From Octadecabacter arcticus 238 (GTDB taxonomy: Bacteria > Pseudomonadota > Alphaproteobacteria > Rhodobacterales > Rhodobacteraceae): 64,000 nucleotides of DNA. The notes under the pieces are model-generated. The model was not told the DNA's origin. It saw only the letters and a list, made by a program, of their open reading frames with translations, and searched no databases. The stretch is taken from positions 377,001 through 441,000 of the forward strand of contig NC_020908.1 of NCBI RefSeq assembly GCF_000155735.2, read 5' to 3'. Below are positions 1-64,000 of the stretch, one piece after another. The position numbers and the translations under genes are program-made. The stretch's first letter is position 1, and every line of letters starts with the position of its first letter.

Positions 1-552
1 ATGCTTGGTGCCGCGATTGGAATCCCGCTGGGCTACGCGATGGGCTTGTCCAACTGGTTCCGTGGCTGGTTTGACCCGATCGTGGAATTCATGCGCCCGG
101 TTCCGCCATTGGCCCTGATCCCGCTGGTCATCATCTGGTTTGGTATCGGTGAAGTCGGCAAGATCTTCCTGCTGTTCCTCGCGGCGTTATGGATCATGGC
201 AATCGCTGCACGGTCTGGTGTCTCTGGCGTTCGGATCACCAAAGTTCACGCCGCGTACTCGCTGGGCGCGTCGCGCTGGCAAATCCTGCGTCATGTAATC
301 ATCCCGAACTCGCTGCCGGAAATCTTTACCGGTGCGCGGGTTGCCATGGGGGTCTGTTGGGGCACGGTTGTCGCGGCTGAACTTGTCGCCGCCGAAGAAG
401 GCATCGGTAAGATGATCACAACGGCGTCCAAGTTCCAGAACACCGATATCATCCTGCTTGGTGTGATTATCATTGGACTGGTTGGCTTTGGCATCGACAT
501 GTTGATGCGCTGGGCTGAACGGTCGTTGGTCCCGTGGAAGGGCAAGGGCTGA
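1..552 (+). CDS. ABC transporter permease, TauC/SsuC type (5' end outside window)
   Basis: Inner-membrane permease of a binding-protein-dependent importer, probably for taurine or another sulfonate. The frame is open from base 1 and ends in TGA. The 183 visible residues hold several hydrophobic segments and, near residues 85-110, the cytoplasmic EAA loop that docks on the ATPase (ASRWQILRHVIIPNSLPEI). Family members have about 250-280 residues, so the ATG at base 1 is probably internal and the real start lies upstream of the window. The gene converges on the substrate-binding gene at 688-1683 and is separated from it by a strong hairpin terminator. Family is clear; the substrate is inferred from overall resemblance only. 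Confidence 0.85.
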   Translation: MLGAAIGIPLGYAMGLSNWFRGWFDPIVEFMRPVPPLALIPLVIIWFGIGEVGKIFLLFLAALWIMAIAARSGVSGVRITKVHAAYSLGASRWQILRHVIIPNSLPEIFTGARVAMGVCWGTVVAAELVAAEEGIGKMITTASKFQNTDIILLGVIIIGLVGFGIDMLMRWAERSLVPWKGKG

Positions 553-635
553 TCCAAGCTTCGCTTGGCGAAAGGTCCAGTGGACCTTTTTTAGCCTTTG
601 CGGGCCGAGCCCAGCGGTTTCGTCAAAGCGCACAA

Positions 636-669
636 AAAAGAGCCGGAGCATCACTGCTCCGGCTCTTTT
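636..669. terminator. Bidirectional rho-independent terminator
   Basis: A perfect 15-bp stem (636-650 with 655-669) closes a TCAC loop. The arms begin with AAAA and end with TTTT, so the structure can stop transcription from both sides. It sits between two convergent genes ending at 552 and 688. Confidence 0.9.
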
Positions 670-687
670 CACATCAAGCGTTAGGGC

Positions 688-1683
688 TTATTCCATCAAC
701 GCGGCGTCTGTGATGACCGTCGTATAGGCCCCCTCAGGCGCCATCGAAATCACCGGATCAGAACCGCCAGCCAGCAGTGTCGCAACGGTGCGCTCATAGG
801 CTTCGATGTCTAATGCACCAGTGCTACCCGCCGTCAGTTTGGCGATTTCACCCATCATACGGGCTTGGGCTGCTTCTGACTGCGCGCCGGTCTCATCGTA
901 TTCGATGATGATCGCTGCGGCCTCATCGACGTTGGCTTCGGCGTAGCGCCAGCCTGCCATGGATGCACGTACGAAGCGGACCATTTTGTCGACGAACACT
1001 GGATCATCAAGGTTTTCTTCCAGCGCCCAAATGCCGTCTTCGAGTGTGGCAACGCCTTGGTCTTCATACTTGAACGTAATCAGCTCATCAGGGTTCACGC
1101 CTGCATCCAGAACCTGACCGTATTCGTTGTAGGTCATCGTTGAAATGCAGTCGGCTTCGCGATTCAGCAATGGATCGACGTTGAAACCCTGCTTTAAAAC
1201 AGTCACGCCGTCGTCGCCACCTTCAGTGCCTATGCCGACTTGGCTCATCCAAGACAGGAACGGATATTCGTTGCCGAAGAACCAAACGCCGATTGTCTTG
1301 CCGCGGAAATCTTCAACAGTCTCAATGCCGGTGTCTTTCCAGCAGGTCAGCATCAGGCCGGAACTTGTGAACGGCTGCGCGATGTTGACGACTGGCAAAC
1401 CCTTTTCACGGGCCGCTAATGCGGACGGCATCCAGTTGAGCATGATGTCAGCGCCCCCGCCTGCCAAAACCTGTGGCGGTGCGATATCAGGGCCGCCGGG
1501 AAGAATGGTGACATTCAGGCCTTCGTCATCGTAAAAGCCTTTCTCGAGCGCCACATAATAGCCTGCGAATTGTGCCTGTGTGACCCACTGCAATTGCAGT
1601 GATACGTCGTTGGCATGGCCGTCGGCAAATGCCGTTGTACCAAGTGAGGCAGCGAATGCTGCGATTGTCATTGTTGTCTTCAT
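688..1683 (-). CDS. ABC transporter substrate-binding protein, NMT1/THI5-like
   Basis: Periplasmic ligand-binding protein of 331 residues. It opens with a typical Sec signal peptide (about residues 1-20, ending AFADG). The mature part has the two-lobed NMT1/THI5-like fold shared by binding proteins for hydroxymethylpyrimidine, sulfonates and related ligands (for example LQLQWVTQAQFAGYYVALEK near residues 30-49). It is the last gene of a minus-strand run that starts with hyuC and hydA, so a pyrimidine or pyrimidine-breakdown intermediate is the likely cargo; that is inference from neighbours. It lies 58 bases after the permease gene and ends at the bidirectional terminator. Confidence 0.85.
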   Translation of the reverse strand: MKTTMTIAAFAASLGTTAFADGHANDVSLQLQWVTQAQFAGYYVALEKGFYDDEGLNVTILPGGPDIAPPQVLAGGGADIMLNWMPSALAAREKGLPVVNIAQPFTSSGLMLTCWKDTGIETVEDFRGKTIGVWFFGNEYPFLSWMSQVGIGTEGGDDGVTVLKQGFNVDPLLNREADCISTMTYNEYGQVLDAGVNPDELITFKYEDQGVATLEDGIWALEENLDDPVFVDKMVRFVRASMAGWRYAEANVDEAAAIIIEYDETGAQSEAAQARMMGEIAKLTAGSTGALDIEAYERTVATLLAGGSDPVISMAPEGAYTTVITDAALME

Positions 1684-1741
1684 GTTGACCTCCAGTGTCA
1701 GGTTGTGTGTCGCCCCGGTTGCGCCGAAGTCTTATTGTTCA

Positions 1742-2587
1742 TTATGAGCGTTGCGACGGATGCCAGAACGTCGCCCGTTTTTCGATCAGGGCCATGGCCC
1801 CGTAAAATGCCGACCCTGCGAGGGCGGCAACCACAATTTCAGCCCAAACCATATCCAGCGCAAGCTGGCCGACGGACGTTGAAATCCGAAATCCCATACC
1901 AACGGTCGGTGAGCCAAAGAATTCTGCAACAATCGCACCAATCAGCGCAAGCGTGGTCGCGATTTTTAAGCCGTTAAACATAAATGGCAACGCAGCAGGC
2001 AGGCGAAGTTTGAACAAGGTCGGCCAATAGCCCGCACCATAGGTACGCATCAGGTCGCGCTGCATAACACTTGTATCTTTCAGACCCGCCACGGTGTTCA
2101 CAAGGATCGGGAAGAACACCATCACGCCGACCACAGCCGCCTTGGAGTGCCAATCACTGCCGAGCCATTTCACGAAAATCGGCGCGGTGCCGACAATTGG
2201 CAAAGCGGCCATAAACGCACCCACCGGCAGGATACCCTTAGTGAGGAATTCGCTGCGATCCGCGAGCAATGCCACAGTAAACGCCGCAATCATGCCAACA
2301 ACATAGCCGGTCAACGCACCCTTCAAGATTGTCTGTTCGAAGTCCGCCCAAAGGATCGGAATTTCGCCGGCGAAGCGCACCGCGATTGAGGACGGCGGTG
2401 GCAGAATGATTGGACTGACGCCAAGCATCGTTACCAGAACCTCCCACATTGCGATGATTGTAACGCCAAAAATGATGGGAATAAGCAGGCTGATCGCACG
2501 GCTATCAGACCGTGGCCCGTTTGCCAGTCGCCCATTGATCCACCAACCAACTGCCCAGATCGTCAGTGCTATGATAAACGCCATCAC
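1742..2587 (-). CDS. ABC transporter permease (second of two)
   Basis: Integral inner-membrane subunit of 281 residues with about six hydrophobic segments. The EAA loop is visible around residues 190-212 (YGAGYWPTLFKLRLPAALPF), marking the BPD_transp_1 family. Its ATG overlaps the stop of the upstream permease by four bases (2584-2587), which implies translational coupling and a heterodimeric channel. It belongs to the importer encoded between 688 and 4299, whose genes follow the dihydropyrimidinase genes. Substrate is inferred as a pyrimidine-related compound. Confidence 0.87.
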   Translation of the reverse strand: MMAFIIALTIWAVGWWINGRLANGPRSDSRAISLLIPIIFGVTIIAMWEVLVTMLGVSPIILPPPSSIAVRFAGEIPILWADFEQTILKGALTGYVVGMIAAFTVALLADRSEFLTKGILPVGAFMAALPIVGTAPIFVKWLGSDWHSKAAVVGVMVFFPILVNTVAGLKDTSVMQRDLMRTYGAGYWPTLFKLRLPAALPFMFNGLKIATTLALIGAIVAEFFGSPTVGMGFRISTSVGQLALDMVWAEIVVAALAGSAFYGAMALIEKRATFWHPSQRS

Positions 2588-3513
2588 GCCATTGCCCCCA
2601 TGCCCATGCGCGTCAATGTGCGCCGTTCAATCCAGCTTAGGATTGCGACCAACAGTGCTGCGGTAATTGCCGCTCCGAACAGGGCTGCCCAAGTCACCAT
2701 AGGCTGACCGTATTGGTCCCCGACCAGCATGCGTGCGCCGAAACCGGCCCGTGCACCAGTTGGCAATTCACCGACAATCGCGCCGACCAATGCGGCTGAA
2801 ATTCCGATCTTTAGGGACGCAAACAGATAGGGCATGGACGCGGGTAAACGAAGCTTCCAAAAGCCCTGATTTGCGTTCGCACTATACGTCCGCAGCAGAT
2901 CCAACTGCATTCCATCAGGGCTGCGCAACCCTTTGACCATGCCGACGACAACGGGAAAAAAGCTCAGATAGGCGGAGATGATGGATTTTGGCAAAAGTCC
3001 CTGAATTCCAATCGCGCCCAGCATGACGATAATCATCGGGGCCAGCGCAAGAATGGGAATGGTTTGGGATGTGATCGCCCACGGCATCACGGACTTATCC
3101 ATCGTGCGGTTGTAAACGATCCCGACGGCCAACAGCACACCCAGCGTTGTGCCAATCACAAAGCCAAGCAGCGTCGCCGAGAGTGTGACCCATCCGTGAT
3201 AAACCAGCGATCGCCGCGATGTTGGCGCCTTGGTAAAGATCGTTTCATACATTTCAATAGCGACCTGATGCGGCGATGGCAGGCGCGGTCGGGTCAGCGT
3301 GTAGGTCAACGGGATGATCGCGGGGTTTTTGATCGCCAAGGTCAGGCCGGTGAAGTCTTGCCGATCGCGTGGCGCTTCCGGCGTCATGACCAACCCGTCA
3401 CGTTGTGCCTGATCCGCCGTCAGATGTGCGTTCATCGGAATAACTGCAGCCGTCCAAATGGCGAAGATAACCCCCACAACCACCAACGCCGGAATGATGC
3501 CCCTGATGTTCAT
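2584..3513 (-). CDS. ABC transporter permease (first of two)
   Basis: Integral membrane subunit of 309 residues, somewhat longer than its partner because of an N-terminal membrane anchor followed by an extracytoplasmic stretch (about residues 25-95). The EAA loop lies around residues 206-228 (YSANANQGFWKLRLPASMPY). It starts three bases after the ATPase stop and overlaps the next permease by four bases, so the three genes are tightly coupled. Together they form one importer with the NMT1-like binding protein. Confidence 0.87.
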   Translation of the reverse strand: MNIRGIIPALVVVGVIFAIWTAAVIPMNAHLTADQAQRDGLVMTPEAPRDRQDFTGLTLAIKNPAIIPLTYTLTRPRLPSPHQVAIEMYETIFTKAPTSRRSLVYHGWVTLSATLLGFVIGTTLGVLLAVGIVYNRTMDKSVMPWAITSQTIPILALAPMIIVMLGAIGIQGLLPKSIISAYLSFFPVVVGMVKGLRSPDGMQLDLLRTYSANANQGFWKLRLPASMPYLFASLKIGISAALVGAIVGELPTGARAGFGARMLVGDQYGQPMVTWAALFGAAITAALLVAILSWIERRTLTRMGMGAMA

Positions 3514-3516
3514 GAC

Positions 3517-4299
3517 CTAGTCATCCACATGCCCCGCACGCAACCCGTCACGGACGCGATGCGAGATTTCGATGAATTCTGCACTGTCGCGAATATCAAG
3601 CGGGCGATCTTTTGGCAGTGGGCTGTCGATCACATCTGTAATGCGTCCGGGCCGTGGCGACATGACGACGATCTTGGTCGACAGATACACCGCCTCAGGG
3701 ATCGAATGGGTCACAAACGCGATGGTTTTTTCGGTGCGCGCCCAGAGCTTTAGCAGCTGTTCATTCAGGTGGTCGCGGACAATTTCATCCAGCGCACCAA
3801 ACGGTTCGTCCATCAGCAAGATATCCGCATCAAACGCTAGTGCGCGCGCAATGCTCGCGCGTTGCTGCATGCCGCCGGACAATTGCCACGGAAATCTCTT
3901 TTCAAATCCACCAAGGTCGACAAGGTCCATCACGCGGTTAACGCGCTCACGCTGCTCAGCTTTGCTGAACCCCATGATTTCGAGCGGGAGACTGATATTG
4001 CCGCCAATCGTACGCCACGGATACAGCCCCGCCGCCTGAAAAACATACCCATAAGCACGCGCTTTGCGCGCCTCATCAGGGGTCATTCCATTCACGGAAA
4101 TGTCGCCAGACGTGGGCGTTTCCAGACCCGCAATGCAGCGCAAAAACGTCGTCTTGCCACAGCCGGACGGCCCGATAAACGAAACAAATTCGCCCTTTTT
4201 GATGTCCAGCGACACGTCCTTGAGCGCATGGACGGGTCCATCGTTGGTTTCGAACGTCAGGTTAAGATTTTTGGCGGAAATAACTGAGGTAGAGTTCAT
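3517..4299 (-). CDS. ABC transporter ATP-binding protein
   Basis: Cytoplasmic ATPase of 260 residues that powers the adjacent two-permease importer. Walker A (GPSGCGKTT, about residue 40), the ABC signature (LSGGMQQR) and Walker B (DILLMDEPFGALDE) are all intact. It belongs to the nitrate/sulfonate/taurine subgroup. I place the start at the ATG at 4299 and not at the GTG six bases earlier, because this ATG overlaps the stop of the small gene before it as TAATG, the usual arrangement for reinitiation. Confidence 0.9.
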   Translation of the reverse strand: MNSTSVISAKNLNLTFETNDGPVHALKDVSLDIKKGEFVSFIGPSGCGKTTFLRCIAGLETPTSGDISVNGMTPDEARKARAYGYVFQAAGLYPWRTIGGNISLPLEIMGFSKAEQRERVNRVMDLVDLGGFEKRFPWQLSGGMQQRASIARALAFDADILLMDEPFGALDEIVRDHLNEQLLKLWARTEKTIAFVTHSIPEAVYLSTKIVVMSPRPGRITDVIDSPLPKDRPLDIRDSAEFIEISHRVRDGLRAGHVDD

Positions 4300-4484
4300 T
4301 AACACGGTCGCAATTCAGTTATGAAATGGGGGCTATCAGACGGCCAGATCGTAAAGTGATCACCTCCTACGGGTGTCATTCCGTACGACTGCGTCCAATT
4401 TTCGCCCTCGCCCTCGCCCCATGCTTGTTGCGCTTGCGCGCCAAGCGGCAAGGCGGTGGCAGCGAGAATTGTCAGAAGTTTCAA
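4299..4484 (-). CDS. Small secreted protein in the pyrimidine operon
   Basis: A 61-residue protein that I do not recognise. It starts with TTG two bases after the hydA stop and ends in TAATG, sharing one base with the ATPase start. The first 18 residues form a signal peptide (KLLTILAATALPLGAQA) and the mature part is short, rich in Gly, Glu and Trp, with one C-terminal Cys. An alternative in-frame ATG at 4550 would place the start inside hydA and bury the signal peptide, so the TTG is preferred. The packing on both sides and the signal peptide support a real gene. A role as an accessory of pyrimidine uptake is only a guess. Confidence 0.6.
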   Translation of the reverse strand: MKLLTILAATALPLGAQAQQAWGEGEGENWTQSYGMTPVGGDHFTIWPSDSPHFITELRPC

Positions 4485-4486
4485 GA

Positions 4487-5941
4487 TTAAACCCCACTCG
4501 CCGGAATGCTGGACCGTTCCACAGGACGCGGCGCGGTGAGTTCTTTCCATGACGACAGTGCCTTGTTCACAGTGCCGTTGCCTTCGCGGCGCACGAATTT
4601 ACCGTGGCCTTCCTGCGTGCGGATTTCGCCGTCATGCACGGCGACATGGCCGCGGGTCAGGGTGAAGCGCGGCAAGCCTTTGACGTGCTTGCCCTCAAAC
4701 ACATTATAATCAATCGCAGATTGTTGCGCGCTTGCTGTGATGGTTTTCTCCTTGTTTGGGTCCCAAACCACGATGTCCGCATCTGCCCCAACCAAAACCG
4801 CACCCTTTTTTGGGTAGCAATTCAAAATCTTGGCGATGTTGGTCGATGTCACCGCAACAAATTCATTCATCGTTAAACGACCTGTGGTGACCCCGTGGGT
4901 CCACAGCATCGGCATCCTGTCTTCAAGCCCGCCAGTGCCGTTTGGAATCTTGGTGAAATCACCTAATCCGGTGCGTTTTTGTTCAGTTGTAAACGCGCAG
5001 TGGTCCGTCGCGACGACCGAAAGGCTCCCGCTCTGCAATCCAGCCCAAAGGCTGTCTTGGTGTTGTTTGTTGCGGAACGGTGGGGACATGACACGGCGTG
5101 CAGCGTGGTCCCAATCTTTGTTGAAATACTCAGATTCATCTAGCGTCAAATGCTGGATCAACGGCTCGCCCCAGACCCGTTTGCCCTGCATTTTTGCGCG
5201 ACGGATCGCCTCGTGCGCTTCTTCGCACGACGTATGCACGACATACAACGGCACGCCGGCCATATCGGCAATCATGATAGCGCGGTTGGTCGCTTCGCCC
5301 TCGACTTGCGGCGGGCGCGAATAGGCGTGGGCTTCAGGGCCGGTGTTGCCCTCGGCCAGCAGTTTGGCCTGCAATTCGGCCACGACATCGCCGTTTTCGG
5401 CGTGCACCATCGCGATGCCACCGAGTTCGGACAACCGGCTGAACGATGCATATAATTCATCGTCATTCACCATCAACGCGCCCTTATACGCAAGGAAGTG
5501 TTTGAACGTGTTGATGCCGCGATCCTTGATGACCGACTCCATCTCATCGAACACCTGTTCGCCCCACCATGTGACTGCCATGTGGAACGAATAATCACAG
5601 TTCGCCCGCGTCGATTTGTTGTCCCACATCTGCAGCGCGTCATGCAGCCCCTGACCGGGAGATGGCAGGGCGAAATCGACCACCATCGTGGTTCCGCCAG
5701 CTAGCGCCGCGCGGGTGCCGGATTCAAAATCGTCGGTGGAATAGGTGCCCATGAACGGCATCTCAAGGTGCGTATGCGGATCGATCCCACCGGGCATCAC
5801 GTAGCAGCCGGTCGCGTCCAGTTCATCATCGCCGTGCAGGTTCTGACCGATCTCGGTGATCACGCCGTCTTCGATCAGGACGTCGGACTTGTAGGTCAAA
5901 TCGGCTGTGACGATCGTGCCGTTTCTAATGACTGTGCTCAT
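4487..5941 (-). CDS. hydA: Dihydropyrimidinase
   Basis: Hydrolyses 5,6-dihydrouracil or dihydrothymine to the N-carbamoyl beta-amino acid, the second step of reductive pyrimidine degradation, in the cytoplasm. It has 484 residues, the normal length for this amidohydrolase. The binuclear metal site is complete: His56 and His58 (DPHTHLE), the lysine to be carboxylated (Lys153 in FLAYKG), His180 (HAEN), His236 (VVHTS) and Asp313 (ATDHC). The start overlaps the stop of the 85-residue gene upstream by ATGA. PreT/PreA would supply its substrate and the hydrolase at 6192-7442 would use its product. Confidence 0.95.
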   Translation of the reverse strand: MSTVIRNGTIVTADLTYKSDVLIEDGVITEIGQNLHGDDELDATGCYVMPGGIDPHTHLEMPFMGTYSTDDFESGTRAALAGGTTMVVDFALPSPGQGLHDALQMWDNKSTRANCDYSFHMAVTWWGEQVFDEMESVIKDRGINTFKHFLAYKGALMVNDDELYASFSRLSELGGIAMVHAENGDVVAELQAKLLAEGNTGPEAHAYSRPPQVEGEATNRAIMIADMAGVPLYVVHTSCEEAHEAIRRAKMQGKRVWGEPLIQHLTLDESEYFNKDWDHAARRVMSPPFRNKQHQDSLWAGLQSGSLSVVATDHCAFTTEQKRTGLGDFTKIPNGTGGLEDRMPMLWTHGVTTGRLTMNEFVAVTSTNIAKILNCYPKKGAVLVGADADIVVWDPNKEKTITASAQQSAIDYNVFEGKHVKGLPRFTLTRGHVAVHDGEIRTQEGHGKFVRREGNGTVNKALSSWKELTAPRPVERSSIPASGV

Positions 5942-6195
5942 GGGGTGTCTTCCTCTTCGTCTCGTGCAATTATTAATTTCTCACTGATAATCGCAGTACC
6001 CGGGTTCATGCGGATGCCTGAACCTTCATTGTCCAAAAGAAACCGAGCGGCGTCTTCTATGGAGTCAAATGAGTGAGCATGGATTTTCTCGTTTGAAAGT
6101 CGATTTGGTAGGTAGCAATCATACCTCAAATTTTTGCTGTGTTGATCCCGCACACGATAGGCACGTTGATCCGTCGCAGCACTATAAATATTCAC
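5938..6195 (-). CDS. Small uncharacterised protein between hyuC and hydA
   Basis: An 85-residue protein that I do not recognise. It begins with GTG, overlapping the hyuC stop as GTGA, and ends by overlapping the hydA start as ATGA, so it is wired into the operon by a 4-base overlap on each side. The sequence is soluble and acidic at the C-terminus (RDEEEDTP); residues 40-70 could form a compact fold (SFDSIEDAARFLLDNEGSGI). Base composition is noticeably richer in A and T than the genes on either side. A longer frame starting at 6348 exists, but its first half is only the antisense-like shadow of hyuC. No function can be assigned. Confidence 0.7.
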   Translation of the reverse strand: MNIYSAATDQRAYRVRDQHSKNLRYDCYLPNRLSNEKIHAHSFDSIEDAARFLLDNEGSGIRMNPGTAIISEKLIIARDEEEDTP

Positions 6196-7442
6196 CCAAC
6201 AATCTCCGCAGTTTCCAATACCGCGTGCATCAAAACATCTGTCCCTGCGGTCGCCCACTCGGACGAAATTTCTTCTGCTTCGTTGTGCGATAACCCACCC
6301 ACGCAGGGGCACATCACCATAGCTGTCGGTGCGACGCGATTGATCCAACAGGCATCATGGCCTGCGCCGGAAATCAAGTTCATGTGGCTGTAGCCAAGGC
6401 GTTCCGCGGCGTCGCGCACGGCACCCACACAGCCCTCATCAAACGTCACAGGGTCGAAACCGCCCACTTTTTCAAATTCAATCTCCATGCCCATGGCATC
6501 CGCGATTGCCTGACCTTCTGTGCGCAAACGCGCTTCCATATCAGTGATGACGCTGAGGTCGGGGGAGCGGAAGTCGACTGTAAACACGACCTTGCCGGGG
6601 ATGACATTGCGTGAGTTCGGGAACACATCGATATGCCCAGCAGCGCCAACTGCGTGCGGTGCATGTGACAGTGCAATCTGGTCGACTTTGTCCAATATTC
6701 GCGCCATCGCCAGCCCTGCGTTCTTGCGCATGGGCATCGGTGTCGATCCGGTATGGGCATCCTTGCCGATGATTGTAATTTGGGTCCATGACAGACCTTG
6801 GCCGTGGGTGACAACGCCGATGTCTTTGCCCTCGGCCTCAAGAATCGGACCCTGTTCAATGTGCAATTCAAAGAACGCGTGCATTTTGCGTGCGCCGACA
6901 GCCTCGTCGCCTTGCCAGCCGATACGCTTTAACTCGTCGCCGAACGTCTTGCCGTCTGCATCGACGCGTGCGTAGGCCCAGTCCTGCGTGTGCAGGCCTG
7001 CAAATACACCCGATGACAGCATCGCTGGGGCGTACCGAGTGCCTTCCTCGTTGGTCCAGTTTGTCACGACTATCGGGTGTTTGGTTTTGATATCGAGGTC
7101 GTTCATTGTGCGAATGATTTCCAGCCCCGATAGAACACCCAAAACCCCGTCATACTTACCGCCCGTTGGCTGGGTGTCCAAATGCGAACCCACATAAACG
7201 GGTAGGGCGTCAGGATCTGTGCCTGCGCGGGTCGCGAACATATTGCCCATCGTATCAAGACCCATGGTGCAGCCCGCCGTCTCGCACCAATCCTTGAATA
7301 AATGCCGCCCTGCGCTATCTATATTCGTGAGGGTTTGGCGATTGTTTCCACCCGCTACGCCAGGGCCAATTTTGGCCATGTCCATCAGGCTGTCCCACAG
7401 CCGTGCGCCATTCACCTTTAGATTCTCGCCCATAGATGGCAT
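6192..7442 (-). CDS. Zn-dependent N-carbamoyl-beta-alanine/N-carbamoyl-amino-acid hydrolase
   Basis: M20-type metallohydrolase of 416 residues. By context it releases beta-alanine (or beta-aminoisobutyrate), CO2 and ammonia from the product of dihydropyrimidinase, the last step of the reductive pathway. Metal ligands are visible: GSHLDTQPTGGKYDG (His and Asp, residues 90-105), NEEGTRY (Glu pair), LHIEQGPILE (His) and SGAGHDA near the C-terminus. The family also holds allantoate amidohydrolases and L-carbamoylases; hydA, preA and preT nearby favour the beta-ureidopropionase role. It is the first gene of the minus-strand operon, 41 bases downstream of a perfect RutR box. Confidence 0.9.
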   Translation of the reverse strand: MPSMGENLKVNGARLWDSLMDMAKIGPGVAGGNNRQTLTNIDSAGRHLFKDWCETAGCTMGLDTMGNMFATRAGTDPDALPVYVGSHLDTQPTGGKYDGVLGVLSGLEIIRTMNDLDIKTKHPIVVTNWTNEEGTRYAPAMLSSGVFAGLHTQDWAYARVDADGKTFGDELKRIGWQGDEAVGARKMHAFFELHIEQGPILEAEGKDIGVVTHGQGLSWTQITIIGKDAHTGSTPMPMRKNAGLAMARILDKVDQIALSHAPHAVGAAGHIDVFPNSRNVIPGKVVFTVDFRSPDLSVITDMEARLRTEGQAIADAMGMEIEFEKVGGFDPVTFDEGCVGAVRDAAERLGYSHMNLISGAGHDACWINRVAPTAMVMCPCVGGLSHNEAEEISSEWATAGTDVLMHAVLETAEIVG

Positions 7443-7483
7443 TGTGTATCTCCTAGTGATTGGCTTGGTGATGGTTATAATAA

Positions 7484-7501
7484 TTTGACCAACTGGTCAA
7501 A
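7484..7501. promoter_or_regulatory. RutR operator
   Basis: A perfect palindrome, TTTGACCA-AC-TGGTCAAA. It contains the known RutR consensus TTGACCAnnTGGTCAA without mismatch. It lies between the hyuC start (7442) and the rutR start (7625), so it can control the pyrimidine operon and possibly rutR itself. Confidence 0.88.
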
Positions 7502-7624
7502 GCCACGCTAACAGAGGCTTAAGAGCAGTCAAGGATTTTGCTTACCCATCCCGCCGACTTTGAGTAAACCAAGTAAGACATTCGGGCATAGTGCCCAGAA
7601 TTTAGACGGATCAAAAACTGCCCC

Positions 7625-8254
7625 ATGACCAAGTCAGGCACCAAATCGGACACGCGAATCCAGAAGAAAAACCGGGCGGCGATTCTTTCGGCTGGGCTGA
7701 TGGTGTTTTCACAATTCGGATTTCGCGGGTCGACACTTGATCTCGTGGCAGAGGAGGCGGGGCTGTCCAAGCCAAACCTGCTTTACTATTTCCGGTCTAA
7801 AGACGCGATTTACACAGCACTTTTGGCAAAACTGCTGGAAGACTGGTTGGAACCTTTGCGCGAAATCAATGCGGACGGTGATCCGGTAGAAGAACTGCTC
7901 GCATATTCCAAACGAAAACTGGACATGTCGCAGCATTACCCGCGCGAAAGCCGCCTGTTCGCCAACGAAATTATCCAAGGTGCGCCGCGCATCGGCGATG
8001 TATTGCGCGGCGAATTGCGCGAATTGGTGGATGAGATTGCGGTTGTCATAAATGGCTGGGCGGCCGCAGGGCGCATTAACAAAGTCGATCCCTATCACCT
8101 GATATTTTCGATCTGGGCGCAGACGCAGCACTACGCGGATTTCGATGTGCAAGTGCGTGCCATTCTGGGGGGAACCGACCCGTTTGATGGTGCCGAACAC
8201 CACCTTGAGGCGATGCTGCGTGGGCTGCTGACGCCACAGGTTGGACAAAAATAG
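7625..8254 (+). CDS. rutR: TetR-family regulator RutR
   Basis: Transcriptional regulator of 209 residues that in other bacteria binds uracil or thymine and then leaves its operator. The N-terminal helix-turn-helix is clear (FGFRGSTLDLVAEEAGLSKP, residues 37-56, followed by LLYYFRSKDAIY). The C-terminal ligand domain carries the RutR-like stretch FSIWAQTQHYADF near residue 161. It is divergent from hyuC, with a perfect RutR box in between. The match of protein, operator and pathway makes the assignment strong. Confidence 0.92.
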   Translation: MTKSGTKSDTRIQKKNRAAILSAGLMVFSQFGFRGSTLDLVAEEAGLSKPNLLYYFRSKDAIYTALLAKLLEDWLEPLREINADGDPVEELLAYSKRKLDMSQHYPRESRLFANEIIQGAPRIGDVLRGELRELVDEIAVVINGWAAAGRINKVDPYHLIFSIWAQTQHYADFDVQVRAILGGTDPFDGAEHHLEAMLRGLLTPQVGQK

Positions 8255-8266
8255 ACCAGCAAAAAA

Positions 8267-8294
8267 TGGGCCGATGCGTGGTTGCACCGGCCCA
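8267..8294 (-). terminator. Rho-independent terminator for the preT-preA transcript, now displaced
   Basis: TGGGCCG and CGGCCCA pair, with a further TGC/GCA stem inside. On the minus strand the stem is followed by six T. It would end leftward transcription from preT-preA, but an IS630-type element now lies between preA and this hairpin. Confidence 0.65.
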
Positions 8295-8316
8295 GTCTCA
8301 GGGAAGAAACTTATGA

Positions 8317-9513
8317 TATACTCTTGGGCCTGAATTGACCTGAGGGTTTACCCTCAAATCACTTTGTATTCCTTGAGTAATACGACGCGGAAGTTGTCGG
8401 TGACGGTGTCGCGGAACTCTGGCCATTTTTCTGGCAGGGTCTTGCGGAAGAAGTCGAAAATGGCCTCTGTGAATTGGTTGAACGTTGCATAGTGCCGATT
8501 GTGGGTGACCCATTTGTGCATAACACCACAAAGACGCTCGATCGGGTTGAGGTGCGGGGCATATGCTGGCAAGAAATGCAACTTCACCCGACGTTCTGGG
8601 CTGTCCAGCCATGGCTGTAGTATCTTGGCATGATGATAGCGGGCATTGTCGACAAAGACGTGGATGGCCGTCTTGGTTTGGTTGTTGCGTTCCAACTTTT
8701 CCAGCATCTGTCGGGTTGTCTGGGCATTGATCTTCTCGCTTTCCACAAAGGTGAACTGGAAAGTCTCAAGGTCAAGCGCGCCCTGAATGTTGAGCCGCTT
8801 GCGCCCTGATGTCGCCTTCAGGGCCGTCTTTTGTCCCTTGGGGAACCAACCATGGGCGGGGCGGCTCTGGTGTTCGGGGTGGACAGCGTCCGAAAAGACA
8901 ACCTTCTCATCTGCGGCCAACCCGTTCATCAGGGCCTCATATTTGGCAATAAACGCAGCCTGCTTGGCTTCATCGGCCTGTGCAGGCAGTAATTGTGGTT
9001 TCTTATACGCGAACCCCAGGCGGCGCATCAGCTTGGCGGCTCCCGACGTGCTGTAGTTTTGGTCGCACTCGGCTAGAACATAGGCACAGACCTCATCGGC
9101 ATTGCGGGCAGGCTGCGCGGTGAAATGGGCTCTCACCGCCTGCTCTTGCACGACGGACAAATGACCCTGACGCTGGCTGTAGTCCTTCAGACCGAAAAAC
9201 GATAGTCCCGCACCGGCAAAGGCAAATCGCCACTCCGTCAAAACTGTCGGGCCAATATCCAAAATCCGGCAAACCGTTCCGGCGTCTTCTCCTGCGTCCA
9301 AAAGAAGAAACGCGCGCGCCCGTTTCCAAACAAGGGCGTCAACTTTGCGGCGGCGGCAAAGCGCTTCAAGTGCTATGCGCTGCTCGTCGGATAAGGAGAC
9401 TGTTTTGTATTGCTTGCTCATAAACTCAAAATACAGACTGAACCGCCTTTGGCCATGCGACGAAGTGAATCGCAGGCCCAAAATCATCAGGTCAATTCAG
9501 GCGCAGGAGTATA
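8317..9513 (-). mobile_element. IS630-family element, copy 1
   Basis: An element of 1193 bp (8319-9511) between two TA dinucleotides, the expected IS630 target duplication. The terminal inverted repeats read ACTCYYGSGCCTGAATTGAC at both ends. A near-identical copy in the opposite orientation lies at 37701-38897. Insertion is nine bases behind the preA stop codon and does not break a gene. Confidence 0.9.
8354..9421 (-). CDS. IS630-family transposase, copy 1
   Basis: DDE transposase of 355 residues. An N-terminal winged-helix region (residues 15-60) is followed by the DDE_3 catalytic core, with Asp in VFSDAVHPEH, Asp in VFVDNARYHHA and Glu in LNPIERL. I chose the ATG of MSKQYKTV; the longer frame runs into the inverted repeat. 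Compared with copy 2 there are a handful of substitutions, among them LCGVMHK where copy 2 and the family have LWGVMHK, next to the catalytic Glu. Copy 1 may therefore be impaired. Confidence 0.9.
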   Translation of the reverse strand: MSKQYKTVSLSDEQRIALEALCRRRKVDALVWKRARAFLLLDAGEDAGTVCRILDIGPTVLTEWRFAFAGAGLSFFGLKDYSQRQGHLSVVQEQAVRAHFTAQPARNADEVCAYVLAECDQNYSTSGAAKLMRRLGFAYKKPQLLPAQADEAKQAAFIAKYEALMNGLAADEKVVFSDAVHPEHQSRPAHGWFPKGQKTALKATSGRKRLNIQGALDLETFQFTFVESEKINAQTTRQMLEKLERNNQTKTAIHVFVDNARYHHAKILQPWLDSPERRVKLHFLPAYAPHLNPIERLCGVMHKWVTHNRHYATFNQFTEAIFDFFRKTLPEKWPEFRDTVTDNFRVVLLKEYKVI

Positions 9514-9521
9514 AGTCGCAG

Positions 9522-10826
9522 TCACTCTGCTGCCGTGGCCGCAGGATTATTCGGGTGCGTCGTCCAGTTCGCGTATTCCTTTTGTACGACCTTGCCAGTG
9601 CGCGGATCGGTGGTGCCGGGTGCAAGGGCAACCATGGTGATGCAGTCTTCAACAGGGCACACATCAACGCACAGATTGCAGGCCACACATTCGGCATCAA
9701 TCACGCTGAACGTGCGATCCTCGGACATGGCAATTGCTTGGTGGGACGTGTCTTCGCAGGCGGCATAACAGCGGCCACACGAAATACAGTCGTCCTGATT
9801 TATCACGGCCTTGGCCACGTAATTAAGGTTCAGGTACTGCCAATCAGTTGTGTTTGGCACCGCCGCCCCCATGAAATCGGCAATCGATGTATGACCTTTT
9901 TCGTCCATCCATTGGGATAGGCCGCTGATCATTTCCTGCACAATTTTGAAACCGTAGGTCATGGCCGCCGTGCAGACCTGAACATTGCCACAACCCAGCG
10001 TGATGAATTCCGCCGCATCGCGCCAAGTGGTAACGCCGCCAATGCCTGAAATCGGTAGGCCTTTGGTTTCCTCAAACCGTGAAATTTCGCTGACCATCGA
10101 CATCGCAATTGGTTTCACCGCAGGGCCACAATAGCCGCCGTGGGTGCCTTTGCCGTCAATGCTCGGTTCCGGCGACATCGAGTCGAGGTTCACGGACGTG
10201 ATCGAGTTGATCGTATTGATCAGGCTCACCGCATCCGCACCGCCACGCATCGCCGCCGCTGCGGGTTTTCGAATGTCCGTGATGTTGGGCGTCAGTTTCA
10301 CGATCACAGGTTTGGAGTAATATTGTTTGCACCAGCGGGTGACCATTTCGATGTATTCAGGCACCTGCCCAACAGCGCTGCCCATTCCGCGTTCAGCCAT
10401 CCCGTGCGGACAGCCAAAGTTCAGCTCAATCCCATCCGCGCCAGTGTCTTCGACCAGCGGCAAAATATCCTTCCACGCCTGTTCCTCACACGGAACCATC
10501 AGCGACACTATAATCGCGCGATCTGGGTAATCCGCCTTCACGCGTTTGATTTCTTCAAGGTTGGTGTGCAGGTCACGGTCCGTGATTAGCTCGATGTTGT
10601 TGATCCCCAGCACACGCCGATCCGCCCCGTAAATCACGCCATAGCGCGGCCCATTAACGTTGACCACGGGCGGGCCTTCCATGCCCAATGTTTTCCAAAC
10701 GACGCCGCCCCACCCAGCCTCAAATGCGCGGCGGACGTTGTATTCTTTGTCAGTCGGCGGCGCGGACGCCAGCCAGAATGGATTTGGACTTTTGATGCCC
10801 AGAAAGTCCGTGGTCAGGTCAGCCAT
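9522..10826 (-). CDS. preA: NAD-dependent dihydropyrimidine dehydrogenase, subunit PreA
   Basis: Catalytic subunit of the enzyme that reduces uracil or thymine to the 5,6-dihydro compound, the first step of the reductive pathway. It has 434 residues: an FMN-binding TIM barrel related to dihydroorotate dehydrogenase (residues 1-310), then a ferredoxin-like tail with two [4Fe-4S] motifs (CISCGRCYAACE and CVACNLCVDVCP, about residues 345-395). It begins one base after the preT stop, so the two subunits are co-translated. The product feeds dihydropyrimidinase at 4487-5941. Confidence 0.95.
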   Translation of the reverse strand: MADLTTDFLGIKSPNPFWLASAPPTDKEYNVRRAFEAGWGGVVWKTLGMEGPPVVNVNGPRYGVIYGADRRVLGINNIELITDRDLHTNLEEIKRVKADYPDRAIIVSLMVPCEEQAWKDILPLVEDTGADGIELNFGCPHGMAERGMGSAVGQVPEYIEMVTRWCKQYYSKPVIVKLTPNITDIRKPAAAAMRGGADAVSLINTINSITSVNLDSMSPEPSIDGKGTHGGYCGPAVKPIAMSMVSEISRFEETKGLPISGIGGVTTWRDAAEFITLGCGNVQVCTAAMTYGFKIVQEMISGLSQWMDEKGHTSIADFMGAAVPNTTDWQYLNLNYVAKAVINQDDCISCGRCYAACEDTSHQAIAMSEDRTFSVIDAECVACNLCVDVCPVEDCITMVALAPGTTDPRTGKVVQKEYANWTTHPNNPAATAAE

Positions 10827-10827
10827 A

Positions 10828-12162
10828 TCAAGTGCCCCCGTTCAGTGTGTTATGAATATCAATCGCTGCGTCGCGCCCTTCGGCGACAGCTGTCACCGTC
10901 AGATCATCGCCGCCCGACGCGCAATCGCCACCAGCCCAGACCAAATCACGGCTGGTGCGGCCTGCGCCCGTCACGGCAATTTTGCGACCATCCAGTTTCA
11001 GGCCGCCATCGCTGGTCAATGTCTGGCCAATGGCGCGGAATACCTGATCGGCAGCAATACGGATTGTTTCGCCCGTTCCGGTTAGTTTGCCGCTCTCAAC
11101 GCTGGTATATTCCAGTTCAATCTCAGCCACAGACCCGTTTCCGTGGATCGCCTTGGGCTGCACATTGAACATCAAGCTCACCCCAAACGACGCGGCCAAA
11201 TCTTGTTCATATCGGCTGGCCGACATCCCATCACGGCCCCGCCGATAGGCAATCGTCACCTGCTGCGCACCGAGGAGTTTTGACTGCACTGCCGCGTCCA
11301 CTGCTGTCATGCCACCACCGATGACAACCACATTGCGCCCCACAGGGAGTGCGGCAAGATCGCTCGCCTGTCGCAGGTCACGGATAAATGAGACCGCGTC
11401 GTCTACGCCGGCCTTGGTGTCGCCGTCCACCGACAGTGCATTAACGCCGCCAAGCCCCACCGACAGGAAAACGGCAGCGAAACAACCAGCTAAATCGTCG
11501 ATTTTTAACTCTGCTCCCAGCGCCATGCCAGTCTGGATCTCAATGCCGCCAATTGACATCAGCCAGTCCACTTCACGCGCAGCAAAGTCATCGGTCGTTT
11601 TATATGCTGCGATGCCGTATTCGTTCAGCCCACCTGCCTTGGGTAGGGCGTCATATACGGTGACGTCGTTGCCCAGCATCGCCAGACGATGCGCGCAGGA
11701 CAGGCCCGCTGGTCCAGCACCGACAACGGCAATCTTCTTGCCTGTTGGTGCGGCGCGGGTGAACGGCATAACGCCCTTTGCCATGACAGTATCTGTGGCA
11801 AAGCGTTGCAAGCGGCCGATTTCGACCGGTTTGCCTTCGGCCAGTTCACGCACGCAAGCTTGTTCGCACAAATCCTCAGTCGGACACACGCGGGCGCACA
11901 TGCCGCCGAGGATATTCATATCAAAAATGGTCTTCGCCGCGGCGTCCGGAGTGCCGGTCGCGATCTGGCGAATGAATAACGGGATATCGATGTCTGTCGG
12001 GCAGGCCGTGATGCAGGGCGCGTCGTGGCAGAAATAACAACGATCCGCGGCAACCGCGGCCTCGTGTCGATCCAATGGCGCGTGCAAGTCCGCGAAATTT
12101 TCTTGCAGGTCAGCAGCGGCGAGACGCTCGGCTGCTATTCCCGGGGTAAAAGGCGTGTTCAT
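10828..12162 (-). CDS. preT: NAD-dependent dihydropyrimidine dehydrogenase, subunit PreT
   Basis: Electron-transfer flavoprotein subunit of 444 residues, partner of PreA. An N-terminal iron-sulfur domain carries the cysteines of CYFCHDAPCITACP (about residues 42-55) and CARVCPTEDLCEQAC. These are followed by FAD (GAGPAGLSCAHRLA) and NAD(P) (GGGMTAVDAAVQ) nucleotide-binding motifs, as in the small subunit of glutamate synthase. I place the start at the ATG at 12162, which has AGGAG seven bases upstream; the TTG eight codons earlier lacks a good ribosome binding site. No RutR box is visible in the 177-base gap upstream. Confidence 0.93.
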   Translation of the reverse strand: MNTPFTPGIAAERLAAADLQENFADLHAPLDRHEAAVAADRCYFCHDAPCITACPTDIDIPLFIRQIATGTPDAAAKTIFDMNILGGMCARVCPTEDLCEQACVRELAEGKPVEIGRLQRFATDTVMAKGVMPFTRAAPTGKKIAVVGAGPAGLSCAHRLAMLGNDVTVYDALPKAGGLNEYGIAAYKTTDDFAAREVDWLMSIGGIEIQTGMALGAELKIDDLAGCFAAVFLSVGLGGVNALSVDGDTKAGVDDAVSFIRDLRQASDLAALPVGRNVVVIGGGMTAVDAAVQSKLLGAQQVTIAYRRGRDGMSASRYEQDLAASFGVSLMFNVQPKAIHGNGSVAEIELEYTSVESGKLTGTGETIRIAADQVFRAIGQTLTSDGGLKLDGRKIAVTGAGRTSRDLVWAGGDCASGGDDLTVTAVAEGRDAAIDIHNTLNGGT

Positions 12163-12339
12163 GGTGGCTCCTGTCGTCGCAATCAACTATTACTCTGGCA
12201 CAGATATTTTTTTTATCAAACGGTAAAATTATTCTATGGGTTGTTTGCCCAATTGTGCTTAGCTTTTGATAGACCGCGCTATGTGTTTGCCTAAGATGTG
12301 GGCACAAAGTGACTGAAACCTAAAACTGGAGGCCCCGAT

Positions 12340-12624
12340 ATGTCCGTATATGCCATCGTCCAAGTGGACGTTAACGACACTGAAGAATATGCAAAATATG
12401 CCGTCCTTGCGGGACCAGCTGTCGCAAAATACGGCGGTGAATTTCTGGCTCGTGGCGGCAACGTCGAGGTTATGGAAGGCACCACGCGCGCCCGTTGTGT
12501 TATCATTAAGTTCGCCGATATGGACACTGCCAAAACATTTTACCATGGCCCCGAATACCAAGAAGCGCTTGCATTCGCGCTACCCGTGGCCGAGCGCGAC
12601 TATAAGTTCGTCGAAGGTGTTTGA
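12340..12624 (+). CDS. DUF1330 domain protein
   Basis: A 94-residue soluble protein of the DUF1330 family, small ferredoxin-like alpha/beta barrels of unknown function that are common in proteobacteria. The family pattern is visible in AKYGGEFLARGG (residues 28-39) and VIIKFADMDTAKTFY (residues 57-71). It stands alone between divergent preT and the plus-strand mtnA, with GGAG seven bases before its ATG. No link to pyrimidine or methionine metabolism is shown by the sequence. Confidence 0.9.
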   Translation: MSVYAIVQVDVNDTEEYAKYAVLAGPAVAKYGGEFLARGGNVEVMEGTTRARCVIIKFADMDTAKTFYHGPEYQEALAFALPVAERDYKFVEGV

Positions 12625-12685
12625 TCGCCTTTAGGGTGTCAGCTTTCTAGGCCATAGTGACTGCGACACCGCAAGGGAGGGTTCT

Positions 12686-13780
<1,095 letters not shown>

Positions 13781-13783
13781 GCA

Positions 13784-14437
13784 ATGACGCAAGATACAAC
13801 CGCAACCCGCCAATCTATCATCGACGGCTGTCTTTGGATGGAACGGGTTGGCCTTAACCAAGGCACGTCGGGCAACATTTCTGTGCGCGTTGAAAGCGGG
13901 CTGTTAATCACGCCCAGTGCGGTGCCTTATGCCAAAATGACACCTGCAATGATCTGCAAAATTCCGCTGCATGGCCCGCCCGCAGCCGATCAACAGCCGT
14001 CGACCGAATGGCAATTTCACCAATCCGTTCTGCAAGCGCGCCCGGATGTGGACGCCGTCGTTCATGCCCACCCTGCCAACGCGACTGCCATTGCGATTCA
14101 ACGCCGATCCATCGCCGCAGTGCATTACATGGTTGCTGCATTTGGCGGCTCCAATGTGCCCTGCACCGGTTACGCGCTGTTTGGCAGTGACGCGCTGTCG
14201 GTCATGGTCGCGGATGCGGTCAAACACCGCCACGGCTGCCTGCTGGCCAATCACGGGGCGCTCACAGTGGGGGACACGTTGGACCGCGCGCTTTGGCGGA
14301 TGCAGGAGCTTGAAAACCTTGCGCGCGTTATGTTGTTGGCCGAACAATCTGGCACGCCCGTGATTTTGTCTGACGCAGACATCGCCGAGACTTTGGCGTC
14401 GTTTCAGGGCTATGGAGTCCGCAATACGGACCCTTGA
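13784..14437 (+). CDS. Class II aldolase/adducin family protein: MtnB dehydratase or shunt aldolase
   Basis: Zinc-dependent sugar-phosphate enzyme of 217 residues. The phosphate-binding NQGTSGNISVR (residues 25-35), the zinc histidines in VVHAHPANA (about residues 88-96) and a further LLANHGAL block are intact. Coupled to mtnA, it acts on methylthioribulose 1-phosphate. Two chemistries are possible: dehydration (MtnB, methionine salvage) or aldol cleavage to dihydroxyacetone phosphate (the Ald2 enzyme of the DHAP shunt). The absence of mtnC/mtnD here leaves the choice open, so no gene symbol is given. Confidence 0.85.
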   Translation: MTQDTTATRQSIIDGCLWMERVGLNQGTSGNISVRVESGLLITPSAVPYAKMTPAMICKIPLHGPPAADQQPSTEWQFHQSVLQARPDVDAVVHAHPANATAIAIQRRSIAAVHYMVAAFGGSNVPCTGYALFGSDALSVMVADAVKHRHGCLLANHGALTVGDTLDRALWRMQELENLARVMLLAEQSGTPVILSDADIAETLASFQGYGVRNTDP

Positions 14438-14578
14438 TGGTGCGTTGATAACGCGTCATATTTTGAAAACAGTAAAGTTCATTCGAATTAATGACTATTT
14501 TTCCGGTTTCCCTTGAGGGTTGATCAAAACTGACCCAAAAAGGCGGGGCAATTACCGATCTAAAGTTCAGGAGCCTGC

Positions 14579-17455
14579 GTGTCCCTTTTTCTTATCGTCG
14601 CCTTACCATTCTTGGGTGCCTTGTTGCCCGGTCTGATGAATTCTGCAGGCCGTCAGGCTGTTGGCGGCGTGACGTTTACCGTGACCCTTGCAGCGTTTGT
14701 CGGTCTGTTGACAAACCTGCCCGCAGTGCTGAACGGTGAGGTAGTGCAAACGGGATTTGACTGGTTCCCTGCACTGGGCTTGAACGTGACCTTGATGCTC
14801 GACGGGCTCGGTTTTTTGTTTGCCACGATGATCCTTGGTATCGGTCTTCTGATCATCGCTTACGCGCGGTTCTATCTTGCGCGTGATGACAACATGGGTG
14901 AATTCTTCACCTACCTGTTGCTCTTTCAGGGCGCGATGGTTGGCATCGTTCTATCTGATAACGTGCTGCTTTTACTCATTTTCTGGGAATTGACGTCGCT
15001 GTCGTCATTCTTGCTGATCGGATATTGGAAACACCTTGAGGCGGGACGCCAGGGTGCGCGCATGGCGCTGACTGTCACTGGAATGGGCGGCCTCGCGCTG
15101 ATCGCTGGTATGCTGATCTTGGGTCAGATTGTCGGATCTTACGACCTTAGTGTGATCTTGCAGAACCGTGAATTGATACAGGCTGACCCGCTGTATGTGC
15201 CGGCCTTGTTGCTGATCTTGTTGGGTGCTTTCACCAAATCTGCCCAGTTCCCGTTCCATTTCTGGCTGCCGCACGCGATGGCAGCACCCACGCCAGTGTC
15301 GGCCTATCTGCACTCTGCAACGATGGTCAAAGCAGGTATATTCCTGATGGCACGAATGTGGCCTGTGCTGTCTGGCACGCCAGAATGGTTCTACATCGTC
15401 ACGACGACGGGCTTGATTACAATGATTTTGGGCGCAGTAATTGCCCTGTTCAAACATGATCTGAAGGCGCTGCTGGCGTTCTCCACGGTCTCACACCTTG
15501 GTCTGATCACGATGTTGCTCGGCACTGGCACCGCATTTGGCGCGTTTGCGGCGATGTTTCATATTCTCAACCATGCGACGTTCAAGGCAGCGTTGTTCAT
15601 GTCTGCGGGCATTATTGATCACGGAACAAACACGCGCGATATTCGCAAACTGGGTGGCTTACGCCATCTGATGCCGATCACATTTATCATCGCAACAATC
15701 GCTGCACTGTCGATGGCGGGCGTTCCGTTGCTGAACGGGTTTCTGAGCAAAGAAATGATGCTTGAAGAGATGGCACATACTTATCTGTTCGGTCCTGAAT
15801 GGCTCGTTCCCGCGCTGGCGACTTTCGGTTCGCTGTTCTCTGCCGCCTATTGTTTCCGCCTGATCGGCCACACGTTTCTGGGGCCCAAACGTGCCCCCGA
15901 AAGCTACCCTGCCAAACCCCATGATCCCGGTGTTGGATTGTGGCTGCCGCCTGCGATCCTTGTTGTGTTGGTCGTCGTCATTGGCGTGGCACCATTCGTG
16001 GTCGAAGACTTCGTTAAACTTGTCACGGCGTCGGTTCTGGGAACCACCGCAGAGGTTCCAACTGCCCATATCAAAATCTGGCACGGCCTTGTGCCTGCGC
16101 TTTATATGTCCATCGTCGCTGTTGGTGGTGGATTGATCGTCGTGTCAAAGTTCCGCCCGCTGTCGCGTCTCTGGGAGGCGACTCCGCGCCCCGAAGCGAA
16201 AATTATCTTTGACGACATCATCACGGCCTTAGTCATGTGCGCCCGTGCAATCATCCATCCGCTGCACAACGGCGCGTTCACCCGCTACGCCATGATCATG
16301 GCGATAACTACAGTTGCCGCAGGTTATCATGCCTGGACGACCGGCGTCGTTGGGGCGGTCACGCGTGAAATTCAGCCGGTGGGCTGGGTCGAAATCGGTG
16401 GTTGGATTATGCTCGTCGCGGCGGCAATCGGGCTTGCGTCCTTGCACTACAACCGTCTGTTGTCGCTGATCTTGATCGGCATCGTCGGCCTGATGGTGTC
16501 GATCGGTTTTGTGTTCCTGAGCGCGCCGGATCTTGCGATGACGCAGATCACAGTTGAGGTGGTGACAATCATCTTGCTTCTGCTTGCGCTGAATTTTCTG
16601 CCCAACCATACGCCGGTGGAAAGTTCCGCGGTGCGGCGCGTGCGTGATGTGATTATGGCAAGTGGCGCTGGTTTGGCGACCATGGCACTGACCTATCACT
16701 ACTTGCTGCGCGACGCGATTTCGGCACCAATCTCTGAATTCCACCTCGCTAATTCTTACGAAGGTGGCGGCGGCACAAATGTGGTCAACGTGATCTTGGT
16801 CGATTTCCGTGGCTTTGATACCTTTGGCGAAATTATCGTTTTGGGCATCGCTGCCTTGTTGATCTACGCGCTGACTGAAACCCTGTTGAACGGCCCAGTG
16901 CGCGCACGCTTGCTCAACCGCGTGCCGGATAAACCTCTGTCTGGCACCCAGCATCCGATGATGATGGTTGTGCTGACCCGGGTCATGATGCCTGTCATTT
17001 TGATGGTTGGTTTCTACATCTTCCTGCGCGGTCACAACGAACCAGGTGGTGGATTTATTGCCGGTCTGATCGTGTCAATTGCGGTGGTGATGCAATATAT
17101 GGCCAGCGGATTTGGCTGGGCTTCGGACCGCCAGCGGTTGCCCTACCACGGCGTCATAGGAGCGGGCGTTCTGATTGCGGGTCTCACGGGCATTGGATCT
17201 TGGTTCTTTAGTAAGCCGTTCCTGACGTCCGATTTCACATATCTGCGGATCCCACCGTTTGAAAAATTCGAAGTGGCGACCGCTGCGCTGTTCGACCTTG
17301 GGGTATTCCTCGCCGTCGTCGGGGCCGTTATGCTGACGCTTGAAAGCTTTTCCCGCCTCGGACGGCGTGCCCATGTAAAGGACTCAGATAGTCCAATGGA
17401 TATAGACCCGTCGCAGGCAATCTCTGAACCAACCCAACCGCAGGAGGGCGTGTAA
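14579..17455 (+). CDS. mrpA: Mrp cation/proton antiporter subunit A, fused to subunit B
   Basis: Largest subunit of the multi-gene Mrp Na+(K+)/H+ antiporter of the inner membrane, related to NuoL of respiratory complex I. The 958 residues include some twenty membrane segments. The NuoL-like core (residues 60-430) has the conserved TKSAQFPFHFWLPHAM and STVSHLGLI blocks. The C-terminal part (about residues 800-930) is an MnhB/MrpB domain, with PGGGFIAGL and related Gly-rich stretches, so MrpA and MrpB are one polypeptide, as in PhaA of rhizobia. It starts with GTG after AGGAG. A single base separates it from mrpC. Confidence 0.93.
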   Translation: MSLFLIVALPFLGALLPGLMNSAGRQAVGGVTFTVTLAAFVGLLTNLPAVLNGEVVQTGFDWFPALGLNVTLMLDGLGFLFATMILGIGLLIIAYARFYLARDDNMGEFFTYLLLFQGAMVGIVLSDNVLLLLIFWELTSLSSFLLIGYWKHLEAGRQGARMALTVTGMGGLALIAGMLILGQIVGSYDLSVILQNRELIQADPLYVPALLLILLGAFTKSAQFPFHFWLPHAMAAPTPVSAYLHSATMVKAGIFLMARMWPVLSGTPEWFYIVTTTGLITMILGAVIALFKHDLKALLAFSTVSHLGLITMLLGTGTAFGAFAAMFHILNHATFKAALFMSAGIIDHGTNTRDIRKLGGLRHLMPITFIIATIAALSMAGVPLLNGFLSKEMMLEEMAHTYLFGPEWLVPALATFGSLFSAAYCFRLIGHTFLGPKRAPESYPAKPHDPGVGLWLPPAILVVLVVVIGVAPFVVEDFVKLVTASVLGTTAEVPTAHIKIWHGLVPALYMSIVAVGGGLIVVSKFRPLSRLWEATPRPEAKIIFDDIITALVMCARAIIHPLHNGAFTRYAMIMAITTVAAGYHAWTTGVVGAVTREIQPVGWVEIGGWIMLVAAAIGLASLHYNRLLSLILIGIVGLMVSIGFVFLSAPDLAMTQITVEVVTIILLLLALNFLPNHTPVESSAVRRVRDVIMASGAGLATMALTYHYLLRDAISAPISEFHLANSYEGGGGTNVVNVILVDFRGFDTFGEIIVLGIAALLIYALTETLLNGPVRARLLNRVPDKPLSGTQHPMMMVVLTRVMMPVILMVGFYIFLRGHNEPGGGFIAGLIVSIAVVMQYMASGFGWASDRQRLPYHGVIGAGVLIAGLTGIGSWFFSKPFLTSDFTYLRIPPFEKFEVATAALFDLGVFLAVVGAVMLTLESFSRLGRRAHVKDSDSPMDIDPSQAISEPTQPQEGV

Positions 17456-17456
17456 C

Positions 17457-17804
17457 ATGGAAGTTCTTGTTGCCTCTGCCGTCGGAATTTTGACTGCGAC
17501 TGGTCTTTATCTGGTTTTGCGCCTGCACACGTTTCCTGTGATTTTGGGCATGTCGTTGCTGACCTATGCGGTCAACGTTTTCTTGTTTGCGTCCGGACGC
17601 CTGACCATTGGCGCACCGCCGATCCTGACGGATGATGCGACGCTGTACACCGATCCACTTCCACAGGCGTTGGTGCTGACGGCCATCGTGATTTCGTTCG
17701 GCATGACGGCTGTTGTTGTGATGATCGCGCTCGGCGCCTACCTTGGGACCAACGACGATCATGTAGATGACCCGATCATAAGCGATGAAGAGGACGCGCC
17801 ATGA
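17457..17804 (+). CDS. mrpC: Mrp antiporter subunit C
   Basis: NuoK-like membrane subunit of 115 residues with three transmembrane segments (about residues 5-25, 29-49 and 69-96). The family-typical LTAIVISFGMTAVVVMIAL lies in the third segment. The C-terminus is acidic. It overlaps mrpD by four bases (17801-17804), consistent with fixed stoichiometry in the Mrp complex. Confidence 0.93.
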   Translation: MEVLVASAVGILTATGLYLVLRLHTFPVILGMSLLTYAVNVFLFASGRLTIGAPPILTDDATLYTDPLPQALVLTAIVISFGMTAVVVMIALGAYLGTNDDHVDDPIISDEEDAP

Positions 17805-19345
17805 CCCATTGGATCATCGCCCCCATCGTGTTGCCCGCCATGCTTGCACCGTTCATTGTACTGGCCGCGCGCTATCACATCGGTATTCAACGGGTGTTTT
17901 CGTTGGTTGGTGTTATCGCGCTGATTGCCATTGCCGCCGGCTTAGCGTGGACGGCATCTGACGGCACGATCATCCTGTATCAGCTCGGCGATTGGGCGGC
18001 CCCGTTCGGGATTGTGTTGGTCGGGGATATGCTGTCGACATTGATGGTCTTGTTGACAGCGGTCTTGGCGTTGTTTGTGCTGCTTTATGTGATCGGGTCT
18101 GGATGGGATGAACGCGGGCGACATTTCCATGCACTGTTTCAGTTTCAACTGATGGGGATCATGGGCGCGTTCCTGACGGGTGATTTATTCAACCTGTTCG
18201 TGTTCTTTGAGGTCCTGTTGATCGCATCTTACGGTTTGATGATCCACGCGGGCGGCAACGACCGCCTTCGGGCGGGTGTGCAATATGTGCTGTTCAACCT
18301 GCTTGGCTCAACGTTGTTCTTGTTCGCGCTCGGGTCGATCTATGCGGAAACCGGCACACTCAATATGGCGGACCTTGCGCTGCGTGCGCAAATGATCGGG
18401 GCTGACGCAACTGTGGGTATCCGCGTGGCGTCTGTGTTGTTGTTGCTGGTGTTTGCGATCAAGGCTGCAGTCGTACCACTACATTTCTGGCTGCCATCCA
18501 GCTATGCCGAAGCACCAGGCCCCGTCGCGGCGCTCTTCGCGATCATGACCAAGGTCGGTGCCTATGCGATCATCCGCGTTTACACCATGATCTTCCCACC
18601 ACAATTGGAGGCCACATCCGGGCTGGAAGATGTCTGGTTGATGCCCGCCGCGCTAGTGTCGTTGGCGCTCGGGATGATCGGGATCCTCGCGGCCAAGTCG
18701 CTGGATCGTCTTGTCGCTTTTTCCGTCATCGGGTCCATGGGTATGGTCATGGTTGCGATTGCATTGATGACACCGGACGGCATCGCAGCTGCGCTTTATT
18801 ATATTGTTCATTCAACCCTTGCGGGAGCCGCGCTGTTCTTGATTGTTGATCTGGTTAAATCCAGCCGTCCGTCGCTGTCATTGGTGGCCATGTCACCTGT
18901 TGCAGGCGCGTCGCTGACAGCAGGGTTATTCTTTGCGGCTGCGATTGCCATGGCTGGGCTGCCGCCGCTGTCGGGGTTCGTCGGCAAGCTGATGATCCTT
19001 GATGCGTCTTTTGAAACGCCCTTTGGTGTGTGGGTCTGGGTGATCGTACTGACGGCGAGCTTGATTTCCCTTATCGGGTTCGCCCGCGCGGGCAGTATTG
19101 TCTTCTGGAAAGCCGAAAGCGTTCCTGTGGTGGAAGACGACGAGGTATTTGAACGTCCGCATGCCCTGTCTTATTGTGCTGTTGGCGGTCTGATTGCACT
19201 GTTGGCGGCGTACACTGTCTTTGGCGGCCAAGCCCAATCTTATATGATTTCTACGTCCCAGCAGCTGTTTGCACCGGACGCCTACATTGAAACCGTGATC
19301 GGATCGCACGGTAAGATGAGCAACCCTTTGAGCGAGGAGCATTGA
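17801..19345 (+). CDS. mrpD: Mrp antiporter subunit D
   Basis: NuoN/M-like ion-translocating subunit of 514 residues with about 14 hydrophobic segments. Conserved antiporter-like blocks are FEVLLIASYGLMIH (with the membrane Glu near residue 139), AIKAAVVPLHFWLPSSYAEA (a lysine-containing helix, near residues 216-235) and PPLSGFVGKLMI. It pairs with MrpA to form the proton- and cation-conducting core. One base separates its stop from mrpE. Confidence 0.94.
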   Translation: MTHWIIAPIVLPAMLAPFIVLAARYHIGIQRVFSLVGVIALIAIAAGLAWTASDGTIILYQLGDWAAPFGIVLVGDMLSTLMVLLTAVLALFVLLYVIGSGWDERGRHFHALFQFQLMGIMGAFLTGDLFNLFVFFEVLLIASYGLMIHAGGNDRLRAGVQYVLFNLLGSTLFLFALGSIYAETGTLNMADLALRAQMIGADATVGIRVASVLLLLVFAIKAAVVPLHFWLPSSYAEAPGPVAALFAIMTKVGAYAIIRVYTMIFPPQLEATSGLEDVWLMPAALVSLALGMIGILAAKSLDRLVAFSVIGSMGMVMVAIALMTPDGIAAALYYIVHSTLAGAALFLIVDLVKSSRPSLSLVAMSPVAGASLTAGLFFAAAIAMAGLPPLSGFVGKLMILDASFETPFGVWVWVIVLTASLISLIGFARAGSIVFWKAESVPVVEDDEVFERPHALSYCAVGGLIALLAAYTVFGGQAQSYMISTSQQLFAPDAYIETVIGSHGKMSNPLSEEH

Positions 19346-19346
19346 T

Positions 19347-19847
19347 ATGACGCGCTTGTTCAACTGGCTTTTTCCCCATCCCGCCATGACCCTGATCTTG
19401 GCGATTGTCTGGATGGTGCTGCAAAACAAATTGTCTTTCGGCATGGCCGTGTTTGGTCTGATCCTCGGTGTAATAATTCCGCGCATGACGGCCGTTTGGT
19501 GGCCGGATCGCCCAAGTGGTTTCAAAATCGGCAAAATGACTGCATATGTGATCCTTGTGATGTGGGATATCATGGTGGCCAACGTGCAGGTTGCGTGGAT
19601 TGTGCTGACGCGACCCAATTCTAAATTGCGCCCTGCTTGGATCATCATTCCGCTGGATTTGCGCCAACCTGAGGCGATTACTGTCCTTGCAGGCACCATC
19701 ACTCTCACGCCCGGGACGGTGTCAGCAGACGTGTCAAACACGGGTCACTACCTGCTTGTGCACGCGCTTGATGCGCCAGACCCCGATGCTGTGCGCGATG
19801 AGATCAAGCAACGCTATGAGGCCCGCCTAAAGGAGATTTTCGTATGA
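19347..19847 (+). CDS. mrpE: Mrp antiporter subunit E
   Basis: Accessory membrane subunit of 166 residues. Two or three N-terminal membrane segments (residues 1-75) precede a cytoplasmic domain. The family motif TLTPGTVSADVS is visible near residues 117-128, followed by LLVHALD. It overlaps mrpF by four bases. Confidence 0.92.
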   Translation: MTRLFNWLFPHPAMTLILAIVWMVLQNKLSFGMAVFGLILGVIIPRMTAVWWPDRPSGFKIGKMTAYVILVMWDIMVANVQVAWIVLTRPNSKLRPAWIIIPLDLRQPEAITVLAGTITLTPGTVSADVSNTGHYLLVHALDAPDPDAVRDEIKQRYEARLKEIFV

Positions 19848-20131
19848 TGCCCGCAGATGACTTATTTAGCTGGGCGCTGGCAATTGCCTTTGCTGCCATC
19901 GCAATATCGCAATTGCTGGCGATGGTTCGGCTGGTGATCGGCCCTGGCACGGCGGACCGCATTTTGGCGCTAGATACCATGGTGGTGAACGCCATCGGCG
20001 TGATTGTCTTGCTGGGAATTTCACAAGGCACGCGGCTTTATTTTGAAGTGGCGTTGATCATCGCCATGCTTGGTTTCGTTTCTACCGTCGCCTACGCGCG
20101 GTTCGTTTTGCGGGGGGACATCATCGAATGA
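19844..20131 (+). CDS. mrpF: Mrp antiporter subunit F
   Basis: Small membrane subunit of 95 residues with three hydrophobic helices. The MnhF-family block VIGPGTADRILALDTM is at residues 29-44. The start overlaps mrpE and the stop overlaps mrpG, each by four bases. Confidence 0.93.
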   Translation: MMPADDLFSWALAIAFAAIAISQLLAMVRLVIGPGTADRILALDTMVVNAIGVIVLLGISQGTRLYFEVALIIAMLGFVSTVAYARFVLRGDIIE

Positions 20132-20514
20132 ATTGGGCTGAAATCGGAACCTATGCCGCGGCAGTCTTCCTGTTGGTCGGGGCGCTCTTTACGCTTGTAG
20201 GCGCGATTGGTCTGCTGCGTTTCAACGATGCGATGACGCGTCTGCATGCCCCCACAAAGGTTGGCACGGTTGGAATTGGCGCGCTGTTGTTGGCATCAAT
20301 GACGGCGTCGTTCGTCTTTGGCGAAGGATCATTCCACGAATTACTGATCATGGCATTTCTGTTTGTGACCGCCCCGATTTCCGCGAATTTCATGAGCAAA
20401 GTAAACATTCACCGCAAGACGTGTGTGCCACCACCGGTCCCTCCGCACGGAGAAACGTGGTCCACTTTGGTCAAAGACGAAATCGATCAAGTGCCGACGG
20501 GCACACAAAGCTAG
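20128..20514 (+). CDS. mrpG: Mrp antiporter subunit G
   Basis: Last subunit of the Mrp complex, 128 residues with three membrane helices. The family signature GLLRFNDAMTRLHAPTKVGT lies at residues 29-48. The tail after residue 95 is soluble and not conserved in the family. The gene converges on iclR with a four-base overlap of the two 3' ends (20511-20514), leaving no room for a separate terminator. Confidence 0.93.
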   Translation: MNWAEIGTYAAAVFLLVGALFTLVGAIGLLRFNDAMTRLHAPTKVGTVGIGALLLASMTASFVFGEGSFHELLIMAFLFVTAPISANFMSKVNIHRKTCVPPPVPPHGETWSTLVKDEIDQVPTGTQS

Positions 20515-21281
20515 TCGTTCAACAGGCTCCCTAAATCCGCAGCTGCGCTGCGTAAAGCAGGCAGGAATTCCAGCGCCTTTTCGACTGAAAACCGGATCGT
20601 AGGGGCGTGAAATGACAACGTCGCCACCAGCCGTCTATTGCTGTCTAGAATGGGTACGGCGGCCGCGATCATCCCATCCATAAACTCCTCATCGTCAATG
20701 GAATAGCCATTCTTGCGCACCGTCGCAACGGCTTGGATCAGGGTGTCAGAATCAGTGATCGTGTTGCCCGTATTTGCGCTTAATGTCACAGAAGATGCGT
20801 AGCGTTCCAGATGCGACTTGGGCAGTGTCGACAGATACATTTTGCCAGATGCGGTACAATAGAATGGAACGGCCGTGCCGATCGGCAGATGAATGCGCAG
20901 CGGCCATTCCGTTTCGATCCGTTCAAGATAGATCATCGATTCACGGTCCGGCAGTGCGATGTTGCAGGTTTCACCGACTGTCGCGCTGAGTTTGCGCAAA
21001 ACGGCCAAACGTGCGGCGCGGATGCGCAGCGACGATAATACTCCTGTCGCCATGTGGCGAAACCGACGGCCGGGCGAATAGGCCCGCCCGTCGATGTCGC
21101 GTTGTAAGAAACACTCATCTTCGAGCGTTGCAAACAGCCGGTGAATTGTAGGCTTGGGCAATCCCAGCTGGGCATTCACGTCAGTCGGCGTGACGGGAAC
21201 CCCCGCCCGCGCGACTTCTTCTAGCACCAACAAGAGTCGCAGATTGGTAGGGATCGTGTCAGGACCCGCGCCATCCGTCAT
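20511..21281 (-). CDS. IclR-family transcriptional regulator
   Basis: Regulator of 256 residues with an N-terminal winged helix (VTPTDVNAQLGLPKPTIHRL, about residues 35-54) and the C-terminal IclR ligand-binding domain (GETCNIALPDRESMIYLERI and the YCTASGKMYL block). It is the last gene after dctM and overlaps it by four bases, so it is co-transcribed with the TRAP permeases and probably controls them. The effector would be the TRAP substrate, which is unknown. Confidence 0.9.
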   Translation of the reverse strand: MTDGAGPDTIPTNLRLLLVLEEVARAGVPVTPTDVNAQLGLPKPTIHRLFATLEDECFLQRDIDGRAYSPGRRFRHMATGVLSSLRIRAARLAVLRKLSATVGETCNIALPDRESMIYLERIETEWPLRIHLPIGTAVPFYCTASGKMYLSTLPKSHLERYASSVTLSANTGNTITDSDTLIQAVATVRKNGYSIDDEEFMDGMIAAAVPILDSNRRLVATLSFHAPTIRFSVEKALEFLPALRSAAADLGSLLND

Positions 21282-22684
21282 ACGGCCGCCCCGCTACCAA
21301 AGATGGACTGTAGCGTTTCATAGGTGCCGCCACCGGGCAGCAACGTCGTTGAGATACTGGGGAAAAGCGCCACCATGAACCAAACGATAATCAGCGAAAC
21401 AAGATACATCGTGGAATACCGCAGCAGCCGGAAATACGGCACACCCGTCACACCAGACGCCACATACAAGTTCAAACCGTATGGCGGCGTAATGAATCCG
21501 ATTGACGCACCCACAAGGAATACGACCGCGAACTGGATCGGATCAACGCCGACACTGGCAGCAATCGGTGCTAAGATCGGCGCAAGGATGATCGTAACTG
21601 GCAGTGATTCAAGCACCATGCCCGCGACAAACACGATGGCCATCGCGGTGAACAAAACGGGGTAGTAACCACCCATGCCAATCAGGAAATTCTCGATCAC
21701 TTCTTTTGCGCCGAGTGAGCTAAGGTTCTGTTGCATCACCACCGAAATCGCAATCAGCGGTGCCAAGATACCCGTGATCTGGGCCGACCGCATCGTGATC
21801 GCAGGCAGTTCCATCGGACCAAAGCCGCGCACGACGACCATTTCTGAAAACCCACGTTCGTTGATGTCGCGTTCTTCATCGATGTTCATCATTTTGTAGA
21901 TCGGCAGACAGACAAAACCAACGATGACACAGAAGCCGACCGTCACACCCGCCGCCTCAGTGGGGGAGAACTTTCCAGTATAGATGCCCCAGAGCACCAG
22001 ACCGATTGCAAAGAAACCAAGCCAACCGCCAAGCGCAGTCTTTAGCACGCGCACAGGGTCGAGTTTGATCAGGTAGCCCCAACCATTGATGGTCGAGACG
22101 ATAAAGGCTGTAATGAGCATCGCCAAGACCATCATCGCACCTGGCACGATGCCTGCGATGAACAGATCATTGATCGAAAGGTTCATGATAAAACCATAAA
22201 CGATAAAGATAATCGACGGTGGGATGATAATACCAACCGTACCACCCGCTGCGGCCGTTGCCGCGGAAAAGCGCGGTTCGTAGCCGCCTTTGACCATTTC
22301 TGGGTGCAACATCGACCCGATTGTGGCGGTCGTCGCCGAGTTGGATCCAGAGATCGCTGCGAACAGACCAGAGGCGCCAATCGCTGCCATCGCAAGGCCA
22401 CCGCGCAGCCAGCCCAAACAGGCATAGGCAAAATCTGACAGCCGTCGTGCAATACCGGCGCGGTTGATTAAATCACCCGTGAGAATGAAAAGTGGCATCG
22501 CCAGCAGGGCAAATCCGTCCGTGAAGACGTCCGACAGGGCGGTGCCGATGTTAACAAGGGGTTGGCCAAGGGCGATGGACGTGCCCAAAACCCAATAAGC
22601 AATCACGAGGAAGACCGGGACACCCAGCATAAACAGGATGGTCACGCCGATTGAGATTAGGGTCACGAGTGTACTGAGTTCCAT
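21278..22684 (-). CDS. TRAP transporter large permease (DctM)
   Basis: Inner-membrane translocation subunit of 468 residues, with about twelve hydrophobic segments and the DctM hallmarks MPLFILTGDLINRAG, ISGSNSATTATIGSMLHPEM and PSIIFIVYG. The family averages about 430 residues; the extra length is a cytoplasmic loop near residues 255-295. It starts one base after the dctQ stop. The TRAP system uses an ion gradient to import an organic acid or similar solute, delivered by the DctP protein at 23533-24768. Confidence 0.92.
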   Translation of the reverse strand: MELSTLVTLISIGVTILFMLGVPVFLVIAYWVLGTSIALGQPLVNIGTALSDVFTDGFALLAMPLFILTGDLINRAGIARRLSDFAYACLGWLRGGLAMAAIGASGLFAAISGSNSATTATIGSMLHPEMVKGGYEPRFSAATAAAGGTVGIIIPPSIIFIVYGFIMNLSINDLFIAGIVPGAMMVLAMLITAFIVSTINGWGYLIKLDPVRVLKTALGGWLGFFAIGLVLWGIYTGKFSPTEAAGVTVGFCVIVGFVCLPIYKMMNIDEERDINERGFSEMVVVRGFGPMELPAITMRSAQITGILAPLIAISVVMQQNLSSLGAKEVIENFLIGMGGYYPVLFTAMAIVFVAGMVLESLPVTIILAPILAPIAASVGVDPIQFAVVFLVGASIGFITPPYGLNLYVASGVTGVPYFRLLRYSTMYLVSLIIVWFMVALFPSISTTLLPGGGTYETLQSIFGSGAAV

Positions 22685-22685
22685 A

Positions 22686-23384
22686 TTATTGACCTCCCAA
22701 CACGGTTTGCTCGATCATCGTTTCGCCGGTTCGATACTTGCGAATGTCCTCAAGCAGGTTTTGAAACACGCGGGCCGACAGCAGGACGAAGGCCAGTGGC
22801 AACGTGATCAGGAACCACCAGACGAACACATTGTCGGTGCCGGTGACGATCATGAAATTATTGCCTGCGTTGGCGGCCACAGTCATCGACGTAACGATAA
22901 CCAACCAGCAGATGCCCCACCATAAGAAAGCGTCCAGCGACAACAACGCCATTTGGGGTAAACGCGGCATTTTTGAGCGGAATTCAGCGAATGACAGATG
23001 GGTCCGCAGCCGCACATTATAGCTGCATCCGGTCCATGTCATGATCAGGAACAAATACCCAGGGATTGTGGTCGACCACGGGAACTGGTCAGAAAACACA
23101 AAGCGGCGGATGACTTCGATGAAAATAATTGCGCCGATGGCCAGATAGGTGACGACCATCAAAGTGGTTTCAAGATTGCGTTCAATTAAAGGAACGACAC
23201 GGTAAATCCAAGCGACAAACAAGCCGCCAACGAGTGTCATGATCAAGCCCCAAAACCAAACACCGTCTCCGTTCATCGCAGATCGCAATGGAAAGAAATC
23301 GGGTTCCTTTCCCGTGATGAGGTCGACAAAGATGCCGCCAAATTCAGCGAAGATCGTTGCTGCGCCCGAAATCGTCTCAAACAT
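22686..23384 (-). CDS. TRAP transporter small permease (DctQ)
   Basis: Small membrane subunit of 232 residues with four main hydrophobic segments and the DctQ-type FSDQFPWSTTIPGYLFLIMT block before the second pair. I place the start at the ATG at 23384, which has GGGAGGGGA before it; the frame runs ten codons further without a better signal. It lies downstream of dctP, with an intercistronic hairpin between them that should lower its expression relative to dctP. Confidence 0.88.
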   Translation of the reverse strand: MFETISGAATIFAEFGGIFVDLITGKEPDFFPLRSAMNGDGVWFWGLIMTLVGGLFVAWIYRVVPLIERNLETTLMVVTYLAIGAIIFIEVIRRFVFSDQFPWSTTIPGYLFLIMTWTGCSYNVRLRTHLSFAEFRSKMPRLPQMALLSLDAFLWWGICWLVIVTSMTVAANAGNNFMIVTGTDNVFVWWFLITLPLAFVLLSARVFQNLLEDIRKYRTGETMIEQTVLGGQ

Positions 23385-23477
23385 GGGTGTCCCCTCCCAA
23401 GGATATGCCACCAAACAATGCTAACTATGCGACGCGAGTGTACTTGCCGTCTATGCATTCATTTTGTGTGAAAAAAA

Positions 23478-23507
23478 TGGGGTGGGGGCATGCTGCCACC
23501 CACCCCA
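23478..23507 (-). terminator. Intercistronic terminator between dctP and dctQ
   Basis: TGGGGTGGG pairs with CCCACCCCA, with an inner GGCA/TGCC stem. On the minus strand seven T follow the stem. It lies 25 bases behind the dctP stop and 94 bases before the dctQ start, so it probably acts as a partial terminator that favours the binding protein over the permeases. Confidence 0.8.
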
Positions 23508-23532
23508 AATCGTGTCGTGTGCGATTGCTCGC

Positions 23533-24768
23533 TTATGCTGAACGCCACCAACGGCGTGGTTCGACATTTTCAGCCAGCGTGTGCGGGTTGTTGGCACGTA
23601 CGGAGTCGAAGATCTCCTGATACGTGTCGCGGCCACCGGCCCAACCGTTGATGCGTTCGCGCCACTGTTCCCACTCCGCAGGGTGGAATTCAGGCGAACA
23701 CATTTCTTCGGCTTCGCGGCGGGCTTCGTCCGTAAAGATGGACACAGCCACGTCGTTTTCTGCAAAGATTGTGCCAGCCATGGGGGGGGCGGTGAAGCCA
23801 ACGGTGTTAACCAGCGCCGCCTCGTTGGCGTGCTGCGCATAGACCTGCGCAAGATACGCGGATTCCATGATGGCGTCCTGAAGGTGTGCTTCCATGGCAT
23901 CAAATACGCTGGCGTTCATGCCAGTGTGCTCGGTGCCGCAGAAAAAGCCCATGTCAACCGACTGTGTGACCGCTGGCGCCATGTTGGCGTAGGCCACAGC
24001 CGATGCCCATGTTTCCGCACCGTCAATCAGACCTGTGCGCAGCGCGTCCAGTGTCTCTTCCCATGCGACTGGCACTGGGTTCAGATCCATAAGCTCCATC
24101 GCGATACGACCCAACTGGGTGCCCGTCACGCGGTTCTTTGTTCCGGCAAGCTGGGTCACGGAGGTGACCGGTCCCTTGTCCGCAAAGCTGGACCCCAACT
24201 GGATGCCGCGCAATTCGGCGTGGCTGAACAGGAACTTCAGGCCATGGCGTTCTTCAAGCGGGTTGCGCAGAAGATCCATGGATTCCGGTGAGTACAAAAA
24301 GTGGTAGATGTCTGCGCGTGTGCGGAACATATATGCATAATCAAGAACGTTCAGATAAGGTGTGGACCCTGCGGAGTTCTGCGTGGATGCAGAATACATG
24401 TCGATCACGCCCAACTGGGCCTTTTCAGCACATGACAGCTGGCCACAAATCTGGTTGTCGCCAATGAATTCGACACGAATCTCGCCCTCGGTCCGCTCCT
24501 CCAGATCGCGGGCAAACGCCAGAACGCCGGCACGTTCAATCAACAGGTTTTGTGCGTTAAAACCGGCAGCACCCAACGTCAGCGTGTGCTTGGGTTCGTT
24601 GGCAAACCGTTTTTCGTAAGTCGATTCGGCAGCGGCTGCGATGTTTGGCAACGTGATTGCGCCAGTCATTGCAGATGCGCCAAGTACGACGGATGAGATG
24701 CCGTAACGACCTGTTAACTTGAACAAATCACGGCGTGAAATGGTGCTGAGCACCTTCGATGCTTTCAT
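23533..24768 (-). CDS. TRAP transporter substrate-binding protein (DctP), Tat-exported
   Basis: Periplasmic solute receptor of 411 residues. The N-terminus carries a twin-arginine signal (SRRDLFKLTG, residues 11-20) followed by a hydrophobic core ending in AAAAE, so it is exported folded by Tat. The DctP fold is shown by ENRVTGTQLGR-like and EETLDALRTGLIDGAET blocks (the latter near residue 240). The start is the ATG at 24768, with GGGAGG eight bases upstream. The usual length is about 330-380, so this is a long member. Substrate is not predictable from sequence; the divergent GMC oxidoreductase may act on it. Confidence 0.9.
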   Translation of the reverse strand: MKASKVLSTISRRDLFKLTGRYGISSVVLGASAMTGAITLPNIAAAAESTYEKRFANEPKHTLTLGAAGFNAQNLLIERAGVLAFARDLEERTEGEIRVEFIGDNQICGQLSCAEKAQLGVIDMYSASTQNSAGSTPYLNVLDYAYMFRTRADIYHFLYSPESMDLLRNPLEERHGLKFLFSHAELRGIQLGSSFADKGPVTSVTQLAGTKNRVTGTQLGRIAMELMDLNPVPVAWEETLDALRTGLIDGAETWASAVAYANMAPAVTQSVDMGFFCGTEHTGMNASVFDAMEAHLQDAIMESAYLAQVYAQHANEAALVNTVGFTAPPMAGTIFAENDVAVSIFTDEARREAEEMCSPEFHPAEWEQWRERINGWAGGRDTYQEIFDSVRANNPHTLAENVEPRRWWRSA

Positions 24769-24881
24769 TAATATTCCTCCCTTGCGCAAGAATGATACTT
24801 GCAGTCTCAATAATGTGACGCTTTACTGCGTTTAGGCAAGGATTTTTTTGCTGGCATCGATTTTCAGTCAGGGGCAACCGC

Positions 24882-26498
24882 ATGGAACACTTAGAGGCTG
24901 ACTACATTGTTGTGGGTGCTGGCTCTGCGGGGTGCGTCATCGCAAACCGTTTAAGCGCTGACCCTAAGACCAGAGTCATTCTGCTGGAAGCGGGGGGCCG
25001 TGACCTCAATCCTTGGATTCATATTCCGGTTGGGTATTTCAAGACAATCCATAATCCAAAAGTTGATTGGTGTTATAAAACCGAACCTGATCCCGGCCTG
25101 AACGGGCGCTCGATCGAGTGGCCCCGTGGCAAGGTTTTGGGCGGGTCCTCCTCGCTCAACGGGCTTTTATATGTGCGCGGTCAAAGCCAAGATTATGATC
25201 GCTGGCGGCAAATGGGCAATACCGGCTGGGGTTGGGATGACGTCTTGCCGCTGTTCAAGCGATCCGAGAAAAACGAACGCGGTGCGGATGAATACCACGG
25301 CAACGAGGGCCCGCTGTCCGTGTCCAATATGCGCATTCAGCGGCCTATCACCGATGCATGGGTCGCAGCCGCACAGGCGGCCGGCTATCCGTTCAATCCA
25401 GATTACAACGGCGCCAATCAAGAAGGCGTCGGGTTTTTCCAGCTCACTACACGCAATGGCCGTCGGTGCAGCGCGGCGGTGGCTTACCTCAACCCTGTTA
25501 AATCCCGCGACAACCTGCAAATCATCACCCATGCGGCGGTCAACAAGGTCATCGTGAACGGCAAACGCGCCACGGGCGTCACCTACACGGACAAAGCTGG
25601 GCGCACGCGTACCGTCAAAGCCAGCCGCGAAATCATCCTGTCCGGTGGCGCAATAAATTCGCCGCAACTGTTGATGTTGTCTGGCATCGGTGAGGCGGAT
25701 CAGCTGCGCGACAACGGTATCGAAGTGATCGCCGATTTGCCAGGCGTCGGCAAAAACATGCAAGATCACCTGCAAGCGCGGCTGGTTTATAAATGCAATG
25801 AGCCGACCTTGAACGACGAAGTGTCCAGCCTGATGGGTCAGGCAAGAATTGGCTTGAAATACCTGATGTTTCGGTCAGGCCCAATGACGATGGCCGCCAG
25901 TCTTGCGACCGGATTCATCAAAACCCGCGATGATCTAGAAACACCAGATATCCAGTTTCACGTCCAGCCTTTGTCCGCCGAAAACCCTGGAAAAGGGGCT
26001 GACAAATTCTCGGCGTTCACGACGTCTGTGTGCCAGTTGCGGCCTGAGTCGCGCGGCGAAATCCGTTTAAAATCGAGTGATCCGCGCGAATATCCCGCCA
26101 TCATCCCGAATTATCTATCGACCAAGACGGACTGCGACACTGCCGTGGCCGGGGTGAACATCGCCCGCACGATCGCGCGCCACGCGCCGCTCACCTCAAA
26201 AATATCTGAGGAGTTCCGCCCTCATGCGAGCCTTGATATCAACGATTACGATGCGACCTTGGACTGGGCCCGTAACAACACCGCATCAATCTATCACCCC
26301 ACAGGAACCTGCAAAATGGGCAGCGGCAAAGACGCTGTAGTGGACGCGCGTTTGCGCGTGCATGGCATAGCGGGCCTAAGGGTGGCGGATTGTTCGATCA
26401 TGCCCGAAATCGTGTCCGGCAACACAAATGCGCCTGCTATTATGATTGGCGAAAAATGCAGTGATCTGGTTCTTGAGGACGCATCGGCGCTGGCCTAG
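24882..26498 (+). CDS. GMC-family FAD-dependent oxidoreductase (choline dehydrogenase-like)
   Basis: Flavoenzyme of 538 residues that oxidises an alcohol. The FAD-binding VGAGSAGCVIANRLS is at residues 12-26, the first GMC signature GGSSSLNGLLYVRG near residue 88, the second SGGAINSPQLLMLSGIG near residue 254, and the catalytic His in HPTGTCKMG near residue 477. BetA-like proteins share this pattern, but no betB or betI is nearby, so choline as substrate is not supported. It is divergent from dctP and overlaps the 3' end of the BadF-type kinase gene by four bases. Confidence 0.9.
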   Translation: MEHLEADYIVVGAGSAGCVIANRLSADPKTRVILLEAGGRDLNPWIHIPVGYFKTIHNPKVDWCYKTEPDPGLNGRSIEWPRGKVLGGSSSLNGLLYVRGQSQDYDRWRQMGNTGWGWDDVLPLFKRSEKNERGADEYHGNEGPLSVSNMRIQRPITDAWVAAAQAAGYPFNPDYNGANQEGVGFFQLTTRNGRRCSAAVAYLNPVKSRDNLQIITHAAVNKVIVNGKRATGVTYTDKAGRTRTVKASREIILSGGAINSPQLLMLSGIGEADQLRDNGIEVIADLPGVGKNMQDHLQARLVYKCNEPTLNDEVSSLMGQARIGLKYLMFRSGPMTMAASLATGFIKTRDDLETPDIQFHVQPLSAENPGKGADKFSAFTTSVCQLRPESRGEIRLKSSDPREYPAIIPNYLSTKTDCDTAVAGVNIARTIARHAPLTSKISEEFRPHASLDINDYDATLDWARNNTASIYHPTGTCKMGSGKDAVVDARLRVHGIAGLRVADCSIMPEIVSGNTNAPAIMIGEKCSDLVLEDASALA

Positions 26499-27355
26499 AC
26501 CATCCGCCGCGCCAACATCAAAGCGCCGTCCAGCGCCGACCCTAGGGCGGGGCGAACGCGAGCGCTGGTGAACAGGGATAGGTACGCCCGGTAGTCCGGG
26601 CCTAGTCCTCCCGTCAGACACAGGATTTCGTTCCGCCGTGGTTTCAAAGCTGCAAACGCCCGCTCGATATAATCCGCACCGCGTCCCATAAGGTCGATCG
26701 CCAGAACGTCACCCGCCGCAGCTGCTTGGGTCACCAGCGGCGACAAGGTTCCGAAGTCGGCTGGCGTCGCCTGCGTCGCGAAATCTATGATCGCATTCGC
26801 CTTGCCGTCAAAACGCGCGATAATCGACGTGGCCAATCCCGCCATGGGCCGCAGCCCATCTTGTGCTATCAGTGTTTCCGCCAACGCAGTTCGACCCAGC
26901 CATGCAGCGGATGCTTCATCCGACAGAACCAACCCCCAGCCACCGACAAACTGATAGACATCACCGCGTTTCGAACCCAAAAAACTGCCGGTTCCGATCG
27001 ACGCGACGATACCGTCATTGTCGCCCAACGCACCGGTGAGTGTGGTTGGCCTGTCATCGGAAGCAATAACGTTTGTGAACGGCATTTGCGCGGCAACCGA
27101 CGCAGCCTGTGCCTCCGTCATGACACCTGCCAATCCAAGATGGGCATAGGCTTTGGTTATGTCCAGATCGTCCAAACCAGCGCTGGCCTGTTCAATGGCA
27201 GACAGAACATTTTCAACGGCAGATGCCATATCGGATGACACATTTGCTGGCCCGCTGCGACCTGTTCCCAGAATGCCCGAACGCGTCGCGATGACGGCGC
27301 GGCATCCAGTACCGCCTCCGTCAACGCCAATGAAAACCGCCTCGCTCAAGGCCAA
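26495..27355 (-). CDS. BadF/BadG/BcrA/BcrD ATPase-family protein, N-acetylglucosamine kinase-like
   Basis: Sugar-kinase/actin-fold ATPase of 286 residues. The phosphate loop FIGVDGGGTGCRAVIA (residues 8-23), a second loop ASIGTGSFLG (about residues 117-126) and LTGGLGPDY near residue 255 are as in GlcNAc and related kinases. Its start overlaps the hyuB stop by ten bases, so it is translated with hyuB and hyuA. The shared operon suggests a role beside the hydantoinase-type enzyme, but the substrate is unknown. Confidence 0.85.
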   Translation of the reverse strand: MALSEAVFIGVDGGGTGCRAVIATRSGILGTGRSGPANVSSDMASAVENVLSAIEQASAGLDDLDITKAYAHLGLAGVMTEAQAASVAAQMPFTNVIASDDRPTTLTGALGDNDGIVASIGTGSFLGSKRGDVYQFVGGWGLVLSDEASAAWLGRTALAETLIAQDGLRPMAGLATSIIARFDGKANAIIDFATQATPADFGTLSPLVTQAAAAGDVLAIDLMGRGADYIERAFAALKPRRNEILCLTGGLGPDYRAYLSLFTSARVRPALGSALDGALMLARRMV

Positions 27356-29055
27356 ATATCCTCACCGCGCGCAACGAGCTCTTGCACCTCTGCAATGTCC
27401 TCTGCGCTTAACCCGTACTCGCACGCCGCGACCTCGGGCGAAATATACCCTCGCGCCAAGTCCCGTTTTACCTGTTTTGGATCGCGGTCAGCCACGACCC
27501 CGTAGCCCGCACCACCGGGGAATGCCATCACCACGCGCCGCCCGTGTGCCACGAATTGTTTGCCCTTGCCGTTCATCGCCGTGCCGTCGTCTTGTGCTAT
27601 CGTTGTCGGAGCGCCGTTTTGCCCGCCGCGCCGTCCTTGTGCGGGATGATCCACGCGATCAAACATCGCCTGAATGTCGAACTCGTGTCCAACACGTGCG
27701 CCAACTTCCATATATTGCCCGAGCCCGCCGCGCTGCTTACCGGCCCCGCCAGAATCGGGGCGCAATTCCTTGCGCCAGATGATCACAGGCCCGGCATGTT
27801 CAGTTGCTTCGATTGGCATCGTCATAACGCCTGATGGAAAGGCCGTGGCGTTCAGCCCATCGTGTTCCGGGCGCGCCCCTGCGCCACCGGAATTGAACGT
27901 CAAAACCTCCGAGCGAACGGCGCTTTCCGGCGCAGCGGCGTCCGTGCGCGGACGCAAGGAAACTTGGAAATTGCAAAGGCATCCGGCCCCTTCGGCGGGG
28001 ACCAGATCAGGCAGGATTTTATCAAGCGCATTATACACTGTATCAGGGATGAAGTGCCCGATGATGTGGCGCAATGCGACGGGCGCTGGATGCACCGCGT
28101 TGACGATGGAATTAACTGGCGCAGTAATTTCAAATGGCGCTAAGGACGCGGCATTGTTGGGGATTTCCGGCGCAATGGCACATTTCAAAGCGTAACACGC
28201 GTATGCCTTAGTATAGACCAACGGCACGTTGATGCCTTTTTTATCAAGCCCCGATGTGCCGGTGAAATCGGACAAAATTCGGTCTTGTTCAATGCTCAGT
28301 TTGACCTTCAGCGTGATGGGCGTGTCGAACCCGTCAATGGTCATTTCGCCGCTTGCCGATGTGCGTGGCAGGGCGTTAATCCTCTCCAGCGTGGCACGTC
28401 GTGAATTGTCGAGGACGAAGGCCGCGATACCCTTAAGATCATCCAGCCCAAACTCTTCCATCATCTCGATCAAACGACGGTATCCGATCTCATTGCATGT
28501 GGCGAGCGCGTAGAGATCGCCGATCAGCTGCTGTGGTTCGCGCACATTGCCGCGCACGATCCGAACCAGCGTTTCATCCACCTTGCCACGATCCGCGAAT
28601 TTCATGATCGGGACCTGCAGCCCTTCTTCATAAATGCTCGCCGCGTCCGCCCCAAACCCGCGCCCACCGATGTCGACGATATGGGCGGTACAGGCGAAAA
28701 ACCCGACAAGGGTCTCGCGATGAAACGACGGTGTGACCATGGTAAAATCGTGCAGATGGCCGGTGCCTTCCCACGGATCGTTGGTGATATAGACATCGCC
28801 CTCAAAGATGTTGTCGCGGCCGATGCGACGGATGAAATGCGCGACGGCGTCGGCCATGGCGTTGACGTGTCCCGGCGTGCCGGTGACGGCTTGCGCCAGC
28901 ATCTGACCATCCAGATCATAGACCCCTGCCGACAGATCACCTGCTTCCCGAACCGACGTCGAGAATGCGGTGCGCACCAGTGCCTGCGCCTGTTCTTCGA
29001 CCACTGAAATCAAGCGGTTCCACATGACTTGGTAAGCGACATTTGAATGGGTCAT
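27346..29055 (-). CDS. hyuB: Hydantoinase B/oxoprolinase family protein
   Basis: Subunit of an ATP-dependent amidohydrolase complex with HyuA, cleaving a cyclic imide or lactam such as a hydantoin or 5-oxoproline. It has 569 residues, normal for the family. Typical blocks are ITNDPWEGTGHLHDFTMVTP (residues 90-109), TSGLDKKGINVP and the C-terminal PGGAGYG. The start overlaps the hyuA stop as ATGA. These genes are distinct from the metal-dependent hydA at 4487-5941 and from a different enzyme family. Confidence 0.92.
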   Translation of the reverse strand: MTHSNVAYQVMWNRLISVVEEQAQALVRTAFSTSVREAGDLSAGVYDLDGQMLAQAVTGTPGHVNAMADAVAHFIRRIGRDNIFEGDVYITNDPWEGTGHLHDFTMVTPSFHRETLVGFFACTAHIVDIGGRGFGADAASIYEEGLQVPIMKFADRGKVDETLVRIVRGNVREPQQLIGDLYALATCNEIGYRRLIEMMEEFGLDDLKGIAAFVLDNSRRATLERINALPRTSASGEMTIDGFDTPITLKVKLSIEQDRILSDFTGTSGLDKKGINVPLVYTKAYACYALKCAIAPEIPNNAASLAPFEITAPVNSIVNAVHPAPVALRHIIGHFIPDTVYNALDKILPDLVPAEGAGCLCNFQVSLRPRTDAAAPESAVRSEVLTFNSGGAGARPEHDGLNATAFPSGVMTMPIEATEHAGPVIIWRKELRPDSGGAGKQRGGLGQYMEVGARVGHEFDIQAMFDRVDHPAQGRRGGQNGAPTTIAQDDGTAMNGKGKQFVAHGRRVVMAFPGGAGYGVVADRDPKQVKRDLARGYISPEVAACEYGLSAEDIAEVQELVARGEDIWP

Positions 29056-31127
29056 GGTTTGATCTTTACGTCGATACAGCCGTCTGGTTGGCGTGATGCC
29101 ATGCGCGATGTCGGGATGATAATTGTGGTCTCGTCTTCGGTGATTGCGGCGGGGCCTGACACCGATGCGCCCGCGATCATTGCGTCGCGCAATACGACTG
29201 CGGCGTCTTGGAATTCTGCGGCTGCTGGGTCGAACAATCGGCGCTGTCCAACGACCGGTGCCGCTGCTCCTGCTGCGAGCTCGGGCGTGCGATCAACATG
29301 CTCTGGCGGGGTCGTGGCGTTCACAGACCATACCGTGATTTCGACGTCCATCCCGTCGACAGATCGACCGAACAACTTGGTGTAATCTTCAATGAAACGT
29401 GCCTTGAATGTGGCTGCATCCGGCGCCATCGCCTGCGCTTGCGTCAGGGAGATCGGGATTTCCCAGCCCTGACCCGTATAGCGCATGTAGATCTTGAATT
29501 CGCTTAGGATTTCCGCATCCGCAGAACAGGTGCGCACGAACCCTGTGGCCTCTTTTTCGAGGTCGCCAAGCAGTGCAATAATCGCGTCGGGATTAAAATC
29601 TGACAGCTTCATATAGACGGACCTGTTGGCCTCAAACGAGAACGGCGCGCGCAGGAACCCGATCGCCGATCCGACACCTGCGCCATGTGGCACAAGGAGG
29701 CGTTTAACGCCGAGCTTTTCGCACAGGCGGCCCGCGTGCAGTGGGGCTGCACCGCCGAACGCGATCATCGTATATTCGCTTAGGTCTTCGCCGTTTTCAA
29801 CGCCGTGCACCCGCGCGGCGTTGGCCATGTTTTCGTCCACCACTTCGGCCAATCCAAACGCTGACGTTGCAGCGTCCATGTCCAAAACATCGCCCAGAAC
29901 CGACTGCAACGCGGCCTTTGCTGCGGGCGTATCAAGTGTGATCGTGCCACCGGCAAAGTTATCTGGATCAAGTTTGCCCAACACCAAATCTGCGTCGGTT
30001 ACAGCAGGGCGCATACCTCCGCGACCGTAACACGCAGGTCCCGGTTCTGATCCAGCACTTTCTGGGCCGACGCGGATTTGACGCATGGCATCCACGGACC
30101 CGAGTGAGCCACCGCCAGCGCCGATTTCGACCATGTCGATCACCGGAATTGAGATCGGCATACCGGACCCCTTTTTGAACCGGTAGGTCCGCGCGACTTC
30201 GAACACACGGCTGGTTTTTGGGGTCTGGTTTTTGATCAGACAAATCTTTGCTGTGGTGCCGCCCATGTCAAAGCTCAGCACCTTATCGAGCCCGTAACGC
30301 GCCGCGATGTGGGCTGCGAAAACCGCCCCCCCAGCGGGGCCGGATTCGACCAAACGCACGGGGAAATCTGCAGCGCTCTTGAGCGAAATTATCCCGCCAC
30401 CTGAATGCATTAGGAAGATATTGCAGCTCACGCCTTCGGCTTTCAGGTGATCCTCCAAGCGGCTCAAATAACTCTTCATCAGGGGCTTGATGTAGGCGTT
30501 GGCGACGACTGTGTTGAAGCGTTCGTATTCGCGCATTTGCGGTGAAACTTCGCAGCTGATCGACACCATCGCATCGGGCATTTTTTCGGCCACCACTTGG
30601 GCGACAAGCCGTTCGTGATCAGGATTTAAATAGCTGTGGATCAGGCCAATCGCGATGCTTTCATAGCCCGCCGCGGCGATCTTTTCGACGACGGGTTCAA
30701 TGTCTGCGCGGGTGAGTGGGATCAGTTCCGCGCCCAATGCATCTATGCGCCCTGGAACGGTGTAGCGCATCTGGCGCGGCAATAATGGTTCCGGCAGGGT
30801 CAGGTTCAAATCATATTGTTCAAACCGGGATTCTGTCCGCATTTCAATGACATCACGGAATCCTTCTGTGGTGATCAACGCCGTTTTCGCACCGCGCCGT
30901 TCGATCAAAGCATTGGTTGCCAGCGTGGTTCCGTGGATCATTTGGCCGATGTCGGACGGTGCAATCCCAGACTTTTTACAGACCTGATGGATCCCGTCGA
31001 TGATGGCATTCTCGGGGGCGGCATAGGTCGTCAGAACCTTTGTCGAAAAGGTCTTGCCACCCGCCTCCAGAACGACATCCGTGAATGTGCCGCCGATATC
31101 AACACCGAGCCGTGCAGTCGCAGCCAT
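29052..31127 (-). CDS. hyuA: Hydantoinase A/oxoprolinase family protein
   Basis: ATP-binding subunit of the HyuAB complex, 691 residues. The N-terminal RLGVDIGGTFTDVVLE (residues 6-21) and the internal LSFDMGGTTAKICLI mark the actin-like ATP site of the family, and the IHGTTLATNALIERRGAKTA block is intact. I place the start at the ATG at 31127, preceded by GGGGAC; the frame stays open about 190 bases further into a region that holds palindromic operator-like repeats. First gene of the hyuA-hyuB-kinase operon. Confidence 0.93.
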   Translation of the reverse strand: MAATARLGVDIGGTFTDVVLEAGGKTFSTKVLTTYAAPENAIIDGIHQVCKKSGIAPSDIGQMIHGTTLATNALIERRGAKTALITTEGFRDVIEMRTESRFEQYDLNLTLPEPLLPRQMRYTVPGRIDALGAELIPLTRADIEPVVEKIAAAGYESIAIGLIHSYLNPDHERLVAQVVAEKMPDAMVSISCEVSPQMREYERFNTVVANAYIKPLMKSYLSRLEDHLKAEGVSCNIFLMHSGGGIISLKSAADFPVRLVESGPAGGAVFAAHIAARYGLDKVLSFDMGGTTAKICLIKNQTPKTSRVFEVARTYRFKKGSGMPISIPVIDMVEIGAGGGSLGSVDAMRQIRVGPESAGSEPGPACYGRGGMRPAVTDADLVLGKLDPDNFAGGTITLDTPAAKAALQSVLGDVLDMDAATSAFGLAEVVDENMANAARVHGVENGEDLSEYTMIAFGGAAPLHAGRLCEKLGVKRLLVPHGAGVGSAIGFLRAPFSFEANRSVYMKLSDFNPDAIIALLGDLEKEATGFVRTCSADAEILSEFKIYMRYTGQGWEIPISLTQAQAMAPDAATFKARFIEDYTKLFGRSVDGMDVEITVWSVNATTPPEHVDRTPELAAGAAAPVVGQRRLFDPAAAEFQDAAVVLRDAMIAGASVSGPAAITEDETTIIIPTSRMASRQPDGCIDVKIKP

Positions 31128-31213
31128 GTCTGTCCCCTTTTTGCCTATCCGCAGACTTTGGGGCCGGACAGTGCCAGACGCAAGCTCTGTGAATTCAGAC
31201 CAAACCAGACGGT

Positions 31214-31254
31214 TTTGTACAAATAAAAAACAGCGATTGCATGGTTTGTACAAA
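31214..31254. promoter_or_regulatory. Pair of TTTGTACAAA palindromes
   Basis: The 10-bp palindrome TTTGTACAAA occurs at 31214-31223 and again at 31245-31254. The spacing is 31 bp centre to centre, about three helical turns. It lies between divergent hyuA (start 31127) and the glutathione transferase (start 31340), about 87-127 bases from either start, so it looks like a two-site operator. The cognate regulator is not identified. Confidence 0.6.
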
Positions 31255-31339
31255 ACTTTTTCGGCCGATGACGCGCGGGGGGCATTGCACCTGCCGCCCA
31301 TGACCTTAGCTTGCAAGGTAGTTAGTCAAGGAAACGACA

Positions 31340-32176
31340 ATGACCTACACCCCCCCTAAAGTCTGGACTTGGGATTCCGAGAGCGGCGGCAAGTTCGCCA
31401 GCATCAATCGCCCCATCGCGGGGCCGACCCATGACAAAGATCTGCCCGTGGGAAAGCATCCGCTACAACTGCATTCGCTGGCGACGCCGAACGGGGTTAA
31501 AGTCACGGTCATGCTGGAAGAACTTTTGGCCAAGGGCTACGGCGCCGATTACGACGCGTGGTTCATCGACATCAACGAGGGCGACCAGTTTTCAAGTGGC
31601 TTTGTCGATGTGAACCCGAATTCCAAGATTCCGGCGCTGTTCGACAAATCGACGGGTGTGCGGGTTTTTGAAAGTGGGGCGATTTTGCTCTACCTCGCGG
31701 AGAAATTCCGTGCGTTTTTGCCGCGTGATATCGAAGGGCGCACCGAGACGCTGAATTGGCTGTTCTGGCTGCAAGGTGCGGCGCCGTATTTGGGTGGTGG
31801 TTTTGGCCACTTCTACGCCTACGCGCCGGAGAAATTTGAATACCCGATCAATCGGTTCGCGATGGAGGTCAAGCGCCAGCTGGATGTTTTGAACCAACAG
31901 CTTGAGGACAATCGCTATCTGGCGGGCGACGAATACACCATTGCCGATATGGCGACAGCGCCGTGGTACGGCGCGTTGGTCAAAGGGCTGGTGTATGACG
32001 CGGCTGAATTTCTCGACGTGGAGAGCTACGAGAATGTGAACCGCTGGGCGAACGACGTTTATGCGCGTCCGGCGTTTCAGCGTGGCAAGATGGTGAACCG
32101 AGCATGGGGTGAGCCGCATGAGCAGCTGCGCGAGCGTCATGATGCGTCAGATTTTGACGGTGTGCCGAAGGGGTAG
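31340..32176 (+). CDS. yghU: Glutathione transferase/disulfide-bond oxidoreductase, YghU-like
   Basis: Soluble Nu-class glutathione S-transferase of 278 residues, a family with glutathione-dependent disulfide reductase activity. An N-terminal extension (residues 1-40) precedes the thioredoxin-like domain (LHSLATPNGVKVTVMLEELL, residues 45-64; NPNSKIPAL; ESGAILLYLAEKF) and an all-helical C-terminal domain with GDEYTIADMATAPWYG. GGAAACGACA precedes the ATG. Divergent from hyuA. Confidence 0.9.
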   Translation: MTYTPPKVWTWDSESGGKFASINRPIAGPTHDKDLPVGKHPLQLHSLATPNGVKVTVMLEELLAKGYGADYDAWFIDINEGDQFSSGFVDVNPNSKIPALFDKSTGVRVFESGAILLYLAEKFRAFLPRDIEGRTETLNWLFWLQGAAPYLGGGFGHFYAYAPEKFEYPINRFAMEVKRQLDVLNQQLEDNRYLAGDEYTIADMATAPWYGALVKGLVYDAAEFLDVESYENVNRWANDVYARPAFQRGKMVNRAWGEPHEQLRERHDASDFDGVPKG

Positions 32177-32227
32177 GCCACGTGGATTGAACTGGTCTGC
32201 GAAAGACGACACCGCTAGGCTTGCGGC

Positions 32228-33058
32228 ATGTCGGATGTAAAAGACCAGTACGAAGCCTATCCCTATCCCGAACGCGACCCGCGCGATGAAGCCAAGCGGC
32301 TGATCACCGGGTCGCCGTCCGACCCGCGTGAGATTGATCATTTCCTGTTCGGCGGCACCCGTGATTGGACCAAACCCCTGCGCGCCCTTTTTGCAGGGGG
32401 CGGCACGGGCGATGGGCTGATCCAATTGGCGCAATTGCTGAGCGCCGCCAAACGGCCCTACGACATTACCTATATCGATCTGTCGAAAGCGTCGCGTGCC
32501 GTGGCTGAAGCGCGGGCGAAAATGCGCGGGTTGTCGTGCATCTCCTTTCACACGGGCAGTCTACTGGACGCCGCCGAATTCGGGCCGTTTGATTACAATG
32601 ATTGTTGCGGCGTGTTGCACCATTTGCCTGACCCCGCAGACGGATTTTCGGCCCTGCGCGGTGCGCTGTCTCCTGAGGGGGGGGCTCGGTTTTATGGTCT
32701 ATGCGCCGTATGGACGGTCAGGTGTCTATCCGTTGCAGGACGCGTTTGGTGCGCTGCTTAAGGGGTTAAGCCCGCAAGACCGACTGACGACAGGTAAGCG
32801 CATCTATGAAAAGTTGCCTGCTGGGCACCCGTTCAAAACCAACCCGCATTTGCACGATCATGAGCAATCAGATGCCGGATTTTATGATTTGCTGCTGCAT
32901 TCGCAAGATCAAGCGTTTGACGTGCCGCGTCTGATAAACACTTTGACCGAGACGGACTGGCAGTTGGCCGGATTTTGCCAACAAGGGCTTTATGATCTGG
33001 CGCGCTATATGATCCCCCCGGCAGGGATGGATGCAGCTGAGCAGATGGGATTCTTGGA
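32228..33058 (+). pseudogene. SAM-dependent methyltransferase, frameshifted and cut by IS30
   Basis: The first frame (32228 to about 32680) encodes a class I methyltransferase: YEAYPYPERDPRDE, the SAM loop ALFAGGGTGDGLIQLAQLL (near residue 55), and CGVLHHLPDP. At a run of eight G (32677-32684) the frame breaks; seven G would join it to the second frame, which continues with LGFMVYAPYGRSGVYPLQDA and runs to about 33058. There the IS30 element starts and the rest of the protein is missing on the other side. The gene is therefore damaged twice. The poly-G change alone could be a slippage variant or a sequencing artefact; the IS30 truncation is clear. Confidence 0.85.
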
Positions 33059-34133
33059 TTCAAACATCAAGTGCAACGGTTAATTTAAAGGCCACGATTT
33101 CGTCGGCCATAGCTTCAGCGGGTGTTCTCCATCCGAGGGTTTTTCTTGGACGGTTGTTCATCAGGTTTGCAACGTCGTTGAGCCATGTTTGGCTTGCACC
33201 GTTCAGGTCAGTTCTTTTGGGCATGAACTGACGCAGCAGTCCGTTGGTGTTCTCGTTGCTGCCGCGCTGCCAGGGAGCATGCGGATCGCAGAACCAGATA
33301 TCAATTTTCAATCGTCGCGCCAATTCCGGATGGCAGGCCATTTCGGAGCCACGGTCATAGGTCATGCTCTTGCGCAAATCAGCGGGTAGTCGTCTCATCT
33401 GGCGGGTGAAGCTGTCAAGCGCGGCCTCGGCCCCATTGCCATCCATTTTGCAAAGAATGACAAAGCGTGTCTTGCGCTCGACCAAGGTCCCCACTGACGA
33501 GCGATTGAATGCGCCCTTGATGAGGTCGCCCTCCCAATGGCCTGGTACCAGTCGTGCTTCGATCTCTTCAGGGCGATTGATAATGCGCAATGATTCCGGG
33601 ACCATAGCACTGCCCGCCGCTGTCCTGCGCTTGAGCCCACGCTTAGGCTTCGCTTGACGCAACGCCTCGATCATCGCCGCCTTCAGCCCGCCACGTGGCT
33701 GCGCGTAAATCGCGGCATAGATGGTCTCATGGCTCACATGGGCGGATGGATCATCAGGCTTCATGAGACGCAGTCTCTGCGCAATCTGCTCAGGCGACCA
33801 GTGCAGATGTACGAGCTTGCCATGAACGAAACGATAAAGATCGCTCCCCTCCACAAGCTTGCGCTTGCGGCGGCAGCGCGCGCGCCGGGCATCATAGGCC
33901 TGCCGCGCCGCTTGCGGGCAATAGCTGCCGTCTTCCTGCCGACCTCGCGCCAGCTCACGGCAGATCGTGCTCGCCGGGCGATGCAAAAGCTGGCCGATCA
34001 ACCGCTGACTGCTGCCCCTATTATGCTCGGCTAATATCACGCCACGGTCCTCGCTGCTGAGGTGCTTGCTTCGTATGTCCATCACAACATCCTATGCCCA
34101 AAGGGCTCTGAGTGTTGCATTTGAAACTTGAGT
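33058..34133 (-). mobile_element. IS30-family element
   Basis: About 1075 bp. Imperfect terminal inverted repeats are visible: the left end reads TTCAAACATCAAGTGCAAC and the right end, reversed, CTCAAGTTTCAAATGCAAC. The exact end bases and target duplication could not be fixed. It truncates the methyltransferase gene at 32228. Confidence 0.82.
33060..34082 (-). CDS. IS30-family transposase
   Basis: DDE transposase of 340 residues that moves the surrounding element. The N-terminal helix-turn-helix (SSEDRGVILAEHNRGSSQRL, near residue 8) is of the IS30 type, and the catalytic core has Asp in HWEGDLIKG, Asp in MTYDRGSEMA and Glu in NENTNGLLRQF. Length and motifs are complete, so it is probably functional. 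The stop codon lies inside the left inverted repeat. Confidence 0.93.
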   Translation of the reverse strand: MDIRSKHLSSEDRGVILAEHNRGSSQRLIGQLLHRPASTICRELARGRQEDGSYCPQAARQAYDARRARCRRKRKLVEGSDLYRFVHGKLVHLHWSPEQIAQRLRLMKPDDPSAHVSHETIYAAIYAQPRGGLKAAMIEALRQAKPKRGLKRRTAAGSAMVPESLRIINRPEEIEARLVPGHWEGDLIKGAFNRSSVGTLVERKTRFVILCKMDGNGAEAALDSFTRQMRRLPADLRKSMTYDRGSEMACHPELARRLKIDIWFCDPHAPWQRGSNENTNGLLRQFMPKRTDLNGASQTWLNDVANLMNNRPRKTLGWRTPAEAMADEIVAFKLTVALDV

Positions 34134-34207
34134 CTAAGCTGTGGACAGGAGAGCACTATCCCGCCTTGAAGTGAGCTCTCTATTGAGCCAGCTTTTAATA
34201 CCCTGCT

Positions 34208-35410
34208 TAAGGCTTATCCCTTTTAGTCCGGTTGCGCCACATGTTGACGCGGCGCAGAATCTTGCCCTTGTGGCTTTAGAGGCGGATCGGATCAGTTTGT
34301 AATGTCTGGTGGGTTTATAGGGCGTGGCTTTTGCCGTGAACGAGGGCCTTCAGGCGCGCTGTTTAACAAAATCACGATATGTCGCTGGCCCGAGACCAAC
34401 ACCGATCCCCAGCAGCGTGTCGAAGCCGCTTCGCATGTGTCGCCGTCGGTTCCAGCGGAACACGAATTCGTCAAGATAGCGTTGCAGATGGCACTTTCTG
34501 AGGCCGTGGAAGACGCCTTTTGCCCGCGTTTTCAGGTTGGAGAACACGCGGTGGACCCAGTGGAGTATGTCGCGTGCCTTTTTGCCGCTGACGACCTTCG
34601 CCTCATGCGTGTTTGCAGGCGGATTTTCGTAACCGAGCCAGCCGTCCGTGATGATGTGAGCGCCAGGCTCTACAGCCTGACCAATGAACCCGTGCAGCGT
34701 CTTTGACGCGCCGTCGGGAATGTGTTTCATCCTGATACGGCGCGGATGTCCGTCACTTGATAACTCGACGGCACAGACGACAAACATCTTTCCAACCGGG
34801 CTCCGCCCACCCTTTGGCCGGTCCTCGGGATCATGCCGGGACCGGAACGGCATCTCTGTTTCATCGATTTCGACAAGGTCTTTCAGGGGGTTGCGGTCAG
34901 GGTTGACCATCGACCGCCGCAGCTTTTGCAAGAGGAGGTCGCCGAGAAGCGCCATCGGTCCGAGCGACGATGGCGACCCGTCTTGTAGCTGCCAAGGCCA
35001 AGTTGCGCCTGAAGTTGCAGCGCTGACATGCCGTTGGAATGGCTGGTGATGATGTGCGCGGCAAGAAACCAAATTCGCAACGGCAAATGGCTGCTGTGCA
35101 TTACCGTGCCAGCCGTCACGGATGTCTGCCGTGCGCAACCGGCACATTCCCAAGTCGCGCGATTTCGCTTTAACGGCCAGCCCTTGCAGGTGCCACAGGA
35201 AGGACAGACGAAGCCCTCAGGCCAACGATGTTCCACCAGATAATGCGAACACGCTTCCTCATCAGAAAACCTGGCGTCGAACGCGGGGCGGGACATGGGT
35301 TTGTCGTTTTTCCATCTGGCTGGCATGGGAAGAACAATACCAGAACATTCTAGATTGGCAAGCCGCTTCGCACTACATCAGGTGCCGCCGGAGCAAAGGG
35401 AATAAGCCTT
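34208..35410 (-). mobile_element. IS1595-family element, copy 1
   Basis: 1203 bp with inverted repeats AAGGCTTATCCC and (reversed right end) AAGGCTTATTCC, continuing to TCCGG. It is flanked by the 8-bp target duplication ACCCTGCT (34200-34207 and 35411-35418), the size known for IS1595. Copy 2 at 42621-43823 has the same length and nearly the same sequence. Insertion lies 27 bases upstream of the ATG at 35438, separating that gene from its original promoter. Confidence 0.92.
34350..35326 (-). pseudogene. IS1595-family transposase in two frames, copy 1
   Basis: The first frame (35326 to about 34980) gives an N-terminal part with the zinc ribbon CPSCGTCKGW...CAGC and ends its homology at LGLGSYKT. 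The second frame (about 34935 to 34350) gives the DDE core of the ISXO2 type: Asp in EIDETEMPF, Asp in IITDGWLGYE and the C-terminal NLKTRAKG...LDEFVFRWNRR. Between them sits a 42-base stretch (34937-34978) with two competing inverted repeats, which puts the halves out of frame. Copy 2 has the same arrangement, so the defect, or a recoding device, is older than the duplication. Confidence 0.82.
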
Positions 35411-35437
35411 ACCCTGCTTAAAGAAAGAATATTTAAT

Positions 35438-35866
35438 ATGAAGATGTTAATCTTATTGGTCATTGCAGCCGTTACCATCGCTAATCAAGTAATAGCGCAG
35501 GATGCTGAAGAAATAGTCGTTTATGAGGACTCGCGGGGGGACTATTTTAGAATTGATGTCCAATATTCAAAGCAACCTGATGGGAGGGAAAGCTGCACCT
35601 TAATCCTACTCGACCGGCAAACTGAAACTGTGCTTTCTTTGATTGTTCCTGGGTCTCGAAGCGAAGTTGGATTTATTACTTTTACCGTCCCAAACGGGTT
35701 CTTTGGGTTTTTCAAGCCGCCCGAGTCACAAAGTCTAGCTTTTGAATTTTTGGACGAAAATGGGGAGACAACTATGAATAGCGCGTTGGGTTATTGGGAT
35801 TTCAGTGTCGAAGAAGTTATACAGTCACCAAGCACCGTGTCTTATACCAACGGCCGAATTAAGTGA
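35438..35866 (+). CDS. Uncharacterised secreted protein, 3' end replaced by IS sequence
   Basis: A 142-residue protein with a signal peptide (residues 1-20, MKMLILLVIAAVTIANQVIA, cleavage before QDAEE). The mature part is beta-rich and acidic; I recognise no family. The coding sequence is clearly richer in A and T than the core genes nearby, a sign of foreign origin. The last codons and the stop lie in the left end of an IS630-type element that begins near 35862, so the original C-terminus may be lost. IS1595 copy 1 ends 27 bases upstream of its ATG. Confidence 0.6.
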   Translation: MKMLILLVIAAVTIANQVIAQDAEEIVVYEDSRGDYFRIDVQYSKQPDGRESCTLILLDRQTETVLSLIVPGSRSEVGFITFTVPNGFFGFFKPPESQSLAFEFLDENGETTMNSALGYWDFSVEEVIQSPSTVSYTNGRIK

Positions 35867-36922
35867 CCCTTGCCCATTCTCGATCTGTGATTGAACTTAT
35901 TCGCTCTGGGTCGTTCGCAAAGAAGTTCCAAGCTTGTGCACATTTGTCGAGTATTTCGTCATAGGTGTCGAAAACTGTGATTGCGAGTTTATTAGCTCGC
36001 AGATAAGCCCAGACGTTTTCCATGGGGTTCAGTTCGGGTGAATACGGTGGCAGCTTAACGAGCGTAATTTTATCTGGCACCTGCAAACATTTTGCGCCAT
36101 GCCACCCCGCCCCATCAACAATCAGCAAGGCATGTGAGCCGGGTGCGACAGCTTTTGCGATCTCATCAAGATGCAGCCCCATAGCCTCGGCGTTGACGTA
36201 GGGCAGGACGAGACCTGCGGCGGTGCCACGTGCGGGACAAGCGGCACCAAAGATATAACTCCATTTGAAGCGTATATCACGGGGTGCGCGCGGGCGAGTT
36301 CCACGCTTGGCCCATTTACGGGTGAGTGTCCCCTGTTGTCCAACGCGGGCTTCATCTTGGAACCATACCTCAAGAGGCTTCCCCTTTGCATGTTCTGGCA
36401 GAGTATCGTTTACGAGGCTCGCAAAGTTTTTTTAAAAGCCTGCTGCGCTTCGCGATCAGTTTTCGGATGCTCTGGACGCACAGACAGGCGGCGAAAGCCA
36501 TGCTTGGTTAGATATTTTCCAATCGTACGCACATGCAGTTTCACGTCGAACTCCTCTTCAACACGAGCCTGCAAGTCGACACAACGCCATCGTACTACGC
36601 CATCTTTTACTGGGTTGGGCCCGGCCTCCACCCACGCCACAAATTGCGCCTGTTGCTTGGGCGACAACCGTGGTTTTGCCCCCTTGCCATTCCTATCCGA
36701 TAACCCCTCAATGCCTTCTGCGTTAAAGCGATGCGCCCAATCCCGAAGTGTTTGTCGATCCATACCACTGCTGCGGGCAGCCGTTTCACGATCCACCCCA
36801 TCAAGCACCAGCGCTATGGCCAGTAGTCGCCGTACAACCCGCCCATCCTTGGTTCGCTTTGCCGCACGGCGCAAATCTTTCGCAGACATATCCGTGCGCG
36901 TAATTTTTATGGCTCCACCCAT
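35859..36922 (-). CDS. IS630-family transposase in two overlapping frames
   Basis: The first frame starts at the ATG at 36922 (GGGAGGTG upstream) with the helix-turn-helix region SGMDRQTLRDWAHRFNAEG and LHVRTIGKYLTKHGF. At a run of seven A (36433-36427 on the minus strand) a -1 shift leads from AFKK to NFASLVNDTLPEHAKG and into the catalytic core: Asp in VWFQDEARVG, Asp in LLIVDGAGWHG and Glu in NPMENVWAYL. Without the shift the first frame ends nine bases later. Programmed -1 frameshifting on the A run is plausible; a simple frameshift mutation is the alternative. Confidence 0.75.
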
Positions 36923-36995
36923 GAGCACCTCCCAATCTATGGAGGTCATTGATTCAGAGTTTGCCAAAAATTAAAACCAAAAAAATGAGTCAGAT
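35861..36995 (-). mobile_element. IS630-family element of a second type
   Basis: About 1133 bp between TA dinucleotides (35860-35861 and 36995-36996). The ends share a weak inverted repeat (TGACCC...CATT against TGACTCATT). The transposase is not closely related to the one in the IS630 pair at 8317 and 37701. End positions are approximate. Confidence 0.65.
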
Positions 36996-37006
36996 ATTAT
37001 AGCCAC

Positions 37007-37186
37007 TGGTATTACTTACTACTTTCCGGAGTTGACGATCTTTGGGCCTTTGCAAGGGATTGGTACGATTCCTCGGCTGTATTTGTTGAGAATGGCTCTG
37101 GAGAGGACTTGGGAAGCATGACGCTACACCGCTCCAAAGAGGGAATGCAGGCGCTGGCCGATTGCTGGTCTGGTACGAAAGACTAA
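37007..37186 (+). pseudogene. C-terminal fragment of an unknown coding sequence
   Basis: An open frame of 59 codons with protein-like composition (for example SGVDDLWAFARDWYDSSAVF and LHRSKEGMQALADCW) ends in TAA at 37184-37186. It has no start codon of its own and begins right after the IS630-type element at 35861-36995. It is out of frame with the secreted protein at 35438, so I cannot show that both were one gene. Confidence 0.4.
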
Positions 37187-37456
37187 CAGATGAACGCTCG
37201 AATGGTTTGATATCAAAACGGAGAATGATTTGACCTACTAACGTATGTCCTCTTGTCCCGCAGAGCCGAACCTAGATAGCATGATCGATTGGCAAACTTG
37301 ATGAGCTGCCCGAGCGTGTTCTTGAGAGATTTGTACACACGCTTTGTGTCCGCTCTGTTCTCACCTTCTGCTCAGACGATCAGCGGACACGCGCAATTGC
37401 CGCGAGAGCGGCTTAGTCCTTAGGCCGTGAGCGGACCATATATGCTGGCTGTCTAA
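37187..37456. other. Non-coding gap without recognisable features
   Basis: 270 bases between the orphan fragment and the integrase remnant. I see no convincing open frame, RNA gene or repeat here. The stretch is part of the decayed accessory region. Confidence 0.5.
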
Positions 37457-37700
37457 TCAAGTAATCCGTGACACAGGTCCAAAGTCCCACTCCGAGTCAT
37501 CTATTCGATCCACAGCGTCCTTCAGCAACCCCAACTTGTACTGCCCGTCACCATAGCGACCCGCCATGCCTTGCTCGGAGTGACCTTGCAAAGCATTCAT
37601 AATGTGAGGTGGTATCCCGCCATTCCTGCAGGCATCCTCGAAGTTGTGCCGGAATGAATGGAATGAAGTTTTAAAGGTCTTGGCGTCAATCCTTTCGAGA
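37457..37700 (-). pseudogene. Tyrosine recombinase (integrase), C-terminal remnant
   Basis: The last 80 or so residues of a phage-type integrase. The box II residues are present: HSFRH (Arg and His), LQGHSE (His) and the nucleophile Tyr in AGRYGDG. The upstream part is missing because the second copy of the IS630 pair starts at 37701. A matching N-terminal remnant in the same orientation lies at 39659-40322 beside tRNA-Ala. The two remnants probably come from one island integrase, but this is inference. Confidence 0.8.
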
Positions 37701-38897
37701 TATACTCCTGCGCCTGAATTGACCTGACGATTTTGGGCCTGCGATTCACTTCGTCGCATGGCCAAAGGCGGTTCAGTCTGTATTTTGAGTTTATGAGCAA
37801 GCAATACAAAACAGTCTCCTTATCCGACGAGCAGCGCATAGCACTTGAAGCGCTTTGCCGCCGCCGCAAAGTTGACGCCCTTGTTTGGAAACGGGCGCGC
37901 GCGTTTCTTCTTTTGGACGCAGGAGAAGACGCTGGAACGGTTTGCCGGATTTTGGATATTGGCCCGACAGTTTTGACGGAGTGGCGATTTGCCTTTGCCG
38001 GTGCGGGACTATCGTTTTTCGGTCTGAAGGACTACAGCCAGCGTCAGGGTCATTTGTCCGTCGTGCAAGAGCAGGCGGTGAGAGCCCATTTCACCGCGCA
38101 GCCTGCCCGCAATGCCGATGAGGTCTGTGCCTATGTTCTAGCCGAGTGCGACCAAAACTACAGCACGTCGGGAGCCGCCAAGCTGATGCGCCGCCTGGGG
38201 TTCGCGTATAAGAAACCACAATTGCTGCCTGCACAGGCCGATGAAGCCAAGCAGGCTGCGTTTATTGCCAAATATGAGGCCCTGATGAACGGGTTGGCCG
38301 CAGATGAGATGGTTGTCTTTTCGGACGCTGTCCACCCCGAACACCAGAGCCGCCCCGCCCATGGTTGGTTCCCCAAGGGACAAAAGACGGCCCTGAAGGC
38401 GACATCAGGGCGCAAGCGGCTCAACATTCAGGGCGCGCTTGACCTTGAGACTTTCCAGTTCACCTTTGTGGAAGGCGAGAAGATCAATGCCCAGACAACC
38501 CGACAGATGCTGGAAAAGTTGGAACGCAACAACCAAACCAAGACGGCCATCCACGTCTTTGTCGACAATGCCCGCTATCATCATGCCAAGATACTACAGC
38601 CATGGCTGGACAGCCCAGAACGTCGGGTGAAGTTGCATTTCTTGCCAGCATATGCCCCGCACCTCAACCCGATCGAGCGTCTTTGGGGTGTTATGCACAA
38701 ATGGGTCACCCACAATCGGCACTATGCAACGTTCAACCAATTCACAGAGGCCATTTTCGACTTCTTCCGCAAGACCCTGCCAGAAAAAGGGCCAGAGTTC
38801 CGCGACACCGTCACCGACAACTTCCGCGTCATATCGCTCAAGGAATACAAAGTGATTTGAGGGGAAAACCTCAGGTCAATTCAGGCGCGGGAGTATA
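37701..38897 (+). mobile_element. IS630-family element, copy 2
   Basis: 1193 bp between TA dinucleotides (37701-37702 and 38896-38897), with the same inverted repeats as copy 1 (ACTCCYGCGCCTGAATTGAC) and the opposite orientation. Its left neighbour is an integrase fragment and its right neighbour a tadG fragment. These do not join into one gene, so a deletion or rearrangement followed or accompanied insertion. Confidence 0.9.
37793..38860 (+). CDS. IS630-family transposase, copy 2
   Basis: DDE transposase of 355 residues, differing from copy 1 at only a few positions (for example DEMVVFSD for DEKVVFSD, VEGEKIN for VESEKIN, RVISLKEY for RVVLLKEY). It keeps the family Trp in LNPIERLWGVMHK that copy 1 has changed to Cys. 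All three catalytic acidic residues are present, so this is the more likely active source. Confidence 0.92.
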   Translation: MSKQYKTVSLSDEQRIALEALCRRRKVDALVWKRARAFLLLDAGEDAGTVCRILDIGPTVLTEWRFAFAGAGLSFFGLKDYSQRQGHLSVVQEQAVRAHFTAQPARNADEVCAYVLAECDQNYSTSGAAKLMRRLGFAYKKPQLLPAQADEAKQAAFIAKYEALMNGLAADEMVVFSDAVHPEHQSRPAHGWFPKGQKTALKATSGRKRLNIQGALDLETFQFTFVEGEKINAQTTRQMLEKLERNNQTKTAIHVFVDNARYHHAKILQPWLDSPERRVKLHFLPAYAPHLNPIERLWGVMHKWVTHNRHYATFNQFTEAIFDFFRKTLPEKGPEFRDTVTDNFRVISLKEYKVI

Positions 38898-39231
38898 CTA
38901 TTATCTGTATCCTGCCTATGAGGCCGGGCAAATCCCTTGGAATACCAACAACCTCGATTATGCCAACTACGTACAACCTGACTATTCCCTCGACCAAAGT
39001 GTTGTGAATGGCACTGAAGCCGACGCGCGCCTGTCAGACATTTGTGCGGCCGCCCGCGCACAAGGCGTCGTCATCTACACGGTTGCATTCGAAGCCCCTT
39101 CTGGTGGTCAGTCCGCACTGCAAGACTGCGCGAGTTCGCCCAGCCACCACTTTGACGTGAACGGAACAGACATCTCCTCTGCATTCTCAGCGATTGCCTC
39201 TGACATTCGCGCCCTGAAGCTAACGCAATAA
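38898..39231 (+). pseudogene. TadG-like pilus assembly protein, C-terminal remnant
   Basis: About 110 codons matching the C-terminus of the long VWA-containing Tad/Flp pilus assembly proteins of Rhodobacteraceae: YYYLYPAYEAGQIPW, ICAAARAQGVVIYTVAFEAP, DCASSPSHHFDVNG and the final SAFSAIASDIRALKLTQ. The 5' part is absent, cut at the IS630 copy 2 border. The downstream tadE starts 11 bases after the stop, as in intact loci. Confidence 0.8.
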
Positions 39232-39242
39232 GGAGCGGTGGC

Positions 39243-39662
39243 ATGACGTTCGCGATCAAAACACTGGCACGGTTCTTGCGGCTTTTCCGCAGGAACGAAG
39301 ACGGCAGCCCAACGGTGGAATTCGCTTTGATCTTCCTGCCATTTATCATTTTGCCCGTCTCGGGGTTTGAGCTCGGCCTGCTGATGACCCGCCACGTTAT
39401 GATGGAACGCGGTATTGATATGGCTGTGCGCGAAGTGCGCTTGAACACTGGTACGCCTGTCACCGAGTTGCAGTTTAAAACAATGATCTGCAACGCCGCT
39501 GCAATTTTACCCGAATGCATGACCAACCTGCGTCTGGAACTCCGCCCGATTGACCTGCGCCACTCGGGGGCGAATTCCGACAATTCCATCCCGCGTCGTG
39601 CGTCATGCACAAACCTCGACGAACCGTTCCAGCCAGCGCGGAACTTTGAAAGTGTTGGTTAA
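39243..39662 (+). pseudogene. TadE-like pilus assembly protein, 3' truncated
   Basis: The frame encodes 139 residues. The N-terminal TadE domain is clear: basic residues, then GSPTVEFALIFLPFIILPVS (residues 21-40) with the prepilin-like Glu after Val, and a hydrophobic helix. Full proteins of this type have about 180-200 residues; here homology stops near ARNFESVG, where the sequence changes into the integrase remnant on the other strand. A TTGGTT/AACCAA inverted repeat (39655-39670) marks the junction. The gene has probably lost its function together with tadG. Confidence 0.75.
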
Positions 39663-40322
39663 TCAACCAAGTTGGGCATGGAGTCGGGGTACGCCGGGGT
39701 AGGGATGCTGTCGCCAACGTCTCGCTTTCTAATGATTGCAATAGCTTCCACTGTGGCTTCCTGCAGTGCCCTTATGAGACGCGGCCAGCTTGATGACGCT
39801 TCTGCCAGATGCAGCTCAATATGGTCCCAGGTTAAAAACCTCTTCGGCTTCAGACCTTAAGAATACGTCGCGCTTCCCCCGTGCTAGGTTTGCTCGGGTG
39901 AATGCGTCCGACTCTTCAATGCCTGATTGGCGTTCTTCGAAGGTTGGCCGAGGTGTCTCGAAGAGTTGCGCAGAGTGATCTTCTGGATCGTAGAAGCCAT
40001 CAAGCCGAATATCTTCGTCTTCATCAAGCAGGTGATGCAGATAGGCTCTCTTCGTTCTGGCAATCTGATCTAAGGTTAATTCGGATAAGGCTGGCTTAGG
40101 AGCAGTTAGCTTTATGCCAGCCTGATCCCGCCGATGCTTAGCGAACAGCTTATCTACCCTGACAGCCTCGACTCGGACACGTTGGAGAGCTTCCCCTCTG
40201 TCTTTTGTCCTGAGTGAGAAGGTTTCCTCACGCTTTTCGTAAGAGTTGATGATGTCCTTGGGTACCACGGCGCGGTGATAGTAGGTCGCTCCACGGCGAT
40301 ATAATCGGGTGTGTCCAGTCAT
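39659..40322 (-). pseudogene. Tyrosine recombinase (integrase), N-terminal remnant
   Basis: N-terminal SAM-like arm-binding region of an island integrase: GHTRLYRRGATYYHRAVVPK (residues 3-22) and RTKDRGEALQRVRVEAVRVD. After EAEEVF the frame is shifted; the other frame continues with LTWDHIELHLAEASSSWPRL and RALQEATVEAIAIIRKRD, ending at a stop inside the tadE junction. The catalytic half is missing here, but a C-terminal remnant lies at 37457-37700. The gene starts about 100 bases from the 3' end of tRNA-Ala, the classical place for an integrase. The start ATG at 40322 is preferred over GTG at 40340. Confidence 0.8.
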
Positions 40323-40420
40323 TTTCTCAAGGTGCCTCACTGTAACACCTCACTGTAACAAGTCCGAAAAAGCTCCCATGAAATCAGTAAGTTATTGATA
40401 CTAGTTGCTGATTAGGGGAA

Positions 40421-40496
40421 TGGTGGAGCATAGCGGGATCGAACCGCTGACCTCCTGCATGCCATGCAGGCGCTCTCCCAGCTGAGCTAATGCCCC
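40421..40496 (-). tRNA. tRNA-Ala (anticodon GGC)
   Basis: A 76-base cloverleaf with encoded CCA. The acceptor stem pairs GGGGCAT with ATGCTCC, including the G3-U70 pair that identifies alanine tRNAs. The anticodon stem CCTGC/GCAGG closes the loop ATGGCAT with anticodon GGC, and the T arm has GGTTCGATCC. Its 3' end faces the integrase remnant, so it is the likely attachment site of a former genomic island. Confidence 0.95.
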
Positions 40497-40642
40497 TAAT
40501 AGTAGGGTGTCGTCGCCCGTTTGTGTGCTGCTGGCGCAGCGAGCGCGACGTGTTGCTGCTTACTAGGCAGCGGGGAGGGCGAGATCAAGAGATAATCCCG
40601 CCCTAAAACCGCAAAATTTCTTCAGGGCGTTAAGGCCTTGAT

Positions 40643-40969
40643 TTAGGAATCGTCGTCTGGTGCGGCGACATCAGCGATTTCGTCCAGCGGGACAGTATCG
40701 TCGTCCTCATCTTCCAGAACATCGTCGCCCAAATTTGTATCATCGTCGTCCTCATCATCGTCGAGCACGAGATCGTCGTCTTCCGCTTCTTCTTCCGTCG
40801 CCTTCGTCTGGGCGTCGGCAGCGTCCGCGACCATGGTGCGGGTCTTACCTGTGACCACAACAACGGTTTCACCCGTGTAGGGGCTGATGATCGGATCAGC
40901 GTTCAGGTCGTAGAACCGTTTTCCGGTGGTCGGGCAGAGGCGTTTAGTGCCCCACTCTTCCTTTGGCAT
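40643..40969 (-). CDS. FYDLN-acid family protein (TIGR02300)
   Basis: A 108-residue protein of unknown function, conserved in alphaproteobacteria. The family N-terminus is complete: KEEWGTKRLCPTTGKRFYDL (residues 3-22) followed by NADPIISPYTG. The C-terminal half is very acidic, with long Asp/Glu runs (residues 65-108). I chose the ATG at 40969, which has AGGAAG upstream; the family always begins close to this Met. It lies upstream of tRNA-Ala on the same strand. Confidence 0.9.
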   Translation of the reverse strand: MPKEEWGTKRLCPTTGKRFYDLNADPIISPYTGETVVVVTGKTRTMVADAADAQTKATEEEAEDDDLVLDDDEDDDDTNLGDDVLEDEDDDTVPLDEIADVAAPDDDS

Positions 40970-41076
40970 TTGATCTTCCTTCAACAGCGCAGGCCACTTG
41001 GCCGCATCGTCGCCAACTGCCATAAGGCACAAGTCGAGTCAAAGGCTATCGGCACGGGTAAATATGAAAGGCGGAT

Positions 41077-41766
41077 ATGGGACGTTTGATCCTTGAAGGC
41101 AACCCCCCTGTGGAGGTGCAGTTGCGCCGGTCTGCACAGGCGCGGCGGTTGTCGTTGCGAATATCGCGTCTGGACGGTCGCGCGACGTTGACGTTGCCAC
41201 ACCGCGTGCCGGAGCGCGAAGGCATGGCGTTCCTGCGTGACCGCGAAGAGTGGCTGCGCGCGCACATGGATGCGATTGAACCTGAGGTGCATGTGCGGAT
41301 CGGTGGGACGGTCCTGTTTCGCGGCGCTGAACTGGCGTTGGTGGCCGGTGACTTGAAGCGGGCGAGGCTGGCACAGGGCGCGTTGATGCTGCCTGATGAT
41401 CCAGAAAAAACAGGCAAACGTGTCGCAGCGTTCCTGAAATTGCAGGCGCGGGATGCTTTGGCCGATGCGTCTGATCGGTACTCGCAGGCTTTGGGCAAAC
41501 CCTACGGGCGGATCAGTTTGCGCGATACGAGGTCCCGCTGGGGGTCGTGTTCATCGGCGGGCGATCTGATGTATTCGTGGCGCCTTATAATGGCCCCGCC
41601 AGAGGTGCTCGACTACGTTGCAGCACACGAAGTTGCGCATTTGCAGCATATGGATCACAGCCCGCGATTTTGGGCTGCTGTCGAGCGGTTGTATCCCACG
41701 CACAAGACCTGTCGCACATGGTTGCGCACCCATGGTGGCGCGTTGCACCGTGTGCGTTTTGATTGA
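41077..41766 (+). CDS. YgjP/SprT-like metalloprotease family protein (DUF45)
   Basis: Cytoplasmic protein of 229 residues with the zinc-metallopeptidase motif HEVAHLQHMDH (HExxH, about residues 186-196) preceded by SLRDTRSRWGSCSS, the family signature. The N-terminal half is beta-rich with basic residues (RRSAQARRLSLRISRLDGR). Similar proteins occur next to restriction and other DNA-related genes, but their substrate is not established. It stands divergent from the FYDLN gene and 31 bases before the GntR gene. Confidence 0.88.
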   Translation: MGRLILEGNPPVEVQLRRSAQARRLSLRISRLDGRATLTLPHRVPEREGMAFLRDREEWLRAHMDAIEPEVHVRIGGTVLFRGAELALVAGDLKRARLAQGALMLPDDPEKTGKRVAAFLKLQARDALADASDRYSQALGKPYGRISLRDTRSRWGSCSSAGDLMYSWRLIMAPPEVLDYVAAHEVAHLQHMDHSPRFWAAVERLYPTHKTCRTWLRTHGGALHRVRFD

Positions 41767-41779
41767 CCTCCCGACGTGA

Positions 41780-41789
41780 TGTGATCACA
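41780..41789. promoter_or_regulatory. TGTGATCACA palindrome before the GntR gene
   Basis: A perfect 10-bp palindrome, set in a looser outer repeat (ACGT on both sides, 41774-41794). It ends eight bases before the ATG of the GntR gene, a position suited to autorepression. The same palindrome occurs in pairs before sucC and sdhC. Confidence 0.65.
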
Positions 41790-41797
41790 AACGTCCC

Positions 41798-42448
41798 ATG
41801 TTGATCCAATCTGAAGCAACCAAGCCGATGGGTGCCGCCCATGACCGTGTGTACCGCGCCCTTCGATCGCGCATTATGCACGGAGAAATCGACCCCGGGC
41901 AGGCGCTGACGCTGCGCGGGATCGGCAAGGAATTCGGGGTGTCGATGACCCCCGCGCGCGAAGCGGGGCGGCGGTTGGTGGCCGAGGGGGCTTTGTTTTT
42001 ATCGTCATCGGGGCGGGTCTCGACGCCGGAATTGTCCAATGAGCGGATCGAAGAACTTGCGACATTACGGGCTTTGTTGGAACCGGAGTTGGCGGCGCGG
42101 GCGTTGCCGCGCGCGCATTTGGCGCTGATTGATCGGCTGGAAGAAATCAATAATCGCGTGTCGTCGGTGATCGCGCGACAGGATGCACCGGGGTATATCC
42201 GGCTCAACCTCGAATTTCACCGGACGTTGTATTTAAGGGCCCAAGCGCCAGCCATGCTCGCCATGGCAGAGACGGTTTGGCTGCAACTTGGGCCCACGAT
42301 GTCCAAACTCTATGGTCGGTTGCGGCGAACAGAGCCGCCCCGAAACCACAAACTTATCCTCGCGGCGCTCAAGGCGGGGGATGAAGCGAGTTTGAAACTG
42401 GCCGTGCGTGCGGATGCGACGCAAGGCCTACGGATGCTAAAAGTCTAG
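41798..42448 (+). CDS. GntR-family regulator, FCD subgroup; candidate TCA-cycle regulator
   Basis: Regulator of 216 residues. The winged helix is clear (YRALRSRIMHGEIDPGQALT at about residues 19-38, then GIGKEFGVSMTPAREAGRRL), followed by an all-helical FCD effector domain with the metal-type residues in NLEFHRTLYLRA and NHKLILAALKAGD. FCD proteins bind organic acids such as pyruvate, lactate or citrate. The palindrome TGTGATCACA just before its start recurs before sucC and sdhC, so control of TCA genes is a reasonable hypothesis. Its stop overlaps that of the broken terB-like gene on the other strand. Confidence 0.88.
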   Translation: MLIQSEATKPMGAAHDRVYRALRSRIMHGEIDPGQALTLRGIGKEFGVSMTPAREAGRRLVAEGALFLSSSGRVSTPELSNERIEELATLRALLEPELAARALPRAHLALIDRLEEINNRVSSVIARQDAPGYIRLNLEFHRTLYLRAQAPAMLAMAETVWLQLGPTMSKLYGRLRRTEPPRNHKLILAALKAGDEASLKLAVRADATQGLRMLKV

Positions 42449-42620
42449 GTGGTCTGAACGATTTGCAGATGGACAGAAATCCGCGCCAGCGCACTGCGGA
42501 ATTGATCTGCACCGATGCGCATCCGCTGCGCCAGTTCTGACACCACCGCGTATTCATGGGGATGGATTTCACCATCTGCGACCGCGATATTAAGCGCTGC
42601 CTCAAGCACAATCTGGCGGT
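42445..42620 (-). pseudogene. TerB-like protein, C-terminal piece
   Basis: Read on the minus strand from 42620, the frame gives RQIVLEAALNIAVADGEIHP followed by HEYAVVSELAQRMRIG and ends in TAG at 42447-42445. This is the second TerB-like helical repeat of the protein whose N-terminus is at 45585-46184. It is cut from the rest by IS1595 copy 2, with the 8-bp target duplication CTGGCGGT on both sides restoring the frame when the element is removed. Confidence 0.85.
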
Positions 42621-43823
42621 CAAGGCTTATCCCTTTTAGTCCGGTTGCCCCACATGTTGACGCGGCGCAGAATCTTGCCCTTGTGGCTTTAGAGGCGGAT
42701 CGGATCAGTTTGTAACGTCTGGTGGGTTTATAGGGCGTGGCTTTTGCCGTGAACGAGGCCCTTCAGGCGCGCTGTTCAACAAAATCACGATATGTCGCTG
42801 GCCCGAGACCAACACCGATCCCCAGCAGCGTGTCGAAGGCGCTTCGCATGTGTCGCCGTCGGTTCCAGCGGAACACGAATTCGTCGAGATAGCGTTGTAG
42901 ATGGCACTTTCTGAGGCCGTGGAAGACGCCTTTTGCCCACGTTTTTAGGTTGGAGAACACGCGGTGGACCCAGTGGAGTATGTCGTGTGCCTTCTTGCCG
43001 CTGACGACCTTTGCCTCATGCGTGTTTGCAGGAGGATTTTCGTAACCGAGCCAGCCATCCGTGATGATGTGAGCGCCAGGCTCTACAGCCTGACCAATGA
43101 ACCCGTGCAGCGTCTTTGACGCGCCGTCGGGAATGTGTTTCATCCTGATACGGCGCGGATGTCCGTCACTTGATAACTCGACGGCACAGACGACAAACAT
43201 CTTTCCAACCGGGCTGCGCCCACCCTTTGGCCGGTCCTCGGGATCATGCCGGGACCGGAACGGCATCTCTGTTTCATCGATTTCGACAAGGTCTTTCAGG
43301 GGGTTGCGGTCAGGGTTGACCATCGACCGCCGCAGCTTTTGCAAGAGGAGGTCGCCGAGAAGCGCCATCGGTCCGAGCGACGATGGCGACCCGTCTTGTA
43401 GCTGCCAAGGCCAAGTTGCGCCTGAAGTTGCAGCGCTGACATGCCGTTGGAATGGCTGGTGATGATGTGCGCGGCAAGAAACCAAATTCGCAACGGCAAA
43501 TGGCTGCTGTGCATTACCGTGCCAGCCGTCACGGATGTCTGCCGTGCGCAACCGGCACATTCCCAAGTCGCGCGATTTCGCTTTAACGGCCAGCCCTTGC
43601 AGGTGCCACAGGAAGGACAGACGAAGCCCTCAGGCCAACGATGTTCCACCAGATAATGCGAACACGCTTCCTCATCAGAAAACCTGGCGTCGAACGCGGG
43701 GCGGGACATGGGTTTGTCGTTTTTCCATCTGGCTGGCATGGGAAGAACAATACCAGAACATTCTAGATTGGCAAGCCGCTTCGCACTACATCAGGTGCCG
43801 CCGGAGCAAAGGGGATAAGCCTT
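42621..43823 (-). mobile_element. IS1595-family element, copy 2
   Basis: 1203 bp, the same length as copy 1, with inverted repeats AAGGCTTATCCC at both ends. It is flanked by the 8-bp duplication CTGGCGGT (42613-42620 and 43824-43831). It interrupts the terB-like gene. Confidence 0.93.
42763..43739 (-). pseudogene. IS1595-family transposase in two frames, copy 2
   Basis: Same structure as copy 1: a zinc-ribbon N-terminal frame (43739 down) and a DDE core in another frame (to 42763), separated by the 42-base stretch with inverted repeats (about 43350-43391). A few residues differ from copy 1 (KKAHDI for KKARDI, LKTWAKG for LKTRAKG, VEQRA for VKQRA). LKTW is the more usual form in the family. 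Confidence 0.82.
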
Positions 43824-43898
43824 CTGGCGGTTTTTATCGGATAGATCCTGCCCGACCTGTTCGATATCGGACGGCGATGGATTGAGTTTACTTTCCAC
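43824..43898 (-). pseudogene. TerB-like protein, middle piece
   Basis: A short stretch between IS1595 copy 2 and the IS200 element. On the minus strand it reads FVESKLNPSPSDIEQVGQDL then SDKNRQ, in frame with the C-terminal piece across the IS1595 duplication. Its other border, with IS200, is placed only approximately. Confidence 0.75.
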
Positions 43899-43951
43899 AA
43901 ACGGGATTAAAGCCACCGGCTTCCAGCCGGTCCGCTTTAGCGTAATGTACT

Positions 43952-44020
43952 ATAATCTTCCCTCTCATTTTTAAGACCCTTACTGCTTCGCGGGGTCTTA
44001 AAAATGAGAGGGAAGATTAT
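43952..44020. repeat. 28-bp perfect hairpin over the tnpA ribosome binding site
   Basis: Arms 43952-43979 and 43993-44020 pair perfectly around a 13-base loop. The right arm contains the GAGGGA ribosome binding site and the first two bases of the tnpA start codon. In IS200 a comparable leader hairpin hides the ribosome binding site and blocks read-through from outside. Confidence 0.88.
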
Positions 44021-44371
44021 GATCTATTCCACAGGAAGCCATACCAAATTTTATCACCGATTTCACGTCGTCTGGACAACAAAATACCGATACAAAGTTA
44101 TGCGCGGTGAGATGCGTGAGCGTATCCGTGAAATCATTATCCAAACATGCCAAGAACTTGGCGTGCATATTGAGAAGGGCGTATTGTCGACCGATCACGT
44201 CCACATGTTCATATCGGTCCCGCCTCAGATAGCATTGTCAAAGGTGATGATGCGGATCAAGGGACGCTCGTCTTATAAGATACAGCGCGAGTTTCCCGAA
44301 CTGCGCAAACGGTACTGGGGCCAGCGGTTTTGGGCTCGCGGATTTTTCTCAACAACTAGCGGCAATGTCAC
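44019..44371 (+). pseudogene. tnpA: IS200 TnpA (Y1 transposase), 5' part
   Basis: The first 117 codons of a Y1-family transposase. The metal-binding HUH motif is in TDHVHMFISV (about residues 55-64), and HVVWTTKYRYKVM near residue 14 is typical. The catalytic Tyr lies beyond the break, in the 3' part. At 44372 the frame runs into the nested element; removing that element joins SGNVT to the continuation at 45507. Confidence 0.88.
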
Positions 44372-45506
44372 TGTGAATAAGTTCAGATAGATGTGAGTCA
44401 AAATTTTGTTGCCAAGATTTAGGCGACCTCGGAGACTGAGAATTGAAAGAAACCAGCTCACGAGGCCAATATGCAAATCATCGGACTGCACAAGAACGTT
44501 TATAAACTTTATGCTTGGGCGCGGACACAAGAATGTTTGGACGTGTACCGTATCAAATACGAAGGTCAGGTTCGGCAATGGGACGACTTACGTACAGAGG
44601 GCGTTTCTCTATCAAAGTGCGCTGAATTCGTCAGCATCTCGCGCGCGACATATTACCGTCACAAGCGTATTTTGAAGGATTTGGCGCAGGCAATCATACC
44701 GCCTTCAAAGGCTCCCAAACGCTGCAACAAGTCACAGTGGGGCGAGGCAGAAAAGCAATTGGTGCTTGAGGCCCGCCGCGACAATGAAACCTACGGTAAG
44801 GAGAAAATAGGGGCCATCTTGCGTCGCGACAAAAAGCAAACCATGAGCGATAGCACCGTGGGGCGCATTTTGAGCTTTCTAAGGAAAAAAGGCCTGATCA
44901 CACGATCAAGATCTGCGCCCCAAAAGCGCAAGCGTAATTTTTCCAAGGGGCATGCCAAGGGATGGAAATATAGGGATTACAAAGATATTGTGGTTGGCGA
45001 GCGTGTGCAGATCGATCATATGACTGCCACGAAGAACGGCGTCACGTGCAAACACTTTCAAGCCTGGGAGAGGTGTAGCAAGCATATCCACGCGCAAGTT
45101 TATTCGAATGCCACGGCACGCTCTGCCAAACGGTTTTTGCAAGAACTCGTGGAAATAGCTCCCTATAAGATCATCTCAATTCAAGTCGATGGCGGGTCTG
45201 AGTTTATGGCCGATTTTGAGACAGCGTGCGAACAGATGGAGATCCCGCTCATTGTGCTGCCGCCAGCAAGGCCAAAATACAACGGTGGTGTCGAGCGCGG
45301 TAACCGCACCTTCCGCGAAGAGTTCTATGCATGTCGTGATCTCATTGCCGACAGCATAGGAGCGATGCGGTTTGAACTTCGAAAAGCCGTCGATAAATAC
45401 AACACATTCAGGCCTCATCATGCCTTGAAAGGCAAGACACCAATGGAGTAAATTCGAATCACTCAGGCCAAAGTCGTGTGAGTCTCAAAACACCTGAACC
45501 TATACA
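44372..45506 (+). mobile_element. Nested IS with rve-type transposase (IS481/IS3-like)
   Basis: 1135 bp beginning with TGT and ending with ACA. The ends share an imperfect inverted repeat (TGTGAATAAGTTCAG against, reversed, TGTATAGGTTCAG). A two-base repeat AC flanks it. Its removal restores the IS200 tnpA frame exactly. The family assignment is uncertain between IS481 and IS3 groups. Confidence 0.8.
44471..45451 (+). CDS. rve-type transposase of the nested IS
   Basis: A 326-residue transposase with an N-terminal helix-turn-helix (GVSLSKCAEFVSISRATYYR, about residues 45-64) and an integrase core: Asp in VQIDHMTATK, Asp in IQVDGGSEFM and Glu in REEFYACRD. The frame ends in TAA after KTPME, where relatives have a Tyr codon; the next codons (IRITQAKVV, then a stop) look like the original tail. 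So a nonsense change has probably removed about ten residues. Confidence 0.85.
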   Translation: MQIIGLHKNVYKLYAWARTQECLDVYRIKYEGQVRQWDDLRTEGVSLSKCAEFVSISRATYYRHKRILKDLAQAIIPPSKAPKRCNKSQWGEAEKQLVLEARRDNETYGKEKIGAILRRDKKQTMSDSTVGRILSFLRKKGLITRSRSAPQKRKRNFSKGHAKGWKYRDYKDIVVGERVQIDHMTATKNGVTCKHFQAWERCSKHIHAQVYSNATARSAKRFLQELVEIAPYKIISIQVDGGSEFMADFETACEQMEIPLIVLPPARPKYNGGVERGNRTFREEFYACRDLIADSIGAMRFELRKAVDKYNTFRPHHALKGKTPME

Positions 45507-45575
45507 ACTGACGCTGTCATACTTCAGTATCTTGAATTACATTCAAAAAGGGAACCTACCGGCGTCAGCCGGTAG
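45507..45575 (+). pseudogene. tnpA: IS200 TnpA, 3' part
   Basis: 22 codons, reading TDAVILQYLELHSKREPTGV and SR before TAG. It continues the 5' part at 44019-44371 and contains the Tyr (LQYLE) of the Y1 active site. The stop lies in the right subterminal hairpin of IS200. Confidence 0.85.
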
Positions 45576-45584
45576 TCGTTCAGT

Positions 45585-46184
45585 TAACATATCGATGACC
45601 TGTTGCGGCGCGTAGGTTTTACCTGTCAGCCGTGTCAGGATATTGGCGATGTGGTGGACTTCGGCGTCGTCAAGGCGCCCGTCCGCGATCGCGACCTGCG
45701 ACATCGCCACGAGGGAATGGATCGCCAGCATATCGGGTGTGCGCAATTTGCGGGGGCGTCGGGCGCGGCCCGATACCGCGCGCAGTGCGCGAAACAGCAG
45801 CCCGAGAGCCGTCGCCACAATCAAAGCGTGGCCCCAGATTAGAGAGGTCAGATTGGGGGCCGCGGTTGCGGGAAGGTCTGCAGGAACAAGGCCAGACAGC
45901 TGCAGGGCGGCGAAATTTTCAGGTGTCACGCCGCGAAAATTTTTGCCGGTGCATCCGTCACCCGACAGGGCGTAGCCTTGGATCGTCGTGTAGACAGGAA
46001 CGAAGAAAACATCCGCAAAATCAACGAGGTGACAGACGGACAAGGTGCCAGTGCCGCCCGATTGCGGGATCGTGGTATCGGCCACGAAGCGTAAATCTGC
46101 GCCCCAACGTCCGACGCCTGCCTGCGCTGAGGACGCGACGGTCAACCCTAAGATAAGGGCGGTTGTGGGTATAAATTTGCGCAT
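45585..46184 (-). pseudogene. TerB-like membrane protein, N-terminal piece
   Basis: About 200 codons. A signal peptide or first membrane anchor (residues 1-22), an extracytoplasmic domain with two Cys, a membrane helix near residues 112-134 (SLIWGHALIVATALGLLFRA) and the first TerB-like repeat (MLAIHSLVAMSQVAIADGRL, DDAEVHHIANILTRL). Homology ends at DMLTE where the IS200 right end begins; the remaining residues of the open frame are IS sequence. The continuation lies at 43824-43898 and 42445-42620. The ATG at 46184 has AAGGA eight bases upstream. Function of the intact protein is unknown. Confidence 0.85.
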
Positions 46185-46327
46185 TGGCATGTCCTTACAA
46201 CATCAGTTGCAAGCACGTATCCTCTACACTTGCGGCATAGATAAGGCGCGCTCAGTATTTCGGGCGGGCCATTTCTGGCACCGCCCACTTTGTGGGTGTC
46301 TTATTGGTTAACGAAGTCTTAACAGGC

Positions 46328-47716
46328 CTAGGCGTGGATCGCGCCGTCACCGCAGGCAAGGGCGGCTTCGCGCACGGCCTCTGAATAGGTCGGATGTGCG
46401 TGGCAGGTGCGCGCGAGGTCTTCTGCAGCGGCGCCAAATTCCATGGCCACACAGATTTCATGGATCAAATCGCCCGCCATCGGGCCGATGATATGCGCCC
46501 CAAGAATGCGGTCCGTCGTTTTGTCGGCAAGGATTTTGACAAATCCGTCGCCCGCGAAATTCGCCTTGGCGCGGCCATTGCCCATAAAGCTGAACTTACC
46601 GATCTTATAATCGACTCCGTCTTCCTTAAGTTGCTCTTCGGTTTTGCCGACATTCGCGACCTCTGGGTGGGTGTAGATGACACCGGGTATCACACCATAG
46701 TTAACATGCGGTTTCTGACCCGCCAGACCTTCGGCGCAGGCCATGCCTTCGTCTTCGGCCTTATGCGCCAGCATCGGCCCGTCGATACAATCACCAAGCG
46801 CGTAAATGCCCGCTACATTGGTCTGGTAATGGGCGTCAGTCTTGATCTGTCCACGCTCGGAGATTTCGACGCCCAGCTCTGCCAGACCCAAGCCGTCGGT
46901 GAACGGGCGGCGGCCCGTGGCGACCAGAACAGTGTCGGCGTCCATCGTGCGTTCGCTGTCGTCGCTGCGCAGTTTGTACGTGACGGTTGCCTTGTTATTT
47001 TTGGTATCAACGGATTGCACCGCCGCGCCCATTACAAACTCAAGCCCTTGTTTTTTCAGCAAACGTTGGAATGCTTTTTGCACTTCGCCGTCCATGCCGG
47101 GTGTGATTTCGTTCAGGTATTCGATCACCGTGACCTTGGACCCAAGGCGGCTGTACACGGACCCGAGTTCAAGGCCGATCACACCGGCACCAATGACGAT
47201 CAGGTCTTTGGGGATCTTGCCCAATTCCAGCGCGCCGGTGGATGACACGACGGTCTTTTCATCGATCTCAACACCCTTGAGCGAGGACACTTCGGAGCCG
47301 GACGCGACGATGATGTTCTTGGCGTCATGCACGTCGTCGCCAACTTTGACTTTGCCGGCTTCGGGGATAGACCCCCAGCCCTTAATCCAGTCGATTTTGT
47401 TCTTTTTGAACAGGAATTCGATGCCTTTGGTGTTGGTCGCGATGACGTCGTCTTTGTACGACAACATCTGTTTCCAATCGACCGATTGGGTCTTTCCCTT
47501 AAGGCCCATGGCGGCGAAATTATGTTGGGCTTCGTGCAGCATATGGGACGCGTGCAGCAATGCCTTGGACGGGATGCAGCCGACGTTCAGGCAGGTGCCG
47601 CCCAAGGTATCGCGCCCCTCAACCACAGCCGTTTTCAGGCCCAGTTGCGCGCAACGAATGGCGCAAACGTAGCCGCCGGGGCCGGAACCGATGATGATGA
47701 CGTCGTAGCTGGACAT
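46328..47716 (-). CDS. lpd: Dihydrolipoyl dehydrogenase (E3)
   Basis: FAD-dependent E3 component of 462 residues; it reoxidises the lipoyl groups of SucB with NAD+. The FAD loop [14 protein letters not shown] is at residues 7-20, the redox disulfide in [16 protein letters not shown] (Cys near residues 41 and 46), the NAD loop [17 protein letters not shown] near residue 180, and the catalytic His-Glu pair in [11 protein letters not shown] near the C-terminus. The start is the ATG at 47716, with AAGGA upstream; the frame continues 50 codons further without support. Last gene of the suc operon. Confidence 0.96.
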
Positions 47717-47799
47717 AGGGTATTCCTTTAAGTTTTGGCGCGTCACAGGGCGTACAGACCGCTTACACAAGCTGTACACAACCTGTATGTACACGCGAC

Positions 47800-48213
47800 T
47801 TAGATCAGAGTTGATACGATCATGGCGAACGTGGCAAGAAAGCCGACGAACCAGATGGCGCTGCGCCACGGGCTGAGGCCAAAGTAATAAGCGGGGACGT
47901 AGGCGATGCGCGCGACGAGGTAGGTGGTGGCGCAGACGGCGGTGAATTTGGTGTTCTGGCCGCTGAGTTGCACGACGAGAACGGCGATGGTGAACAGGAT
48001 GAGTGCTTCGAAGTGGTTGTTCATCGCCCGCGCAAGGCGGCCAGTTTTGGTGGACAGCTGTTCGAGGATGGTTTTGCCGCCCATGCGGTCAGGGTCGCGC
48101 GGCGATGCGGTTTTACCTGTGCCGAGTTCAACGTTGGCAGGGACAGCCATGAGCGCGAACTGCACAGCTTGGAGCAGGGCCGCGAGGGCGAGGGTGGTGA
48201 GTTCGGGGGTCAC
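47800..48213 (-). CDS. MAPEG-family membrane protein
   Basis: Integral membrane protein of 137 residues with four hydrophobic segments, related to microsomal glutathione transferases. Family features are [20 protein letters not shown] at the N-terminus, [15 protein letters not shown] near residue 70 and [21 protein letters not shown] near residue 100. I start it at the GTG at 48213, directly after the stop of the gene before it, since relatives begin MTPEL; the longer frame would overlap that gene. It sits between sucB and lpd, an arrangement I recall from other Rhodobacteraceae. Confidence 0.87.
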
Positions 48214-48214
48214 T

Positions 48215-48616
48215 TCAGGATCCCAGTGACTTTGTGAGGCCGCCAAGTATACCACCAATTGCGTCGCCAACCTGCCACAGCGAGCTTTCTCCGGAGCTAA
48301 CTTTCTTCACACCTTCTGAGAGTTGCTCAGTGTCACCATTGGCGATTATTTTCTGCCCCAGCACTGTCATTCCGTATGATGTCAGAACTGGTTGGTTTGC
48401 AGAACCTCCTGCGTGACCACCTATGGTGCGATTATAAGCCTTCACGCGAATTAGCCCTTCAGATTCCAACCATTCGAGGCAGGGATAGAAAAAAGTCGCA
48501 TATTCTTGTTCCAGTTCAAGTTCATCGAACTTCAATGAGGTGTGCTGAATGCCCCAAACCAAAAGTAAATTCAGAATTCGTGCAATCACCAGTTCGCTTT
48601 TTTCCATCTCATTCAT
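48215..48616 (-). CDS. Uncharacterised protein between sucB and the MAPEG gene
   Basis: A 133-residue soluble protein that I do not recognise. Residues 5-60 could form helices around a winged-helix-like core (LKFDELELEQEYATFFYPCL, ESEGLIRVKAYNR); the C-terminus is Gly-rich (GDAIGGILGGLTKSLGS), a glycine-zipper pattern. The start is the ATG at 48616, with GAGG upstream. Codons are richer in A and T than in sucB or lpd, so the gene may have been inserted into the operon later. Confidence 0.7.
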   Translation of the reverse strand: MNEMEKSELVIARILNLLLVWGIQHTSLKFDELELEQEYATFFYPCLEWLESEGLIRVKAYNRTIGGHAGGSANQPVLTSYGMTVLGQKIIANGDTEQLSEGVKKVSSGESSLWQVGDAIGGILGGLTKSLGS

Positions 48617-48703
48617 GTGAGCCTCTTCCTTTACTGCAAGCCCGTGCTTGCACGGGCAGCCCCCCACCCTGGGTCGCGGGCTGCCCTGGGTTGCGAGCCT
48701 TCA

Positions 48704-50254
48704 TTACAAATCCATTAACAAGCGACGTGGATCTTCGAGCGCCTCTTTCACCCGCACAAGGAACGTCACAGCGCCTTTGCCGTCGACGATGCGGTGGTCG
48801 TAGGACAGCGCCAGATACATCATTGGACGGATCACGACTTCGCCGTTGATCGCCATGGGGCGGTCTTGGATTTTGTGCATGCCGAGAATGCCTGACTGTG
48901 GCGGGTTCAGGATCGGCGAGGACATGAGCGAGCCGTAGACGCCGCCGTTGGAAATCGTGAACGTACCGCCCTGCATTTCAGCCATGGTGAGTTTGCCGTC
49001 GCGGGCTTTTGCGCCCATGGCGGCAATCGCCTTTTCGATGCCAGCGAACGACATCTGGTCGGCGTCATTGATCACCGGAACCACCAGACCTGTCGGCGTG
49101 CCAGCGGCGATGCCCATGTTGACGTATTTCTTGTAGACCACATCGGTGCCGTCGATTTCGGCGTTCACTTCTGGCACTTCGTTGAGAGCATGGACGCAAG
49201 CCTTGGTGAAGAACGACATAAAGCCGAGTTTCACGCCGTGTTTTTTCAGGAACAAGTCTTTGTATTCGTTACGCAATGCCATGACCTCGGTCATGTCGAC
49301 GTCGTTGTAGGTGGTCAGCATGGCGGCGGTGTTCTGGCTTTCTTTCAGGCGACGCGCGATGGTCTGGCGCAGGCGGGTCATCTTGACGCGCTCTTCGCGG
49401 GAGTCCTGATCTGCGGCCACAGGCGCGCGTGGGGGCGCGGCTTGGACGACTGCGGGCGCGGGGGATGCCAGCGCCTTGAGCACGTCTTCTTTCATCACAC
49501 GACCATCTTTGCCGGTGCCTTTGACGTCCGTGAGGTTGTTTTCGGCCATCATCTTTTTGGCGCTGGGCGCGTCTTCGACGTCTTTGGATGCCGTCGCTGG
49601 GGCGGCAGTTGCGGCGGGCGCGGACGGCGCTGACACGGCGGCTGAGCCATCGGTGGACATGACGGCGAGCTTGCCGCCTGCCTCAACGGTTGCGCCTTCT
49701 TCGGCGAGCAGTTTGGTCATGACACCTGCGGCGGGTGCGGGCACTTCGACGCTGACTTTGTCGGTTTCAAGTTCGCACAGCATCTCGTCTGCCTGAAACG
49801 CTTGGCCGGGCTTTTTGAACCATGTGGAAACGGTCGCTTCGGTCACGGATTCGCCAAGGGTGGGCACCATGATGTCCATCTCGGTACCGTTGGATTTGGG
49901 GGTCTCAGCGGGCTCTTCATCATCGCGGGGTCTGATATCGCTCGGTCCCGTGTCGGATGAGCTTGGGACTTTTTCCTCAGGTTTTGGGGTATCGTCCGTG
50001 TCGGTCTTTTTCGCCGCGCCGCCTTCGCTGATCTGCGCGAGCAGGGCGTCGACGCCGACAGTATCGCCTTCGGCGGCGACGATTTCAGTCAGGGTGCCCG
50101 CGATGGGCGCGGGGACTTCGACGGTGACTTTGTCCGTTTCAAGTTCGCACAACATTTCATCGACTGCGACGGCATCGCCGGGCTTTTTGAACCATGTGGC
50201 GACGGTTGCTTCTGTGACGCTTTCGCCAAGGGTGGGGACGCGGACTTCGGTCAT
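48704..50254 (-). CDS. sucB: Dihydrolipoyllysine-residue succinyltransferase (E2 of 2-oxoglutarate dehydrogenase)
   Basis: Core subunit of 516 residues that transfers the succinyl group to CoA. Unlike most SucB proteins (about 400 residues, one lipoyl domain) it has two lipoyl domains: residues 2-76 with Lys42 in [10 protein letters not shown] and residues 127-200 with Lys166 in [10 protein letters not shown], joined by an acidic linker. They are followed by the peripheral subunit-binding domain ([20 protein letters not shown], near residue 230) and the catalytic domain with [10 protein letters not shown] near the C-terminus. The start overlaps the sucA stop as TAATG. Confidence 0.96.
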
Positions 50255-53214
50255 TATTTTGATCCTTTAACGGTAAGCGCATCGTCAACGAGTGCGGCTT
50301 GTTCTGCTTTGTGGCGCGATGCGAGGCCCGTGGCGGGCGAGGCGGCTGCGGCGCGGCCTGCGTATTTAGGGCGCGAATGGTCAGCGTTGATGCGGGTCAG
50401 GACCCATTCGATATTGGGTTCCATGAACGACCACGCGCCTTGGTTTTTGGGTTCTTCCTGACACCAGACCATGTGCGCGGTCTTGAAGCGTTCAAGTTCC
50501 TTGACGGCGGACTGGGCTGGGAACGGATAGAATTGCTCGAAGCGCATGATGTAGACGTCATCAATGCCGCGTGCGTCGCGTTCTTCGAGCAGGTCAAAAT
50601 AGACTTTGCCCGAACACATGACGACGCGTTTGATTTTGTCGTCCGGCTGCAATGTGGTGTCCGAATTGCCATGCTGCGCGTCGTCCCAAAGGACGCGGTG
50701 GAAACTGGAACCTTCTTGGAATTCTTCCGCCTTGGACACTGCCATTTTGTGACGCAGAAGCGATTTTGGCGTCATCATGATCAGCGGTTTGCGGTAGCTG
50801 CGGTGCAACTGGCGGCGCAGGATGTGGAAATAGTTCGCCGGTGTCGTGCAGTTCGCCACGATCCAGTTGTCGCCGCCACACATGGTCAGGAAGCGTTCAA
50901 GCCGTGAGGACGAGTGTTCCGGTCCTTGGCCTTCATAGCCGTGGGGCAGCAGGCAGACGAGGCCGGACATGCGCAGCCATTTGGATTCACCGGAGCTGAT
51001 GAATTGATCGAACATGATCTGCGCGCCGTTTGCGAAATCGCCAAATTGCGCTTCCCAGAGGGTCAATGCGTTGGGTTCCGCAAGCGAATAGCCGTATTCA
51101 AACCCGAGGACCGCGTATTCTGACAGCATGGAATCAATGGCTTCGAAGTTGCCCTGACCTTCGCGGATATTGTTGAGCGGGTAGTAGCGTTCTTCGGTGT
51201 CTTGGTTCACCAGCCCAGAATGGCGCTGAGAGAACGTGCCACGGGTGGAATCCTGACCTGACAGGCGCACTGGATAGCCTTCGGTGAGCAGCGAGCCGAA
51301 GGCAAGGGCTTCGCCGGTGGCCCAGTCGAACCCTTCGCCGGTCTCAAACATTTTGGCTTTGGCACCAAGGATGCGACCAATGGTTTTGTGCAGTGGGAAA
51401 CCGTCGGGCGCGGTTGTCAGCGCCTTGCCGATTTCATCAAAGGTTTCTGCCTTGATCCATGTCTTGCCGCGCTGGTATTTGTCTTTTTCGCGCTTATCGA
51501 GATGGGACCATTTTCCGTCAAGCCAGTCGGCCTTGTTGGGTTTGTAGTCGGTGCCGGCCTCGAATTCTGCCGAAAGATAGGCCTGAAATTCTTCTTTCAT
51601 GCCCTCGATCTCGCCCTCGGGCACGAGGCCGTCTTTGACGAGGCGATCTGTATAGAGCGTCAGCGTGGTCTTTTGTTGTTTGATCTTTTTGTACATCAAC
51701 GGGTTGGTGAACATCGGTTCGTCGCCTTCATTGTGACCGAAGCGGCGGTAACAAATGATGTCGAGAACCACGTCTTTGTGGAACTTCTGGCGGAATTCTG
51801 TGGCGACGCGTGCGGCGTGCACCACGGCTTCGGGGTCGTCTCCGTTGACGTGGAAAATCGGCGCTTCGACCATCAGCGCGATATCAGTCGGGTAGGGCGA
51901 TGAGCGGCTGAAGTGCGGCGCGGTGGTGAAACCGATCTGGTTGTTGACGACGATGTGCATGGTGCCGCCGGTGCGGTGCCCGCGCAGACCCGACAGACCG
52001 AAGCCTTCGGCGACGACGCCTTGGCCCGCAAATGCCGCATCACCGTGCAGCAGGATCGCCATGGATTGGGTGCGGGATTTGTCGTTTTGTTGGTCCTGTT
52101 TGGCGCGCACTTTGCCGAGCACGACGGGGTTCACGGCCTCAAGGTGGGACGGGTTCGCGGTAAGTGACAAATGCACCGAATTGCCGTCAAATTCACGATC
52201 CGACGATGCGCCGAGGTGGTATTTCACATCGCCCGATCCGTCGACGTCTTCAGGGCTGGATGATCCCCCCTGAAATTCGTTGAAAATTGCGCGATAGGGT
52301 TTTTTCATCACATTGGCGAGCACGGACAGGCGGCCACGATGCGGCATGCCGATCACGATGTTGCGCAGGCCAAGCTGGCCACCGCGTTTGATGATCTGTT
52401 CCATCGCAGGGATCAGGCTTTCGCCACCATCCAGACCGAACCGCTTTGTGCCCATGTATTTAACGTGCAGAAATTTCTCGAAGCCTTCGGCCTGCACGAG
52501 GCTGTTCAGGATCGCCTTGCGTCCTTGCTTTGTGAACGTAATTTCCTTGCCCAGACCCTCAATCCGTTCCTTCAGCCATGCGGCTTCTTGCGGGTTGGAG
52601 ATGTGCATGTATTGCAATGCAAATGTGCTACAATAGGTCCGCTGCACGATGGCGAGGATGTCTTTCATCGACGCCACTTCGAGGCCGAGCACATTGTCGA
52701 TAAAGATCGGGCGATCCATGTCTTCGGGTTTGAACCCGTAGGACGCAGGATCGAGTTCGGGGTGTGGGATTTCATCGCGCATGCCGAGTGGGTCAAGGTC
52801 GGCTACAAGATGCCCCCTGATCCGGTAGGCGCGGATGATCATCAACGCGCGGATCGAATCCAGCACCGCGTTGCGAATCTGCTCTTCGGAAACCTCAACG
52901 CCCTTGGATGCGGCTTTCTCTTTAATTTTTTGACCCGCCGCTGCGGGTTCTGCGGCCCACTGACCGTCAAGCGCCGCCGTCAGGTCGTCGTTAGGGATCG
53001 GCGGCCAATCGTTGCGCGCCCAAGACGGGCCAGCGGCCTCGGCCTTGGCGTCTTCGGGTGCATCGCCCAAGGATTTGAAGAATGCGTGCCAGCTGTCATC
53101 CACCGCGTTCGGATCATCCGCATACCGCGCGTAAAGCTGTTCGATATATTCCGCGTTGTGGCCCTGCATAAAGGACGATGCGTGGAACTGGTCGTTGGAA
53201 GATTGGTCAGTCAT
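50254..53214 (-). CDS. sucA: 2-oxoglutarate dehydrogenase E1 component
   Basis: Thiamine-diphosphate enzyme of 986 residues that decarboxylates 2-oxoglutarate. The N-terminus has the usual [20 protein letters not shown] (residues 13-32). The ThDP/Mg site is in [14 protein letters not shown] and [10 protein letters not shown], and the C-terminal half has [19 protein letters not shown] and [20 protein letters not shown]. Full length and uninterrupted. It follows the uncharacterised secreted-protein gene by eight bases, with AGGTAGG before the ATG, and overlaps sucB. Confidence 0.97.
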
Positions 53215-53222
53215 GAGGGGAC

Positions 53223-53870
53223 CTACCTTTTGCTGTGGGTTAAGACGCTTACGCGGCCGTTAAATTCAAAGGTATCACTGATCAGATCAGCAATCATTTC
53301 CTTATGGTACAGATGGATAAACACCCTCTGAACCGCATTATCGTTCTCGAAGCGCTGTGTGCGTGTCGCAATGATTGGGCGCATTTCTGGCGTTACGCCA
53401 AACTCGATCTGTGGCTGCAAACTCGATCTGCTGATTGCTTCGGTTGTGGACATATCACACTGGGTACGCCCAAACGCTGGATGCTTTTCAAATTTAGTTC
53501 GAAGTAAATTTTCAGAGTCAGCGCGTCCAAGCCAAAAAGTTAGAGACACAGCATCAGGAACGTTCACACGTCGCGTATGCCCAGCAGCGGTTTCAAGAGA
53601 ACGTTCCCAGTTGGATTGCCAACGCACCGCGGGAACACGTCCGTAAGCCATACGATCGGCAAGGCCAATTGCAGCGATTGCACGAAAATCGCCTTCACCG
53701 AGATCTCTGTTTGGTATCTGAGACCAACCCAGTCTCTCCATCCTCTCGATCAGGTTTTGGTCTGCTGGGGCCGCCTCAAGGCAGGCATTTATAGTCGTGA
53801 CCACAACGTCTTGCGCGCTCGCGGTTGTTGCCGCGAACGCTAAGAAGATACAAAGCGCGTACTTAAGCAT
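53223..53870 (-). CDS. Uncharacterised secreted protein between sucD and sucA
   Basis: A 215-residue protein with a signal peptide (LKYALCIFLAFAATTASAQ, residues 2-20). The mature part has two Cys (residues about 30 and 138) that could form a disulfide; I recognise no family. It begins three bases after the sucD stop and ends eight bases before sucA, so it is expressed with the TCA enzymes although it is exported. Composition is richer in A and T than in the suc genes. Confidence 0.72.
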   Translation of the reverse strand: MLKYALCIFLAFAATTASAQDVVVTTINACLEAAPADQNLIERMERLGWSQIPNRDLGEGDFRAIAAIGLADRMAYGRVPAVRWQSNWERSLETAAGHTRRVNVPDAVSLTFWLGRADSENLLRTKFEKHPAFGRTQCDMSTTEAISRSSLQPQIEFGVTPEMRPIIATRTQRFENDNAVQRVFIHLYHKEMIADLISDTFEFNGRVSVLTHSKR

Positions 53871-53873
53871 GGT

Positions 53874-54755
53874 TTACCCAATCGCCTTCAACACAGCCTC
53901 GCCCAGTGTTGCTGGGCTGTCGGCTACAATGATACCAGCGGATTTCATCGCTTCGATCTTGCTTTCCGCGTCGCCTTTGCCACCAGCAACAATCGCGCCA
54001 GCGTGGCCCATACGACGACCTGGAGGCGCCGTGCGACCTGCGATGAAACCAGCGGTTGGTTTCCAACGGCCTTTTTTCTTTTGGGCGGTCAGGAATTCGG
54101 CGGCTTCTTCTTCTGCGGAGCCACCGATTTCGCCGATCATGATCATTGAATGGGTTTCGTCGTCGTCCAAAAACATGTTCAGGATGTCGATGTGTTCGGT
54201 GCCCTTGATCGGGTCGCCGCCAATGCCGACGGCGGTGGACTGGCCAAGGCCGCTGTCGCTGGTCTGCTTGACCGCTTCGTAGGTCAGCGTACCGGAACGC
54301 GACACAACGCCGACCGACCCACGTTTGTGGATGTGGCCGGGCATGATGCCGATTTTACAAGCATTCGGTGTGATCACGCCGGGGCAGTTTGGCCCGATCA
54401 GGCGGGATTTGGAGCCTTCAAGTGCACGCTTGACCTTCATCATGTCGAGCACGGGAATGCCTTCGGTGATGCAGATGATCAGCTCCATCTCAGCGTCGAT
54501 CGCCTCGAGGATCGAATCAGCGGCAAACGGCGGTGGCACATAGATGACGGAGGCATTGGCTTCTGTCACGTGCTTGGCTTCGTGGACGGAATTGAAGATC
54601 GGCAGGTCGAGGTGCGTTTGACCGCCCTTGCCCGGCGTCACGCCGCCAACCATTTTGGTGCCGTAAGCGATTGCCTGTTCGGAGTGGAACGTGCCCTGCG
54701 AGCCCGTAAGGCCCTGACAGATGACTTTGGTGTTTTCGTCGATGAGAATGGCCAT
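53874..54755 (-). CDS. sucD: Succinyl-CoA synthetase alpha subunit
   Basis: Forms succinate and ATP/GTP from succinyl-CoA together with SucC. It has 293 residues. The CoA-binding domain shows [20 protein letters not shown] (residues 17-36), and the phosphorylated His is in [16 protein letters not shown] near residue 250. It lies 53 bases after sucC with AAGGAGG before the ATG. Confidence 0.96.
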
Positions 54756-54808
54756 GTCTAAGCCTCCTTGAAAATAAGTTGGTCGGTGGGGTTGCCCACC
54801 TGTGGGGC

Positions 54809-56002
54809 TTAGCCTTTGACCGCTTTCACGATCTTTTCAGCGCCGTCTTTCAAATCATCCGCAGCGATCACGTCGAGGCCGGAGTTGTTGATGATGGCTT
54901 TGCCTTCGTCGACGTTCGTGCCTTCAAGTCGCACAACCAGCGGGACTTTGAGGCCGACTTCTTTGACCGCAGATACAACGCCTTCGGCGATGACATCGCA
55001 GCGCATGATGCCGCCAAAGATGTTCACGAGGATGCCTTTGACCTGTGGATCAGAGGTAATGATCTTGAACGCCTCGGTCACTTTTTCTTTGGTCGCACCG
55101 CCGCCCACGTCGAGGAAGTTGGCAGGTTCAGCGCCGTACAGCTTGATGATGTCCATCGTCGCCATCGCGAGGCCAGCTCCGTTGACCATGCAGCCAATTT
55201 CGCCGTCCAGTGCAATGTAGTTCAGGTCGAATTTCGACGCGGCCAGTTCTTTGGGGTCTTCTTCGGTTTCATCGCGCAAGCTGGCGATGTCGGGATGGCG
55301 GTAGATCGCGTTGCCGTCGAAAGACACCTTTGCGTCAAGCACTTTGAGATCGCCAGCCTTGGTGACGATCAGCGGATTGATCTCAAGCATCTCCATGTCT
55401 TTTTCGGTGAACGCTTTGTACAGCAGACCCATCAGGTTAATGCATTGTTTGACCTGCTGACCCGTGAGGCCAAGGGTGAATGCAACACGGCGGCCGTGAA
55501 ATGCCTGATAGCCCGTGGCCGGATCAACGGTGAAGTTGACGATCTTTTCAGGGGTGTTGGCCGCGACTTCTTCGATGTCCATGCCGCCTTCGGTCGACAC
55601 AACAAAGCCGATCCGCGATGTCTGGCGATCAACCAGAAGGGCAAGGTAGAATTCGGATTCAATCGCTGCGCCATCTTCGATGTAGACGCGGTTGACCTGC
55701 TTGCCTGCTGGACCAGTTTGATGGGTGACCAGAGTGCGGCCCAACATCTTTTTGGCTTCGTCAGCGGCTTCGCCCACGGATTTGGTCAGACGTACGCCGC
55801 CTGCTTCGCCAGCACCGGCTTCTTGGAAGTGACCCTTGCCGCGACCACCTGCGTGGATCTGCGCCTTGACGACCCAGATCGGCCCGTCCAATTCGCTTGC
55901 GGCGGTTTTGGCGTCTTCTGCCTTGAGAACAGCGCGACCGTCGCTGACGGGTGCCCCGTAAGATGCAAGAAGCGCCTTGGCCTGATATTCGTGGATATTC
56001 AT
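54809..56002 (-). CDS. sucC: Succinyl-CoA synthetase beta subunit
   Basis: ATP-grasp subunit of 397 residues, standard length. The N-terminal [19 protein letters not shown], the nucleotide-binding [13 protein letters not shown] (near residue 46), EINPLIVTK and the C-terminal [14 protein letters not shown] are all present. First gene of the sucCD-sucAB transcription unit after a 428-base gap behind mdh. The TGTGATCACA operator pair lies about 100-130 bases upstream of its ATG. Confidence 0.96.
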
Positions 56003-56101
56003 AAATCCGTCCTTCGGTCTGATAAACGTTGAGTTTGCTATAGACCCCTTAAACGGGCGTGACGAATGGCTTTTTCAGCATATAGGCGAAAAAGCGACAT
56101 T

Positions 56102-56132
56102 TGTGATCACACGTCCAAAAGGTGTGATCACA
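56102..56132. promoter_or_regulatory. TGTGATCACA operator pair upstream of sucC
   Basis: Two perfect copies of TGTGATCACA at 56102-56111 and 56123-56132, 21 bp apart (two helical turns). Flanking bases make the whole an inverted repeat (TTTGTGATCACAC and GTGTGATCACAAA). The rest of the 56003-56430 gap holds the mdh terminator and no gene that I can support. Confidence 0.72.
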
Positions 56133-56380
56133 AAAATAGAATCGGTTAGCGCCAACATGGTTTTTGCATGAATATCGCGAAATGGCTTGCTGTTATGGCC
56201 ACAGCGCAGCGGATCACGCGCAGTCCCGATCAGACGTCCTTGATCGCTTGGATCAGCATTTGCGCAGGATTGGGTTCCCACACGTTCAAACGACGTGTCA
56301 TTGCCGTTGATTATAGCGGCTGCGAGAGGTGAAATGGCTCAACAGTGGCGATTCCCACACAAGATCGATTCCTATAAAAA

Positions 56381-56404
56381 AAGGCGCCCCAAACGGGACG
56401 CCTT
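56381..56404 (-). terminator. Rho-independent terminator behind mdh
   Basis: AAGGCG and CGCCTT pair with an inner CCC/GGG stem. On the minus strand the stem is followed by a run of seven T. It separates mdh from the sucC operon and shows that sucC needs its own promoter. Confidence 0.85.
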
Positions 56405-56430
56405 GATTATTTTAGAGGACTTTGCCGCAG

Positions 56431-57426
<996 letters not shown>

Positions 57427-57642
57427 TTAATTTATTTTGAGCTTGCTAAGCCTTTGGGCTCGTTCGTGCAAGTGTGCTGCGCTGCAGCGCGGCCTTGATT
57501 GCGTCAGGGCATTGTTTGTAGGGAAATGTTTGCGTTACCGTCACGCCGAAGCGACGTCGGATTGAAACGATGTCGGATTGCTGGTGGGATCGTGTCGTGC
57601 ACCTGATTCCCCCGATCTTTACCGACGCGGAAAGGCCTATGC

Positions 57643-58386
57643 ATGGACGGAACACTCTTTTGGTCGCTGGCCGTAATCGCGGCGGTGTGCACAGGTCTGT
57701 CCAAGGGCGGCTTGCCGGCGTTTTCAATGTTGGCGGTGCCTGTGCTGTCGCTGGCTATTTCACCGATTACGGCAGCGGGGCTTTTGTTGCCGGTTTTTTT
57801 GTTTTCGGATATATTCGGCGTCTGGGCCTACCGTCACGAGTTTCGCCGCGACTTGCTGAAAATCGCGACAGTGGGGACGATTTCGGGCTGCACGATTGGC
57901 TGGACGACAGCCCATATCGTGTCCGAAAATCTGGTCAGGTTGCTGATCGGGGTGATTGGGGCAACGTTTGCGCTGAATTTGCTGCTGCGCCGCAGAGCAG
58001 ATGCCGCGCCGCGGCCACCGACATGGGGACGCGGTGTTTTCTGGACAACGATCGCGGGGTTCACCAGTTTTGTGAGCCACGCGGGCGCCCCGCCGTGGCA
58101 AATCTGGGTCATGCCGATGGGCCTGACAAAAATGGCTTTTGCAGGCACCACGACAATTGTTTTTGCGATGATGAATGTGACAAAAATCGTGCCCTACTAC
58201 TTTTTAGGGCAATTTGATCCGCAAAACTTGCGCGTTGCGGCGATGCTGTTGGTCCCTGCGGTGGCGGGCGTTTATGTCGGCTATCGTTTGACACGGGTGC
58301 TGCCTGACAAGGTGTTCTTTGGCATCGTTACATGGGCGCTTTTGGGGATTTCATGTAAATTGATCTGGGATGGGCTGTTGGGTTAG
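57643..58386 (+). CDS. TauE/SafE-family sulfite exporter-like permease
   Basis: Membrane protein of 247 residues with about eight hydrophobic segments in two similar halves, as in the TauE/SafE family. The conserved CTGLSKGGLPAFSMLAVPVL is at residues 16-35, and the second-half motif GFTSFVSHAGAPPWQIWVMP is near residue 138. The family exports sulfite, sulfoacetate or similar anions; the substrate here is not known. It overlaps by its stop codon the end of the broken secreted-protein gene on the other strand. Confidence 0.9.
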   Translation: MDGTLFWSLAVIAAVCTGLSKGGLPAFSMLAVPVLSLAISPITAAGLLLPVFLFSDIFGVWAYRHEFRRDLLKIATVGTISGCTIGWTTAHIVSENLVRLLIGVIGATFALNLLLRRRADAAPRPPTWGRGVFWTTIAGFTSFVSHAGAPPWQIWVMPMGLTKMAFAGTTTIVFAMMNVTKIVPYYFLGQFDPQNLRVAAMLLVPAVAGVYVGYRLTRVLPDKVFFGIVTWALLGISCKLIWDGLLG

Positions 58387-58492
58387 GCGCCGCTGTCGGT
58401 GTTGGGCAATGCTTCTGCGAGCGCCTGAAACGCGGCGCCGCTGGCGACAAGGCAGGTTGGCCCACCAGCCTGCGTCACCGTGATCGTCCATG
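58383..58492 (-). pseudogene. Small secreted protein, C-terminal piece
   Basis: Read on the minus strand: WTITVTQAGGPTCLVASGAA and FQALAEALPNTDSGA before TAA. It is the end of the protein whose start lies at 59724-59916. IS3 with a three-base target duplication (ATG) separates the two; joining them gives DTGTWTITV in frame. Confidence 0.85.
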
Positions 58493-58530
58493 TGGTCTTG
58501 TCCCGTTTGCGTTCCGGTCTCTCAACTCAT

Positions 58531-59388
58531 TTATGCGGCCTTTCGCTCGAATGCCAAGGGGCTTTTGCCGCCTAATGATGAGTGGCGGCGGCGCGGGTTA
58601 TAGAACCCATTGATATATTGGAAGATCGCGCCCTCGGCCTGACGGCGTGTGTCTCGACGATTGCGCCAGATCAGCTCAGCCTTGATGGATTTGAAGAACG
58701 TTTCAACCATGGAATTGTCATAGCAATTGCCCTTGCCGCTCATCGAGGCCTTGAAGCCGTGCTTTTTCAGGCGCTTCTGATACGCGTTGGAACAATATTG
58801 CGAGCCGCGATCCGTATGGTGAATGCAGCATTCGGGCGGCTGGCGCAGTGCCACAGCCATGTCCAGCGCACGGATCGCGAGATCCTGTTTCATGCGGTTA
58901 CTGACAGCCCAGCCGATGACGCGCCGGGAGTACAGATCAAGGATAACGGCCAAATAAAGCCACATTTCACTGGTCCAGATATAGCTTATGTCACCGGCCC
59001 ACTTCTGGTTCGGCCCATCCGCTGAGAAGTCCTGGTCCAGCAAGTTAGGCGCGATGTTGAACGTGTGATTGCTGTCCGTCGTTGCCTTATATTTCTGGGT
59101 TCTGATGGTCTTGATGCCATTCTCACGCATCAAACGGCCCACGCGACGGTGCCCAACCCGCAGCCCCAATTCCTGTAGCTCTTCGGTCATGCGGGGTCGC
59201 CCATAGCTTTGTAAACTGAGGCGATGTTGCTCACGGATGTGGGCCAAAAGCACCATATCATCACGTTGGCGCTGGCTCATCGGCCGCTTCCGCCAAGCGC
59301 GAAACCCACGCGATGTGACCTGCATAATCCGGCAGAGAAACTCTACCGACCAAACTTCTTTCCAGGCGTCGATAAAGGCGAACCTCAC
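58531..59388 (-). CDS. IS3-family transposase OrfB
   Basis: Catalytic part of the transposase, 285 residues in its own frame. The integrase core has Asp in WAGDISYIWT, Asp in HHTDRGSQYC and Glu in MVETFFKSIKAEL. OrfB is normally made as an OrfAB fusion by -1 frameshifting in orfA; its own ATG overlaps the orfA stop region. Confidence 0.93.
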   Translation of the reverse strand: MRFAFIDAWKEVWSVEFLCRIMQVTSRGFRAWRKRPMSQRQRDDMVLLAHIREQHRLSLQSYGRPRMTEELQELGLRVGHRRVGRLMRENGIKTIRTQKYKATTDSNHTFNIAPNLLDQDFSADGPNQKWAGDISYIWTSEMWLYLAVILDLYSRRVIGWAVSNRMKQDLAIRALDMAVALRQPPECCIHHTDRGSQYCSNAYQKRLKKHGFKASMSGKGNCYDNSMVETFFKSIKAELIWRNRRDTRRQAEGAIFQYINGFYNPRRRHSSLGGKSPLAFERKAA

Positions 59389-59660
59389 CGACTTTGGCCT
59401 GCAAAGAAGATCGCCGCTTTTTTTAGCACTTCCCTCTCCTCACGCACCAACCGGAGTTCTTTACGAAGACGGGTGTTCTCTTTCTCGACGTCATCGTGCG
59501 GCCCAGACATCAGATCCTCATGCTGATGTTTCTGAACCCACTTGTTTAGCGTCGAAAGGCCAACACCTAAATCTGATGAAACCTGCGGTCGCGTTAAACC
59601 GCTGCTGATCGCGATGCGTACTGCATCACGCCGAAACTCGTCTGTGTATCTCTTTGCCAT
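59385..59660 (-). CDS. IS3-family transposase OrfA
   Basis: DNA-binding part, 91 residues, with helix-turn-helix (LTRPQVSSDLGVGLSTLNKW, residues 22-41) and a leucine-zipper-like helix (ENTRLRKELRLVREEREVLK). Near its end the codons CTA AAA AAA form a slippery site (seven A before GCG) for the -1 shift that yields OrfAB. Confidence 0.92.
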   Translation of the reverse strand: MAKRYTDEFRRDAVRIAISSGLTRPQVSSDLGVGLSTLNKWVQKHQHEDLMSGPHDDVEKENTRLRKELRLVREEREVLKKAAIFFAGQSR

Positions 59661-59723
59661 TCCTTATCTCCTTCATAGCAAACATTGCTCGAAAGAGACC
59701 GGAACTAAACCGTGGCAAGACCA

Positions 59724-59916
59724 ATGTGCCTGTGTCTAGTGAGGCGAACACTTCGACCACCGTGTTATCTGCGCCGAGGCCGATGGACTGGCGCGTTTCG
59801 CCGTAACCTGACGCCAATCGTTCCACGACCATGGCGTGATCCGCGCAATTGCGCGATTGGGCTGATGCGGTTGAGGCAAACAGAATGAGGGCACAGGTCA
59901 GCAACTTAAAGGTCAT
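59724..59916 (-). pseudogene. Small secreted protein, N-terminal piece
   Basis: A signal peptide (TFKLLTCALILFASTASAQ, residues 2-20) and RLASGYGETRQSIGLGADN, then VEVFASLDTGT, where IS3 begins. The intact protein would have about 100 residues and belongs to a family of small exported proteins seen in other Rhodobacteraceae; its role is unknown. The open frame runs into IS sequence (LVLPRFSSG and on), which is not part of the gene. Confidence 0.82.
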
Positions 59917-60112
59917 TGGTCTCTCCTAATCGTGTGCCGGACAGGGCCGGGAAATCGGGATGAATTTCTGCTTACAAGTGTGCGCCGTTAACCTTTAAAA
60001 ATTGGTTAACGCCTCGGTATGGTGGCTGTTGCGCTGCGCCGCGGCATTTTCAACTTGCAACATCTGGCGAAATCGGGCCCCTTCGGCGCAACATTATTAC
60101 AAGGATCTTGTC

Positions 60113-60949
60113 ATGACCCGCCCCTACCGATCTGCTCTCTATATTCCGGGATCGCGCCCGCGTGCGCTGGACAAGGCGCGAGGCTTGCCGACGGATGTGA
60201 TCCTGTTTGACCTTGAGGACGCGGTCACACCGGATGAGAAAAACGCGGCGCGGGCAACTTTGGCCGACGAGTTGGGCAAGGGGGGCTACGGTGATCGGCT
60301 GCGCGTTGTGCGCATTAACGGTCTGGAAACGAGTTGGGGCGTGGATGATGCAAAGGCCGCGCATGAAATGGCGTGCGATTCGGTGTTGTTGCCAAAGGTG
60401 AACAGTGCAGCGGATGTTGATGCGCTGACGCGGCTGACCGACAAGCCGATCTGGGCGATGATGGAAACGCCGCTGGGCATCTTGAACGCCGCTGAAATTG
60501 CGGCTCACCCAAAGATTGCCGGATTTGTGATTGGGACCAATGATCTTGCGAAAGATTTGAACACGCGAACCCGTTCGGCACTAACGGCGTCGTTACAGAT
60601 GTGCCTGCTGGCGGCGCGCGCGCACGGGATCGTAGCGATTGATGGCGTCTATAATGCGTTCAAAGATGAGGACGGGTTCAAAGTGGAATGCGAAGAGGGA
60701 CGCGATCTTGGGTTTGACGGCAAAAGTCTGATCCATCCGGCACAGATTGCCGCGGCCAATGCCGCCTTCGCGCCAACGCAGGCCGAGATTGATCTTGCGA
60801 CCCGCCAGATTGCCGCCTTTGCCGAGGTTGAAGCAAGCGGGCAAGGGGTCGCGGTTGTGGATGGCAAGATCGTGGAAAACTTGCATATTGTCACGGCCCG
60901 AGCGACGTTGGACAAAGCGGACGCGATTGCAGAGTTGGAGCGCAAATGA
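60113..60949 (+). CDS. mcl2: HpcH/HpaI-family lyase, probable (3S)-malyl-CoA thioesterase
   Basis: A 278-residue TIM-barrel protein of the citrate-lyase beta/malyl-CoA lyase family. Conserved blocks are SALYIPGSRPRALDKARGLP (residues 7-26), LFDLEDAV, LLPKVNSA and AMMETPLGILNA, followed by FDGKSLIHPAQI. Its length and the mch gene three genes on match Mcl2 of Rhodobacter sphaeroides, which hydrolyses (S)-malyl-CoA to malate and CoA in the ethylmalonyl-CoA pathway. A true malyl-CoA lyase is the alternative. The ATG at 60113, with AAGGA upstream, is chosen over an open stretch from 60002. It overlaps the NnrU gene by four bases. Confidence 0.85.
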   Translation: MTRPYRSALYIPGSRPRALDKARGLPTDVILFDLEDAVTPDEKNAARATLADELGKGGYGDRLRVVRINGLETSWGVDDAKAAHEMACDSVLLPKVNSAADVDALTRLTDKPIWAMMETPLGILNAAEIAAHPKIAGFVIGTNDLAKDLNTRTRSALTASLQMCLLAARAHGIVAIDGVYNAFKDEDGFKVECEEGRDLGFDGKSLIHPAQIAAANAAFAPTQAEIDLATRQIAAFAEVEASGQGVAVVDGKIVENLHIVTARATLDKADAIAELERK

Positions 60950-61491
60950 TCCTACTTATACTTGGTCTGATCCTATGGGTCGGCGCGCATGTTTGGAAAC
61001 GCGTCGCGCCGGATCACCGCGCATCGTTTGGCGAAAAGGGCAAAGGCATCGTCGCGATCGCCTCTGTTGCTGCGATTGTGCTGATGGTGCTGGGGTATCG
61101 CGGCGCTGAAGGTACGTTTTATTGGGGGCGTAGCGGGGCTGGAACGGGGATCAACAACCTGTTGATGCTGTTTGCGTTTTATCTGTATGCAACGGCCGGC
61201 AAATCCACCCGTATCACCCGTTGGATCAGGCACCCGCAACTGAGCGCGGTTGTCGTCTGGTCGGTCGCGCATCTGCTGGTGAACGGCGACACACCGTCGT
61301 TTGTGTTGTTCGGGGGCCTCGGCATCTGGGCGCTGGCAGAGATGGTTGTGATCAACCGCGCAACGGGTCCACGCGGGTCTTATCATGCGCCGCCGATCAA
61401 ATCCGAAGCGATTGCCGTTGTGGCGACGCTTGTTGTTTTTAGCATCGTCGCGGCCATTCATATGTGGCTCGGCTATAACCCGTTTGGATAG
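60946..61491 (+). CDS. NnrU-family membrane protein
   Basis: Membrane protein of 181 residues with about five hydrophobic segments and the NnrU pattern LLMLFAFYLYATAGKSTRIT (residues 68-87), IRHPQLSAVVVWSVAHLLVN and WALAEMVVINR. NnrU was first linked to nitric oxide metabolism, but many members stand outside denitrification loci, as here. It overlaps mcl2 at its start and is followed three bases later by the DUF1737 gene. Confidence 0.88.
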   Translation: MILLILGLILWVGAHVWKRVAPDHRASFGEKGKGIVAIASVAAIVLMVLGYRGAEGTFYWGRSGAGTGINNLLMLFAFYLYATAGKSTRITRWIRHPQLSAVVVWSVAHLLVNGDTPSFVLFGGLGIWALAEMVVINRATGPRGSYHAPPIKSEAIAVVATLVVFSIVAAIHMWLGYNPFG

Positions 61492-61494
61492 AAT

Positions 61495-61701
61495 ATGCCG
61501 CTGATTTACCGTTTGTTAACCGAAGACGACACATCCGAATTTTGCCACAAGGTCAGTCTGGCGCTGTCCAAGGGCTGGGTGCTTTATGGCAATCCGACCT
61601 ATGTCTATGACCATGCCAATGGCGTCATGCGGGTGGGGCAGGCTGTGACCAAAGACGTTGAAGCCGCCTATTCGCGTGACATGAAGCTCGGCCAGCAATG
61701 A
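61495..61701 (+). CDS. DUF1737 domain protein
   Basis: A 68-residue protein of a small family of unknown function. The family pattern LTEDDTSEFCHKVSLALSKG (residues 8-27) with WVLYGNPTYVYD is complete. It overlaps the mch start by four bases, so it is translated with the ethylmalonyl-CoA pathway enzyme. Confidence 0.88.
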   Translation: MPLIYRLLTEDDTSEFCHKVSLALSKGWVLYGNPTYVYDHANGVMRVGQAVTKDVEAAYSRDMKLGQQ

Positions 61702-62735
61702 GCGCGGCCAAAACCAATTCAGGGCGGTTTTTTGAGGATTACCGATTGGGCGAGGTCATCGAGCACGCGGTGCCACGCACGGTGCAGGGCGGCGAACGCG
61801 CGCTGTATCATATGCTGTATCCAGCACGTCATGCGCTGCATTCATCGGACGCGTTTGCAAAAGACTGCGGTTTGGCCGAAAGCCCGCTGGATGATATGAT
61901 CGCGTTTCACATCGTGTTCGGCAAATCTGTGCCGGATATCTCGTTGAATGCGGTTGCCAATCTGGGCTACGCCGAATGCCGCTGGCTGGCGTCTGTTTGG
62001 CCGGGTGACACGATCCGGTCTAGTTCCGAAGTGATCGGGCTGAAGCAGAATTCCAACGGCAAATCTGGCGTTTTATACGTGCGCACCACGGGCACCAATC
62101 AACATGGCGCGGTCGTGATGCAATTCGTGCGCTGGGTGATGGTGCGCAAGGGCGATTTAGACGCGCCGGCACCCGAAACGGTGATCCCAGAATTGGTGGG
62201 CGCGGTTGATGCGTCCGACTTGGCGATCCCGCAGGGGTTGGATTTTACGGGCTATGATTTCACGCTGGCGGGGGAGCCACACCGCCTTGGTGACTACACC
62301 GTCGGCGAAATTATCGACCATGTGGACGGTGTGACCCTGACCGAAGCGGAACATATGTTGGCTACGCGCCTGTGGCAGAATACCGCCAAAGTGCATTTTG
62401 ATGTGACATCACGCCCTGACGGGCAGCGCTTGATCTATGGTGGGCACGTAATGTCATTGGCCCGCGCGCTGACGTTCAACGGTCTTGCCAATGCGCAAGT
62501 CATGGTGGCGATCAATGCGGGCGCGCACGCGAACCCCTGCTTTGCGGGCGATACGGTGCGGGTGTGGTCAGAGGTTCTTGATGTGGCCCAAACCGATGCG
62601 CCTGGCGTAGGCGCGGTGCGGTTGCGGTTGGTGGCGACCAAGGGCGGCGCGGTCGGGGCATTGAGAGGTGAGGATGGCAAATATTTGCCCGATGTGCTGC
62701 TCGATCTCGACTATTGGGCCTTGATGCCGACTTAG
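61698..62735 (+). CDS. mch: Mesaconyl-CoA hydratase
   Basis: Hydrates mesaconyl-C1-CoA to beta-methylmalyl-CoA in the ethylmalonyl-CoA pathway of acetate assimilation. It has 345 residues with two MaoC-like hot-dog domains: the first with GRFFEDYRLGEVIEHAVPRT (residues 9-28), the second starting near residue 190 (RLGDYTVGEIIDHVDGVTLT). Length and the Asp/His pattern fit Mch rather than a simple MaoC hydratase. The order mcl2-NnrU-DUF1737-mch followed by sdh is, as I recall, the same in Rhodobacter sphaeroides. Confidence 0.92.
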   Translation: MSAAKTNSGRFFEDYRLGEVIEHAVPRTVQGGERALYHMLYPARHALHSSDAFAKDCGLAESPLDDMIAFHIVFGKSVPDISLNAVANLGYAECRWLASVWPGDTIRSSSEVIGLKQNSNGKSGVLYVRTTGTNQHGAVVMQFVRWVMVRKGDLDAPAPETVIPELVGAVDASDLAIPQGLDFTGYDFTLAGEPHRLGDYTVGEIIDHVDGVTLTEAEHMLATRLWQNTAKVHFDVTSRPDGQRLIYGGHVMSLARALTFNGLANAQVMVAINAGAHANPCFAGDTVRVWSEVLDVAQTDAPGVGAVRLRLVATKGGAVGALRGEDGKYLPDVLLDLDYWALMPT

Positions 62736-62744
62736 GGGAAACCA

Positions 62745-63026
62745 ATGACACTTGTGGCAATTGGCGTTTTCTGTGCGGTTTTGGGCACTTTGGCGGTGTT
62801 GATTACGGTTATCTACCGCGTGGTTTTGTTTGAACAATATGCAGTCTACCGCGCGGAGGCGCAGTCTGCGGGTCGTTCGTTTAGTTGGTGGCGGTTCATT
62901 CATTACTATTACCGGAATTTGTTCCTTGTTGGGTCTTTGAAGCCGATGCATCCGCTTCAATCGCTGATGATCTGGGCTTTGGCGATTTTGCCATTGATGC
63001 TGCTGGCGCACTATTTGTCGCAATAG
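62745..63026 (+). CDS. Uncharacterised small membrane protein
   Basis: A 93-residue protein with two hydrophobic segments (about residues 4-27 and 72-90) around a basic, aromatic loop (FSWWRFIHYYYRNL). It starts nine bases after the mch stop, so it is probably in the same operon. I recognise no named family. Confidence 0.75.
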   Translation: MTLVAIGVFCAVLGTLAVLITVIYRVVLFEQYAVYRAEAQSAGRSFSWWRFIHYYYRNLFLVGSLKPMHPLQSLMIWALAILPLMLLAHYLSQ

Positions 63027-63076
63027 CGAGCACGCTGGATTTTGCGAAATCACTGCGTTTAGCTTAAGTTCCCCTT

Positions 63077-63763
63077 ATGAAGGGATTACTGACCAGTCTG
63101 ATGCTCTGCGCGCCTGCCGCGTCTGCTTGCGACATTGCTTTGATGTTGGCGGTGGATGTGTCAGGGTCAGTGGACGGGCGTGAATATCGCATCCAGATGG
63201 ACGGGCTTGCGGCGGCACTGACGGATAGCTCTGTAATGGGCGCGCTTGTGGCGTCACAAGCGCAGATCGCGCTGATGCAGTGGACCGGAACAGGGCGGCA
63301 AACGGTCGTGATTAACTGGACAAAAATCACCAACACCGATGACGTGCATGCATTCGCATTCGAGGTCGAGACGGTGCCCCGCATTTGGCGCGATTTTTCA
63401 ACGGCAATCGGCGAAGCGCTGGCGCTGGCTGTGCCCTATTTTGCTATCGTGGATGACTGTGATCGCTTCGTTATCGATATTTCTGGCGATGGCATCAGCA
63501 ATGAGGGCCAAGCGCCGCGCGCGGTTTGGCCTGATCTTGAGGCGGCGGGCGTGACGGTAAATGCGATGGTTATTCAGGACACGGGGTTCGATCTGACTGA
63601 ATGGTTTGAAAGTCATGTCATCACCGGAGCGGGTGCTTTTGCGGTTACGGCCAATTCGTTTGATGAATACCCCGAACAGATTATCCGTAAACTTTATCGT
63701 GAACTGACGACTCCCATTTCGTTGGGGCTTATTCCTAACAGGACAACGGGCGAATTGCGCTAA
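63077..63763 (+). CDS. DUF1194 (VWA-like) secreted protein
   Basis: A 228-residue protein with a short signal peptide (residues 1-15, cleaved near ASACD) followed by a von Willebrand factor A-type domain. The metal-ion-dependent adhesion site begins in LAVDVSGSVDGREY (DxSGS, residues 21-34) and continues with VIDISGDGISN near residue 136. Members of DUF1194 are common in Rhodobacteraceae, with unknown role. It stands before sdhC, separated by 185 bases that hold the operator pair. Confidence 0.88.
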   Translation: MKGLLTSLMLCAPAASACDIALMLAVDVSGSVDGREYRIQMDGLAAALTDSSVMGALVASQAQIALMQWTGTGRQTVVINWTKITNTDDVHAFAFEVETVPRIWRDFSTAIGEALALAVPYFAIVDDCDRFVIDISGDGISNEGQAPRAVWPDLEAAGVTVNAMVIQDTGFDLTEWFESHVITGAGAFAVTANSFDEYPEQIIRKLYRELTTPISLGLIPNRTTGELR

Positions 63764-63776
63764 CACAGCGACTATT

Positions 63777-63807
63777 TGTGATCACTGGTCGCGAAAGTGT
63801 GATCACA
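63777..63807. promoter_or_regulatory. TGTGATCACA operator pair upstream of sdhC
   Basis: TGTGATCACT at 63777-63786 (one mismatch) and TGTGATCACA at 63798-63807, again 21 bp apart. Like the sucC pair, it is flanked by TTTG on the left and CAAA on the right. It lies about 142-172 bases before the sdhC ATG. Confidence 0.72.
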
Positions 63808-63948
63808 AAGGCGAAAAATCGCCAAAGCGCGACAAGATTCCGCACCTGTTAGCGCGACCGCTCCGTGACACTGGCGTACAAACCTTTAAGAAGGTGGCAA
63901 CATATACCGTCGCATACCGGCTTCGGGTAACCAAAATGAGGAACAAAC

Positions 63949-64000
63949 ATGGCTGACATGAATCGGGATAAACGCCCGCTGTCCCCACATTTGACGATCT
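63949..64000 (+). CDS. sdhC: Succinate dehydrogenase cytochrome b556 subunit, first codons
   Basis: The window ends 17 codons into this gene. The peptide MADMNRDKRPLSPHLTI is the typical SdhC N-terminus (NRxxRPLSPHL), which precedes the first haem-binding membrane helix. GAGGA lies seven bases before the ATG. It would open the sdhCDAB operon of complex II, which feeds electrons from succinate to quinone. Confidence 0.85.
   Translation, partial: MADMNRDKRPLSPHLTI

Follow-up and report, generated by a model that had tools for sequence, protein, structure and literature searches.

The GntR-type gene at 41798–42448 of the 64,000-nucleotide stretch of Octadecabacter arcticus 238 DNA analysed here (the window) is highly likely to be the Octadecabacter orthologue of AkgR, a regulator that would activate the suc and sdh operons of the TCA cycle from paired operators, repress its own gene and have its activity set by a ligand. 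The genomes show directly where the sites lie, how they are spaced, that they precede TCA genes and that they co-occur with the gene. In the circuit that we infer from them, AkgR dimers would occupy pairs of GTGATCAC palindromes spaced by two helical turns, which precede the sucC(DAB) and sdhC(DAB) core promoters, and would activate transcription from there; self-repression would act through a single copy close upstream of akgR, probably located in the spacer that separates −35 from −10. A ligand, probably a carboxylate in the FCD pocket, would set AkgR activity. The circuit is real and widely conserved, but it is already known as the AkgR system.

41798–42448, plus strand: probable akgR orthologue, GntR family, 216 aa with a ligand-binding FCD domain (Pfam, relatives)

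The 216-aa open reading frame scores above the Pfam cut-offs for the GntR domain (50.1 bits, cut-off 27) and the FCD domain (69.9 bits, cut-off 24.3); these are its sole domains at E ≤ 0.001, LacI-type domains being absent. The named NCBIfam GntR models (PRK11414, PhnR, NanR, CsiR) all remain below their curated cut-offs, and assignment to a named NCBIfam regulator was rejected (top score NF008504, 81.9 bits against a cut-off of 225). The closest named proteins are those of Octadecabacter sp. ANT-3 (99%) and Octadecabacter antarcticus 307 (98%), and the closest solved structure by sequence is that of McbR (PDB 4p9f, E 1.1e-19, residues 20–200). The FCD metal-site pattern of CGL2915/LldR is Asp-His-His-His. 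The positions matching the usual metal ligands, assigned by spacing alone, are Asn137, His141, His184 and Asp206 in the window's protein, and each is identical in all 82 aligned relatives; judged in this way, the FCD pocket is conserved but altered relative to that pattern. The DNA-binding domain carries Gly at residue 57 (window 41966–41968), a position occupied by Val in at least 80% of 82 relatives; the surrounding stretch is conserved, which makes the substitution unusual.

41780–41789, unstranded: single operator TGTGATCACA before akgR, putative autorepression site (exact match)
56102–56132, unstranded: sucC operon, paired operators with 21 bp spacing, both TGTGATCACA (sites at 56102 and 56123)
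63777–63807, unstranded: sdh operon, paired operators with 21 bp spacing, TGTGATCACT followed by TGTGATCACA (sites at 63777 and 63798)

The first-pass annotation of this DNA had placed a palindrome eight bases before the ATG of an FCD-type GntR gene, which is exactly where it lies (41780–41789, with the ATG at 41798). It had also described the same palindrome in pairs before sucC and sdhC. Both genes indeed have a pair of 21 bp spacing: that of sucC (minus strand, start codon at 56002) lies some 100 bp upstream and that of sdhC (ATG at 63949) some 142 bp upstream, but the first half of the sdhC pair is TGTGATCACT and hence not the exact 10-mer. The exact 10-mer TGTGATCACA occurs four times in the 5.48-Mb genome (3 contigs), every copy being in the window, before gntR, sucC and sdhC, and its reversed control does not occur in the whole genome. 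With up to one mismatch the window holds seven matches against 2.25 expected, a number reached in none of 100 shuffles; two of the seven, at 40850 and 54369, fall outside the sites discussed here. For single TGTGATCAC places in the same genome, 30 of the 44 listed were examined: nine are the known operators, ORFs longer than 150 aa contain 17 of the remaining 21, and the 30 included no further conspicuous TCA target. One single TGTGATCAC (L210, G000:C1:1163400) lies 121 bp upstream of an ORF that by eye resembles a response regulator, probably by chance.

54809–56002, minus strand: sucC, predicted target (NCBIfam PRK00696, 581.6 bits, cut-off 370)
53874–54755, minus strand: sucD, likely target in the sucC operon (Pfam CoA_binding and Ligase_CoA)
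50254–53214, minus strand: sucA (2-oxoglutarate dehydrogenase E1), likely target in the sucC operon (NCBIfam PRK09404, 1366.8 bits)
48704–50254, minus strand: sucB (E2), likely target in the sucC operon (NCBIfam PRK05704, 745.8 bits)
46328–47869, minus strand: lpd (dihydrolipoyl dehydrogenase), possibly in the sucC operon (NCBIfam TIGR01350, 565.1 bits)
63949–64000, plus strand: first 52 bases of sdhC, predicted target (ORFs in locus L132; Pfam Sdh_cyt)

The sdhC, sdhD, sdhA and sdhB genes run on past the end of the window, with Pfam matches to Sdh_cyt for SdhC and to Succ_DH_flav_C for SdhA. Between gntR, the suc genes and sdh lie transposase genes (window 42763–43566, 44471–45451 and 58531–59388) of IS1595 type, IS481-like (below the model's cut-off) and IS3 type; the gene and its sites are retained in the window although these interrupt the cluster.

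How would AkgR act from these operators? Candidate −35 elements in the window bear on this question.

63865–63870, plus strand: GTGACA, likely −35 of sdhC, downstream of the operator pair (pattern across sdhC promoters)
41763–41768, plus strand: TTGACC, possible −35 of akgR (fixed distance from the operator in relatives)

In 25 of 32 sdhC promoters, the pair is followed some 60 bp downstream by a conserved −35-like sequence ([GA]TGAC[AT], starting 86–92 bp from the start of the pair; shuffling expects 0.23, a figure that understates chance somewhat, the pattern having been picked after viewing the aligned promoters), and in many promoters a weak −10 follows about 22 bp farther downstream. This would place the centres of the sdhC palindromes at about −97 and −118 relative to the predicted start, a position at which an activator is expected and not a blocking repressor. 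Since a generic sigma-70 scan scattered at sucC, with the best match overlapping the pair in 11, downstream of it in 20 and elsewhere in 5 of 36 promoters, we relied there on column conservation, which reveals conserved columns at distances similar to those of sdhC, weaker than for sdhC. At sdhC the best generic match overlaps the pair in 6, lies downstream in 23 and elsewhere in 3 of 32 promoters; a promoter scan of window 63700–64000 returned no promoter-like site. Taken as a whole, the promoter geometry suggests activation of suc and sdh by AkgR.

The same regulator and sites could also serve to repress suc and sdh, if protein bound at the pair blocked transcription until a TCA intermediate released it. 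Repressors are common among FCD-GntR proteins, the best promoter-like match does overlap the pair in the minority of sucC and sdhC promoters counted above, and the operator before the regulator's own gene sits at a place typical for a repressor. Yet the −35-like sequence well downstream of most sdhC pairs, together with the term 'transcriptional activator' used for AkgR in the available part of PMC6365646, makes repression of the two operons improbable; if this is what the first-pass annotation meant in calling the protein their controller, site position and published term both point the opposite way. The TCA intermediate that it proposed as effector would be a candidate ligand.

Autoregulation, which had also been proposed for the gene, is plausible, as GTGATCAC stands just upstream of it in most relatives. 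The upstream region was compared in the best 80 of 522 confirmed relatives (80 loci), and 70 of these 80 carry GTGATCAC 16–66 bases before the matched start; two of the other ten keep TGTGATCACA with one mismatch and eight differ by at least three mismatches. At one locus (L005) the autoregulatory site is missing (at least three mismatches) though the protein is 99% identical to that of the window. In 64 of the 70 relatives with an operator, TTGAC precedes it by the same fixed distance, a conservation that may stem in part from its overlap with the end of the upstream ORF. No clear −10 was seen in the akgR promoter, and a sequence resembling a ribosome site is present between operator and start in 2 of the 70. 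The akgR promoter is probably leaderless with the operator in its spacer, an arrangement from which we infer autorepression.

Gene and pair were surveyed in the same 199 Rhodobacteraceae genomes. A GntR relative is found at E ≤ 4.9e-78 in 179 genomes and the other 20 have none better than 1e-51, the split between presence and absence being our own choice. An exact GTGATCAC pair, defined as two copies with 3–33 bases between them, is likewise present in 179/199, and a pair of the reversed pattern in 0/199. Both gene and pair occur in 177 genomes, neither in 18, the gene only in two and the pair only in two, an agreement in 195 of 199 (Fisher p 2e-21, a value that ignores the relatedness of the genomes). 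The gene-only genomes are G035, which has a pair with one mismatch, and G139, which has no sucC match at E ≤ 1e-80; G106 and G152, with neither gene nor pair, have no such match either, and these three are weak evidence for that reason. The pair-only genomes, in which no orthologue was found, are G018 and G105. The first-pass annotation had named persistence of the sites in genomes that lack the gene as a point against it; 18 of the 20 gene-less genomes are without an exact pair. Its link between the GntR protein and the two TCA operons is borne out as well, as gene and pairs co-occur and the pairs mark suc and sdh.

In the SucC tree (53 loci named, 52 rows, 50 of them labelled) the have/lack label changes at least seven times (bootstrap 7–9). 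Because the well-supported branches alone force one change and carry two independent pairs, too few for a test, repeated joint loss of gene and pair is likely, though short of proof. Among 387 genomes drawn from the class, the pair of 20–21 bp is present in 6/6 family members and in 2 of 381 others, and neither of these two resembles a TCA promoter by its ORF list. As to single genomes, G100, which has no pairs, carries an AkgR orthologue split over different reading frames at the usual place after the YgjP-like gene (L173, G100:C56:33057-33543); the gene may be decaying, or the fragmented genome may have been misassembled there. In G172, two close AkgR relatives are found in one genome (C18:749658 and C7:630782; 77% and 79% identity).

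Could the palindromes be bound by another regulator, for instance another FCD-GntR protein, with the GntR gene a bystander? The motif alone does not name the protein, because GTGATCAC is also the predicted site of PS417_07240 in the available part of PMC6365646, and two genomes carry pairs with no orthologue found. However, gene and pair agree in all but four of the 199 genomes, GTGATCAC precedes the gene itself in most of the best 80 of 522 relatives, and the motif published in the same source is that of AkgR. In addition, a 72%-identical relative on a Paracoccus denitrificans replicon has GTGATCAC upstream, with no suc or sdh found within 20 kb. We therefore consider a bystander role for the gene very improbable, and binding of the palindromes by AkgR itself the preferred reading.

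The genes behind the pairs are consistent with such a role for AkgR. We examined 78 distinct pairs (75 from 36 of the 179 pair-bearing genomes, two from the window and one from G018), 71 of which have 20–21 bp spacing. All 71 stand before TCA genes, namely sucC (36), sdhC (33), sucA (1) and fumC (1), and the sequence between the palindromes is variable save for a mild T-rich preference. The sucA pair (G157, L153:1433-1461) lies 135 bp upstream of sucA in place of sucC, as if regulation had followed the first gene of a rearranged operon. The fumC pair (G037, L148:1494-1522) is an extra 21-bp pair 124 bp upstream of the class II fumarase gene and suggests that the AkgR regulon extends to fumarase in some genera. 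Among the remaining pairs, one of 13 bp spacing stands before gntR (G166), and the six with spacings of 18, 18, 24, 27, 27 and 31 are likely coding coincidences, since each falls in a reading frame of 163 codons or more without a stop. A chance origin, or a repeat element near TCA genes, for which we found no supporting point, has a negligible probability given pairs in 179 genomes against none for the reversed control, all 71 properly spaced pairs at TCA genes and variable sequence between their palindromes.

Single copies of GTGATCAC near the cluster were also considered: those at L090, L093, L099, L100, L101, L103 and L105 lie inside ORFs and are probably coding coincidences. Another (L088:4001, G184) lies 139 bp upstream of lpd, possibly an extra AkgR target in that genus.

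What would allow one protein to act in opposite ways? A proposal that we regard as evenly balanced is that operator layout decides between two modes of AkgR action, activation from the far-upstream pair (about −97 and −118 from the predicted sdhC start) and repression from the single copy in the spacer of its own, probably leaderless promoter. In this proposal the pair is also a portable tag of TCA operons, found before sucA in one genus and fumC in another and largely missing from genomes whose regulator is damaged or absent. Our analysis gives a name to a gene listed in databases merely as 'GntR family transcriptional regulator', and the family-wide survey finds the AkgR circuit, with its strictly two-turn operator pair, almost throughout the Rhodobacteraceae. 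This pair can be used for annotating the AkgR regulon in marine bacteria, and the genomes that have lost the circuit offer a natural test of its purpose.

Imam et al., in mBio in 2015, reportedly showed that the GntR-family AkgR (RSP_0981) directly activates several TCA genes. We take RSP_0981 and AkgR to be the same protein, a probable identity that shared family, targets and motif support. In the available part of PMC4344238, the GntR-family RSP_0981 of R. sphaeroides is predicted to control sucCD, sdh and 2-oxoglutarate dehydrogenase, with RSP_0967-6, RSP_0974-6 and RSP_0965-62 as targets, and a 'transcriptional activator AkgR' is reported to use the GTGATCAC motif in that of PMC6365646. 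Genome G046 of our survey was identified as R. sphaeroides by one protein, the reaction-centre L subunit (100%; the next of the 199 genomes reaches 85%), with a query sequence 100% identical to PDB 1aig_L. Its relative of the window's protein shows 76% identity over 202 residues, has Pfam GntR and FCD domains above cut-off, and its gene sits some 0.75 kb past sdhB with suc, mdh, sdh and a YgjP-like gene as neighbours; operator pairs stand before both sucC and sdhC. We regard the window's gene as very probably the Octadecabacter counterpart of AkgR.

These sources correct the first-pass annotation in two respects. It knew of no described regulator with such targets, while the RSP_0981 prediction and the AkgR motif had already been published (PMC4344238 and PMC6365646, as far as their available text goes). 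It further described AkgR as a LacI-type protein with a different site, which is wrong: AkgR uses GTGATCAC, RSP_0981 is a GntR protein and CceR is the LacI-type one (same sources). Among the literature matches to the 10-mer, no paper names an AkgR-type regulator in its title, and the available text of PMC4344238 and PMC6365646 does not mention the two-turn pairing, the co-loss, the sucA and fumC pairs or the operator at the gene's own start. We make no claim that strict pairing, co-loss, sucA and fumC pairs and own-start operator are unpublished.

Finally, how does the window's regulator compare with known systems? The E. coli-type McbR shares its fold family and presumably differs from it in function. 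CceR (RSP_1663) likewise regulates central carbon metabolism in the same bacteria, but belongs to the LacI family, unlike the window's GntR protein. Its motif in the available part of PMC4344238 is GTT-N6-8-AAC, and its predicted targets are mdh, pckA, malic enzyme, pdh, sdh and glycolytic genes. A candidate CceR-like box adjoins the sucC pair.

56144–56157, unstranded: candidate CceR-like box (GTT-N6-AAC) adjoining the sucC pair (fits the RSP_1663 motif in the available part of PMC4344238)

This box has one mismatch to GTTAGCGCTAAC, and a weaker CceR-like box, GTTAGCGCGACC, lies at 63848–63859 between the sdhC pair and the likely promoter. With at most two mismatches, GTTAGCGCTAAC is found in 6 of 36 sucC promoters (0.3 expected) and 6 of 32 sdhC promoters (0.18 expected), counts that include the window itself, after viewing which the box was picked. 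AkgR and CceR may thus exert joint control in a minority of promoters. The GntR-like PS417_07240 of Pseudomonas simiae has the predicted site GTGATCAC and is 32% identical to AkgR; unlike AkgR, its targets are genes of deoxyribonate oxidation, with its own gene first in the cluster (PMC6365646, available part). Compared with AkgR/RSP_0981, the window differs in the transposase genes within its cluster, and it has a GTGATCAC match before the regulator gene, where R. sphaeroides (G046) lacks a good one. The two systems are alike in their GntR family, their GTGATCAC site, their suc, 2-oxoglutarate dehydrogenase and sdh targets and their YgjP-like, suc and sdh neighbours.
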